From a virus, in the IMG/VR virus record IMGVR_UViG_3300037587_000151, positions 1 to 37,381 of that record: DNA of 37,381 nucleotides; one strand, 5' to 3'. A program made the position numbers and the translations under genes. Positions 1-37,381 of this stretch are shown here, one piece after another. The notes beneath the pieces are model-generated. The model saw only the letters and a program-made list of their open reading frames with translations, was not told where the DNA came from and ran no database searches. Numbering within the stretch: position 1 is the stretch's first letter; each line of letters starts with the position of its first letter.

Positions 1-36
1 CTGAGGTATCACCTGAGGTATCACCTGAGGTATCAC
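1..36. repeat. Three perfect tandem copies of a 12-bp repeat
   Basis: The unit CTGAGGTATCAC occurs three times head to tail without mismatch and may continue beyond the left edge of the window. A fourth copy decays after CTG at 37-39. Short direct repeats next to a gene-free region could be iterons, protein-binding sites or the edge of a terminal repeat; the sequence alone does not decide. Confidence 0.9.
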
Positions 37-1100
37 CTGTACATCTATACAGTGTTTACATCCCCCTCAATAGGTGTATGATGAGTCCCAAGTAGTAGAA
101 AAAGAGGTCAACCGGAAAGCGGCCCTCACGCCCTTCAGGAGCTATTCTTGCGGGGGTTGCAAAGGGGATGCATTGCTGTATGATGACACCCCTAGCAACA
201 AGGTTTGGCAGGAGGCCAAGCCTAGATAGTATTAGCAGGAGCCACACCTACGGGTGGGGTTCAGCGACTAGCCAGCCTCTATAGGCTGAAGCGGATGCTA
301 GATAGCATTCAGTGACACTACGCAGTTACGGGATTGTTCGTTCAACCCTAGCTCTGCGACTAGGCCCTAAGTACCCCAGTTGGTGACAGGCTGAAAGCAT
401 ATAGAGCATGGCGAGAGCAAGAACAAACCGAAGGACTGTATGAGCGGATAGGGAAGCATAACCAAAAGCTAGTGGGCTTATTAGTCACAAGCAGAGGGGA
501 TTGTTTCAACCTTGATAGAAGGCGCTTAAACCTTCTAGCGGATAAAGGGCGCTATAACCTTGAATCGTTTAAGTGTGGCAACGGGCTACTACCTAGTCAT
601 TGCAAGATAGGCAACCATTATCTCCTAGAATGGCTCTGACAATCTTGGTGTTAAATCTAGGCTTGAAACTCACCACAGCAGCACACCAGAAGGGAACCTA
701 GTTCCCGTGGGGTGTTCTTCGATTACTAACCTACAGATATACGTCAATAAACCTTAGGTGTCAGAACCTAATGGAACGCATAGCAGGATGCTTAGAGTTA
801 ACGTGAAGCGGGTAAGGGTAGGGATAGTTCGGGGAATTACCTAGTCAAAGGGTATAAGTCGCAATCGCGCCTCGAAGAGACTAGCTGTTAGCGGGAAATT
901 AAAACTTAAAAGATGAAGCAACACCCGCCCATCTTCATCAAGCATTAAACGGAAATGTTTAATGTATGCACACTGGTAACAGGTTTGCAAACGGTAGGAT
1001 GTTAACTAGCACTTAGCATCCTATTACGTTTGTGAGGCTACATTCACAATGTTGTATAGGGCAATTCTGCCCATCATGTACGTCTAAAAGGAATACCATT
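37..1100. other. Long gene-free region with many short inverted repeats
   Basis: No frame on either strand gives a credible gene here; the only ORF of 60 codons (minus strand, 56-247) has no ribosome binding site. The stretch is rich in short inverted repeats: 295-308, 624-629 with 656-661, a 6-bp stem 692-697/701-706 nested in 683-687/710-714, and 841-846 with 879-884. A long-range complement joins 785-802 with 1001-1022 and competes with a local hairpin. I checked for tRNA T-arms and found none with a matching stem. It may hold structured RNA, early promoters or a replication region. Confidence 0.6.
911..1072 (+). promoter_or_regulatory. Hairpin-rich leader upstream of the first gene
   Basis: A string of stem-loops precedes the gene at 1101: 912-918 with 933-939, 943-950 with 957-964 (perfect 8 bp, 6-nt loop), 995-1000 with 1017-1022 extended by flanking pairs, 1040-1044 with 1048-1052, and 1059-1063 with 1068-1072. 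The last lies just upstream of the ribosome binding site AAAAGGAA. None has a U-tract, so they look like a structured 5' leader or processing sites rather than terminators. Function is inferred. Confidence 0.45.
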
Positions 1101-1706
1101 ATGTCACGTTCACAAGGTCAGATTGTCAAGTCAATCGAATCATTCGCCAAGACAGGCGCTCAACAATGGGATAAGGCAGCCTACCTCTCGTTTGAAGTGG
1201 TAAGCCATTATTGGGGCAAGGGGAATGGGGACTCTTCTCTCATCGTACAGTTGGACGCCATTCTGCCTCGTATCAATGGCAATATTGCCAAAGCATTCCG
1301 CTTGGTTGTTGCTGAGTGCTCCCCTGTTAAACTCTGCAAAGATGTAACAGATGAAGAGCATGGCATTAGCTCCAAGAACAAGCGCAAGAAGCTTGTGAAG
1401 GCAAATGAGCTGGGATTGCTATTGGAAGCCCTGGCCACTGGCGAAGGTGTGGCATTGAAAGCATTCTTGCCTACAAAGAAAGAAGCTAAGCCTAAGGCTG
1501 TTAAGAGCTTTGCTGACACTCTGAAGGCTAACAAGGTTAAATTCCTTGAGGGTGATGATGAGTTGAGTGCTGGCGACTTAAAGGCTGCTATGGAGCAGTT
1601 GGAGGCTATCAAGGCAGAGCTACAATCTAAAATCGATGCTGCTGCTGAGTTGTTGGGGCTGGACAATATGGAAGCCCCTGAAGGGCTTGAAGCGGCTGCT
1701 GCATGA
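1101..1706 (+). CDS. Hypothetical phage protein with C-terminal coiled coil
   Basis: I do not recognise this 201-residue protein. The ATG at 1101 is chosen because AAAAGGAA lies at the right spacing; an in-frame extension to 1032 would run through the leader hairpins. The middle is lysine-rich (SSKNKRKKLVKAN), residues about 145-185 have heptad-like Leu/Ala spacing suggesting a coiled coil, and the tail is acidic and alanine-rich. It is the first gene after the long noncoding leader, so it may be expressed early; that is inference. Confidence 0.7.
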   Translation: MSRSQGQIVKSIESFAKTGAQQWDKAAYLSFEVVSHYWGKGNGDSSLIVQLDAILPRINGNIAKAFRLVVAECSPVKLCKDVTDEEHGISSKNKRKKLVKANELGLLLEALATGEGVALKAFLPTKKEAKPKAVKSFADTLKANKVKFLEGDDELSAGDLKAAMEQLEAIKAELQSKIDAAAELLGLDNMEAPEGLEAAAA

Positions 1707-1897
1707 ATGGGGGTAGGGAAGAGCGCATCCAAAGGAGGAGGAAGAGGGAAAGGGCGATAAAGGTGTGTATGGATGATAAGTGTCGTTGTTGTAAAGGTAA
1801 GTTCCCCGCCTGTGTGGACAGGTGTCCTCTCATAGGCCCCGAAAAGAAAGGGGCCATTTTAAAAAACTTCAAGTCAATGTTTCCCCTAAGCAAATAA
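1703..1897 (+). CDS. Small basic cysteine-rich protein
   Basis: This 64-codon frame overlaps the previous stop as ATGA. A second start at 1769, preceded by AAAGG, would give a 42-residue protein. The shared part contains CRCCKGKFPACVDRC, a Cys cluster that could bind metal. The N-terminal extension is almost entirely Arg, Glu and Lys and contains a strong AGGAGGAGG tract that may instead be the ribosome binding site for an internal start. Function unknown. Confidence 0.5.
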   Translation: MNGGREERIQRRRKRERAIKVCMDDKCRCCKGKFPACVDRCPLIGPEKKGAILKNFKSMFPLSK

Positions 1898-1912
1898 ACA
1901 GTGTATAAACGT

Positions 1913-1934
1913 GAATAGCCTTGAGGGGTTATTC
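1913..1934 (+). other. Intergenic hairpin between two GTATAAAC copies
   Basis: GAATAGCC pairs with GGTTATTC (8 bp, one G-U) around a 6-nt loop. The hairpin lies between two copies of TGTATAAAC, one on each side. No T-tract follows, so an intrinsic terminator is doubtful; a processing site or operator is as likely. Confidence 0.35.
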
Positions 1935-1970
1935 CGCTTGTTCATTGTATAAACAAAAGAGGAAGACAAC

Positions 1971-2222
1971 ATGCCAAGAAATAGAGCAATACGGGTTTAT
2001 GTAAACACGTATAAGGACAACCTAGTCTTTGTCAAGGGGGGTGATAAGATTCTCTTTCCCATCTCCTGGCTGAATGGTGTTCACACATATACTCATGCTG
2101 AAGAGGTGTTCCCTGAGATATTGGGGCCATATGCTATTGGGTTCGGGATCAATATCTCAGGGATGAATTATGAGTTTGGTAATGGCCTAGTTATTGATGA
2201 TGGATATGTAGAGTTGAGCTAA
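1971..2222 (+). CDS. Hypothetical small protein
   Basis: This 83-residue protein is preceded by GAGGAAG at good spacing from the ATG. It alternates hydrophobic and polar residues, suggesting beta structure, and has no membrane segment or recognised motif. It begins a run of small genes reaching 5811. Confidence 0.65.
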   Translation: MPRNRAIRVYVNTYKDNLVFVKGGDKILFPISWLNGVHTYTHAEEVFPEILGPYAIGFGINISGMNYEFGNGLVIDDGYVELS

Positions 2223-2246
2223 ACAGCCTGAACAAAGGGGTGACAT

Positions 2247-2423
2247 ATGAACGCTCTAATGCATTGGGGGAGCATAGCTACTGTGACGGCTGCGCTATGG
2301 CTTGCTGTCGTGGGCGTGTTCTTTGTAATTGGAATAGCATTGATATACATTGGTATGCCCGAAGAGGGGCGTGTTATTATTGCAATCGGGAACAAAATGT
2401 TTCCATTTGGGAGTAGTGAGTGA
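2247..2423 (+). CDS. Small single-pass membrane protein
   Basis: This 58-residue frame starts at an ATG preceded by AAAGGGG. Residues about 9-37 form one long hydrophobic segment, followed by a short polar tail ending in SSE. The next gene starts 1 nt after the stop, so the two are probably translated together. It resembles the small inner-membrane proteins common in phage early regions; no specific function can be assigned. Confidence 0.6.
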   Translation: MNALMHWGSIATVTAALWLAVVGVFFVIGIALIYIGMPEEGRVIIAIGNKMFPFGSSE

Positions 2424-2424
2424 T

Positions 2425-2616
2425 ATGAAGAAACAATTAGGGTCTGCTGTGCTTGGACTGCTAGTAAGTATTATCTTGCTTGCTGGTGTGGTTGGTTGGG
2501 TGTGGAATATCGTAAAGATCGTTGGCACATTCAGTGATGTACTCACTGGCATGTTTATTGCCCGGTGTATTGGGGTGTTCGTTGCACCTCTTGGTGCGGT
2601 GCTTGGTTTCCTGTAA
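2425..2616 (+). CDS. Small membrane protein with two hydrophobic segments
   Basis: This 63-residue protein starts at the ATG at 2425, directly after the previous stop; a longer in-frame extension is disfavoured because it overlaps the 2247 gene. Two hydrophobic stretches (about residues 7-27 and 43-62) surround a short polar loop. Function unknown; it pairs with the preceding membrane protein. The following 133 bp have no gene but contain a perfect 6-bp hairpin, 2685-2690 with 2696-2701. Confidence 0.6.
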   Translation: MKKQLGSAVLGLLVSIILLAGVVGWVWNIVKIVGTFSDVLTGMFIARCIGVFVAPLGAVLGFL

Positions 2617-2749
2617 GCCTTAGCCTCGTTAAACACCCTCCAACCAATGCGGTAGCTTAGGGTGTACACTTAAAATGGCTCACAGAGGCTTACAGAGCCT
2701 CCTAGGGCTATTTCTGGAGTGCTTTCTGACACAATGAAAGGAATATAGT

Positions 2750-3298
2750 ATGAAACAAGATAATAATAGACAGACACGTAGTGTCTGGTCCCCACCTGCA
2801 AATGAGGGTGATATTCCGAAGTGGGTGCAAAGGATAAGGTTGCAGCCTGAAGTGACAGCTTCGTATCTCCAAGTATGCAACCTCAACCCTTTAAAAGACT
2901 ATGTGGTGGAGGAGGAGACCCAGACCCATTATCACATCGTTAATGAGGACGGGAGCCTGTTCTCCGTCCTAAAATGCCTCGCCTATGAAATAAAGAAGCC
3001 TTTGGTTTCTTCCCTCCCTAAAGCCCTCGTCCAACTAAGCAAGCGTAAGTTTGTGGCTGGGACTATGGTGAGGGTGGTTAATGGTGGTCAAGCTTACAGC
3101 TCGGCACCTCATTTGGCCGGAACTTTGTTGCTGTCCAATTATTACTGCCAAGGAAGTAGTTGGGCGACTATCCAAAACCAGGTGGGAATGGTCCTATCCT
3201 ATACCGAGACTGAATGGAAAAAGGTTTACGGGGTTCGGATAGATGGCGTGGATTACGCTATTGGTGAAAGCGGTTTGGAGGCCATACACAATGTCTAA
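2750..3298 (+). CDS. Hypothetical protein
   Basis: I do not recognise this 182-residue soluble-looking protein. The ATG is preceded by GAAAGGAATATAGT. It has no signal peptide or membrane segment. The C-terminal half (MVRVVNGGQAYSS onward) is beta-rich and could be an SH3-like fold, which is only an impression. The next gene overlaps its end by 8 nt. Confidence 0.65.
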   Translation: MKQDNNRQTRSVWSPPANEGDIPKWVQRIRLQPEVTASYLQVCNLNPLKDYVVEEETQTHYHIVNEDGSLFSVLKCLAYEIKKPLVSSLPKALVQLSKRKFVAGTMVRVVNGGQAYSSAPHLAGTLLLSNYYCQGSSWATIQNQVGMVLSYTETEWKKVYGVRIDGVDYAIGESGLEAIHNV

Positions 3299-3497
3299 AA
3301 TCATTGGGACGCTCCGCATCAGACGGTCTCCCTCCGGCCTCTATCATCAAGTAGAATACGCTCCTCCTGGAGCAACTACTGTGACGCCGGTGAGTGAGGG
3401 CCACACCAAGCGGTATCAGGCTGTCTATGCTGCCAATAAGCTGATGGCTAGCCTAAGGCGTCAAGGTGTTCAAATTGTCGTGGATTATAGGGGGTAG
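3291..3497 (+). CDS. Small hypothetical protein
   Basis: This 68-residue basic protein starts with the ATG at 3291 inside the end of the preceding gene, a spacing typical of translational coupling. It contains one in-frame TVT copy of the recurrent DNA decamer TACTGTGACG. No function is recognised. Confidence 0.6.
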   Translation: MSKIIGTLRIRRSPSGLYHQVEYAPPGATTVTPVSEGHTKRYQAVYAANKLMASLRRQGVQIVVDYRG

Positions 3498-3498
3498 T

Positions 3499-3783
3499 AT
3501 GTTCCAACGAGAAGATAAAATCGTCAATGACAGCAATGTGCTGTTGAGTGCATCTGAGCCTGTAAAGGTGTTGGATGTTATCGTCTATCCAGTGGAGGCA
3601 GGAGCCGCTCCCTGGCGCTTTGTGTGCCCTTCTGACTGGAACCCTGAGGGTAGCTGTGGGTTTATAGCCTTTCGTCGCTTAGACGGCACCCTGAGCCTCC
3701 TGAATAGCAGGGATGTGATGCAGATAGACATCAGCGTTGCTCGTGATGTTGTTGCTGGGGATTATGAGGAGACATCAGAATGA
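3499..3783 (+). CDS. Small hypothetical protein
   Basis: This 94-residue protein starts at the ATG at 3499, one base after the previous stop and behind AGGGGG. It is acidic, without signal peptide or membrane helix. The next gene overlaps by ATGA at its end. Function unknown. Confidence 0.6.
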   Translation: MFQREDKIVNDSNVLLSASEPVKVLDVIVYPVEAGAAPWRFVCPSDWNPEGSCGFIAFRRLDGTLSLLNSRDVMQIDISVARDVVAGDYEETSE

Positions 3784-3980
3784 AAATGATACTGACAACA
3801 CTCTTCATCCTAATGGCTATTGGAATGGTTGTTTTGTGGGCGGTGAACAACATCCGGGAAGAAGAGGCTGAGGCCACTGGTAAGCCTTTTAAATCAATGT
3901 TAAGCCATCCACTACTCCCCTCAGCATATTTAGTATTCGTGCTGTTAGGGTTGTTTACGGCTGGTATTTGGGAGAGTTGA
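3780..3980 (+). CDS. Small membrane protein with two hydrophobic segments
   Basis: This 66-residue protein has hydrophobic segments at about residues 3-22 and 47-63, separated by a charged loop (NNIREEEAEATGK). It overlaps the preceding gene by ATGA and is followed after 1 nt by a secreted-protein gene, so it belongs to an envelope-directed cluster. Function unknown. Confidence 0.65.
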   Translation: MKMILTTLFILMAIGMVVLWAVNNIREEEAEATGKPFKSMLSHPLLPSAYLVFVLLGLFTAGIWES

Positions 3981-3981
3981 T

Positions 3982-4314
3982 ATGAAACGTCTACTTCTTC
4001 TGGCGGCTCTGCTGGCCAGCTCAACTACTGTGACGGCAGCAGGCGGGAACACTGTCTGCTCCAACTTCATCCGAATGGCTTATGAAACCAAAGATGCAGC
4101 CGCCACTGTTGAAAGGGCATCCCACCCTGTCGTGTGGCGAACTGTGGTGAGGGTTCATGGCTCTGTTCCTCCCGCCTTGAGGACAGACTATGCCTTCGCT
4201 TACAGCTACAACATGTTGAGCTATTGCAAAACCAACCCCAACAATGGCACATGGGAGGCCAGTGAATATGCATTAGACGAAGCGAACAAAGAGGTGTTTA
4301 ATTATGAAATGTAA
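3982..4314 (+). CDS. Secreted or periplasmic small protein
   Basis: The 110-residue product begins with a Sec signal peptide: MKR, a leucine/alanine core, then a likely signal peptidase I site near TVTAAGG (after about residue 20). The mature part has two cysteines (in NTVCSNF and SYCKTN) that could form a disulfide in the periplasm. It overlaps the pilin-like gene by 11 nt, suggesting co-translation. No family is recognised; a role at the envelope or in superinfection exclusion is inference from neighbours. Confidence 0.7.
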
Positions 4315-4468
4315 CAGAGGCTTTACCATCATCGAGTTGATGATTGTGGTGGCCATCATTAGTATCCTGGTAGCAATTGCACTCCCTGCTTATGAGCAGT
4401 ATGAGAGTGAGCAAGTAGTACAAGAGTCTCAAATCCGCACACCAACATCACCAGTCTTCAAGGACTAA
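4304..4468 (+). CDS. Type IV pilin-like protein, truncated to the N-terminal helix
   Basis: This 54-residue frame carries a textbook type III (prepilin) signal: a short basic leader MKCNRG, then [17 protein letters not shown], with cleavage expected between Gly6 and Phe7 and the conserved Glu at mature position 5. The hydrophobic helix and the LPAY turn match type IV pilins and pseudopilins. What follows is only about 25 polar residues, so the globular beta domain of a normal pilin (usually 130-160 residues) is missing. It could be processed by the host prepilin peptidase and enter, cap or poison a host pilus or secretion pseudopilus; that role is inferred. It lies between a secreted protein and an SPFH protein. 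Confidence 0.8.
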
Positions 4469-4471
4469 ACC

Positions 4472-5356
4472 ATGCAAAACCCAGCACGTACTATTAAACA
4501 GATCGCCATCGCCGCCATTGTTGGCGTCACAACTCTCGCTATCGGCCTCAACTCCTATACCACCGTTAAGGTTGGTGATGAGAAGGTTGGCGCTGTCTTC
4601 GGTAAGGTTAACCCACAGGAACTGAAATCCGGCTTTCACATCGTCAACCCTCTGGCTGATTTTGAGGTTTACGATGTTCAAGAGGTTAGTTACTCTTGGG
4701 ATAACATGCCCATCCCCTCTCAGGACAAGCTGCGTACCAGCATGGACGTCACGGTGATCGGTAAGTTTACCCCCGGCTCCACCGCCAATGTCCGTAAGCA
4801 GTTCGGCTCTGCCAAGGGTTACATCAACAACCAGTTATTCCCTCGTGTACCCTCGATTATGGTGGATGTTGGTAAGGCTATAGCTGTTGAAAGCTCTGAC
4901 TTCTACAATGAAACCACTATCGAGAAGATGCGGCTTGAGGGCATCAACCGGTTGAACGACGCCCTCACAGGCTACACAGTGACGGATATCCTCATCAAGG
5001 ACATCAACCTACCGCCTACCATTGTAGCGGCTGTTAAAGCGGCTGTGACGGAGCAGGAGAAGGTAGTTAAGCAACAGTCTGCCCTTGAGATTGAGAAGTT
5101 GAAGGCTGCAAAGCTGACAGCTATCGCTAAAGCTGCTGACGACTCTGCCTCTTTTAACGCCTCTGCTGTAAAGAAGGCTGCTGATGCTGAATTGTATCGT
5201 ATCACGAAGGTGGCTGAAGGTAACAAGGCTCTGGCACGTAGTGTCACACCTGCCCTCATCAAGCTGAAAGAAGCTGAAGCCAAGCTACTTTGGAACGGTG
5301 TTATGCCCCAGACAATGCTGGGTGATGGCACGAACGTGTTGATGAATATGAAATAA
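4472..5356 (+). CDS. SPFH/band-7 (prohibitin/stomatin-like) membrane protein
   Basis: The 294-residue product has an N-terminal hydrophobic anchor (about residues 9-27), then an SPFH/band-7 domain with the typical opening VKVGDEKVGAVFGKV, the GFHIVNPLADFEVYDV segment, and LNDALTGYTVTDILIKDINLPPTI near its end. A long Ala/Lys/Glu helix follows (about 190-270), the coiled coil by which these proteins form ring-like membrane assemblies. Bacterial members modulate FtsH and other membrane proteases or organise membrane domains. AAGGA precedes the ATG. In this phage it could protect or target membrane proteins, or act in exclusion; that is inference. Confidence 0.85.
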   Translation: MQNPARTIKQIAIAAIVGVTTLAIGLNSYTTVKVGDEKVGAVFGKVNPQELKSGFHIVNPLADFEVYDVQEVSYSWDNMPIPSQDKLRTSMDVTVIGKFTPGSTANVRKQFGSAKGYINNQLFPRVPSIMVDVGKAIAVESSDFYNETTIEKMRLEGINRLNDALTGYTVTDILIKDINLPPTIVAAVKAAVTEQEKVVKQQSALEIEKLKAAKLTAIAKAADDSASFNASAVKKAADAELYRITKVAEGNKALARSVTPALIKLKEAEAKLLWNGVMPQTMLGDGTNVLMNMK

Positions 5357-5378
5357 GGGGTTTACACTCATCGAGTAG
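5355..5378 (+). pseudogene. Possible remnant of a second pilin N-terminus (GFTLIE then stop)
   Basis: Just after the SPFH gene the frame from 5358 reads G-F-T-L-I-E and then TAG. This is the core of the class III prepilin signal. The DNA matches the intact pilin-like gene (from 4319) at about 19 of 24 positions. There is no upstream start codon in frame, so it cannot be made as it stands. It looks like a fossil or a duplicated fragment, but the stretch is short and chance is possible. Confidence 0.4.
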
Positions 5379-5397
5379 TTGCAGCAGGAGATCAACC

Positions 5398-5811
5398 ATG
5401 AACAGAATCATATTGGTCATCAGCTTACTTATGACATCTATTACTGCGAGAGCAGAGGTTTCATATATGGGTCTGGAGGCAGACGATGTGCTGTTCATGA
5501 GTGGACCTCGGTTCGGTGAGAGTTATCCTTGCAGCAACTGGTACAATAATGGCTCCATAGCCAACAAGTGGTGTCATGGTATGGTCGCCAAGGTGACACA
5601 CTCGATACTGACGGAGGCTGGTGCCAGCGAGTTGGTGGGACATGCTGGCGCTGTGATAGTGCTGAGTCTATGGGAATCAACCAACATACGGTTTGACCCG
5701 ACAGACATCGTTACAGCGCCTCTAGTGTACAACATCAATGAAACAACCAAAGCTGCCATCTCTTTGGATATGGGTGGTGGCATAATCATGTACTTGTCGA
5801 AAGACTTCTGA
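5398..5811 (+). CDS. Secreted or periplasmic protein of unknown function
   Basis: The 137-residue product opens with a clear signal peptide: MNR, a hydrophobic core, then ITARAEVS with cleavage expected after ARA (about residue 19). The mature part has two cysteines (YPCSNW, KWCHGM) that may pair. GCAGGAG precedes the ATG. It is the last gene before the hairpin and AT-rich spacer, closing the envelope-directed cluster. No family is recognised. Confidence 0.7.
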   Translation: MNRIILVISLLMTSITARAEVSYMGLEADDVLFMSGPRFGESYPCSNWYNNGSIANKWCHGMVAKVTHSILTEAGASELVGHAGAVIVLSLWESTNIRFDPTDIVTAPLVYNINETTKAAISLDMGGGIIMYLSKDF

Positions 5812-5837
5812 GGGGTGATAGTGTAGGAGAGCAAGAC

Positions 5838-5857
5838 GAGGGGTCGAAAGGCCCCTC
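5838..5857 (+). terminator. Hairpin with GAAA tetraloop, possible terminator
   Basis: GAGGGGTC pairs with GGCCCCTC (8 bp, one G-U) around a GAAA tetraloop, 27 bp after the last gene of the envelope cluster. The following bases are AT-rich but not a clean T-run, so termination may be partial. It separates the cluster from the amidoligase operon. Confidence 0.5.
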
Positions 5858-6010
5858 AATATCTCAATATCTAAATATGTATTTAATATAATTAGTATTA
5901 AGTGTATATTTAAATATTATAGTAAGTGGTAGTAATAATATTCTTAGGAGTATCTAGTAATATACTAGTAGTATACCTAGGTATTAGGGTAGCATAAACT
6001 TAAATAGATA
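5858..6010 (+). promoter_or_regulatory. AT-rich spacer upstream of the amidoligase operon
   Basis: This is by far the most AT-rich stretch of the window and the longest gene-free gap between 1101 and 34548. A perfect -10-like TATAAT lies at 5887-5892, but no convincing TTGACA is found 17 bp upstream. Overlapping short palindromes (for example around CTAGTAATATACTAG) occur near 5955-5985. It most likely holds the promoter, and perhaps an operator, for the genes from 6026 on; the exact start site cannot be fixed by eye. Confidence 0.5.
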
Positions 6011-6025
6011 TCAAGAGGACTTATT

Positions 6026-6862
6026 ATGTCTGTAGATTTTGATGTTCATTACACCACTACAAGTGGAAGCCAGGAGGTTGACTACAAACACGATGCCCCT
6101 TGCTTCGGTATGTTGTGTGAGTACAACGACATGGACAATGTAGTCCGAACGAATAAGGTTGTCTTCCATGCTCGTAGGTGGAGCGCAACCCGTGATTGGA
6201 AGGTATGGGCACGTTTCCTTGAAAGCCTCCCTTTCATCCAGGATTCGTTGTCGGAGCCAATCGTCTATGAGCGTTCGAATGACAATCAAGAGGTGCATGT
6301 CCGTTGTGACATCCCCGCTGATCGTATGTTGAATGTCCTCTCGTTGTTCCGTGTACCTTACACCCATAGACAGGCCATCAGAGCTTTTGTTGTGATGACG
6401 GATGCAGATGTTGAGCCTAAGGTGGCAGCTACGATTGCCTTGGGTGTGATTGGACACCGAATAGACGGCATCGCTTTCTGTGACAGCTATGACCCCGAGC
6501 ACAGCATTGTCAATCGTATGGAGGTGGGTATGCTTGATGCCATCTCTCTGCACAATGTATTGTTTGGCAGTGATTGGGCATCTGTATACAACGGTGAGCA
6601 GGAGTTATACTCAGAGTCTCTCACTTATCGCCGTGGTGAGCAGGGTGACGACAATTACATCATGGGCTGGACACAACCTCACGGGGGTGTTGACAGCTCT
6701 GCTGATTCCATGTGTCACACCATGATTAGGGAACAGTTCCCTGAGCTGTGGGATAGAGTGAGACGTGGCACGGGCTCCCTTCGTGGTTCGGAACGCCAGA
6801 TGGATATTAACATGTTGGTTAAAGCGGCTGAATGGTTCGAAAACAAGCTCAAGGAGGCTTGA
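6026..6862 (+). CDS. Hypothetical protein, first gene of the amidoligase operon
   Basis: I do not recognise this 278-residue protein. AAGAGGAC precedes the ATG. It is acidic and soluble-looking, with no signal peptide. Its stop lies 1 nt before the first amidoligase gene, so they share a message. It may be a substrate or an accessory subunit of the amide-ligation pathway, which is inference from position only. Confidence 0.7.
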   Translation: MSVDFDVHYTTTSGSQEVDYKHDAPCFGMLCEYNDMDNVVRTNKVVFHARRWSATRDWKVWARFLESLPFIQDSLSEPIVYERSNDNQEVHVRCDIPADRMLNVLSLFRVPYTHRQAIRAFVVMTDADVEPKVAATIALGVIGHRIDGIAFCDSYDPEHSIVNRMEVGMLDAISLHNVLFGSDWASVYNGEQELYSESLTYRRGEQGDDNYIMGWTQPHGGVDSSADSMCHTMIREQFPELWDRVRRGTGSLRGSERQMDINMLVKAAEWFENKLKEA

Positions 6863-6863
6863 T

Positions 6864-7661
6864 ATGTTTCCAGCATTGGAAAAGATAACTATCGGGGCAG
6901 ACCCTGAGGTGATGGTGAAGACACTCGAAGGTACTATGACGAGTGCCATCGGTAAGGTGGGTGGGAGCAAGGCTCGTCCCATCCCTGTTCGCAAAGGTGC
7001 TCTGCAAGAGGACAACGTGATGGCAGAGTTTAATATCCACCCTGCCTCCACTACCTCTGAGTTTGTTGAGAACATCAACACGGTGTATGCAGAGCTTGAA
7101 GCTGTCCTCATCCCCCAAGGGCTGGAGCCAAGCATCACGAGTAGCCATGAATTTCAAATGGAGTTCCTGCGCTCTCAAGGCCCCAAGGCGATGGAATTCG
7201 GTTGTGGTACAGAATGGGATGGGTGGACTGAGAACATCCTCCAGAAGCCAAATGGCGGCCTCTCAGGGCTACGTACAGCAGGAGGACACGTTCATGTGGG
7301 ATATGATGACCCTTGGGACGATGGTAATTATGCGTTGGCTCGTATGCTCGATATTGTTCTTGGGGTGCCTTCCGTTCTACTTGATTCTGACACTCGTAGA
7401 CGTTCTCTTTATGGCAGTAGCGGGTCTATGCGCCATAAGCCGTATGGCATGGAGTACCGTCCACTATCTAACTTCTGGCTGAAGAGTGATAGCCTGAAGG
7501 CTTGGGTGTTTGATAGAGCCAAGTGGGGTGCTAAGCATTTGGATGAGTTGGAATACATGCTAGGGCAAGTGCCCAGCTCCCTCGTCCAACAAACAATCAA
7601 CAGTGGTGATGAGGCAGCAGCTCGTCATATCGTGGACACATTGAATTTGAAGGTGGCGTGA
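6864..7661 (+). CDS. Phage COOH-NH2 ligase-type amidoligase (phiEco32-like type 2)
   Basis: The 265-residue product matches the phage COOH-NH2 ligase family, which has a glutamine synthetase-like fold and forms amide or peptide bonds using ATP. Visible landmarks are IGADPEVMV (residues about 10-18), the acidic DNVMAEFNIHPAS, GGHVHVGYDDPW with two histidines for metal or nucleotide contacts, and the arginine-rich SMRHKPYGMEYRPLSNFW near residue 200. The ATG at 6864, preceded by AAGGAGG, is preferred over an upstream in-frame start that overlaps the previous gene. It is followed in the operon by a second amidoligase, a glutamine amidotransferase and an ATP-grasp protein. Confidence 0.82.
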   Translation: MFPALEKITIGADPEVMVKTLEGTMTSAIGKVGGSKARPIPVRKGALQEDNVMAEFNIHPASTTSEFVENINTVYAELEAVLIPQGLEPSITSSHEFQMEFLRSQGPKAMEFGCGTEWDGWTENILQKPNGGLSGLRTAGGHVHVGYDDPWDDGNYALARMLDIVLGVPSVLLDSDTRRRSLYGSSGSMRHKPYGMEYRPLSNFWLKSDSLKAWVFDRAKWGAKHLDELEYMLGQVPSSLVQQTINSGDEAAARHIVDTLNLKVA

Positions 7662-8086
7662 TGAGAGAGTTTAAAGTTGGTGATAATGTGAGGGTGGTGA
7701 GTGCATCCTGTGGTTGGGGCTTTATCAAGGCGGGGGATGTTGGGGTAGTGATTGAGGTTCCGTGTAGCTATGGAGAACTTCAGGTGGATTTCCCCAATCA
7801 GGGCCGTTGGCGTGGGGTAGAAAAGGACTTTGTATTAGAAGCCCCTTACCCCAACCCACCCCATAAACATGCTGAGGTGATTAAAGCGTGGGCTGATGGG
7901 GCTGAGATTGAGGCTCACAACAGCCTCGGGTGGCATCCCTTAACCTCACCATACCCAGAGTGGAGGGGGGCGATTTCTTATCGCATCAAACCCGCCTCAC
8001 CCTCCCCTGCTGAAAAGGAGCGTGACGAGATAAAAGCCGAGATGGAAAAGCTCACTAAGCGTCTGGAAGCGTTGGAGGTGAAGTGA
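7661..8086 (+). CDS. Small protein with N-terminal SH3/KOW-like domain and C-terminal coiled coil
   Basis: The 141-residue product begins with an SH3-like beta barrel (FKVGDNVRVV ... GDVGVVIEV ... VDFPNQGRW). A second module (HKHAEVIKAWADGAEIE ... ISYRIKP) is seen in many phage proteins of unknown function, and a Lys/Glu coiled coil ends the chain. The ATG overlaps the preceding stop (TGATG). The SH3-like start resembles the repeats at the end of the ATP-grasp protein of this operon, suggesting a shared binding partner. Confidence 0.65.
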   Translation: MREFKVGDNVRVVSASCGWGFIKAGDVGVVIEVPCSYGELQVDFPNQGRWRGVEKDFVLEAPYPNPPHKHAEVIKAWADGAEIEAHNSLGWHPLTSPYPEWRGAISYRIKPASPSPAEKERDEIKAEMEKLTKRLEALEVK

Positions 8087-8721
8087 TGGAACGATCCATA
8101 ATGTGTGCAGATGACCTGATGGCGTCATATTGTCACACATATCTGGCTGTAAAGCTGGAGGGATGTGACGCCTTTGATCCGATTTACATCGAGAGTGCTT
8201 CAGACCGCTCCTCTGGCCCAGTTTTGATTGGCGTGAACATGAGAACTGAATCTGGCGTTGAGTTTAAGCCGTTTCATAGTGGAGCGGAAGTGCAATGGGA
8301 TTATCCTGAGCTGGGTATGGTGAATCTTACAGACTTTGCTGTATATCATCGCAGGAATGCTCAACGTCAATGGAAGCGTGGTGTCCGAGAGCATCAAATC
8401 ACCAGTGCTATTGTTGGAAACCACATGAGGCGCAGAAGAGGACGGTCTTCCTTCAGCTTCACCTCTCGCAATCACATCCTAGCCTTGTTCAATCCGACGT
8501 TTGAGCCGCTGGAAGCGTGTATTCAGCACGTATTAGCTGGCCGTGGGTATTCACAGGCTTTTGATCGGGATTGGGCTATCATGGCCTACCCTGAGATTAA
8601 GCACCCCACGGTTGTTTATAAAGAATCGGTTGTCGGTGTTGTGAAAGAGGGAGAGTGCGTTCTTCATGAGAGGGCGTCCCACTTAGAGTCTACACTGGCA
8701 ACAATACTGGGAGGGGCTTGA
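8086..8721 (+). CDS. Hypothetical protein between two amidoligases
   Basis: I do not recognise this 211-residue protein. Its start overlaps the previous stop (GTGATGG; a GTG start 3 nt earlier is possible). A basic stretch RRRRGRSS lies near residue 115. No catalytic motif is obvious. Its fixed place between two amide-ligase genes suggests a role in the same pathway, by inference. Confidence 0.65.
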   Translation: MERSIMCADDLMASYCHTYLAVKLEGCDAFDPIYIESASDRSSGPVLIGVNMRTESGVEFKPFHSGAEVQWDYPELGMVNLTDFAVYHRRNAQRQWKRGVREHQITSAIVGNHMRRRRGRSSFSFTSRNHILALFNPTFEPLEACIQHVLAGRGYSQAFDRDWAIMAYPEIKHPTVVYKESVVGVVKEGECVLHERASHLESTLATILGGA

Positions 8722-8722
8722 G

Positions 8723-10018
8723 ATGCCTACCATTGGTGAAGACTTAGGCCACGGACAGGGAAGTATAACCTGGGATTTACACCCATCTGTGGTTGGATGC
8801 AACGGTGTAGGGATTGAGGTTGAGCTGGAGGGCATAGGCAACCTCAATCCCCCAACACCCAGTGGGTGGAGGCTTGTGCCTGACGGCTCTCTGCGTAATG
8901 GCGGAGTTGAATACGTGTTCGATGGTCCCACAGGCGGGGCTGAGTTTTACAATCGCATGATGCGGTTTGGGGAGAGTGTTGAGGGGTTGTCCTCCCCACC
9001 ACTATGCTCTGAACGTACCAGTGTCCATGTCCACATTGATGTTCGTCATCTAGAATATCCCCAGGTGTGGAACATGATGGTATTGTACACCATTGTTGAG
9101 CCCTACCTGTTCACTCTATGTGGAGATAGCAGGGAGCACAATATCTACTCTCTATCCTACGAAAAAGGACAGGGACAAATCAGTAGCCTAGCTCGTATGA
9201 GGACGCTACAACAACTCCTGAGGTTGGGGGTGGAGCATAGGCCCAAATACTCCGCCATGAACATTAACGCCCTGCTAGACTTTGGATCTCTTGAGTTCCG
9301 AGGGATGGAAGGCACCTATGACGTACCTCGCATCATCAACTGGACCAACCACCTCCTGTCTCTGTATGAATATGCAAAGCAGTATCGAGGTTCTGTCGAG
9401 GATCTGCCTGCCCTGATGAGTAGGCTGCAGCCTCGGGGCTTCCTTCGTGAGATTTTTGGAGACCTCACTTCTGATGTGATTGAAGCGGATGTGCGAGAGC
9501 GTGTCTATCGTGGTGCTTGGGTGGCTGAGGATGTATTGTTTGGTGGACGTTTGGAAGGTATCCGAGAGGAACTCACTGAAAGTGAGGGTGGGTATGATTT
9601 GCTGGAGGCGTTTGGTGTGTCTCAACAAGCAGAGCCCACGAGTATAGCTACGAACTATTCTGGTTCAGGAGCCCGCTTCATGCGTTCCACAGTCGGTCAG
9701 TATGCACAACCAGCTCCAGCGCCCGGAGGTCGTATGTACAGCTATATGACTACCACGGAAAGAGAAGAAATACCTCCAGCCCCACCGCCCCCCCAATCTG
9801 AGGCTAGGGTGAGGTTGAGTGGTGCAGCCCGAGACTACATGAACAGCCATCATCCGAGAATCCGGGTTAATCCAGCCGATTCAAGTATTGGCTACCGTCA
9901 AGCCGTGAGGGTGCTCCAAGCAGCCTTCGGTGATGACACTAATATTAATGTTGGCCCACACGGTATAGGCCGGTTGGGTGAAATCTTTTCAGAGACGTTA
10001 GAAACGTCAGGAGGCTAG
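8723..10018 (+). CDS. Amidoligase-family protein (second COOH-NH2 ligase) with extended C-terminus
   Basis: The 431-residue product carries amidoligase landmarks: GIEVELEGI (about residues 29-37) as the first acidic motif, PDGSLRNGGVEYVF, SVHVHIDVRHL with paired histidines, and SAMNINALLDFGSLEFRGM near residue 185. This is the glutamine synthetase-like COOH-NH2 ligase superfamily. The last 120 residues are a proline-rich linker (PPAPPPPQ) and a small helical domain not needed for the core. It starts 1 nt after the preceding stop. Divergence from the first amidoligase suggests a different substrate; substrates cannot be read from the sequence. Confidence 0.78.
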   Translation: MPTIGEDLGHGQGSITWDLHPSVVGCNGVGIEVELEGIGNLNPPTPSGWRLVPDGSLRNGGVEYVFDGPTGGAEFYNRMMRFGESVEGLSSPPLCSERTSVHVHIDVRHLEYPQVWNMMVLYTIVEPYLFTLCGDSREHNIYSLSYEKGQGQISSLARMRTLQQLLRLGVEHRPKYSAMNINALLDFGSLEFRGMEGTYDVPRIINWTNHLLSLYEYAKQYRGSVEDLPALMSRLQPRGFLREIFGDLTSDVIEADVRERVYRGAWVAEDVLFGGRLEGIREELTESEGGYDLLEAFGVSQQAEPTSIATNYSGSGARFMRSTVGQYAQPAPAPGGRMYSYMTTTEREEIPPAPPPPQSEARVRLSGAARDYMNSHHPRIRVNPADSSIGYRQAVRVLQAAFGDDTNINVGPHGIGRLGEIFSETLETSGG

Positions 10019-10022
10019 TAAT

Positions 10023-11162
10023 CTGTGCGGCTTAGTCGGGATTTTCGGGTCAGGCATCTCCCTCCCAGATGTCAAAGTGTTGAAACAACTAATCTACGTT
10101 GATAGCTTACGTGGTCACCACTCAACAGGCTTGGCTGCTGTTGGGTTTGATGGGAGTATTGAAAGCTTTAAGAAGGCAGTTGATGGCCCTGATTTCCTCC
10201 AGTTGGATAAGACTGAGGCGATATTAGACAACGGTATTATGACTGCTGTCATGTTTGCCCACAACCGATATGCCACTAAGGGTGGTGTAAGTACTAAGAC
10301 GGCACACCCCTTCACTCGTGGTGACATCACATTGTGCCACAATGGCACACTCACCAGTCAGTATTACATGCCTGCCGGAGCAACGTTTGCTGTAGACTCT
10401 GAGTGTATTGCCAATGCCTTCAATGTGGACGGGGCAGAGAAAACAATCCCCACACTCCGTGGAGCCTTTGCTCTCACTTGGTATGATGAGAGTAAGAAGA
10501 CCTTCAACCTCGTCCGTAACGATGAACGAACCCTGTGCTTCGCCAACCACAAGGGCCGTAAGGTGACATATTATGCCTCTGAGCGGAAGATGTTGGAGAT
10601 GGTGTTAGACCGTAACAGCATCACTGATGTCGATTACATCGAACTGGCTCCTGGTAAGTTGGTTACCATCGCTCTTGAAAAGGGCTCCATCTCTCTTCCC
10701 GTGGTGAGAGACATCACTGTCCAGGGCTCTGAGTGGGGCTACGATAATGGTGGATACGGTGGCTACCACCAAGGCGGGAGTGGTCAGCGAAAGAGCACCC
10801 TCAAGGCCTCGAAGAAAGTTGTAACCCTGCCAGCCCCATTAGAGAAGTGGGGGTTTAAGCCGGGAGAGAAAGTTGAGTTTTACTCTGATGGGGTGGTGCC
10901 TTACAGCTCTTCAGCTAAGACTGGAATAATGCACGGCATTGTCACAGAGGGCGAATGCCTTGATATACGGTCTTACCAAGCAGATATTGATGCCCTTGCT
11001 GGGTTCTACACAGGAACAATCTCCTGTGGAACAGACACTGGCGAACTGAAATACCTGGTTCTCACCAATGTCAAACTCTGCGATGTAATTGAGGGTGACG
11101 TAAACAATGCAGGACGGGAAGCTGAGGTTGAGGCTCTCTCTGAAAAAAAGCACCAAGCGTAG
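10023..11162 (+). CDS. Class II glutamine amidotransferase (Ntn hydrolase), probable CTG start
   Basis: The 379-residue protein has a GAT-II glutaminase domain, which releases ammonia from glutamine for a partner ligase. Visible are the N-terminal CGLVGIFG, RGHHSTGLA, HNRYATKGG, AHPF and CHNGTLT, and DSECIANAF. The nucleophile of this family is the cysteine exposed after Met removal. The frame reads CTG-TGC at 10023-10028, with AGGAGG at 10008-10013, and has no ATG, GTG or TTG that would place Cys at position 2. The first conventional start (GTG 10077) would delete the nucleophile. A Gly/Tyr-rich linker (about 235-255) leads to a C-terminal domain of unknown role. Confidence 0.85.
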   Translation: MCGLVGIFGSGISLPDVKVLKQLIYVDSLRGHHSTGLAAVGFDGSIESFKKAVDGPDFLQLDKTEAILDNGIMTAVMFAHNRYATKGGVSTKTAHPFTRGDITLCHNGTLTSQYYMPAGATFAVDSECIANAFNVDGAEKTIPTLRGAFALTWYDESKKTFNLVRNDERTLCFANHKGRKVTYYASERKMLEMVLDRNSITDVDYIELAPGKLVTIALEKGSISLPVVRDITVQGSEWGYDNGGYGGYHQGGSGQRKSTLKASKKVVTLPAPLEKWGFKPGEKVEFYSDGVVPYSSSAKTGIMHGIVTEGECLDIRSYQADIDALAGFYTGTISCGTDTGELKYLVLTNVKLCDVIEGDVNNAGREAEVEALSEKKHQA

Positions 11163-11188
11163 TGTCCCAGGAAGGGCTCCTTGGACCG

Positions 11189-11395
11189 ATGAATGCAATC
11201 ATCTCGAAGCCCCAGTTTGTAAGAGTGGTGGCCTCTGGATGCGTACACTGCGCTTCTTTTATAGAACCATCAGAACACAAAGACATCACATGGATGGATG
11301 ACGAGCACAACATACCTAGGCCGGTGTGTGTGTCTTGCTCTGCCATGTCCGCTGCATCAATCGAACTAATGAAACGTCAATGGGGAACCATCTAA
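11189..11395 (+). CDS. Small zinc-finger-like protein
   Basis: The 68-residue product has two CxxC pairs, CVHC and CVSC, about 30 residues apart, a likely zinc-binding knuckle. I chose the ATG at 11189; an overlapping GTG at 11162 would add nine residues. It sits between the amidotransferase and the ATP-grasp gene, whose ATG overlaps its stop (TAATG). Function unknown; it may be an adaptor in the pathway. Confidence 0.6.
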   Translation: MNAIISKPQFVRVVASGCVHCASFIEPSEHKDITWMDDEHNIPRPVCVSCSAMSAASIELMKRQWGTI

Positions 11396-13251
11396 TGGCC
11401 ACTTTTATCCTGCCTTACCGTGCTGCATCTGCATCTGCCCGTGCTCTTTCTGAAGCCCTGGGCTGTCGTCGTATGAGGGTTGACGGCTTAACCACCTCTG
11501 ATGGGCGGAGCCTCACCATCATCAATTGGGGTAACACCCGTACAGACCTGTCTCGATTCTCTGAGGCTAATGTCTTGAATCGTGAGATTCGACCTGCCAG
11601 TAATAAGCTGGCGTTTTTCCAGAACATTGAGGCGTGGAATATTCTGAACACTGGTGATGGCATCAACTACCCTCCCTTCACCACAAGCAACGCTGTGGCC
11701 CAACAGTGGCTGAACGATGGTAAGAGTGTTGTCTGTCGTCATGTCCTGGCTGGCCACTCTGGTGAAGGCATCGAACTCATCATGCCCCCTAGTGGCGAGG
11801 ATGATGAAGTACCCACTGTACCGTCTGCCCCTCTATACACCATGTACGTCCGTAAGCGTGACGAGTATCGTGTTCATGTGGTGGGAGGTACTGTGACGGA
11901 TGTGCAGCGCAAGGCCCGGAATACAGAGGTTGGGGATGATGATGTCAACTGGCAGATTCGTAACCACGGCAATGGCTTCAACTTTGTCCGTGGTGGTGTC
12001 AATCCTGATGCCTCTGTCCTTGAGCAAGCAAAGCTCACTGTCCAAGCTCTGGGACTCACCTTCGGTGCTGTTGATATTGTGTGGAACAACCGTGATTCCA
12101 AGGCAACTGTTCTGGAAGTGAATACAGCTTGTGGCTTGGAGGGCACCACCCTTGAGCGTTACACTGCTGCCTTCTCAGCAATGGTGTTGGGATCAACTCC
12201 TGCACAGTGGGAACCAACTATGGATGTAGTGGCAGAGGCCACTCCTATTCCTGTAGCCCCTTCTGTGGTCCCTGCTGAGCCATTCTCTGTAGGTACACGT
12301 ATTGTACGGAACGATGGTAATACGTGGTCTACAGGCTCTTCTGTAGCTGTTGTAAGAGAGGTTAGATATAACGAGGGCGGAGACTCACGATTGGATCGCA
12401 TCTACATCGTAGGGGGCTCTTACTCTTCCAGAAGCAATGTCACCTTAGCTGATACCTCGCCTACCCCTGTAGCACCCCCCGTAGAGAACGTTGGTGGGTT
12501 TGTTGTTGGACAACGGGTACGGGTTCGTCCACGCAGCTCTGTCCAAAATCGAGGCGCCGGTCCTGGGTATTTTCCTCATATGGAGGGCAATGAAGAGGGT
12601 ATGGTGCGTGGCCTGGATACTAACAACGGCTGGTTGACGGTTGGAGAGTGGTCTTATCTCCCTGAGTGGTTGGAAGATGCTACCGAAGTGGCTGGTTTTA
12701 CTGCCCCAACACAACCCACACCCCTTACTCGTGTGGAAGTGGGGCAGCGTGTTCGTGTACTGCCCCGTAGTCAGCATGGACCACACCAGGGACATGCTGG
12801 CTGGGTAAACCCCACAGCAGATATGATTGGCCAAGAGTTCACTGTTATAGAGTTGTGCGGTGAAGCTGCACGGCATGAGGGCTGGGGATATGACCCCTCG
12901 TGGCTGGAGCTGGTGGAAGAAGATCATAGCTACACCCCTGTTGCTACTCCTGTAGCTTCCCCTGAACTCTCAGTCCCTCCAATCCCTGTTACCCCTGCGG
13001 TTGCTCCTGCCGCTCGAAGCCTATCCACTTATGAGCGTGTCCAAGCTGAGGTGGATAGGATTGTTGAGGAGGCAGAGGGAGGGTTTAGCAACTATACTGT
13101 CCGTATCCCACGGATTGTAGAAGGGGCTACTCGTCGCCATGGCAGGGCCTTCACACTCTCTGCCACCAACATCACTATGATCAACGAACAAGAGTCTGTA
13201 ACTGTCTCTGTACAAATCAATCGTGCTGAAACACGAGAGGTGACCGTTTAA
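11395..13251 (+). CDS. ATP-grasp ligase with C-terminal SH3-like repeats
   Basis: This 618-residue protein begins with an ATP-grasp domain (about 1-290). The nucleotide-binding segment VVCRHVLAGHSGEGIEL, the core strand YVRKRDEYRVHVVGG, NGFNFVR, and the metal-binding pair FGAVDIVW ... VLEVNTACGLEG are all visible. ATP-grasp enzymes of the RimK type join a carboxylate to an amine through an acyl-phosphate. Pro/Val-rich linkers then separate three beta-barrel repeats beginning VGTRIVR, VGQRVRVRPRS and VGQRVRVLPRS, followed by a C-terminal domain. Fusion to SH3-like repeats is unusual and suggests tethering to a protein or cell wall partner. The ATG at 11395 overlaps the previous stop. Confidence 0.82.
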   Translation: MATFILPYRAASASARALSEALGCRRMRVDGLTTSDGRSLTIINWGNTRTDLSRFSEANVLNREIRPASNKLAFFQNIEAWNILNTGDGINYPPFTTSNAVAQQWLNDGKSVVCRHVLAGHSGEGIELIMPPSGEDDEVPTVPSAPLYTMYVRKRDEYRVHVVGGTVTDVQRKARNTEVGDDDVNWQIRNHGNGFNFVRGGVNPDASVLEQAKLTVQALGLTFGAVDIVWNNRDSKATVLEVNTACGLEGTTLERYTAAFSAMVLGSTPAQWEPTMDVVAEATPIPVAPSVVPAEPFSVGTRIVRNDGNTWSTGSSVAVVREVRYNEGGDSRLDRIYIVGGSYSSRSNVTLADTSPTPVAPPVENVGGFVVGQRVRVRPRSSVQNRGAGPGYFPHMEGNEEGMVRGLDTNNGWLTVGEWSYLPEWLEDATEVAGFTAPTQPTPLTRVEVGQRVRVLPRSQHGPHQGHAGWVNPTADMIGQEFTVIELCGEAARHEGWGYDPSWLELVEEDHSYTPVATPVASPELSVPPIPVTPAVAPAARSLSTYERVQAEVDRIVEEAEGGFSNYTVRIPRIVEGATRRHGRAFTLSATNITMINEQESVTVSVQINRAETREVTV

Positions 13252-13637
13252 TGGATAAGCTTGTCGCAGTGTATGGAACCTTACGTCAAGGTTTTGGTAA
13301 TAACTGCGTACTTGGGGATAGTGAAAAGCTGGGGTTTGATGCCCTGGCTCCTGAGTGGGAGATGTTCTCACTTGGGGGTTTTCCCGGAGTACGTCAAGGT
13401 GACAAGTCTGTATTGGTTGAAGTGTACCGTGTAACTGATGAACGAATCTCTCAGAGTTTGGATTGGCTTGAGGGTTTCCGGGAGCAAGATGCTGACTTCA
13501 ACTTCTATAACAAGGCCACCATCTCCACCAAGTTTGGTGATGCAGAGATGTATATCTTAGAGGGGGCCGAATACGACGGTCATGAGTTGATTGACTGTGG
13601 AGATTGGCATGAGCACATACGTGGTGAAGCCCGGTAA
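13251..13637 (+). CDS. Gamma-glutamylcyclotransferase-like (AIG2/GGCT fold) protein
   Basis: The 128-residue product opens with VAVYGTLRQGFGN, the signature loop of the AIG2-like/GGCT fold. The segment LDWLEGFREQ carries the expected acidic residue. These enzymes release or form gamma-glutamyl linkages by cyclotransfer. ATG overlaps the preceding stop (TTTAATGG). Amidoligases, GAT-II, ATP-grasp and GGCT-like genes have been described together (Iyer and colleagues, 2009) as predicted peptide-modification systems; here it may trim or recycle gamma-linked glutamate. Confidence 0.8.
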   Translation: MDKLVAVYGTLRQGFGNNCVLGDSEKLGFDALAPEWEMFSLGGFPGVRQGDKSVLVEVYRVTDERISQSLDWLEGFREQDADFNFYNKATISTKFGDAEMYILEGAEYDGHELIDCGDWHEHIRGEAR

Positions 13638-13923
13638 GGAGCACATTGTCCGTGTTTACACAGACGAGAAGGGGGGTGGGGCTGACGAGAAGTTTTGTAC
13701 AATTGAGCTGCATATGACCATCCACCACGGCCTGCCCCTTACAGCCCTCAAGGAGATTAGGGATTGGGCTGTGCTTCGGTCTAAGCGGGTTGTGAAAGAC
13801 TACGAATACACTTACCGCACTAAATGTGGTGAGTATTGTGGGTATATATATCAAACTTGGTTCTTTGTAGACAATTATTTGGAGTTCTGCGAAGAGAAGA
13901 AGCCAGTAACATTGGAGGTGTGA
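13609..13923 (+). CDS. Hypothetical small protein
   Basis: This 104-residue protein starts at the ATG at 13609, preceded by GTGGAGA and lying inside the end of the GGCT-like gene. It has four cysteines, three of them in the last third, and a basic middle part. No family is recognised. It is the last gene of the operon before the primase-helicase. Confidence 0.6.
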   Translation: MSTYVVKPGKEHIVRVYTDEKGGGADEKFCTIELHMTIHHGLPLTALKEIRDWAVLRSKRVVKDYEYTYRTKCGEYCGYIYQTWFFVDNYLEFCEEKKPVTLEV

Positions 13924-13930
13924 GAGGAAT

Positions 13931-14905
13931 ATGTCAGGAATCCCGATAGATCCGAGGCTACCGTGTGATGAATGCGGGTCATCGGATGGAATACAGCTAT
14001 TTCAACAAGAGGATGGGAGTGTTGATGCATTTTGTTATGCCTGCCCTGACGGTGGTAGGCCCATCCATCATGACCCTCGTGAGGGTGTGCAGGAGGCCCT
14101 TGTGGAAAAGAAACAATTAAAGAAAGACCCCACACAACAGTTGAAGGAGATAGCCACCTACCCTATCCATGCATTGAAGGATAGGGGCATCCATGAATCT
14201 ACATGTGAATACTTCGGTGTTCGTGTGGCACTGAGCCAAAGCGATCGAACTACTGTGACGCACCACTACTATCCTGACACAAAGGGTGGTGTGGTGTGTG
14301 GCTACGAGGTGAAGAGGGTGGCGGATAAGGCCTTCTCTGCCGTTGGTGACCGGAAGGGAGCTGTTGAACTCTGGGGAACAACCCAAGCTAAGAAGCTTTC
14401 CGCTAAGAAGCTGTTCATTACGGAGGGGAGATGTGATGCAATGGCTCTGTTTCAGGCTATTGTGGAGAATCTACCTAAAAAGTGGAGTCACCTAACCCCG
14501 GCAGTGGTGTCTTTGACACGAGGGGCAGGTGGTGCCTTGAAGGATATCCTCAGTAATCGTGAGTTTGTTGAGAGTTTCAAGGAAGTGGTGTTGGTTTTGG
14601 ATCAAGATGGTCCCGGAATTGATGCCATTCAGAAGATTTTGAAGACATTTCCAACCTTTAAGGTGGCTAAGCTCCCCATGAAGGATGCAAATGACATGCT
14701 CTTAGCTGGCCGAGGTAAGGAACTAGCCGATTTAGTTACATGGAATGCTGTTGTTGAGCGTCAAGGGCAGGTGGTGGATGTCCGAGACTTCATTGAGGAT
14801 GCCCTTGTTCGGCCTGAGATGGGTATTCCTACCCCTTGGCCGAGTGTTACCAAGGCTGTTTACGGGTATCGACCACACACCATTCATATTATTGGGGCAG
14901 CGCCT
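13931..14905 (+). CDS. Primase-helicase (T7 gp4-like), exon 1
   Basis: Exon 1 encodes residues 1-325. A zinc-binding domain has C12-x2-C15 and C35-x2-C38. The TOPRIM primase core has FITEGRCDA (Glu165) and VLDQDGPG (Asp224, Asp226), the metal-binding residues for RNA primer synthesis. The exon ends in the Walker A loop after G-A-A-P; an in-frame TAA at 14906 is the first codon of the intron. Joined to 15728-16435, the protein is 560 residues, close to T7 gp4 at 566. The ATG at 13931 is preceded by GAGAGGAA. It unwinds the fork and primes the lagging strand for the polymerase at 18434. Confidence 0.9.
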
Positions 14906-15727
14906 TAACTTCTAGGGCCTTCAGGTAGTAATGCCTGTCGAAAAACTACGTGAATTGCTGGGAAGCCTAGAACAGGTAATCAGCAGCCAAGCTTGTGTGT
15001 AACATTTTCTGAGTAAATGCTTTAGGGTAGGTGACAGCTCAACAGTGTGTGTAAGGAGAAACCATGACACAAATCGCTATCACCGGATATGAAATGTACC
15101 TAGTCTCATCGGAGGGTGCTGTAACTAACACCAGAACCGGCAGAGTGCTTAAAGCAGAGACAACCTTTTATGGATACGCCAGGATAACAGTATCTTTTGA
15201 AGGGAAGATCAAAAGGTTTAGTGTTCACCGACTGGTGGCTGAACACTTTGTACCCAACCCAGACAATAAGCCTGTAGTTAATCACCTAGATGGTGTTAAA
15301 CTGAATAACAGTGCTTCTAATTTGGAGTGGTGTACTCACTCAGAGAACCATCAACATGCCTACCTCCACGGACTAAGCCGGAAAGGGAGTGAACGCTCTT
15401 CAGCTTTATTGGATGAAGAAGCTGTACACAAAGTCTGCCAAATGTTTTGTGAAGGAATACCTAGAGGCCAGATTCTGGCCGCTGGGATACACCCTGAACT
15501 TAAGAAACATATGGTAGATAACATCCGAAGACGGCGAACATGGAAGCATGTCAGTAAATATTACACATGGGAAGGTTCAACGACTATCCCGAAAGGGAGT
15601 ACCTCAGGAGCCTGAGGGAAGCGCGTAGCACCCCGAGAGGGGTGATGATATAGTCTAGTCTGCATGGGGACATGCAGGAGTTCATAAAAGAACCGGGGGA
15701 GGTTAGCGACCTCCTTTGAATATAACG
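14906..15727 (+). ncRNA. Group I self-splicing intron in the helicase gene
   Basis: The 822-nt insert has group I hallmarks. The last exon base is T14905, and exon GCCT can pair with intron GGGC (14915-14918), including the required U-G at the splice site. A P4-P6-like core (GCTGGGAAGCC ... AATCAGCAGCCAAG) follows at 14956-14991. A P7 segment (GGTTCAACGACTATCCC) is at 15574-15590 and its partner GATATAGTC near 15647. The intron ends in G15727. Removing it restores the Walker A motif GAAP-KIGKS. An endonuclease ORF is inserted between the core halves. Confidence 0.88.
15064..15615 (+). CDS. Intron-encoded HNH homing endonuclease with NUMOD4-like domain
   Basis: The 183-residue protein has an N-terminal NUMOD4-like segment (GYEMYLVSSEGAVTNTRTGR) and an HNH core: VHRLVAEHFVPN, then VVNHLDGVKLNNSASNLEW with CTHSENHQHA. 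The C-terminus is basic and probably helix-turn-helix, for DNA binding. It would cut intron-less alleles of the helicase gene and spread the intron by repair. AAGGAGAAACC precedes the ATG. Its 3' end overlaps the P7 part of the intron core, so coding and ribozyme sequence are read from the same bases. Confidence 0.88.
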   Translation: MTQIAITGYEMYLVSSEGAVTNTRTGRVLKAETTFYGYARITVSFEGKIKRFSVHRLVAEHFVPNPDNKPVVNHLDGVKLNNSASNLEWCTHSENHQHAYLHGLSRKGSERSSALLDEEAVHKVCQMFCEGIPRGQILAAGIHPELKKHMVDNIRRRRTWKHVSKYYTWEGSTTIPKGSTSGA

Positions 15728-16435
15728 AAAATTGGAAAGTCAGATCACGAATACCAGAACATTGATTGGTTAGCAAATGTACAGAACCAGCTTGTCGGGG
15801 TGTTTGATTTGGAGAACCCTCCAATGAAGACGGCCAAGAAGGTGGCATCTAAGTTTGCTGGATTGGACTACACAAAGCCCGACAGTGTGTACGAGGATGA
15901 TGTTCTTCGTGACCACCTGATGCAGATGGATGGTCGTGTTCGATTTTACGATCGTGGAGCTTCCCGTGATTGGTCGGATATTCGTATTGCTATGGAGGAG
16001 ATGCACCTCCTTGATGGGATCAACTTCTTCTTCCTAGACCCCCTAACAGCCCTCATCTCTCGTTTTAGTTCGTCTGAGGCGAACGATAAGTTGAATGAAA
16101 TCTGCACAGACATCGCAGACTTTGTGTATAAGCACCCAGTCACGCTCTTTATCTATACCCACGTTAACCCAAAACAAAAGGGAGCTAAGACACATGAAGA
16201 GGGGGCTAGGGTGCTGAGTGGAGAGTTCACAGGGTCTAGAGCTATGGAGCGGTGGTTCCACTATGGCTGGGGTATTCGTCGGGACAGAAGTCCTGACTCT
16301 GAAGCTCCCAACACCTCTTACCTCGATATGCTGTTTGATCGAGACTTTGGGGAGAGCCTAACCTGTGAGTTATATTTTAACAAAGACAATATGTCTTATC
16401 TGGAGCCAAAGGCTCTACAAAAGAGGACACATTAA
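15728..16435 (+). CDS. Primase-helicase (T7 gp4-like), exon 2
   Basis: Exon 2 encodes residues 326-560, the RecA-like hexameric helicase. It starts with KIGKS, completing the Walker A loop. VGVFDLENPP matches the H1a segment with its catalytic acidic residue, INFFFLDPLTALIS is Walker B, and FIYTHVNPKQKG with LSGEFTGSRAMERW corresponds to the H3/H4 region that senses nucleotide and binds ssDNA. A TTG at 15716 could mislead an annotator into calling a separate gene; its first four codons lie in the intron. The stop at 16433-16435 is followed directly by small genes. Confidence 0.9.
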   Translation, partial: KIGKSDHEYQNIDWLANVQNQLVGVFDLENPPMKTAKKVASKFAGLDYTKPDSVYEDDVLRDHLMQMDGRVRFYDRGASRDWSDIRIAMEEMHLLDGINFFFLDPLTALISRFSSSEANDKLNEICTDIADFVYKHPVTLFIYTHVNPKQKGAKTHEEGARVLSGEFTGSRAMERWFHYGWGIRRDRSPDSEAPNTSYLDMLFDRDFGESLTCELYFNKDNMSYLEPKALQKRTH

Positions 16436-16436
16436 T

Positions 16437-16604
16437 ATGACATACGACTTAACTGAAATCCGAAACGTATCCTCCTTTCAAGAACGTATTGAGGAACTAC
16501 TAGAAGCACAGGAAGCAGGCGACCCCATTGACGAAGAGGACATTAACACTCTCCTCCGGGATTGTGCTGACTTCTTCCGAGGAATTGCAGATGGAGAGTC
16601 TTGA
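16437..16604 (+). CDS. Small acidic hypothetical protein
   Basis: This 55-residue protein starts at the ATG at 16437, right after the helicase stop, behind AAGAGGAC. It is strongly acidic and predicted helical (about 14 Asp/Glu). Function unknown. Confidence 0.55.
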   Translation: MTYDLTEIRNVSSFQERIEELLEAQEAGDPIDEEDINTLLRDCADFFRGIADGES

Positions 16605-16758
16605 AGAACTCATAGATAAATACTGCATTGGCTCTGAGGGAGCCTCTGCTTGGTGCTGGCTGGGCGATAGTCCAGAAGATATGCGATGCATAGGCTTCAC
16701 TGCTAAAACCCGGCAGGAGGCAATACAGAAGGTTTTGGAGGCTATTGAGGATGCATAA
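16591..16758 (+). CDS. Small hypothetical protein
   Basis: This 55-residue protein starts at the ATG at 16591, preceded by CGAGGAATTGC, and overlaps the previous gene by 14 nt. The pattern ASAWCWLGDSPEDMRCIGF with a following helix suggests a compact alpha/beta protein. No family is recognised. Confidence 0.5.
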   Translation: MESLEELIDKYCIGSEGASAWCWLGDSPEDMRCIGFTAKTRQEAIQKVLEAIEDA

Positions 16759-16918
16759 TGCCATAACGGATATAGAGTGGTTGCCTAAGAAGAAGGTGGT
16801 GAGGGTTGTTCGGAACGGTGCTTATGCCTTCTACACTGAAGAGGAGATGAAGATGCTTATGGGTGCGTTTGCAAAGATACTGAGGGACGGTGGAGGACTA
16901 GATGACCAAACCAATTAA
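16751..16918 (+). CDS. Small hypothetical protein overlapping rtcB
   Basis: This 55-residue frame begins at an ATG 8 nt inside the preceding gene, behind TTGAGG, and its end overlaps the RtcB start by 17 nt. Overlap on both sides fits the translational coupling seen throughout the region. It contains KKKVVRVVRNGAYAFYTEEE and then a helical stretch. Function unknown. Confidence 0.5.
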   Translation: MHNAITDIEWLPKKKVVRVVRNGAYAFYTEEEMKMLMGAFAKILRDGGGLDDQTN

Positions 16919-17999
16919 AATCTACTCAGACTACATCGAAGGGTCTGCTCTGAGTCAATTCTATGATGCAATGAAATGTGATTTCGCTGTGCAAGGAGCA
17001 CTGATGCCTGATGCCCATATGGGGTATTCACTTCCCATTGGGGCTGTTGTAGCAACCAAAGGTGTTGTTGTCCCAGCTTGGGTTGGATATGATATTGGGT
17101 GTGGTATGTGTGCCCTGGAGACTAACCTGAAACGGGAACAACTACTCCCTCATGCTGAGGCTCTCTCAGAAGCCATCTACAAGGCGATCCCTGTGGGCAA
17201 TGCATCTCATAAGGATGAGCGGGGATACTCCTTAGACGGCCTTACAGAGGCTTCTAGAGCTATTGCTGAGAAGAGAGGTGCCCGGAAGCAGCTTGGAACC
17301 CTTGGGGGTGGTAATCACTTCATCGAGCTTGGTGCTGACGAGGAGGATAATGTGTGGATTGTCATCCACTCAGGCTCTCGTGGCACTGGACATGGTATTG
17401 CTGGCCACTACATGAAGATTGCCTCTGGCTCTAACAAGGCCAAAGAGGGTCATTACGGATTGGACGAGGACTCCTTTGAGGGCTCCCAGTATATACAAGA
17501 CCTTGAGTGGTGTCTGCACTATGCCCTTCATAATCGCCGAGATATGATGGACTCCGTGTTTAATGTGTTAGAATCAACAACCGGGCTACGAGTTGATGGA
17601 GTGGGTAGCCTAATCAACCGTAACCACAACCATGCAGAGCGGAAAGGTGATCTATGGATTCATCGTAAAGGTGCAACCCACGCTGAAGAGGGTATGATGG
17701 GTGTGATTCCCGGAAACATGCGGGATGGGGCTTTCATTGTCCGTGGCAAGGGAGATCCCGAGTCTCTATTCTCTTCCTCTCATGGAGCTGGGCGTGTTCT
17801 TGGGCGCAGAAAAGCTAAAGAGTTGTTGAATGTCGAAGACTTTACTGAGACTATGGGGGGTATTGTTGCCAAGGTTGGTGCATCGACACTTGACGAGTCT
17901 CCTTTCGCATATAAAGATATCTTCCGTGTAATGCGTGAGCAGGAGGATTTGGTTGATGTTGTGGCTTACGTGAAGCCTATTGTGAATATTAAGGGGTAG
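16902..17999 (+). CDS. rtcB: RtcB-family RNA-splicing ligase
   Basis: The 365-residue protein has all RtcB signatures: MPDAHMGYSLPIG (35-47), VGYDIGCGM with metal ligands Asp64 and Cys67, LGGGNHFIEL, HSGSRGTGHG, RNHNHAE, HRKGATHAEEGM, GNMRDGAFIVRGKG, and SSSHGAGR whose His294 corresponds to the guanylylated histidine (His337 in E. coli). RtcB joins RNA 2',3'-cyclic phosphate or 3'-phosphate ends to 5'-OH ends using GTP and manganese. It is shorter than the roughly 408-residue E. coli enzyme. In a phage it could reseal tRNAs cut by host anticodon nucleases; this is inference. Confidence 0.93.
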   Translation: MTKPIKIYSDYIEGSALSQFYDAMKCDFAVQGALMPDAHMGYSLPIGAVVATKGVVVPAWVGYDIGCGMCALETNLKREQLLPHAEALSEAIYKAIPVGNASHKDERGYSLDGLTEASRAIAEKRGARKQLGTLGGGNHFIELGADEEDNVWIVIHSGSRGTGHGIAGHYMKIASGSNKAKEGHYGLDEDSFEGSQYIQDLEWCLHYALHNRRDMMDSVFNVLESTTGLRVDGVGSLINRNHNHAERKGDLWIHRKGATHAEEGMMGVIPGNMRDGAFIVRGKGDPESLFSSSHGAGRVLGRRKAKELLNVEDFTETMGGIVAKVGASTLDESPFAYKDIFRVMREQEDLVDVVAYVKPIVNIKG

Positions 18000-18166
18000 A
18001 GCTTCGTGAATGTAAGAACGTTCATGGACATGTACACCATAACACGATTAGGGATCATTACCACCAAGCTGACAAGCGATATGTCAATGTGTGTGTTGAG
18101 GCTTGTGATGGGGTGCCAGTAGATTTTGAGGAGATTAGGGTAGGGGAGTATAAGCCGAAGTGCTAA
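17993..18166 (+). pseudogene. C-terminal fragment of a calcineurin-like metallophosphoesterase
   Basis: An open frame overlapping the end of rtcB in the -1 frame reads a 57-residue tail containing NVHGHVHHN, then RYVNVCVEACDGVPVDFEEI. This matches the C-terminal metal-binding GHxH strand and closing segment of small calcineurin-like phosphoesterases, which are normally about 150-180 residues. The N-terminal motifs are absent, and no ATG, GTG or TTG occurs early in the frame. It is probably a deletion remnant. Because rtcB ends on GGGG then a stop, a -1 slip to a fusion product is conceivable but unproven. Confidence 0.6.
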
Positions 18167-18176
18167 AGGAGGAATA

Positions 18177-18434
18177 ATGATTGCAATAATTAATGTTTCC
18201 GAAGAGAGGGGTGTTGCTTACTCTCGCAGAGGTGTGCAGCACTATCGAGTTCAATTAAACCAGATACCATTGACGGAATTCATCCACAAAGCTGAGGATG
18301 GTATGGCTAAGTGTTTGGAGTTGTCAGCTAAGGCTCTGGAAGGTGTGGATATTGATGAGATTGTAGATAACCACCAACTAAAGGGTTTGATAAAGCAGGC
18401 CATTGATAAATTCCCAAAGGGGTGGAGGGGATAA
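18177..18434 (+). CDS. Hypothetical small protein
   Basis: This 85-residue protein has a strong ribosome binding site (AAAGGAGGAATA) before its ATG. It is beta then alpha in character, with an acidic helical second half. The polymerase ATG overlaps its stop (TAATG). Function unknown; position suggests replication-linked expression. Confidence 0.65.
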   Translation: MIAIINVSEERGVAYSRRGVQHYRVQLNQIPLTEFIHKAEDGMAKCLELSAKALEGVDIDEIVDNHQLKGLIKQAIDKFPKGWRG

Positions 18435-20563
18435 TGCTAGTAGTTGGCGATCTTGAAGCGCCCAACCTAGATCCAGACTATATCCATTGTGGGGTGTTGA
18501 TTGAGCCCAATACAGGTCAGATGTATGAATTCCATGATGAGCCCACCTGGGCCTTGGAGACCTCCATCTGGGCTCCTAGGGACGAGTTCCCTCGCTTCAT
18601 TGAGAAGAGTGTCACCAACTTAGTTGGTCACAACTTCAGGGGGTATGATGTTCCTGTCCTCAAGAAGATATACAATCTGGACTATAAGGGTGTTATAACA
18701 GACACAGTGATATGGAGCCGTTGTCTCTATCCTGACCGGCCTCGGCCTGATGGATATGGAGGCAATAAGCTCCACTCTCTAGAGGCCTGGGGTTATCGTG
18801 TTGATAGAGGTAAGCCCGACTATAATGAATGGGAGGTGTTTGATGAAGCAATGCTCCACCGATGCAGGGAAGACGTTGAAATCAACCTGCTCGTCTGGCA
18901 AGAGTTGTTGTGGGAAATGTTCTGCCGGAACACAGGAGAGCCCTTCTCAACATATTGGGACTACAACCCTCCAGCCTATCCAGCGTGGATACGGATGGAA
19001 GAGCAAGTGGCATCCATCATTGATCAACAGGAACGAGATGGTGTATTCTTTGATCGTCCAGCAGCTCTACAGCTAATAGAGCAGCTTAGTGTTGTAATTG
19101 AGAGAGCCGAAGCCGCCATCCTCCCCCTCCTCCCACAAGTGGAGAAGGTGAGTATGGTTGAAAAGACCTTTCCAGCTTGCTGGGAGGAGCCTTTCACTAA
19201 GGCTGGGAAGTGGAAGTCGAATGTGCTTAAGTACTATGACGAGGCCATCCAGCATCACGAGATTGATGTGGACTCTCCTGTAGGAGAAGCAATACTCCTC
19301 AAGTGGCTGGGCAACAGTATCAAAGTGCCCCCCACTAAGAAAGTAACCCATCGCCCTATGAAGATCAAGAGCCCTCAGTTTAAAGAGTGGCTCATGGCTG
19401 AGTGTGGGTGGCGTCCGACAGAGTGGAACTTGAAAAAGGTGACGAAGAAGGAGGCTGAAGACCCCCAATCTCCGTATTTCAAGCAACAGGCTGGGAAGTT
19501 TGCTAGGGACCGTAGGGGGAAGCACGTTAAGGCGTCCCCTAAGCTCACTGAGGACTCGTATGAGTCCATCCAAGGGGGCTATGGCCCTACAGTTAAAGAG
19601 TACCTTGTAGCGTCTCACAGGGCGTCTATGGTGGAAGGCTTCCTTAACAACGTCAGGGAGGATAATACCATTGGTGCTGGTGCTGACTCATGTGGTGCTG
19701 CCACAACGAGGATGAAGCATCGCACTGTTGTGAATGTTCCCCGTACAGGCTCTCCCTATGGAGAGGAGTGTCGAGCCTTGTTCAGGGCTCGTCCCGGTAG
19801 AGTGTTTGTTGGTGCTGATGCTGCTGCTCTTGAAGCGCGGATGGAGGCCCATTACACTTATAAATATGATGATGGTGCATACGCTAAGGAGGTGTTGGAA
19901 GGTGACATTCACACTAAGAACGCTCTGGCTTTTGGCTTGGTCACTCCTGAGTTGGTGGCTGCTTACAGAGCTATACCAGATCATGATAAGCCCTCAAATG
20001 ACACTGAGCGAGACATTGTTTTTAACTTCTCTTGCGGTCGTAACGGAGGTGGTGATTGCGGTGGGGGGGCTAAGGGCGCTAAATATTGTTTAACGTACGG
20101 AGGTCAAGCCCCGAAACTAGCAGAGACTCTTAACAAGCCTAAGCACGAGGGTGAGATGCACTTTGAGGCATTCTGGGAAACCAACGCCTCTCTTCGTATG
20201 TTCCGTGATGATGTAGAGAAAGAGTGGAAGGCTAATGAGGGCTGGATACAGGCCATTGATGGTAGGTGGCTTAAGGCACGTTCCCCCCACTCTTTGGTTA
20301 ACCTGAAGTTTCAAAGTTCAGGCTCTATTGTTTGTAAAACTGCAACAGCCTTCTTGGCTGCTTGGATGAGGAAGGAGAAGATAGATGCACTCTTAGTGAT
20401 AAATATGCACGATGAGGTTCAGGCAGACTGTCATCCAGATAGTGTGGAGCGTCTGAAGGAACTTATGTGCAAAGCGTTTGTCAAAGCTGGTGAATATTGG
20501 GGATTAGCCGTCCCAACACCCGGAGAAGCTAAATCAGGCGATAATTGGGCACGTACCCACTAA
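18434..20563 (+). CDS. T7-like family A DNA polymerase with 3'-5' exonuclease domain
   Basis: The 709-residue product has a DEDD exonuclease: VVGDLEA (Asp6, Glu8), LVGHNFRGYDVPVL and RCREDVEINLLVW. The polymerase half has motif A VGADAAALEARMEAHY (Asp462), motif B KGAKYCLTYGG and motif C NMHDEV (Asp660), the two aspartates being the catalytic metal ligands. Size matches T7 gp5 (704 residues). A Gly-rich stretch NGGGDCGGG directly precedes motif B, and the usual Arg four residues before the motif B Lys is replaced by Gly. The ATG at 18434 is preceded by GGAGGGG. It replicates the genome with the primase-helicase at 13931. Confidence 0.92.
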   Translation: MLVVGDLEAPNLDPDYIHCGVLIEPNTGQMYEFHDEPTWALETSIWAPRDEFPRFIEKSVTNLVGHNFRGYDVPVLKKIYNLDYKGVITDTVIWSRCLYPDRPRPDGYGGNKLHSLEAWGYRVDRGKPDYNEWEVFDEAMLHRCREDVEINLLVWQELLWEMFCRNTGEPFSTYWDYNPPAYPAWIRMEEQVASIIDQQERDGVFFDRPAALQLIEQLSVVIERAEAAILPLLPQVEKVSMVEKTFPACWEEPFTKAGKWKSNVLKYYDEAIQHHEIDVDSPVGEAILLKWLGNSIKVPPTKKVTHRPMKIKSPQFKEWLMAECGWRPTEWNLKKVTKKEAEDPQSPYFKQQAGKFARDRRGKHVKASPKLTEDSYESIQGGYGPTVKEYLVASHRASMVEGFLNNVREDNTIGAGADSCGAATTRMKHRTVVNVPRTGSPYGEECRALFRARPGRVFVGADAAALEARMEAHYTYKYDDGAYAKEVLEGDIHTKNALAFGLVTPELVAAYRAIPDHDKPSNDTERDIVFNFSCGRNGGGDCGGGAKGAKYCLTYGGQAPKLAETLNKPKHEGEMHFEAFWETNASLRMFRDDVEKEWKANEGWIQAIDGRWLKARSPHSLVNLKFQSSGSIVCKTATAFLAAWMRKEKIDALLVINMHDEVQADCHPDSVERLKELMCKAFVKAGEYWGLAVPTPGEAKSGDNWARTH

Positions 20564-20584
20564 ATCTACACAAGGAATACTATT

Positions 20585-21229
20585 TTGACACTTAAAAGAC
20601 GCACTACACAACAAGAATCTACCAGCACAATTCCTAATCTCACCCCGGGAGAACATGAGGCGAGACTCGTGTACGTGGCGGATTTGGGATTACAAACTCG
20701 GGAATATAAGGGTGAAGAGAAGCCACCAGCCCAACAGATTGCTTTGGGTATTGAGATTATTGGCCAGACAATCACCCTGGATGATAAGGAGGTTCCTCGT
20801 ATGCTGTGGACACGTCCTTTCAACATCTTCTCCAACCTGACAGAGAAGGGCGTGGAGCTACAATACTACAAGGTGTTTGATCCCTCTGCACAGCCTGATG
20901 GTGATGCGGATTGGGATGCTCAGATGGGTAAGCCTTGTAATGCATTCATCGTCAACACTCCTGGCCGTGGAGCCAATGCTGGCAACATCTATGACAACAT
21001 TGATAGCCTAACTCCTATTCCTGCTAAGTATCAGGCTGGTGTAGGCCCTGCTCTGATTGAGCCTTGTATTGGTGATGCTGATGACGAGGAGAATGCTTGC
21101 ACCAAGGCTCTGTATGGATTGGCGAAGTTTGTCTATGACAAGCGTATTGAGGAAGCTCCTGCTGCACCACAAGCTCCTGCTGGTATGCCTGATGCTGACT
21201 TTGACGATTCAGATGTGCCTTTTAATTAA
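20585..21229 (+). CDS. Probable single-stranded DNA-binding protein
   Basis: The 214-residue protein lies between polymerase and exonuclease genes. It has a beta-rich body compatible with an OB fold, a low-complexity Ala/Pro linker near residue 190, and an acidic tail DADFDDSDVPFN of the kind SSB proteins use to recruit partners. The start is TTG at 20585, with AAGGA upstream. Assignment rests on position, size and tail, not on a core motif. Confidence 0.65.
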   Translation: MTLKRRTTQQESTSTIPNLTPGEHEARLVYVADLGLQTREYKGEEKPPAQQIALGIEIIGQTITLDDKEVPRMLWTRPFNIFSNLTEKGVELQYYKVFDPSAQPDGDADWDAQMGKPCNAFIVNTPGRGANAGNIYDNIDSLTPIPAKYQAGVGPALIEPCIGDADDEENACTKALYGLAKFVYDKRIEEAPAAPQAPAGMPDADFDDSDVPFN

Positions 21230-21266
21230 CCCTAGTTTGATTAGTGCTTAACAGCACAGGCTAGGG
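21230..21266 (+). other. Nested intergenic hairpin
   Basis: CCCTAG at 21230-21235 pairs with CTAGGG at 21261-21266, and inside it GTGCT (21245-21249) pairs with AGCAC (21254-21258) around TAAC. No T-tract follows, so it is not a typical terminator. It could stabilise or regulate the message between the SSB-like and following genes. Confidence 0.45.
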
Positions 21267-21323
21267 AGTGTCCTGGGTAAGACGATAAAGTGCCCCACTA
21301 ATAACAAGATGTAGGAGACTATC

Positions 21324-21587
21324 ATGTCGTCTGAGACATTATATGAAAATAGTATGTACAGAGTTGTACTAAAAGATCGACCAACACAAGACTACAATTA
21401 CGATGTTGTGAACAAAAGCAACGGAGTGATTGAAGCTGAGATGAAGGCACTACCTAATGCTGTTGAAGCAGCAGAGATATTGCAGATGAAGATGGGAGAG
21501 CTTACTGGATATATTGGTGAGGATGAGGATACTGCTGGAGAGGTGGTGTATTTGGATGGGGTTGATATTAAACCAGTGAAACACTAG
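21324..21587 (+). CDS. Hypothetical small protein
   Basis: This 87-residue acidic protein is preceded by TAGGAGA. It reads as a beta-hairpin N-terminus, a helix (ALPNAVEAAEILQMKMGE) and a short beta tail. No family is recognised. It directly precedes the exonuclease region. Confidence 0.65.
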   Translation: MSSETLYENSMYRVVLKDRPTQDYNYDVVNKSNGVIEAEMKALPNAVEAAEILQMKMGELTGYIGEDEDTAGEVVYLDGVDIKPVKH

Positions 21588-21597
21588 GAGGGGTAGG

Positions 21598-21741
21598 ATG
21601 CATCAGAATGAAGATAAACGACAAAGCACCAGCCACCCACGAGAGTCTGGTGGTATGCGAACCTTCTTGGATGGGGATTAGCTTGGCATCCTTCCATACG
21701 AAATAGGAGCCATCTCTGAAGGGTTCCACACCCTGTCCAAG
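21598..21741 (+). pseudogene. N-terminal part of the exonuclease, interrupted by in-frame TAG
   Basis: From the ATG at 21598 (AGGAGG upstream), or the internal ATG at 21655, the frame reads up to MRTFLDGD, then TAG at 21679-21681, and continues as LGILPYEIGAISEGFHTL straight into the exonuclease. LDGD is the first metal-binding motif of FEN-type 5'-3' exonucleases and the rest fits its helix, so the TAG splits one gene. Possible causes are a TGG-to-TAG mutation, a small in-frame insertion, a sequencing error or readthrough. Confidence 0.6.
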
Positions 21742-22524
21742 GTGACAGATAAAGTTGACCAACTGGTTGAGTTTATCTTAGAGCGTACACAGGCAACTGA
21801 ATACGAACTGTTCCTCTCAGAGAAGGGTAATTTCAGACTGGACATCGCCTCTGTGAAGCAATACAAAGGCCAACGCCACCCAGACAAGCCTAAGTGGTGG
21901 CAACACATAAGGGACTATTTATATGAACATTGGGATGCCACAGCAGTGGTTGGCTGTGAGGCCGACGATATGCTCTCCATCAAGCAACGTGAGTGCAACC
22001 TCCTCGCTATCAAAAGCTGCGTCGCATCGAGAGACAAGGACTTACGAATCACACCAGGGTGGCACTACTCCTGGCCCTGTGGAGACTATCAGCCAGAGAA
22101 GCCTTTGTACCTCGTGTCTCGTATGGGAGAGCTATGGCCCAAATGGAAAGATGGTAAGAGAGGTAGAACGCTTGCCAAGCTTGGAGGTACAGGCTTAAAG
22201 TTCTTTTACATGCAATTAATCACAGGAGATTCGTGTGACAACATCCCCGGATGCCCTGGGAGGGGGCCTGCGTATGCTTACCAACTACTTAAAGATTGTG
22301 TCTCGGAAGCACAAATGTACTCCAGAATATGTGCCGCTTACAGAGAAAAATATACAGCCTCACTTGGAGAATCCAATATGGTGCAATACACCAACTGGAG
22401 AGGAGAGCAAGAGTACAAAACAATCGAAGAGTTGATATTGGAACAAGCGAGGTTGCTCTGGATGCAAACTTATCAGGGGGAGCTATGGACGCCACCTGTA
22501 GAACTTGTAAACACTTCCGTCTAG
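21742..22524 (+). CDS. 5'-3' exonuclease (FEN/T7 gp6-like), main part
   Basis: The 260 residues after the GTG at 21742 carry FEN-family motifs: GNFRLDIA and YKGQR (substrate arginines), VGCEADDMLS with metal-binding acids, SRDKDLR, and ITGDSCDNIPGCPG, the second metal site and helix-hairpin-helix. Such enzymes remove RNA primers and degrade host DNA. The first metal-binding motif lies upstream in the same frame behind a TAG codon, so the product from this GTG would lack Asp and Gly of that motif and may be inactive. The ribosome binding site at this GTG is weak (AAGG directly adjacent). Confidence 0.8.
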   Translation: MTDKVDQLVEFILERTQATEYELFLSEKGNFRLDIASVKQYKGQRHPDKPKWWQHIRDYLYEHWDATAVVGCEADDMLSIKQRECNLLAIKSCVASRDKDLRITPGWHYSWPCGDYQPEKPLYLVSRMGELWPKWKDGKRGRTLAKLGGTGLKFFYMQLITGDSCDNIPGCPGRGPAYAYQLLKDCVSEAQMYSRICAAYREKYTASLGESNMVQYTNWRGEQEYKTIEELILEQARLLWMQTYQGELWTPPVELVNTSV

Positions 22525-22682
22525 ATCAGGAGGACGGGTCAACGGGACGGTGCTCTGGAATAGAGGATCACATTACTATTGACTTGGACACAGACAACTC
22601 TGCTGACAGAGGCTGTGCCTACGTCGATGATATTTGGGTTCCAGTAACATTTTATTGCAAGGGGTATAAACGTAATGTCTGA
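22485..22682 (+). CDS. Small cysteine-rich zinc-binding protein
   Basis: This 65-residue protein overlaps the exonuclease end by 40 nt; CAGGGGG lies just before its ATG. It has six cysteines, starting CRTCKHF and ending YCKGYKR, an arrangement found in small phage proteins of unknown function that probably bind zinc. Its stop overlaps the next ATG. Confidence 0.65.
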   Translation: MDATCRTCKHFRLDQEDGSTGRCSGIEDHITIDLDTDNSADRGCAYVDDIWVPVTFYCKGYKRNV

Positions 22683-22824
22683 AGAAATGGTTACAATTAC
22701 TAAAGCCCAGCATGATCATCTGCTGAAGAAGGACGACTGGTTGAGCTGTCTTGAACAGGCTGGTGTTGATAACTGGAGTGGATGGGACTACGCTCAGGAG
22801 ATTAAGGAGGAGGAGTGTGATTAA
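22675..22824 (+). CDS. Small conserved-type phage protein
   Basis: This 49-residue frame starts at the ATG at 22675 inside the preceding gene. Residues such as VTITKAQHDHLLKKDDWL and AGVDNWSGWDYAQEI match a recurring type of small phage protein with no known function. Its end overlaps the start of an HNH endonuclease by 8 nt. Confidence 0.65.
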   Translation: MSEEMVTITKAQHDHLLKKDDWLSCLEQAGVDNWSGWDYAQEIKEEECD

Positions 22825-23314
22825 ACAGAGCGATCTGAGGTGTTTGTTTAAGTACAGGAAGAGGGATGGGGAGCTGGTCAGGCGTATCTCTACCTCACCG
22901 AACGCCCCCAAGGGATCTGTAGCAGGAACTATTAACAAAGTTAATGGGTATAGGTATATACACCTAAATGGGTCTAAAAGGACTGCACACAGGCTTGTTT
23001 GGATCTTCCACCACGGACCTATTGGAAAGGGCCTCCAAGTTGATCATATAAATGGAGTAAGGGGTGACAACCGGATTGAGAACCTCCGGCTAGCCACTCA
23101 AAGTGAGAATACTTGCAACAGTAAGCTCACTTCCAGAAATACCTCGGGATTTAAGGGGGTTTGTTGGGACAAGAAGAGGTGTATGTGGTTCGTGAGGGTC
23201 TCGGTCTTTGGCAAACCTAGGGGTTTTGGGTATTATGAAAATTTAGAGTTGGCAGCACTTGTCGCCTCCGAAGCTCGGGAAAAGTATCACAAGGAGTTTT
23301 GTAATCATGGGTGA
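22817..23314 (+). CDS. HNH homing endonuclease with AP2-type DNA-binding domain
   Basis: The 165-residue product starts at GTG 22817 behind AAGGAGGAGGA. The HNH core is visible as TAHRLVWIFHHGPI, QVDHINGVRGDNRIENLRL and TQSENTCNS. The C-terminal SGFKGVCWDKKRCMWFVRV is an AP2/ERF-like DNA-binding domain. This pairing is typical of free-standing phage homing endonucleases. It is inserted between small genes next to the exonuclease, probably as a mobile intruder. Confidence 0.85.
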   Translation: MIKQSDLRCLFKYRKRDGELVRRISTSPNAPKGSVAGTINKVNGYRYIHLNGSKRTAHRLVWIFHHGPIGKGLQVDHINGVRGDNRIENLRLATQSENTCNSKLTSRNTSGFKGVCWDKKRCMWFVRVSVFGKPRGFGYYENLELAALVASEAREKYHKEFCNHG

Positions 23315-23822
23315 CGAGCCTTGGGATGAGTGTGGTTGGACTAAAGCGAGGTATTTTTCGTTCATAAGGTCTGCTTTGAGAGCAGCCACCATGAGATTCC
23401 CCGCTAAGCAGAAGTACCTGAACAAGGCTTGTAGGCCAGCTCCCGCTAACATGAGAGCTAAGTACGTCTGTGATTGTGAGATATGTGGAGAGGTGGTGGG
23501 CAAAAGTAAAGCTGAAGTTGACCACATCAACCCAGCAGGGAGCTTACGTTCCTATGAGGATTTACCAGGGTTTGTTGAGAGGTTGTTCTGTGGCTTTTCC
23601 AACTTCCAAATACTCTGCCCACCCTGTCATGAGATAAAGACGTTGGCCGATAGAAAGGGCCTCACCTTCGAAGAAGCCACTCAGGAGAAGGAGGTGATAG
23701 CATTTACTAAACTTCCAGTTGTAAAGCAGAAGCGTCTCCTGAAAAGGTTAGATGTGACAGCCGAAGACATGAGTAACCAAGATAAACGCACTAACGCGTA
23801 TCGTAAAACCAGAGGAGAGTAG
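23307..23822 (+). CDS. HNH endonuclease of a type common in T7-like phages
   Basis: The 171-residue protein starts at ATG 23307, overlapping the previous stop by 8 nt. It opens with WDECGWTKARYFSFIRSALR, then a zinc-knuckle HNH: CDCEICGEVV, AEVDHINPAGSL, and ILCPPCHEIKT. This family is usually a resident phage nuclease rather than a homing enzyme; it may act in recombination or host DNA degradation. The next ATG follows immediately. Confidence 0.82.
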   Translation: MGDEPWDECGWTKARYFSFIRSALRAATMRFPAKQKYLNKACRPAPANMRAKYVCDCEICGEVVGKSKAEVDHINPAGSLRSYEDLPGFVERLFCGFSNFQILCPPCHEIKTLADRKGLTFEEATQEKEVIAFTKLPVVKQKRLLKRLDVTAEDMSNQDKRTNAYRKTRGE

Positions 23823-24290
23823 ATGTCTAATTTCCGAGCTGTAGCACAACTAAACGATGCCTTTGGCAATACAGAGGTGGGCTGGGATTGGGAACGACTC
23901 CAACGTCAGTTTCATTTGATTGCAGAGGAGTTTAAGGAGAGTCACGATGCTCTCGAAGCACGAGATAAGAAGGAGGTGGTGGACGGGTGTTGTGATCTGT
24001 TGGTAACTGTGTACGGACTCCTACATCTTGCTGGGGTTGATGCTGATGCGGCTATGCGAAGGGTGTCTGCATCTAACTTCTCGAAGCTGTGTACATCTGC
24101 GGAGGTGGCTGAGAAGACAGTGAAACATTATGCCAACCTAGGAGTTAGTGTGTCCCTCCAAGGTGAGCTACCAAAGGCATACGTGGTTGTCACTGAGGAC
24201 TGTCATGACATCTCTGGAAAATTCTATCCACGAGGGAAGTTCCTGAAGAGTGTTGAGTGGAAAGCACCAAGCTTTGAGGGGTTGCTATGA
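23823..24290 (+). CDS. MazG-like nucleotide pyrophosphohydrolase
   Basis: The 155-residue protein has the MazG-type helical signature: IAEEFKESHDAL (acidic metal ligands, about residues 38-49) followed by KEVVDGCCDLLVTVYGLLHLAG. These all-alpha enzymes hydrolyse NTPs or dNTPs, or lower ppGpp-type signals. The last 50 residues form a short beta domain. Context with a second pyrophosphohydrolase, a thioredoxin-like protein and ribonucleotide reductase supports a role in nucleotide pools. Confidence 0.8.
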   Translation: MSNFRAVAQLNDAFGNTEVGWDWERLQRQFHLIAEEFKESHDALEARDKKEVVDGCCDLLVTVYGLLHLAGVDADAAMRRVSASNFSKLCTSAEVAEKTVKHYANLGVSVSLQGELPKAYVVVTEDCHDISGKFYPRGKFLKSVEWKAPSFEGLL

Positions 24291-24628
24291 GTGAGAAGAC
24301 GCCAGATGGTTTAGATCAACACGCCCCAGGGGCTAAGGTGGATGCAGGGAAGAATCGCCTTTCTCTGGTCTTGGAGGCTTTCTCCCGGTCCTTGTGGGCT
24401 GTTGGTGAGGTTGGTACGTTCGGTGCCAACAAATACACGGACAATGGTTGGCTTGAGGTTGAACATGCCCATGAGCGTTACACAGACGCCATGTACCGGC
24501 ACTTAATGAAGGAGGCTATGGGAGAGGATATTGATCTTGATAGCGAGCTTCTACATGCAGCACACACAGCATGGAATGCTTTAGCCCGTTTAGAACTATT
24601 CCTTCGAGCAGGAGATGAAAATGAATAA
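24287..24628 (+). CDS. dATP/dGTP diphosphohydrolase N-terminal-domain protein
   Basis: The 113-residue product matches the small phage family with an N-terminal dATP/dGTP diphosphohydrolase domain: DQHAPGAKVDAGKNRLSLVL, FGANKYTDNGWLEV, ERYTDAMYRHLMKEA and LLHAAHTAWNALARLEL. Members are helical enzymes or regulators of deoxynucleotide pools. ATG overlaps the preceding stop (ATGA). Confidence 0.8.
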   Translation: MSEKTPDGLDQHAPGAKVDAGKNRLSLVLEAFSRSLWAVGEVGTFGANKYTDNGWLEVEHAHERYTDAMYRHLMKEAMGEDIDLDSELLHAAHTAWNALARLELFLRAGDENE

Positions 24629-24884
24629 GGTGTATCTGTTTACCATCCCATTCAGCAAAGACTGTATGCTCCTCAAAGGAGAGCTTGCCCGAGTTGAGGG
24701 TGGGCTAGAGATTGAGGAAGTGAAGTTTCGAGATGACAACCTAGAGCCTACAGAGTTAGCCCAGAAGTTTGGAGTGAGGGGAGTGCCTACGCTGGTTAAG
24801 GTGAATGAGCATGGTACTGTGACGGAAGCTCTGGCGGGATATAAGTACACTCGTGGAACCTTTGAAAAGTTCCTTGAAGCATGA
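24621..24884 (+). CDS. Thioredoxin/glutaredoxin-like protein with a single active-site cysteine
   Basis: The 87-residue protein has a thioredoxin-like fold: the cis-proline segment FGVRGVPTLVKVN and a closing helix GTFEKFLEA. The usual CxxC is replaced by S-K-D-C, so only one active-site cysteine remains. I chose the ATG at 24621, which sits at proper distance from AGGAG; the ATG at 24615 is too close. It lies near ribonucleotide reductase, for which thioredoxin-like proteins are usual reductants. Confidence 0.75.
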   Translation: MNKVYLFTIPFSKDCMLLKGELARVEGGLEIEEVKFRDDNLEPTELAQKFGVRGVPTLVKVNEHGTVTEALAGYKYTRGTFEKFLEA

Positions 24885-25405
24885 CCACGGTTGCCGTGAC
24901 TAAAGTCACAGGGATGGATTTGGCTCGGAAGGCTTGTGAGGCCACTATGCATGGGCAAACCTCAAGCGTGTCTTTGGGGCTGCTTGCTAAATGTGAACAC
25001 AGTCCTCTCCGTACTCAGCTATATTGGGTGGAGTTTAAGAACATCCCAACCTTTGTCTCTGTCCACTTTGTCCGACACAAGATTGGTGTTGAACACTTTG
25101 TGAAGAGTATGCGGGATGATCTCTACATTGACTCAAGTGTTCCTGTAGACCGTAACACGCCAGTTAACCATTGTATGTTGATCAATGCACAGGCTCTGAT
25201 CCAGATGTGTCGGAAGCGGCTGTGCTACAAGTCACACGTCTCTACTGTGGCAGTGTTCAGGCGATTGGTGAGGCGGTTGGTTGAGGCTGAACCAGAGCTT
25301 AAACCCTACCTCGTTCCAGAGTGTGTTTATCGAAACACGTATTGTCCTGAGCCTAGAGAATGTAGGCCAGGCCTTATTAAGGTGTGTAATGCTTATGCAG
25401 AGTAG
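24881..25405 (+). CDS. ThyX-like protein (divergent flavin-dependent thymidylate synthase family)
   Basis: The 174-residue protein resembles ThyX, which methylates dUMP using FAD and folate. HSPLRTQLYWVEFKNIPTF matches the first strand, and VRHKIGVEHFVKSMRDD aligns with the RHRxxS...S.RY signature in degraded form. LINAQALIQMCRKRL fits the nucleotide-binding helix. The usual Gln/Glu-x-Arg near the C-terminus is not recognisable (HVSTVAVFRR). It may be an active divergent enzyme or a non-catalytic relative. ATG overlaps the preceding stop. Confidence 0.65.
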   Translation: MTTVAVTKVTGMDLARKACEATMHGQTSSVSLGLLAKCEHSPLRTQLYWVEFKNIPTFVSVHFVRHKIGVEHFVKSMRDDLYIDSSVPVDRNTPVNHCMLINAQALIQMCRKRLCYKSHVSTVAVFRRLVRRLVEAEPELKPYLVPECVYRNTYCPEPRECRPGLIKVCNAYAE

Positions 25406-25625
25406 GGTGGGGTCTGCTGTAGAACAGGTGCTGAACATTGGCTCTGGGTTCTTCATCTCCCTCCTCCTGTGGTCTTTCATAATCGTCCCTGTGTGGGACT
25501 TGGATGTTTCTATGAATGACAACCTCACCATTACAGGCATCTTTACAGTGGTGTCTGTGGTAAGAGGGTATGTGTGGAGGAGGTTTTTTAATAAATACAA
25601 TTTCTTCAAAAGAGGTGATATGTAA
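25389..25625 (+). CDS. Small membrane protein
   Basis: The 78-residue protein (start ATG 25389; ATG 25395 is an alternative) has hydrophobic segments at about residues 20-36 and 47-62. It ends in a basic tail (RRFFNKYNFFKRGD). QSRVGS ... NIGSGFFISLLL ... VVSVVRGYVWRR matches a recurring phage inner-membrane protein type of unknown function. It overlaps the end of the ThyX-like gene. Confidence 0.65.
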   Translation: MLMQSRVGSAVEQVLNIGSGFFISLLLWSFIIVPVWDLDVSMNDNLTITGIFTVVSVVRGYVWRRFFNKYNFFKRGDM

Positions 25626-25846
25626 TGAACATCAACTGGACACACCCACTCGTATGTGGCAACCCATTCCTGATGCCATTCATGTGGCAGATGGGGATTA
25701 TGCAAACATTGATGGAGGCACAATATGTTGGCATCGGCTCTGGATCTAGCAAGCAGCGTCATCTGGCTGGCAGCAGCACTGGGGACACTGGGGGCCGTAG
25801 GGCTCCTCATCCTCCCCTATCTGTGGTCACAATGGACGGAGGCTAA
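25625..25846 (+). CDS. Small hypothetical protein overlapping the next gene
   Basis: This 73-codon frame starts within the preceding stop (TAATG), behind AGAGGTG. The first 33 residues, rich in Met, Pro and Trp, occupy DNA not used by another gene; the remainder overlaps the 25725 gene in a different frame for about 120 nt. It may be real over its whole length or serve to couple translation. Moderate doubt. Confidence 0.4.
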   Translation: MNINWTHPLVCGNPFLMPFMWQMGIMQTLMEAQYVGIGSGSSKQRHLAGSSTGDTGGRRAPHPPLSVVTMDGG

Positions 25847-25967
25847 GTATGGTATGGATGTTGAGGGAGAGCTCTACCAATCTGTTGTAGATGCCTTAGA
25901 GGAGGCAGAGGGTAGGGCTATTGATATTGTAATTCGTCCTAAGGAGACTAAAGATGTTTCTGAATGA
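25725..25967 (+). CDS. Small single-pass membrane protein
   Basis: This 80-residue protein has an N-terminal hydrophobic helix (about residues 8-33) and an acidic helical cytoplasmic part. It starts at ATG 25725 inside the preceding frame; no good ribosome binding site is seen, which favours coupled translation. Function unknown. Confidence 0.55.
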   Translation: MLASALDLASSVIWLAAALGTLGAVGLLILPYLWSQWTEAKYGMDVEGELYQSVVDALEEAEGRAIDIVIRPKETKDVSE

Positions 25968-26130
25968 GGGTGAGATTAGAGCAATTAAGGAACAAGTCCT
26001 CTCAGACATAGAGGAGGAGGGAGAGGACGGTAATTGGGAAGACGGTTGGGACTCAGGAGCTGAGTACGTCTTAAGTCTTTTCCTGAAAGCTGCTAAAGCA
26101 CATAAGGTGGACACTAAAGATGAAGGCTAA
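25954..26130 (+). CDS. Small acidic hypothetical protein
   Basis: This 58-residue frame starts 14 nt inside the end of the preceding gene, behind AAGGAGA, and overlaps the phosphatase start by 11 nt. It is very acidic (IEEEGEDGNWEDGWD), then helical. Function unknown; the highly acidic character could suit a DNA mimic, which is speculation. Confidence 0.6.
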   Translation: MFLNEGEIRAIKEQVLSDIEEEGEDGNWEDGWDSGAEYVLSLFLKAAKAHKVDTKDEG

Positions 26131-26737
26131 TCTTGTTGGGAGGGATTTCGTGATGGGGGATCTGCACGGTCATTGGGATTTACTCCAGACCTCCTTAAAA
26201 GACCTCCACTTCGACAAGAGCGTAGACCGGCTGTTCTCCACAGGAGATCTTATCGACAGGGGTCCAGAATCTGCCAAGTGCCTAGACCTTATCTATGAGA
26301 ACTGGTTCTTCTCTGTAAGGGGTAATCATGAGGATATGATGATTAAAGCCCTCCTCAACAGGGATGAGGCAATGGCTACCTGCTGGTATATGAACGGGGG
26401 TATGTGGTCTTTTGAGGAAGACCCTGCTTTACTGGAGGCCGTGGCCAGAGATGCAGCTAGCAAGATGCCCCTCTACCTGCAAGTGGGGGACTTTGGCATT
26501 GTCCATGCTGAACCCCCAAAGGATTGGGAGCAAGTGGGAGTTCAAGCAGAAGAGACGACACTTTGGGGGAGAGACATCCTCTCTGCCGGGGTTGGCTTTG
26601 AGATTGAGAACATCTCAAAGGTGTACGTTGGACACACACCTGTCAAAACACCTAGGCAGTTGGGGAACATTATGTTTATAGATACGGGAGCTTTCCATAC
26701 AGGGAAACTCACCATACTGGAGATCCCGCATGAGTAG
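26120..26737 (+). CDS. Serine/threonine protein phosphatase (lambda PPase-like)
   Basis: The 205-residue enzyme has the PPP-family motifs: VMGDLHGHWDLL, STGDLIDRGPES and SVRGNHEDMM, followed by IVHAEPP and YVGHTPVKTPRQ for the remaining metal ligands. These are two-metal (manganese) protein phosphatases; phage lambda encodes one of similar length (221 residues). It may reverse host kinase signalling or act in RNA end processing. PhoH follows with an 8-nt overlap. Confidence 0.9.
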   Translation: MKANLVGRDFVMGDLHGHWDLLQTSLKDLHFDKSVDRLFSTGDLIDRGPESAKCLDLIYENWFFSVRGNHEDMMIKALLNRDEAMATCWYMNGGMWSFEEDPALLEAVARDAASKMPLYLQVGDFGIVHAEPPKDWEQVGVQAEETTLWGRDILSAGVGFEIENISKVYVGHTPVKTPRQLGNIMFIDTGAFHTGKLTILEIPHE

Positions 26738-27428
26738 GTATAGAGAGAAGAATCCACAGCTAGAGCGCATCCAACTTGAACCTCGTAGTGAACACCAACG
26801 AGAATACGTTCAGTCCATCAACGAGCATGTAGTGACTGTGGGGATGGGGTTTGCTGGGAGTGGCAAGACGTACATTGCCTCTACACTAGCAGCTCAGTGG
26901 AAAGTGGGGATTAAAGACAGCACCATCATCCTGTGTCGTCCTAACGTCTCAGACAGCAAATCTATTGGAGCCCTCCCCGGAGATACTCTGGAGAAGATGG
27001 CTCCTTGGATTCAACCCTACACCCAAGTGTTAAAGCAGCATCTGGGGGTGGATAAGGTTGAGGCTGATATGAGAAAGGGTCGTATTGAGGTGTGTGTCTT
27101 TGAGCACATGCAGGGACGAACCTTCGATGATGCTTTTGTAATCCTTGACGAGGCTCAACATACAGCTCCCAAAGAGATGGAGATGTTCCTGAAGCGTATT
27201 GGCGAGAACACCAAGGTGGTGATTGCTGGTGACATCGCTCAGGCTCGTCTAGGAGGTAAGAGTGGCCTGAAGATGCTCTTAGACATGAGGGATGATAGAC
27301 TGGTCCCTGAGGTGAAGGAGTGGATAGGGTTTGTTGAGTTTGATAACCCAGAAGATATTGTACGAAGTGAATTCTGTCGTGGAATCACCCTAGCTTTCGA
27401 TAGATACCATACAGCAAGAGGAGACTGA
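26730..27428 (+). CDS. phoH: PhoH-like ATPase
   Basis: The 232-residue protein is a compact PhoH: Walker A GFAGSGKT (about residues 39-46), CRPNVSDSKSIGALPGD, Walker B FVILDEAQH, and the sensor KVVIAGDIAQ. PhoH proteins are P-loop NTPases common in phages; the E. coli relative is phosphate-starvation regulated and related proteins act on RNA. ATG overlaps the phosphatase stop. It is the short single-domain phage form, lacking KH or PIN domains. Confidence 0.92.
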   Translation: MSRYREKNPQLERIQLEPRSEHQREYVQSINEHVVTVGMGFAGSGKTYIASTLAAQWKVGIKDSTIILCRPNVSDSKSIGALPGDTLEKMAPWIQPYTQVLKQHLGVDKVEADMRKGRIEVCVFEHMQGRTFDDAFVILDEAQHTAPKEMEMFLKRIGENTKVVIAGDIAQARLGGKSGLKMLLDMRDDRLVPEVKEWIGFVEFDNPEDIVRSEFCRGITLAFDRYHTARGD

Positions 27429-27429
27429 T

Positions 27430-27696
27430 ATGTGGTTTAAGAGTAAAGAACGTCCCACCCCTAAGCCACTCCTAGTGGTTGAGAAGGTTGACCGATACAT
27501 GGTTGATGGTAGGATGTTTGGAGAGGAGGCTGCTGCTATTGACTATGCAGAGAATCATGAGCGGAGAGTGTCACTGGCTAACGAGCTTTCGTGGGCAGTT
27601 ACAAGCCTGCGTCTAGGCTCTCGTTGTAGCGGCTCTGAGCTTTATGATGTCATCACCTACCTAGAAACAAAAACATCTATTGAGGAGACTAAATGA
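27430..27696 (+). CDS. Hypothetical small protein
   Basis: This 88-residue protein begins 1 nt after the PhoH stop, behind AGAGGAG. It has a short beta N-terminus (VEKVDRYMVDGRMF) and then helices. Its end overlaps the ribonucleotide reductase start by ATGA. Function unknown. Confidence 0.65.
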   Translation: MWFKSKERPTPKPLLVVEKVDRYMVDGRMFGEEAAAIDYAENHERRVSLANELSWAVTSLRLGSRCSGSELYDVITYLETKTSIEETK

Positions 27697-29795
27697 GCAC
27701 AAACTTACCAACAGATTACCAATCATTCATATATACAAGTCGTTATGCACGGTGGGTTGAACCACTAGGACGACGAGAGTATTGGCCTGAGACTGTAGCA
27801 CGATACCTTGACTACTTCGAAGATCGTATGCAACGCTACAACAGCTTCACACTACCCTCAGAGACGAAAGAGGAACTACGTGAGGCAATCACCAACCTTG
27901 AGGTGATGCCCTCTATGAGGGCTCTCATGACCGCTGGTCCTGCCCTTGAGAAAGATAACATGGCTGGATTCAACTGTGCATATGTGGCTCTTGAGGGTGA
28001 GGGTAAGAAGGTGGAGGTGGAGCATCCTGACCTAGACGAGAAAGTCACCATCAACATCTGTAAGCCTATCGACTTCGATGAGATTATGTATATACTCATG
28101 TGTGGCACAGGGGCTGGATTCTCTTGTGAGAGGCAGTTTGTTGCTAACCTACCTAAGATTGGCAAGAAGCTAAATCGTCGAATCTACATCAGGAACAAGA
28201 CCAACTACCCTGGTGTAGAGAAGGATGAACTCTCTACTCTTAACAAAGACTCCAATACAATACTTGTCTCTGACAGCAAGTATGGGTGGGCTTCTGCACT
28301 TCGTATCCTAATTGTGGAGCTGTACAATGGAAATTTTGATATCAACTGGGACGTTAGTAGTATACGTCCTGCTGGTGCTCGGCTCAACACTTTTGGTGGC
28401 CGAGCGAGTGGACCAGAACCGTTGGTCGATCTCTTCACTTTCGCAAAGGGTATGTTCCAGAACGCAAATGGGCGTAAGCTCACCTCGATTGAAGCGCATG
28501 ATCTGGTGTGCAAGATTGCGGCTATTGTTGTGGTTGGTGGGGTACGTCGGAGTGCTCTTATTAGCCTCAGCAATCTTAGTGATGAGAGGATGAGACATGC
28601 CAAAGATGGAGCTTGGTGGAATGATGAGCCTCAACGGGCTCTAGCCAACAACTCAGCTTGCTACACAGAGAAGCCTGAGATTGGAACTTTCATGCAGGAA
28701 TGGGTTGCTCTTTACAACTCTAAGAGTGGTGAGCGAGGAATCTTTAACCGTGAAGCCTCAGAGAAGAAGGTGTTGGAAAATGGAAGACGAAAGGGTGGCT
28801 TTGATTGGGGTACTAACCCATGCTCCGAGATCATCCTGCGGTCTAAAGAAACTTGTAACCTTTCTGAAATTGTTGTCCGAGCAAGAGACACACTTGACGA
28901 GCTCCAGCGAAAGGTTAGGCTCGCAACAATCCTTGGAACCATCCAAGCCACCCTCACAGACTACAAATACCTGAGCCCTAAGTGGAAAGAGAACAACGAG
29001 GAAGAAGCTCTTCTTGGTGTGTCTATGACAGGTATTATGGACAATCCAATCACTAACGGTATGATCAGCCGAGATGCATACCTGTGTGCTCAACTATGTG
29101 GTGATGAGGGGCTCTACCTAGATGGTACCCTCACCAAACTCAAGGGGGTGGCAATTGAAACTAACAAAGAGTGGGCAGAAAAGCTTGGCATCAATCAAGC
29201 TGCTGCAATTACAGCAGTCAAACCAAGTGGAACCGTGTCTCAGCTCGTGGACTCTGCCTCTGGTATCCATGCTCGTCATAATCCATACTATATTCGGACT
29301 GTAAGGGGCGATAAAAAAGATCCTCTAACACAATTCATGGCAGCAGCAGGATTCCCTATCGAGGATGATTGGATGAATGGAGAGACAACTGCTGTCTTCT
29401 CGTTCCCAATGAAGAGTCCTGATGGCGCTGTATGTCGTATGGACATGACAGCCATTGAGCAACTCAGCCTGTGGATGAACTATCAACGGTATTGGTGTGA
29501 GCACAAACCTTCAGTGACAATCTCTGTCAAAGACCCTGAGTGGATGGAGGTTGGTGCTTGGGTGTATGAGCATTTTGATGAGTGTTCTGGTGTATCCTTC
29601 CTGCCCTTCAGTGATCACACATACCAACAGGCCCCCTATCAAGATTGTACTAAAGAGGAGTATGAGGCCTTCTTGGAGCAGATGCCTGGAGGTGTTGACT
29701 GGACAATGCTGAGTTCGTTTGAGAAGGAGGACACCACGAAGGGTACACAGGAGCTGGCATGTTCAGCGGGAGTGTGTGAAATTGTCGATATCTAA
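27693..29795 (+). CDS. Adenosylcobalamin-dependent (class II) ribonucleoside-triphosphate reductase
   Basis: The 700-residue enzyme is a monomeric class II RTPR. Landmarks are FNCAYVAL with redox Cys95, MCGTGAGFSCERQ, GRASGPEPLVDLF, and NPCSEI with radical Cys377 and Glu379. CNLSE follows with the second redox Cys388, then VKPSGTVSQLVDSASGIHAR, and the C-terminal shuttle pair CSAGVC (Cys690, Cys695). It makes dNTPs and needs only B12, not oxygen, so the host must make or import cobalamin. The thioredoxin-like gene at 24621 could reduce it. Confidence 0.93.
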   Translation: MSTNLPTDYQSFIYTSRYARWVEPLGRREYWPETVARYLDYFEDRMQRYNSFTLPSETKEELREAITNLEVMPSMRALMTAGPALEKDNMAGFNCAYVALEGEGKKVEVEHPDLDEKVTINICKPIDFDEIMYILMCGTGAGFSCERQFVANLPKIGKKLNRRIYIRNKTNYPGVEKDELSTLNKDSNTILVSDSKYGWASALRILIVELYNGNFDINWDVSSIRPAGARLNTFGGRASGPEPLVDLFTFAKGMFQNANGRKLTSIEAHDLVCKIAAIVVVGGVRRSALISLSNLSDERMRHAKDGAWWNDEPQRALANNSACYTEKPEIGTFMQEWVALYNSKSGERGIFNREASEKKVLENGRRKGGFDWGTNPCSEIILRSKETCNLSEIVVRARDTLDELQRKVRLATILGTIQATLTDYKYLSPKWKENNEEEALLGVSMTGIMDNPITNGMISRDAYLCAQLCGDEGLYLDGTLTKLKGVAIETNKEWAEKLGINQAAAITAVKPSGTVSQLVDSASGIHARHNPYYIRTVRGDKKDPLTQFMAAAGFPIEDDWMNGETTAVFSFPMKSPDGAVCRMDMTAIEQLSLWMNYQRYWCEHKPSVTISVKDPEWMEVGAWVYEHFDECSGVSFLPFSDHTYQQAPYQDCTKEEYEAFLEQMPGGVDWTMLSSFEKEDTTKGTQELACSAGVCEIVDI

Positions 29796-29802
29796 TCAAC
29801 CG

Positions 29803-30048
29803 ATGTTATATGTTGTCGAACACAGGTCTGATATAAATAGCCTACTCTCCTCCCATGATATAGATCAGGTGAGTGGGATATATAAGTATTACTCCGGGAG
29901 GTATGGACTTGATGTGGTTATTTGTGAGGCTGGTGAGTTGAGAGACACTATCTGTGGCCACGCCTTCAGTCTTGTCATATTCTACGAGGGTTTATTTTCT
30001 GCCCATCAGATCAACTACGCCCTGAGCCGAGTGAGGAGTGTTAAATGA
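29803..30048 (+). CDS. Hypothetical small protein
   Basis: This 81-residue protein starts at the first ATG after the reductase stop. It is alpha/beta in character (LVIFYEGLFSAHQINYALSRVR). Its stop overlaps the next ATG (ATGA). No family is recognised. Confidence 0.6.
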   Translation: MLYVVEHRSDINSLLSSHDIDQVSGIYKYYSGRYGLDVVICEAGELRDTICGHAFSLVIFYEGLFSAHQINYALSRVRSVK

Positions 30049-30254
30049 GTAATGTACCACATAGACTAATATCAGACATCCGAGACGCCTTGTGGAGTGC
30101 TCAGGAAAACACACAACTCCTTCTTGAGGATCATCTGCTAAAATATGGAGACCTCTCCACAACCAAGAATGATAGTTGGCTGAGGGGTTACTATGAAGAT
30201 CTGGCTGAGTTCAAAAGGCTTGACGAGCAGCTATTGGAGTATTATAATGAGTAG
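30045..30254 (+). CDS. Small helical hypothetical protein
   Basis: This 69-residue, mostly helical protein is coupled to the preceding gene by ATGA and overlaps the HNH gene by 8 nt. Rich in Leu, Glu and Tyr. Function unknown. Confidence 0.6.
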   Translation: MSNVPHRLISDIRDALWSAQENTQLLLEDHLLKYGDLSTTKNDSWLRGYYEDLAEFKRLDEQLLEYYNE

Positions 30255-30807
30255 GTCCCGAGAAGCTCAGGATAAGATTAATGCACGAAGGCGGGAACTG
30301 TGGCCTACCTCAGGCAGGGTTAACATCCGTAAGTATGAGAAGACTAAGAAAGGTTTCTTAGTGAGGGGCTACCGGAACATGCAGTCTAGGGTTGAGGGTG
30401 TACAACACTTGAAGGCTCACCTTTATGTAGGCAAGAGCTTGCTGAGTAGAGAGGCGTTCTACGACTGGGCCTTAAACCACTCACCAGAGTTCCACAGCCT
30501 ATTTGAGGTTTGGGAGTCCAGCGGGTACGACCGTAGACTAACCCCCTCTGTAGACAGGGTGGAGTCTAGTAAAGGGTACGAGTTAGGTAATATGGAATGG
30601 GTGACTCACTCTGAGAACTCTCGTCGAGGCTCCCTATCAAGAGCTTCCACGCCAAGTTACAAACTTAGTGATGATAATTTGCTTGCCATACGGCAAGCTT
30701 ATGGCCGGGGTGGTTGGAGTATGCAACGGCTCGGAGACCTCCACAAGGTATCCTCGGCGACGGTATTTAAAGTTGTACACTTTAAGTATAAGACGGAGGT
30801 GCTATAG
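30247..30807 (+). CDS. Free-standing HNH-type homing endonuclease
   Basis: The 186-residue protein has the phage homing nuclease pattern LSREAFYDWALNHSPEFHSL, then SGYDRRLTPSVDRVESSKGY and ELGNMEWVTHSENSRRG. Here a divergent HNH site is carried by D-R and the N-x-x-W...SEN block. The C-terminal 50 residues (LSDDNLLAIRQAYGRGGWSM ... TVFKVV) look like a helix-turn-helix DNA-binding domain. It sits just behind the ribonucleotide reductase gene, a frequent target neighbourhood. Confidence 0.8.
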   Translation: MSRSREAQDKINARRRELWPTSGRVNIRKYEKTKKGFLVRGYRNMQSRVEGVQHLKAHLYVGKSLLSREAFYDWALNHSPEFHSLFEVWESSGYDRRLTPSVDRVESSKGYELGNMEWVTHSENSRRGSLSRASTPSYKLSDDNLLAIRQAYGRGGWSMQRLGDLHKVSSATVFKVVHFKYKTEVL

Positions 30808-31559
30808 TGGAGCATGTATTCATACCAGACTGTCAAGTGAAGCCTGGGGTTAATACAGACCACATCCTAGCAGCAGGCAAGCTTATTATTGGCCGTAAGC
30901 CTGATGTTGTGGTTGTAGGTGGGGACTTTTGGGATATGGAATCCCTCTCCACGCATACTCCTGCGCAGAAGATTGGCTATGAGCATCAATCCTATATGAA
31001 GGATTACAAGTCTGGGGTTGATGCTATGGAGCTACTGCTTGGCCCCATGAAAGAGTATAATGCTAGGCAGAGGAGGAATAAGAAGGCCCCTTACAGACCC
31101 CGCTTAGTTCAGGTGACTGGCAACCATTGTTATCGTGTAGATAGGTTGCTTGAGCAGAACACAGTCCTGGCAGGTGCGCTTCCTCGTGTGGAGCATTACC
31201 TCCTCTCCCAAGGCTTCGAGGTGTATCCCTACAAGATTCCAGTGAAGATTGATGGGATCACTTACTGCCACCTATGTCCTCAAACCAAATCTGCTGGCGC
31301 TGTAGAACGAGCCCATCTCATTATGCAGAAGCGTAATGCTTCTTGGACCGTGGGGCATAGTCAGATGCTTGATTACTTCGTGAGTCCACATGAGCCTCGT
31401 CTCCAGTGTATTATTGCTGGAGCCTTCTACACTCATGATGAGGGGTATAAGGTGGGGAGTAATGACCATTGGAGGGGTCTGGTGTACAAAACCAATGTTG
31501 TTGACGGGACATACGATGCTGAGTTCATCTCGATCGATGGCCTGCTAGAGAGGTATTGA
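30807..31559 (+). CDS. Metallophosphoesterase
   Basis: The 250-residue protein starts with GTG at 30807, overlapping the preceding stop, behind GGAGG. Calcineurin-like motifs are visible: FIPDCQVKPG (D-x-Q variant of D-x-H), VVVVGGDFWDM, VTGNHCYRVDRLL and TVGHSQMLD. The family hydrolyses phosphoesters in nucleic acids or nucleotides. Phages often carry it near DNA metabolism genes. It is distinct from the C-terminal fragment after rtcB. Confidence 0.85.
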   Translation: MEHVFIPDCQVKPGVNTDHILAAGKLIIGRKPDVVVVGGDFWDMESLSTHTPAQKIGYEHQSYMKDYKSGVDAMELLLGPMKEYNARQRRNKKAPYRPRLVQVTGNHCYRVDRLLEQNTVLAGALPRVEHYLLSQGFEVYPYKIPVKIDGITYCHLCPQTKSAGAVERAHLIMQKRNASWTVGHSQMLDYFVSPHEPRLQCIIAGAFYTHDEGYKVGSNDHWRGLVYKTNVVDGTYDAEFISIDGLLERY

Positions 31560-31843
31560 TGGCTAAAGTAAGGTTCATTGATGAGAGGGTGAGAGCAGAT
31601 CACCCTGAAGTGTTTCGTAATGACCCCACACTAGGGGGACTGGCAATGGAGCAGGTTTTGGATTTAGGATTGTATAACACAGCACAATCATTTGTTAACA
31701 TGCACGAAGAGAAGGGACGAGAGGCAGCTCTGTTGTGGTTTGTCTCAAAGGTGGGGGCTGAAGATCAAATCAAAGCAGCCCCTTACATCAAAGTGGCTTT
31801 TGAAAAGATTGGCTATCGTTTTAACGAGGGGAAGGGTGTATGA
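31559..31843 (+). CDS. Hypothetical small protein
   Basis: This 94-residue, mainly helical protein starts at the ATG overlapping the preceding TGA. Its stop overlaps the next start (ATGA). No motif is recognised. Confidence 0.65.
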   Translation: MAKVRFIDERVRADHPEVFRNDPTLGGLAMEQVLDLGLYNTAQSFVNMHEEKGREAALLWFVSKVGAEDQIKAAPYIKVAFEKIGYRFNEGKGV

Positions 31844-32145
31844 AGTGTTTGAAATGTAATACAGGCAAGGTTGTGAACAAGGCAGATACATACGGCGTTA
31901 AGCGTACTTGTCAAGGCTGTGGTCATACGTGGAATAGTTTACAAGACCTTGAAGCGCTTGCTGCACCCACCATCACCCTCTCCGAAGCTAAGGCACAGGA
32001 GCCAGAGTTCATCGGTGTACGTCCATACGTGCCAGAAGCTCCTGTAAGCTCCTCTGAGAGCCTTTTGGAGGCAGGGAGTACAGAGCCAACCCCTGAGGCT
32101 AAGAAGCCCACACGAGGTAAGACACGAGCTAAGAAGGGAAGCTAA
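31840..32145 (+). CDS. Zinc-ribbon protein with basic tail
   Basis: The 101-residue protein begins with a zinc ribbon: CLKC (residues 3-6) and CQGCGHTW near residue 27, as in transcription-factor-type ribbons. A disordered acidic middle and a strongly basic tail (KKPTRGKTRAKKGS) follow. It may bind nucleic acid or RNA polymerase; function is inferred only. Confidence 0.7.
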   Translation: MKCLKCNTGKVVNKADTYGVKRTCQGCGHTWNSLQDLEALAAPTITLSEAKAQEPEFIGVRPYVPEAPVSSSESLLEAGSTEPTPEAKKPTRGKTRAKKGS

Positions 32146-32207
32146 TGGATACGCCGCATTGGTTGATTGAGCAATATGCTGATGCGGCCTTTTACCTTTA
32201 CGGGTAG
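32145..32207 (+). CDS. Possible 20-residue leader peptide before DNA ligase
   Basis: An ATG overlapping the preceding stop (TAATG) opens a 20-codon frame that ends in TAG 37 nt before the likely ligase start. Translational coupling is plausible, but so short a frame could be chance. No function is proposed. Confidence 0.25.
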   Translation: MDTPHWLIEQYADAAFYLYG

Positions 32208-32244
32208 AGGGCCGAGCAAGACAACACAAAAGAGGGGAAACGAA

Positions 32245-33306
32245 TTGATAGATGAAACGCTATTCAAGCCAGACAGCCAAGGTAAGACACGAGTCTGGAG
32301 CATCCGAGTAGAGGGAGACACATTCATCGTCTCTCATGGAATCAAAGATGGCAAAATACAAGAGAAAGAAACAAAGAACTATCCGAAGAACGTCGGACGA
32401 TCCAACGAAGTGTCAGCAGAAGCCCAAGCAGTCAAGGCTGCAAAGGCTAAGTGGACACATCAGAAAGATCGGAAGGGTTATGGCCTGTCCACGGAGGAGG
32501 CGGTTGTTAATAAGCTCCCGATGCTTGCTCTGGACTACCATAAGCATGGCCATCGTATTGTCTACCCTGCTGGTGTGGAACCGAAGCTTGATGGCATTAG
32601 GGCCTTTCTAACCCGAGAGACAGAAGATCTAGTGAGGGTGACATCACGGACAGGTAAGGATATTGACACACTCCCCCACATCGCTCGATGGGCTTTTGAG
32701 AACATGGAGCCAGAAACCACCCTGGACGGAGAGATCTATCTACACGGCAAGGAGTTGGAGGACATCTCCTCTGCTGTTAAGAAGACTAATGAGCTAACGC
32801 CCGAGCTTGAGTTCTGGGTATTTGATATTGGTATGACGGGGTTGGACAACGGGGGACGAAGGGCAATCCTTAGCGTAGGTCTTGTGCCCTCTGGCCCTAT
32901 TAAGTTGGTGGAAACTAAGCTCGTAAACTCTGAAGAGGAGATGAAGACCTACCACAAAGCCTATGTGAATGCTGGCTTTGAGGGTTGCATTATTCGTAAC
33001 CGGGATGGCATGTACAAGTTCAATCATCGTAGTCCTGACTTGCAGAAGTATAAGGATATGCTAGACTCGGAGTTTATCATTGTAGACACCATCCCCGACA
33101 AGGATGGGAATGTTAAGTTCGTCCTAGCATACGACGGAGGCACCTTTCCCTGTGTTAAAGTAGGGAACAAGGAAGAGAATACTAAGAACTATCTTGGTAA
33201 TAAGGATATCATTGGCAAGCGGATGACTGTGCAGTACCAGAAACTGTTCAGAGGTACAGGTTGTCCAGAATTCCCTATTGGTAAAACTATTAGAGACTAT
33301 GAATGA
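32245..33306 (+). CDS. ATP-dependent DNA ligase with N-terminal WGR-like domain
   Basis: The 353-residue enzyme has the nucleotidyltransferase motif I EPKLDGIRAF, whose Lys is adenylated, LDGEIYL (motif III), FWVFDIGM, EGCIIRN (motif IV), YKFNHRSPDLQKYK (motif V), and a C-terminal OB fold. The first 80 residues resemble a WGR domain (VWSIRVEGDTFIVSHGIKDG ... DRKGYG). The TTG at 32245, seven bases after AGAGGGG, is the best start; in-frame starts at 32167-32182 lack such a site. It seals nicks after primer removal by the exonuclease. Confidence 0.88.
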   Translation: MIDETLFKPDSQGKTRVWSIRVEGDTFIVSHGIKDGKIQEKETKNYPKNVGRSNEVSAEAQAVKAAKAKWTHQKDRKGYGLSTEEAVVNKLPMLALDYHKHGHRIVYPAGVEPKLDGIRAFLTRETEDLVRVTSRTGKDIDTLPHIARWAFENMEPETTLDGEIYLHGKELEDISSAVKKTNELTPELEFWVFDIGMTGLDNGGRRAILSVGLVPSGPIKLVETKLVNSEEEMKTYHKAYVNAGFEGCIIRNRDGMYKFNHRSPDLQKYKDMLDSEFIIVDTIPDKDGNVKFVLAYDGGTFPCVKVGNKEENTKNYLGNKDIIGKRMTVQYQKLFRGTGCPEFPIGKTIRDYE

Positions 33307-33334
33307 TGTGTGAAGAAGATTGGGGTGATTAGAT

Positions 33335-33385
33335 ATGGCTAAAATTAAGAAACCAAAACCCAATCCTAAACCGAGGCCTTACTAA
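33335..33385 (+). CDS. 16-residue Lys/Pro-rich peptide
   Basis: The frame encodes MAKIKKPKPNPKPRPY, then TAA overlapping the next ATG. Short Lys/Pro-rich peptides of this kind recur in phages. GGGGTGATTAGAT upstream is a weak ribosome binding site. Function unknown. Confidence 0.4.
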   Translation: MAKIKKPKPNPKPRPY

Positions 33386-33894
33386 TGGCTAGGGGCGATA
33401 CCTATACCGCAAAGAAACCTTGTAAGCGTGGGCATGAGCCACTTAGGTACGCCTCTAATCGAAAATGTGTGGCATGTTGTACACAGTATGAGAGGGCTAA
33501 GGTAGAGAGGTTGTGTGATCACTGTGGAGAGTCTTTCCAATCTAGGCAGGATTTTCCCAGTAAGTATTGCTCAACTAAATGCAAGGACGCGGTGAGGGGC
33601 CTTAAGTACCAAGAGCAGAAAGCATCTAGGTACAAGGAGAGGTTAGCCAGAAGGGATCATATGAGAGCTGTTAAACTGAAAAAGGGTTGTGAGGTGTGTG
33701 GTTACAACTCTCATCCTTCGGCCCTTGAGTTTGACCACATAGATCCTGCAACAAAAACATACAGCCCCTCATACACTATCAGCTTATCTTGGGGAGCTAT
33801 GCTAGAAGAGATAGCCAAGTGTAGAGTTCTCTGCGCTAACTGTCATGCAGTTCACACATATAATCAAAGAGAAGGTACAGAGTATGGCGCATAA
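33385..33894 (+). CDS. HNH endonuclease with two zinc knuckles
   Basis: The 169-residue protein has an N-terminal zinc region (CKRGHE, CVACC, CDHCGESF, YCSTKCKD). The HNH core follows: CEVCGYNSHPSALEFDHIDP and CRVLCANCHAVHTYNQ. The arrangement suggests a free-standing homing or resident nuclease. It is placed directly behind DNA ligase, and its ATG overlaps the preceding peptide stop. Confidence 0.82.
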   Translation: MARGDTYTAKKPCKRGHEPLRYASNRKCVACCTQYERAKVERLCDHCGESFQSRQDFPSKYCSTKCKDAVRGLKYQEQKASRYKERLARRDHMRAVKLKKGCEVCGYNSHPSALEFDHIDPATKTYSPSYTISLSWGAMLEEIAKCRVLCANCHAVHTYNQREGTEYGA

Positions 33895-34189
33895 GGCGAA
33901 ACGGGATTTTGCTCAAGAAAGGAAAACTGCAATTGCTAGAAAAGAAACCGGAGTCGGGAGTAAGAGCGGTGATGCCACTAGACATCGAGCCAGACGTAAA
34001 GTGGAGAATGAGCGTGGACCAATCCCCAAAGGAAAAGAAGTTGATCACAAAAAGCCTCTCCGCTCAGGAGGAGGCAATGGCTCTTCTAATCTCCGTGTCC
34101 GAGGAGCTTCTGCGAACAAGGCAGCAGGTGGACGAGCTGGAAGCAAGGCTGGGAAATCTAGAGGCGGAAAGAAGGGTGGCTCCAAGTAA
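33884..34189 (+). CDS. Small basic HNH-related protein
   Basis: The 101-residue protein is very basic and contains KEVDHKKPLRSGGGNGSSNL, the central D-H and N of a minimal HNH site, followed by a Lys/Gly/Ala tail (GGRAGSKAGKSRGGKKGGSK). It begins 11 nt before the end of the previous gene. Similar small HNH proteins occur near packaging genes in many phages. Confidence 0.65.
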   Translation: MAHKAKRDFAQERKTAIARKETGVGSKSGDATRHRARRKVENERGPIPKGKEVDHKKPLRSGGGNGSSNLRVRGASANKAAGGRAGSKAGKSRGGKKGGSK

Positions 34190-34322
34190 CTCACCCACAA
34201 CTTGGGAAGAGTTAGACAAATTCTATCCACTGAGGGGGATTAAATGCAACCGGATATCTATGGACAGCACTTCTACAGCCCATTCTGGGGAGAATGGTTC
34301 ATCTACACCAAAGCAGAAGTAG
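34077..34322 (+). CDS. Small coiled-coil protein encoded in an overlapping frame
   Basis: Starting at ATG 34077, directly behind AGGAGG, this 81-residue frame shares 113 nt with the HNH-related gene in another frame. The segment LISVSEELLRTRQQVDELEARLGNLEAE has clear heptads (read here as a coiled coil about residues 4-31). An upstream ATG at 34008 behind GTGGAG would give 104 residues. Function unknown. Confidence 0.6.
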   Translation: MALLISVSEELLRTRQQVDELEARLGNLEAERRVAPSNSPTTWEELDKFYPLRGIKCNRISMDSTSTAHSGENGSSTPKQK

Positions 34323-34336
34323 AGTGGGGCGTATGA
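34244..34336 (+). CDS. 30-residue aromatic-rich peptide
   Basis: The ATG is preceded by GAGGGGG at ideal spacing. The product is rich in Tyr, Phe and Trp (HFYSPFWGEWFIYTK). It overlaps the coiled-coil gene by 79 nt and the lipoprotein start by ATGA, so three frames are used here. Function unknown. Confidence 0.5.
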   Translation: MQPDIYGQHFYSPFWGEWFIYTKAEVEWGV

Positions 34337-34548
34337 AGCCCCTCTTAATACTATTCTTATTAGTTGGGCTAACAGGGTGTGTCACACAACCCACTAAGCC
34401 AGCTCCTAAAGCCTGTCCCCCACGAGTGATAAATGGGGAGTGGGTGAGGGAGAGTGTTTGTAAGTCCTACTTACTGCTCAAGTGGAGTGATGGTAAGCAG
34501 GTTCCTTTCCCAGTCCCATATGAAATTATGTGTGGGGATTCTATTTAA
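34333..34548 (+). CDS. Small lipoprotein
   Basis: The 71-residue product has a lipoprotein signal: MKPLLILFLLVGLTGC, with the lipobox LTGC and lipidation expected at Cys16. The mature part begins TQPTKPAPKACPP, proline-rich, with two further cysteines. It would reach the outer membrane. It could be an Rz1-like outer spanin, but its cysteines and beta content make this uncertain. It is the last plus-strand gene. Confidence 0.7.
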   Translation: MKPLLILFLLVGLTGCVTQPTKPAPKACPPRVINGEWVRESVCKSYLLLKWSDGKQVPFPVPYEIMCGDSI

Positions 34549-34556
34549 CAGGCACA

Positions 34557-34616
34557 AAAAAGGCCCGGCCTTCTCAAAGATTCCGAAAGGAGTCTCTGGG
34601 AGGGTCGGGCCTTTTT
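34557..34616. terminator. Strong bidirectional intrinsic terminator
   Basis: AAAAAGGCCCG at 34557-34567 pairs with CGGGCCTTTTT at 34606-34616. The stem continues through CCTTCTC/GGGAGGG to an inner hairpin AGATTCC-GAAA-GGAGTCT. A-tract and T-tract flank the stem, so it can stop transcription from both sides. It sits exactly between the converging plus-strand and minus-strand gene blocks. Confidence 0.92.
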
Positions 34617-34642
34617 GCGTTTCTACTACTTAGATTTTAAGC

Positions 34643-35029
34643 TTAAGCAGTCACTGCAATAGCTGCTGAGGTGAGCAGGTTGATGGCGCTAGATAGACGC
34701 CAGTTCTGCTCAGTGCCGTCGTCTTTCCAGACTAGGCTCACCATATCACCAGTAACGGTCAGTGGGATGGAAGTGCCATCCTTGAAGTTAGCAGGAGTGA
34801 TGGTGCCTACACCGGTATCAGCGGTTTTAACACACAGGACAGTTGCACCATCTACAGTACCATCAGCCAGAGTGTGGGCACGGGAGATAGAAGAGATGTC
34901 ACGAAAGAACGTGTCATCAGCTACGCCGATAGCAGTGGCAGCATCTACGCCAGTGGCCAGAGTCATCTTGACAGCGGCAGTGAGCATATCGTTTACAAGT
35001 GCAGAAGCACTAGAGACATTATAAGACAT
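34643..35029 (-). CDS. Virion-type beta-rich protein, paralogue of next
   Basis: The 128-residue protein is beta-rich and shares the pattern TLADGT ... TADTG ... ITPANFKDGT ... VTGDMVSLVWKDD with the gene at 35049-35474, indicating a duplicated domain. Such small beta proteins are usually decoration or fibre-associated virion proteins. It lies nearest the terminator, at the end of the minus-strand unit. Confidence 0.65.
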   Translation of the reverse strand: MSYNVSSASALVNDMLTAAVKMTLATGVDAATAIGVADDTFFRDISSISRAHTLADGTVDGATVLCVKTADTGVGTITPANFKDGTSIPLTVTGDMVSLVWKDDGTEQNWRLSSAINLLTSAAIAVTA

Positions 35030-35048
35030 TATAAATTTCCTTGATTAA

Positions 35049-35474
35049 TTAAGCGAGAACTGGAGTAGCAGCACTACCCGTTGCACCATTGTAGAGAGCC
35101 ACTGCAACCCAGTTGGTATTATCCCAAACCAGTTCAGCAATATCCCCTACAATTGAAAAGGTGATAGTAGTACCACCATCTAGATTGACAGGAGTCAGAG
35201 TCGCATCACCTACATCAGTGGTGAATTGAATCCTCTTCATCTGCCCTACCTCAGTACCGTCTGCTAGTGTAATAGCAGAGGCTGTGGTAGTCACCACACT
35301 AGTGTAGTAAGTTGCAACACTTACAGCACCAGCATCAGTTCGCACTTCTCCCGCAACAGGAAAGATTGTAGCCTTTTGTTTGACAATAGCGTCAAGCGCT
35401 TTAACACTCGTACTCGTTCCTTCGGGGTCATAACCAATCTGGTCTGCCCCGATCTTAGCCTTTGGACGCGCCAT
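35049..35474 (-). CDS. Virion-type beta-rich protein
   Basis: The 141-residue protein begins MARPKAKIGADQIGYD and carries ITLADGTEVG ... TTDVGDATLTP ... GDIAELVWDNTNW, paralogous to its downstream neighbour. GAGGAA precedes the ATG. The 80-bp upstream gap contains the palindrome GCTATATATAGC (35533-35544) and may hold a promoter. A structural role is inferred from composition and location. Confidence 0.65.
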   Translation of the reverse strand: MARPKAKIGADQIGYDPEGTSTSVKALDAIVKQKATIFPVAGEVRTDAGAVSVATYYTSVVTTTASAITLADGTEVGQMKRIQFTTDVGDATLTPVNLDGGTTITFSIVGDIAELVWDNTNWVAVALYNGATGSAATPVLA

Positions 35475-35554
35475 GCTTAATTCCTCTTCACATATATGTT
35501 AATATCAACGTTGAATCTCTATACAATAACACATCGCTATATATAGCTGTTAGG

Positions 35555-36373
35555 TTATGTGCCTTGCAGTTCGTGACCTTGGGCGGTTAACGTAAATACA
35601 GTGTTGCCTGCCAAAAGATTGTCCTGTATCACGATCTGTAACTCCTCCCCCAGAGAACCAACCAACCTAATAACAACACCATGCTTAGACTGGCCACCCC
35701 AGGTGAGGCGACTCACAAGCCCTGGTGTGGTGTTTCCCCCTCTAGGGTCTAGGAACTGATGATCAAACCCCTCCTTGATGAAATCTGAGTTGTCCTTAAA
35801 GTTAAATAGGTTTCGGAACGTCCCATCACTCTTCTTCACCCTAATCACACAACCGTTTGCTAATGCCGTTTCAGACCCAAAGGTAGTGAAGTCCATTGTC
35901 CCTCCAACCGCACCATGCATCTCCAATTGTATTCTCACTATATCACCAGACTGTGTAGGTCCGGGGAGTACAGAAAACACCACTGGTGTCGCAGACCCAT
36001 TAACAAGCAGGCTTGAAGATGATGCCAGAGCAGTATCTGTTGTCAGGTAGATGGCATTAACAGGCATATCTAAGGTGATTACATTAGTCGAAACAATTAA
36101 CACTTTAGATTGCATAAAAACGCCAGTACCCACCTTGGCCAGCTCTATAACCTCCCCCACAACTACACCGTGTCCTCCCACCAAAGTGATGGTCCTATCT
36201 TCCACTGCTGTATCCGCAGCTAAGGTGACCGGAGCCCTTGTCTGGAGGAAGGGTACAGTGAGCACAGGGGTGGTTTGATCCTGAATAAAGGTTGCCATCC
36301 CCACAGCGCCTCTGTCAGAGGTTTCTATAACGTTTGTGGGGAACCCCCTTGTGAAGAATTTATTATCAGCCAT
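35555..36373 (-). CDS. Probable phage virion protein
   Basis: The 272-residue, beta-rich protein contains RTITLVGGHGVVVGEVIELA, HGAVGGTMDFTTFGS and LVGSLGEELQIVIQDNL. This style is typical of neck, tail or fibre-associated proteins of tailed phages. No exact family is recognised. It lies 9 nt from the upstream gene, so they are co-transcribed. Confidence 0.6.
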   Translation of the reverse strand: MADNKFFTRGFPTNVIETSDRGAVGMATFIQDQTTPVLTVPFLQTRAPVTLAADTAVEDRTITLVGGHGVVVGEVIELAKVGTGVFMQSKVLIVSTNVITLDMPVNAIYLTTDTALASSSSLLVNGSATPVVFSVLPGPTQSGDIVRIQLEMHGAVGGTMDFTTFGSETALANGCVIRVKKSDGTFRNLFNFKDNSDFIKEGFDHQFLDPRGGNTTPGLVSRLTWGGQSKHGVVIRLVGSLGEELQIVIQDNLLAGNTVFTLTAQGHELQGT

Positions 36374-36382
36374 ACATCCCCC

Positions 36383-36739
36383 TTATACGTTGCCAGAAAT
36401 GAATAGTTGGTAATGGGTGGCTACTGTGACGCCTGATGCCGTCGCCCTAAACTTTGTGCTATTCTCCACCTCAGACCCCTTGTCTGTAAGATCCGTGGCT
36501 GTCAGTGGGCTCCCTGTGGTGATGGTTGTCCACTGTAGAGTGGCTTCATCAAAGCGCTCCAACACAACAGTTCCAGCCCCAGGGGTTGCTGGAGTCCCAG
36601 CCGCGTCCGAATAATACCTGCACCCCAACTTAAACGAGATTAGGTGTGATGCGACATTAACGGAGATGACGTTCCCCACTACATCAATGTCGGAGGAGTA
36701 TAGTCTGTGTCTGTTTGTGTGATCTACAAATCTTGTCAT
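36383..36739 (-). CDS. Probable virion protein
   Basis: This 118-residue beta-rich protein has no signal peptide or helix. The upstream sequence AGGAAAGATGAA before its ATG provides a ribosome binding site. It is grouped with virion-like genes by position and composition only. Confidence 0.55.
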   Translation of the reverse strand: MTRFVDHTNRHRLYSSDIDVVGNVISVNVASHLISFKLGCRYYSDAAGTPATPGAGTVVLERFDEATLQWTTITTGSPLTATDLTDKGSEVENSTKFRATASGVTVATHYQLFISGNV

Positions 36740-36776
36740 TTCATCTTTCCTCTATCTTCTTTGTTACCGGCTAGTA

Positions 36777-36962
36777 TTACTTATCTTCTCCGTAATAAGA
36801 TTCTTTTACGGAAGCTACCAGTTCATCATCCATCTTATTGTCTGTGTGTTTTACGAAGCGTTCCATTAAGCCAAACATCAGTTTAGCCAACACTTTCTCT
36901 GCCAGAAAGGCTGTCAAGAGGTTCATTCCGATGGTGCCAAGCACCTTGACTAGGATAGCCAT
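36777..36962 (-). CDS. Small membrane protein, possible holin-type
   Basis: This 61-residue protein starts at the ATG at 36962 (behind TAGGAGA); an upstream in-frame start is disfavoured. It has an N-terminal hydrophobic or amphipathic helix (VLGTIGMNLLTAFLAEKVLA) and a charged C-terminus. With the adjacent membrane protein and a probable endolysin it could form a lysis cassette, but the role is not proven. Confidence 0.55.
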   Translation of the reverse strand: MAILVKVLGTIGMNLLTAFLAEKVLAKLMFGLMERFVKHTDNKMDDELVASVKESYYGEDK

Positions 36963-36981
36963 ATGTGTATCTCCTAAATTA

Positions 36982-37218
36982 TTATTGCCAGAAGGCAGAG
37001 ATGTCACCCCATTGGAAGGTAGCCACAGCAATCAGTGTGCCAACCACAGCTTTCACAAGGAATTTGTAGCGGCATATCTCGCTCTTTATCTCTGATAACT
37101 CCGCCTTCATCTCCCCCCGCTCTTGGCGAGAGTGCCTTATGTGGTCTGTAAGCATATCTTTTATTACATCCATCTGCCCACTCACATAGTTATCGTTCTT
37201 TCGTCTGTCTTCTGTCAT
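36982..37218 (-). CDS. Coiled-coil protein with C-terminal membrane helix
   Basis: The 78-residue protein has a long charged helix (about residues 14-48: RQERGEMKAELSEIKSEI) and a C-terminal membrane segment (FLVKAVVGTLIAVATFQW). This is a C-tail anchored topology seen in some phage holin or accessory lysis proteins. Its ATG overlaps the stop of the upstream endolysin-like gene. Confidence 0.6.
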   Translation of the reverse strand: MTEDRRKNDNYVSGQMDVIKDMLTDHIRHSRQERGEMKAELSEIKSEICRYKFLVKAVVGTLIAVATFQWGDISAFWQ

Positions 37219-37381
37219 GGCGTATAAGTAAAAATGCTACTTCCTCGTCTATTGGCTACAGAGAAGTGCATCCAGCTTATCCCTAGTTCCAGCTCTCTGA
37301 TGAAAGGAAACTCCTCGGGGTGGGCTAGGATATGCTCTCTAACGTCCTCAGATGCTTCCTGAGGGAAGATACAGTCAAATG
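37215..37381 (-). CDS. Probable peptidase M15-type endolysin, C-terminal part (partial)
   Basis: The last 54 codons of a gene running in from beyond the window edge read FDCIFPQEA at the edge, then FPFIRELELG and SWMHFSVANRR before the stop. The closing W-x-H resembles the C-terminal zinc-ligand strand of M15-type D,D-peptidases used as phage endolysins. Only the tail is visible, so the family call is tentative. The position before a membrane protein fits a lysis cassette. Confidence 0.45.
   Translation of the reverse strand, partial: FDCIFPQEASEDVREHILAHPEEFPFIRELELGISWMHFSVANRRGSSIFTYTP

Follow-up and report, generated by a model that had tools for sequence, protein, structure and literature searches.

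A predicted amide-ligation cassette of the phiEco32/LUZ24 type in the early region of a podovirus-type phage

Introduction

Cassettes of predicted amide-forming enzymes have been annotated in LUZ24, PaP3, tf, phiEco32, ECBP2, RIO-1, CW02, LAh_9, SE131 and other phages, and a variant is carried by the crAss-like phage cr108_1. Duhaime 2017 (PMC5498523) described a 'peptidoglycan modification cassette' in PSA-HP1 and listed phiEco32, 7-11, PA11, tf, MR299-2, LUZ24, PaP3 and CW02 as carriers. Other proposals differ in what the enzymes might do: PMC10580990 gives wall modification against superinfection for phiEco32, credited there to Iyer 2009, PMC10945688 suggests a role in nitrogen metabolism for Phage-ZRK32, and for related ligases a role in protein tagging was put forward by Aravind and colleagues (PMC4431377). 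Mass spectrometry of SU10 revealed homologues of the glutamine amidotransferase (GATase), the ATP-grasp ligase and the YtfP-like protein, which are listed there among the early products (PMC4281155). Among the papers found, none reports an assay of a cassette member.

In LUZ24-like phages (LUZ24 gp14-gp23, PaP3 orf50-orf41, tf_17-tf_26), the cassette runs in the order LIG2, a protein like g4 of Table 1, AMD, GATase, a small gene, ATP-grasp, GGCT, a small gene and primase/helicase. Here we compare these cassettes with a locus from the IMG/VR database.

A ten-gene operon beside the replication genes

The window, by which we mean the entire 37,381-base IMG/VR virus record, carries the early region, with the replication genes, of a podovirus-type phage. 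Its other genes include those for primase/helicase, RtcB, DNA polymerase, exonuclease, MazG, PhoH, ribonucleotide reductase and DNA ligase, and no close DNA relatives of the window were found among phage records. Positions 6026-13923 hold ten same-strand genes (Table 1) whose junctions range from -29 to +7 nt, mostly 1-4 nt, and the primase/helicase gene starts at 13931, adjoining the end of the cassette. An earlier sequence-only reading had listed ten reading frames here, all of which exist at the positions that it gave. It had also called two amidoligases, a class II GATase, an ATP-grasp ligase and a GGCT-like protein, and each call was matched in family searches against Pfam and PHROG (PF14395, PF12224, PF13522, PF06094 and phrog_2599).

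Table 1. Genes of the cassette, with positions in the window
Gene	Position	Strand	Product
g1	6026..6862	+	278 aa, without family match
g2 (LIG2)	6864..7661	+	265 aa COOH-NH2 ligase, glutamine-synthetase/GCS-like amidoligase
g3	7658..8086	+	142 aa, N-terminal SH3-like domain and second phage domain; accessory
g4	8083..8721	+	212 aa, conserved cassette-specific family
g5 (AMD)	8723..10018	+	431 aa Amidoligase_2
g6 (GAT)	10023..11162	+	379 aa class II glutamine amidotransferase, CTG start
g7	11162..11395	+	77 aa zinc ribbon (CxxC...CxxC)
g8 (GRSP)	11395..13251	+	RimK-type ATP-grasp ligase, residues 1-271, with C-terminal extension of ~345 aa
g9 (GGCT)	13251..13637	+	128 aa gamma-glutamylamine cyclotransferase/AIG2-like
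g10	13609..13923	+	104 aa, 29 nt overlap with g9, directly before primase/helicase gene

With LIG2, Amidoligase_2, class II GATase and ATP-grasp in one operon, accompanied by a cyclotransferase and a g4-family protein, the cassette is not new but a phiEco32/LUZ24/RIO-1-type module, published earlier. The sequence-only reading had cited Iyer 2009 for such enzyme combinations but was unaware that this very set recurs in phages and had been described. The core order is that of the LUZ24-like cassettes, from which the window differs in that g1 replaces a tandem pair of ~300 aa proteins, g3 is extra, the zinc ribbon g7 stands where LUZ24-like phages have a DUF7195 protein, and the ATP-grasp ligase has a long SH3-like extension. 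Core order and enzymes are likewise shared with phiEco32/Kuravirus and Grimontviridae, where phi32_85 of phiEco32 belongs to phrog_4877, a family that g4 also matches; these phages differ in having a longer GATase, a separate DUF7195-like gene and extra small genes after ATP-grasp. GGCT was not annotated in the fetched stretches of SE131, GAP52 and 3H10_20. In Zobellviridae (RIO-1, CW02, T4S1-k141_462158; PSA-HP1), the ligases, GATase and ATP-grasp lie beside primase/helicase as in the window, and T4S1 also resembles it in having an HNH gene that separates two primase/helicase pieces. Unlike in the window, the GATase of Zobellviridae lies upstream of LIG2, and a second small GATase is present in CW02 and T4S1.

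Outside the operon, a Band_7/SPFH gene occupies positions 4472-5356; in LAh_9 and Proteus 3H10_20, too, such a gene precedes the cassette. A weakly Spackle-like protein is encoded at 3982-4314 (E 0.073, under the Pfam cut-off), and 3H10_20 has a cell-wall hydrolase upstream of its cassette.

Active-site motifs of the cassette enzymes were invariant or nearly so across the phages compared, and the enzymes appear intact as far as sequence goes. Compared with the sister contig L005, dN/dS was 0.07-0.19 for g2, g4, g5, g6, g9 and g10 (0.07 for g4 and 0.18 for g10), 0.30 for g1, 0.41-0.44 for g3 and g8, whose alignments are gapped, and 0.63 for g7, a weak value based on only 18 changes. These comparisons indicate that purifying selection acts on the cassette.

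Enzymes of the cassette

Both amidoligases scored above the curated cut-offs of their families. The LIG2 protein g2 matched PF14395 (6.6e-13; 48.9 bits versus a cut-off of 25) and phrog_3815 (1.7e-79), with D13, E15, E55, H142, H144, R190, E197 and R199 invariant across 20 relatives. For g5 the matches were to PF12224 (3.2e-5; 24.4 bits versus 22) and phrog_7469 (2.2e-47), and the invariant residues E32, E34, E63, H102, H104, Y176, E191 and R193 include its ExE, HxH and ExR sites. The catalytic part of g5 spans about residues 1-270 and is followed by a Pro-rich linker and a C-terminal tail that are common only to the window and L005.

The GATase g6 matched GATase_6 (PF13522, 2.2e-14) and phrog_4736 (1.7e-77), its nearest solved structure being the GlmS glutaminase domain (1xff, 1.1e-4), and it keeps the Cys2 nucleophile and the RYAT, HNG and Asp motifs of class II enzymes. 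We place its start at the CTG at 10023 ('CTG TGC GGC'); initiation at the first ATG, GTG or TTG would remove the catalytic Cys. The phiEco32 GATase is likewise annotated with a non-ATG start, in that case ATT. The adjoining g7 had been read as a separate zinc-knuckle protein. However, g7 matched the last ~65 residues of a single-chain GATase from another locus (L026:5097-6443; phmmer 3.1e-6), with weaker matches to L020 and L021, and alignment revealed CxxC pairs common to g7 and the C-termini of single-chain GATases. Because of this match and the shared CxxC...CxxC pattern, g7 is evidently the split-off C-terminal zinc ribbon of the GATase. An identity with the DUF7195 protein of LUZ24 and tf was ruled out, as the two are without similarity.

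The ATP-grasp protein g8 matched phrog_2599 at 1.2e-73. Among solved structures, its profile matches were to RimK (5zct/4iwx, at 4e-9), followed by the alpha-L-glutamate ligases 7qyr/7qys, the ATP-grasp ligase 5ig8 and cyanophycin synthase. K71, R115, E157, R159, K173, D227, E241 and N243 are invariant, and g8 shares with RimK, the S6-glutamate ligase, an ATP-grasp core with ExR, Lys and ExN motifs. We therefore class g8 as RimK-type, given its core with Lys, ExR, Asp and ExN and RimK as its nearest relative by sequence, although the similarity is remote (NCBIfam rimK 3.6e-4, far under the cut-off) and the profile match, which spans the ATP-grasp core, leaves the substrate unfixed. RimK and alpha-L-glutamate ligases act on carboxylates of peptides or proteins, to which they attach amino acids. 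Membership of the R2K clade was rejected, since scores for PF14243 and PF18299 (14.5 versus 26.3 and 12.6 versus 26.2 bits) were both under cut-off. The C-terminal extension holds SH3-like repeats and is common only to the window and L005. Finally, g9 matched GGACT (PF06094, 1.5e-15; 58.3 bits versus a cut-off of 22.8) and, as nearest solved structure, E. coli YtfP (1xhs, 2.5e-11), with the YGTLR and LEG motifs and the catalytic Glu conserved.

Accessory genes

Among the genes that the sequence-only reading had left as unknown, g4 and g7 could be placed by sequence, while g1 and g10 are without a family. The g4 protein matched phrog_11055 (1.2e-18) and phrog_4877 (7.3e-6), nearly always lies between both amidoligases and was present in 39 of the 46 loci with all four enzymes described below. 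AF2 modelled it well (pLDDT 82), and its clear structural relatives in BFVD are uncharacterized phage proteins, down to 4.5e-11. Foldseek against the PDB gave no match under E 0.06, and comparison with solved structures by VIA gave a best Z of 4.7 over 70 residues, corresponding to a weak N-terminal Sm/Tudor-like barrel; these matches were too weak for a function to be assigned from structure, and other folds are possible. The g3 protein matched phrog_13152 (3.8e-14) and, weakly, SH3_15 (E 0.024), with relatives in RIO-1 (L037), StenR_269 (L039) and L050.

The slot of g1 is that of a tandem pair of ~300-400 aa proteins in LUZ24- and phiEco32-type phages. It had no Pfam or PHROG match and no relative in the 50,697 phage records, and a protein scan of viral contigs with g1 and g4 found only the sister contig. 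The profile and structure checks that the sequence-only reading had recommended for g1 were run and were of little help: profile matches to the ~300 aa pair were short and weak, with a probability of 41-44%, so that g1 was rejected as a remote version of it, and the AF2 model was unusable (pLDDT 37). For g10, L005 held the only relative in the sequences searched.

Distribution across phages

We next searched 50,697 phage records by tblastn with g2, g5, the first 271 residues of g8 and the first 226 residues of g6, which matched 317, 317, 307 and 323 records, respectively. Organism breakdowns were nearly identical: in the same order, matches included 121, 119, 119 and 121 Pseudomonas, 93, 92, 93 and 92 Escherichia and 22, 21, 22 and 22 Vibrio records, the distributions being compared as totals and organism breakdowns rather than record by record. 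LIG2, AMD, GAT and GRSP were all present, usually contiguously, in 46 of 50 distinct loci selected through LIG2, and the remaining four were contigs derived from metagenome-assembled genomes (MAGs), three of them short. GGCT was found in 31 of the 46 four-enzyme loci; in the other 15 it may be dispensable or may sit beyond the sequence that was retrieved.

The distance matrices of AMD, GAT and GRSP were correlated (rho 0.51-0.61; 0 of 500 permutations), AMD tracking GAT best (rho 0.61), although the permutation test ignores phylogeny and part of the correlation may reflect shared ancestry. Distances of LIG2 correlated weakly with those of the other three (rho 0.10-0.22). A comparison of the operon across phages had been called for in the sequence-only reading, and its idea of a single pathway is supported by the matching distributions, the joint presence of the four enzymes and the correlated distances. 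A scan of bacterial contigs yielded 13 MAG contigs, of which the majority carried this cassette and are probably of phage origin; no bacterial chromosomal operon with a telling neighbour was obtained from these 13.

Proposed pathway and candidate targets

Enzyme classes, conserved active sites, co-occurrence and position beside the replication genes can be read from the sequence; on the order of steps, the ammonia-using ligase, the acceptor and the benefit we infer the following. With moderate confidence, we consider this a phiEco32/LUZ24-type amide-ligation cassette that acts early and in the cytoplasm, where a peptide-type carboxylate would be lengthened by amino acids and given amide caps, and it is probably expressed at an early stage of infection. 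Ammonia would come from glutamine through the GATase and its detached zinc ribbon, a source that had been suggested earlier and that the intact GATase site supports. As the GATase is without a recognisable synthase domain, the ammonia would pass to a partner, and one of the glutamine-synthetase-like amidoligases would use it to give a carboxylate an amide cap; AMD is the most likely user because its distances track those of the GATase best. That peptide-type carboxylate would also be extended with amino acids by LIG2 and the RimK-type ligase, in the latter case with a glutamate-like residue by analogy. The two ligation steps envisaged previously thus fall short by one, the RimK-type ligase providing a third ATP-dependent ligation. 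The cyclotransferase may trim or recycle gamma-glutamyl amines, and g4 could serve as a scaffold or substrate adaptor. The acceptor is most likely the C-terminus of a host or phage protein, a peptide precursor of the wall or some small peptide, and not DNA.

For a protein acceptor, which we regard tentatively as possible, the RimK-type ligase and the amidoligases would build and cap a short peptide on the C-terminus of a host or phage protein and thereby alter host translation or transcription. RimK acts in this way on the C-terminus of ribosomal protein S6, and RimK and the alpha-L-glutamate ligases are the nearest solved relatives of g8, ahead of an ATP-grasp peptide ligase and cyanophycin synthase. 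Also consistent with such tagging are the SH3-like domains in g3 and the g8 extension, the weak Sm/Tudor-like barrel in the g4 model, the early listing of the SU10 homologues (PMC4281155) and the earlier proposal for related ligases (PMC4431377). However, the g8 extension occurs only in the window and its sister contig and so is not core, and we found no candidate acceptor protein conserved across cassettes. A more specific version, in which a host protein would be lengthened and amide-capped during early infection, with g4 and the SH3-like modules of g3 and g8 selecting the target, is unlikely, and we found host takeover by C-terminal peptide tagging demonstrated for no phage. Somewhat doubtful is an envelope role, in which stem peptides of peptidoglycan precursors would be amidated or extended, giving resistance to superinfecting phages or their lysins. 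Such editing has been proposed for phiEco32, RIO-1 and PSA-HP1 (PMC5498523; PMC10580990, citing Iyer 2009), and the Band_7/SPFH and Spackle-like neighbours and the 3H10_20 hydrolase hint at an envelope-oriented early region. Yet this neighbour evidence is weak, neither a signal peptide nor a membrane domain was noticed in any cassette protein, and one infection can change only newly made wall.

It is improbable that the product is a soluble metabolite of the gamma-glutamyl or amide type, for example an inhibitor of defence, a signal or a protective peptide. Ligases together with a cyclotransferase that removes a gamma-glutamyl group are the logic of butirosin-type pathways, and the cassette resembles such routes to small gamma-glutamyl compounds; the tf record lists a BtrG-like domain. 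However, no transporter or tailoring enzyme was recognised in the cassette, and PADLOC gave no match, which also led us to reject a defence-system origin. Nitrogen recycling, whereby an auxiliary metabolic set would improve glutamate or ammonia use, is very unlikely: although proposed for Phage-ZRK32, three specialised ATP-dependent ligases would be a costly route, and the available part of PMC10945688 does not tie the growth effect to cassette genes by deletion. DNA, which the sequence-only reading had offered as a target, is highly improbable as an acceptor because the DNA of tf, a cassette-bearing phage, was cut by the five ordinary restriction enzymes RsaI, HpaI, EcoRV, SmaI and HaeIII (PMC3517423). 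The cassette does adjoin replication genes, and Gordonclarkvirinae, whose members phiEco32 and ECBP2 carry it, resist restriction-modification remarkably well although no modification pathway is known for them (PMC11990801), which would fit DNA hypermodification. But the BASEL authors of that study name a dCTP deaminase and a nucleotidyltransferase instead, with deoxyuracil as their suggestion, and no hydroxymethylase or other base-modification gene was seen among the window ORFs scanned.

Significance

Together, these comparisons leave as local changes to a known cassette g1, g3, the split GATase, the extended ATP-grasp ligase and the CTG start, around a core set of LIG2, g4, AMD, GATase with zinc ribbon, ATP-grasp and, usually, GGCT. 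The module reaches about 0.6% of sequenced phage records; its carriers include a crAss-like phage and phages that infect E. coli, Pseudomonas aeruginosa and Vibrio.

Additional genes in and around the cassette

Other cassettes carry a pair of unknown proteins of ~300–400 aa, located either upstream of LIG2 or inside the cassette, and within several phages the two resemble one another. Zobellviridae-type and crAss-like phages have a second, small GATase-type protein family (~210–230 aa) alongside the cassette; this family was present in 14 loci of the first locus set. In Bacillus phage 022DV001, an Amidoligase_2 and a cyclotransferase are separated by ~1 kb, and the other cassette enzymes were absent from the fetched stretch around this pair.

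Upstream of the cassette, the window encodes a small protein that appears to carry a signal peptide and shows a weak, near-full-length likeness to T4 Spackle (E = 0.073, under the Pfam cut-off). A Band_7/SPFH protein follows it; Aeromonas LAh_9 and Proteus 3H10_20 have similar Band_7 genes upstream of their cassettes.

Coordinates of features in the window and in other cassette loci (L033, phiEco32; L039, StenR_269; L040, 022DV001)
Feature	Coordinates	Remark
Unknown protein pair	L002:5776-7589; L033:8265-10446; L034:9457-11358; L039:6765-9633	
Second small GATase-type protein	L004:6285-6968; L034:11363-11995; L035:235-882; L047:5085-5777	
Amidoligase_2 and cyclotransferase	L040:11833-14241	
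Weakly Spackle-like protein	window 3982-4314	
Band_7/SPFH protein	window 4472-5356	match 2e-15
Primase/helicase insertion	window 14905-15727	~822 bases
HNH gene	window 15064-15615	inside insertion
Group I intron match	window 15398-15677	34.1 bits

An interrupted and a possibly interrupted gene

The primase/helicase gene is interrupted by an insertion, at a site where the gene is continuous in the sister contig L005. The group I intron match (E = 8e-7) scored under the Rfam gathering score of 50. Further downstream, window 22751-25405 contains a pair of HNH genes along with a dATP/dGTP diphosphohydrolase N-terminal domain; a ThyX-like ORF in this stretch (3.5e-4, sub-cut-off) is partial and perhaps represents an interrupted thyX.

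Start codons of the GATase

The window GATase begins with the rare start codon CTG at 10023, and ATT, likewise rare, serves as the start in L005 (L005:11193) and, according to the record annotation, in phiEco32 (L033:13052). ATG precedes the essential Cys in the 21 other relatives checked. The rare start codons could keep translation of the GATase deliberately low.
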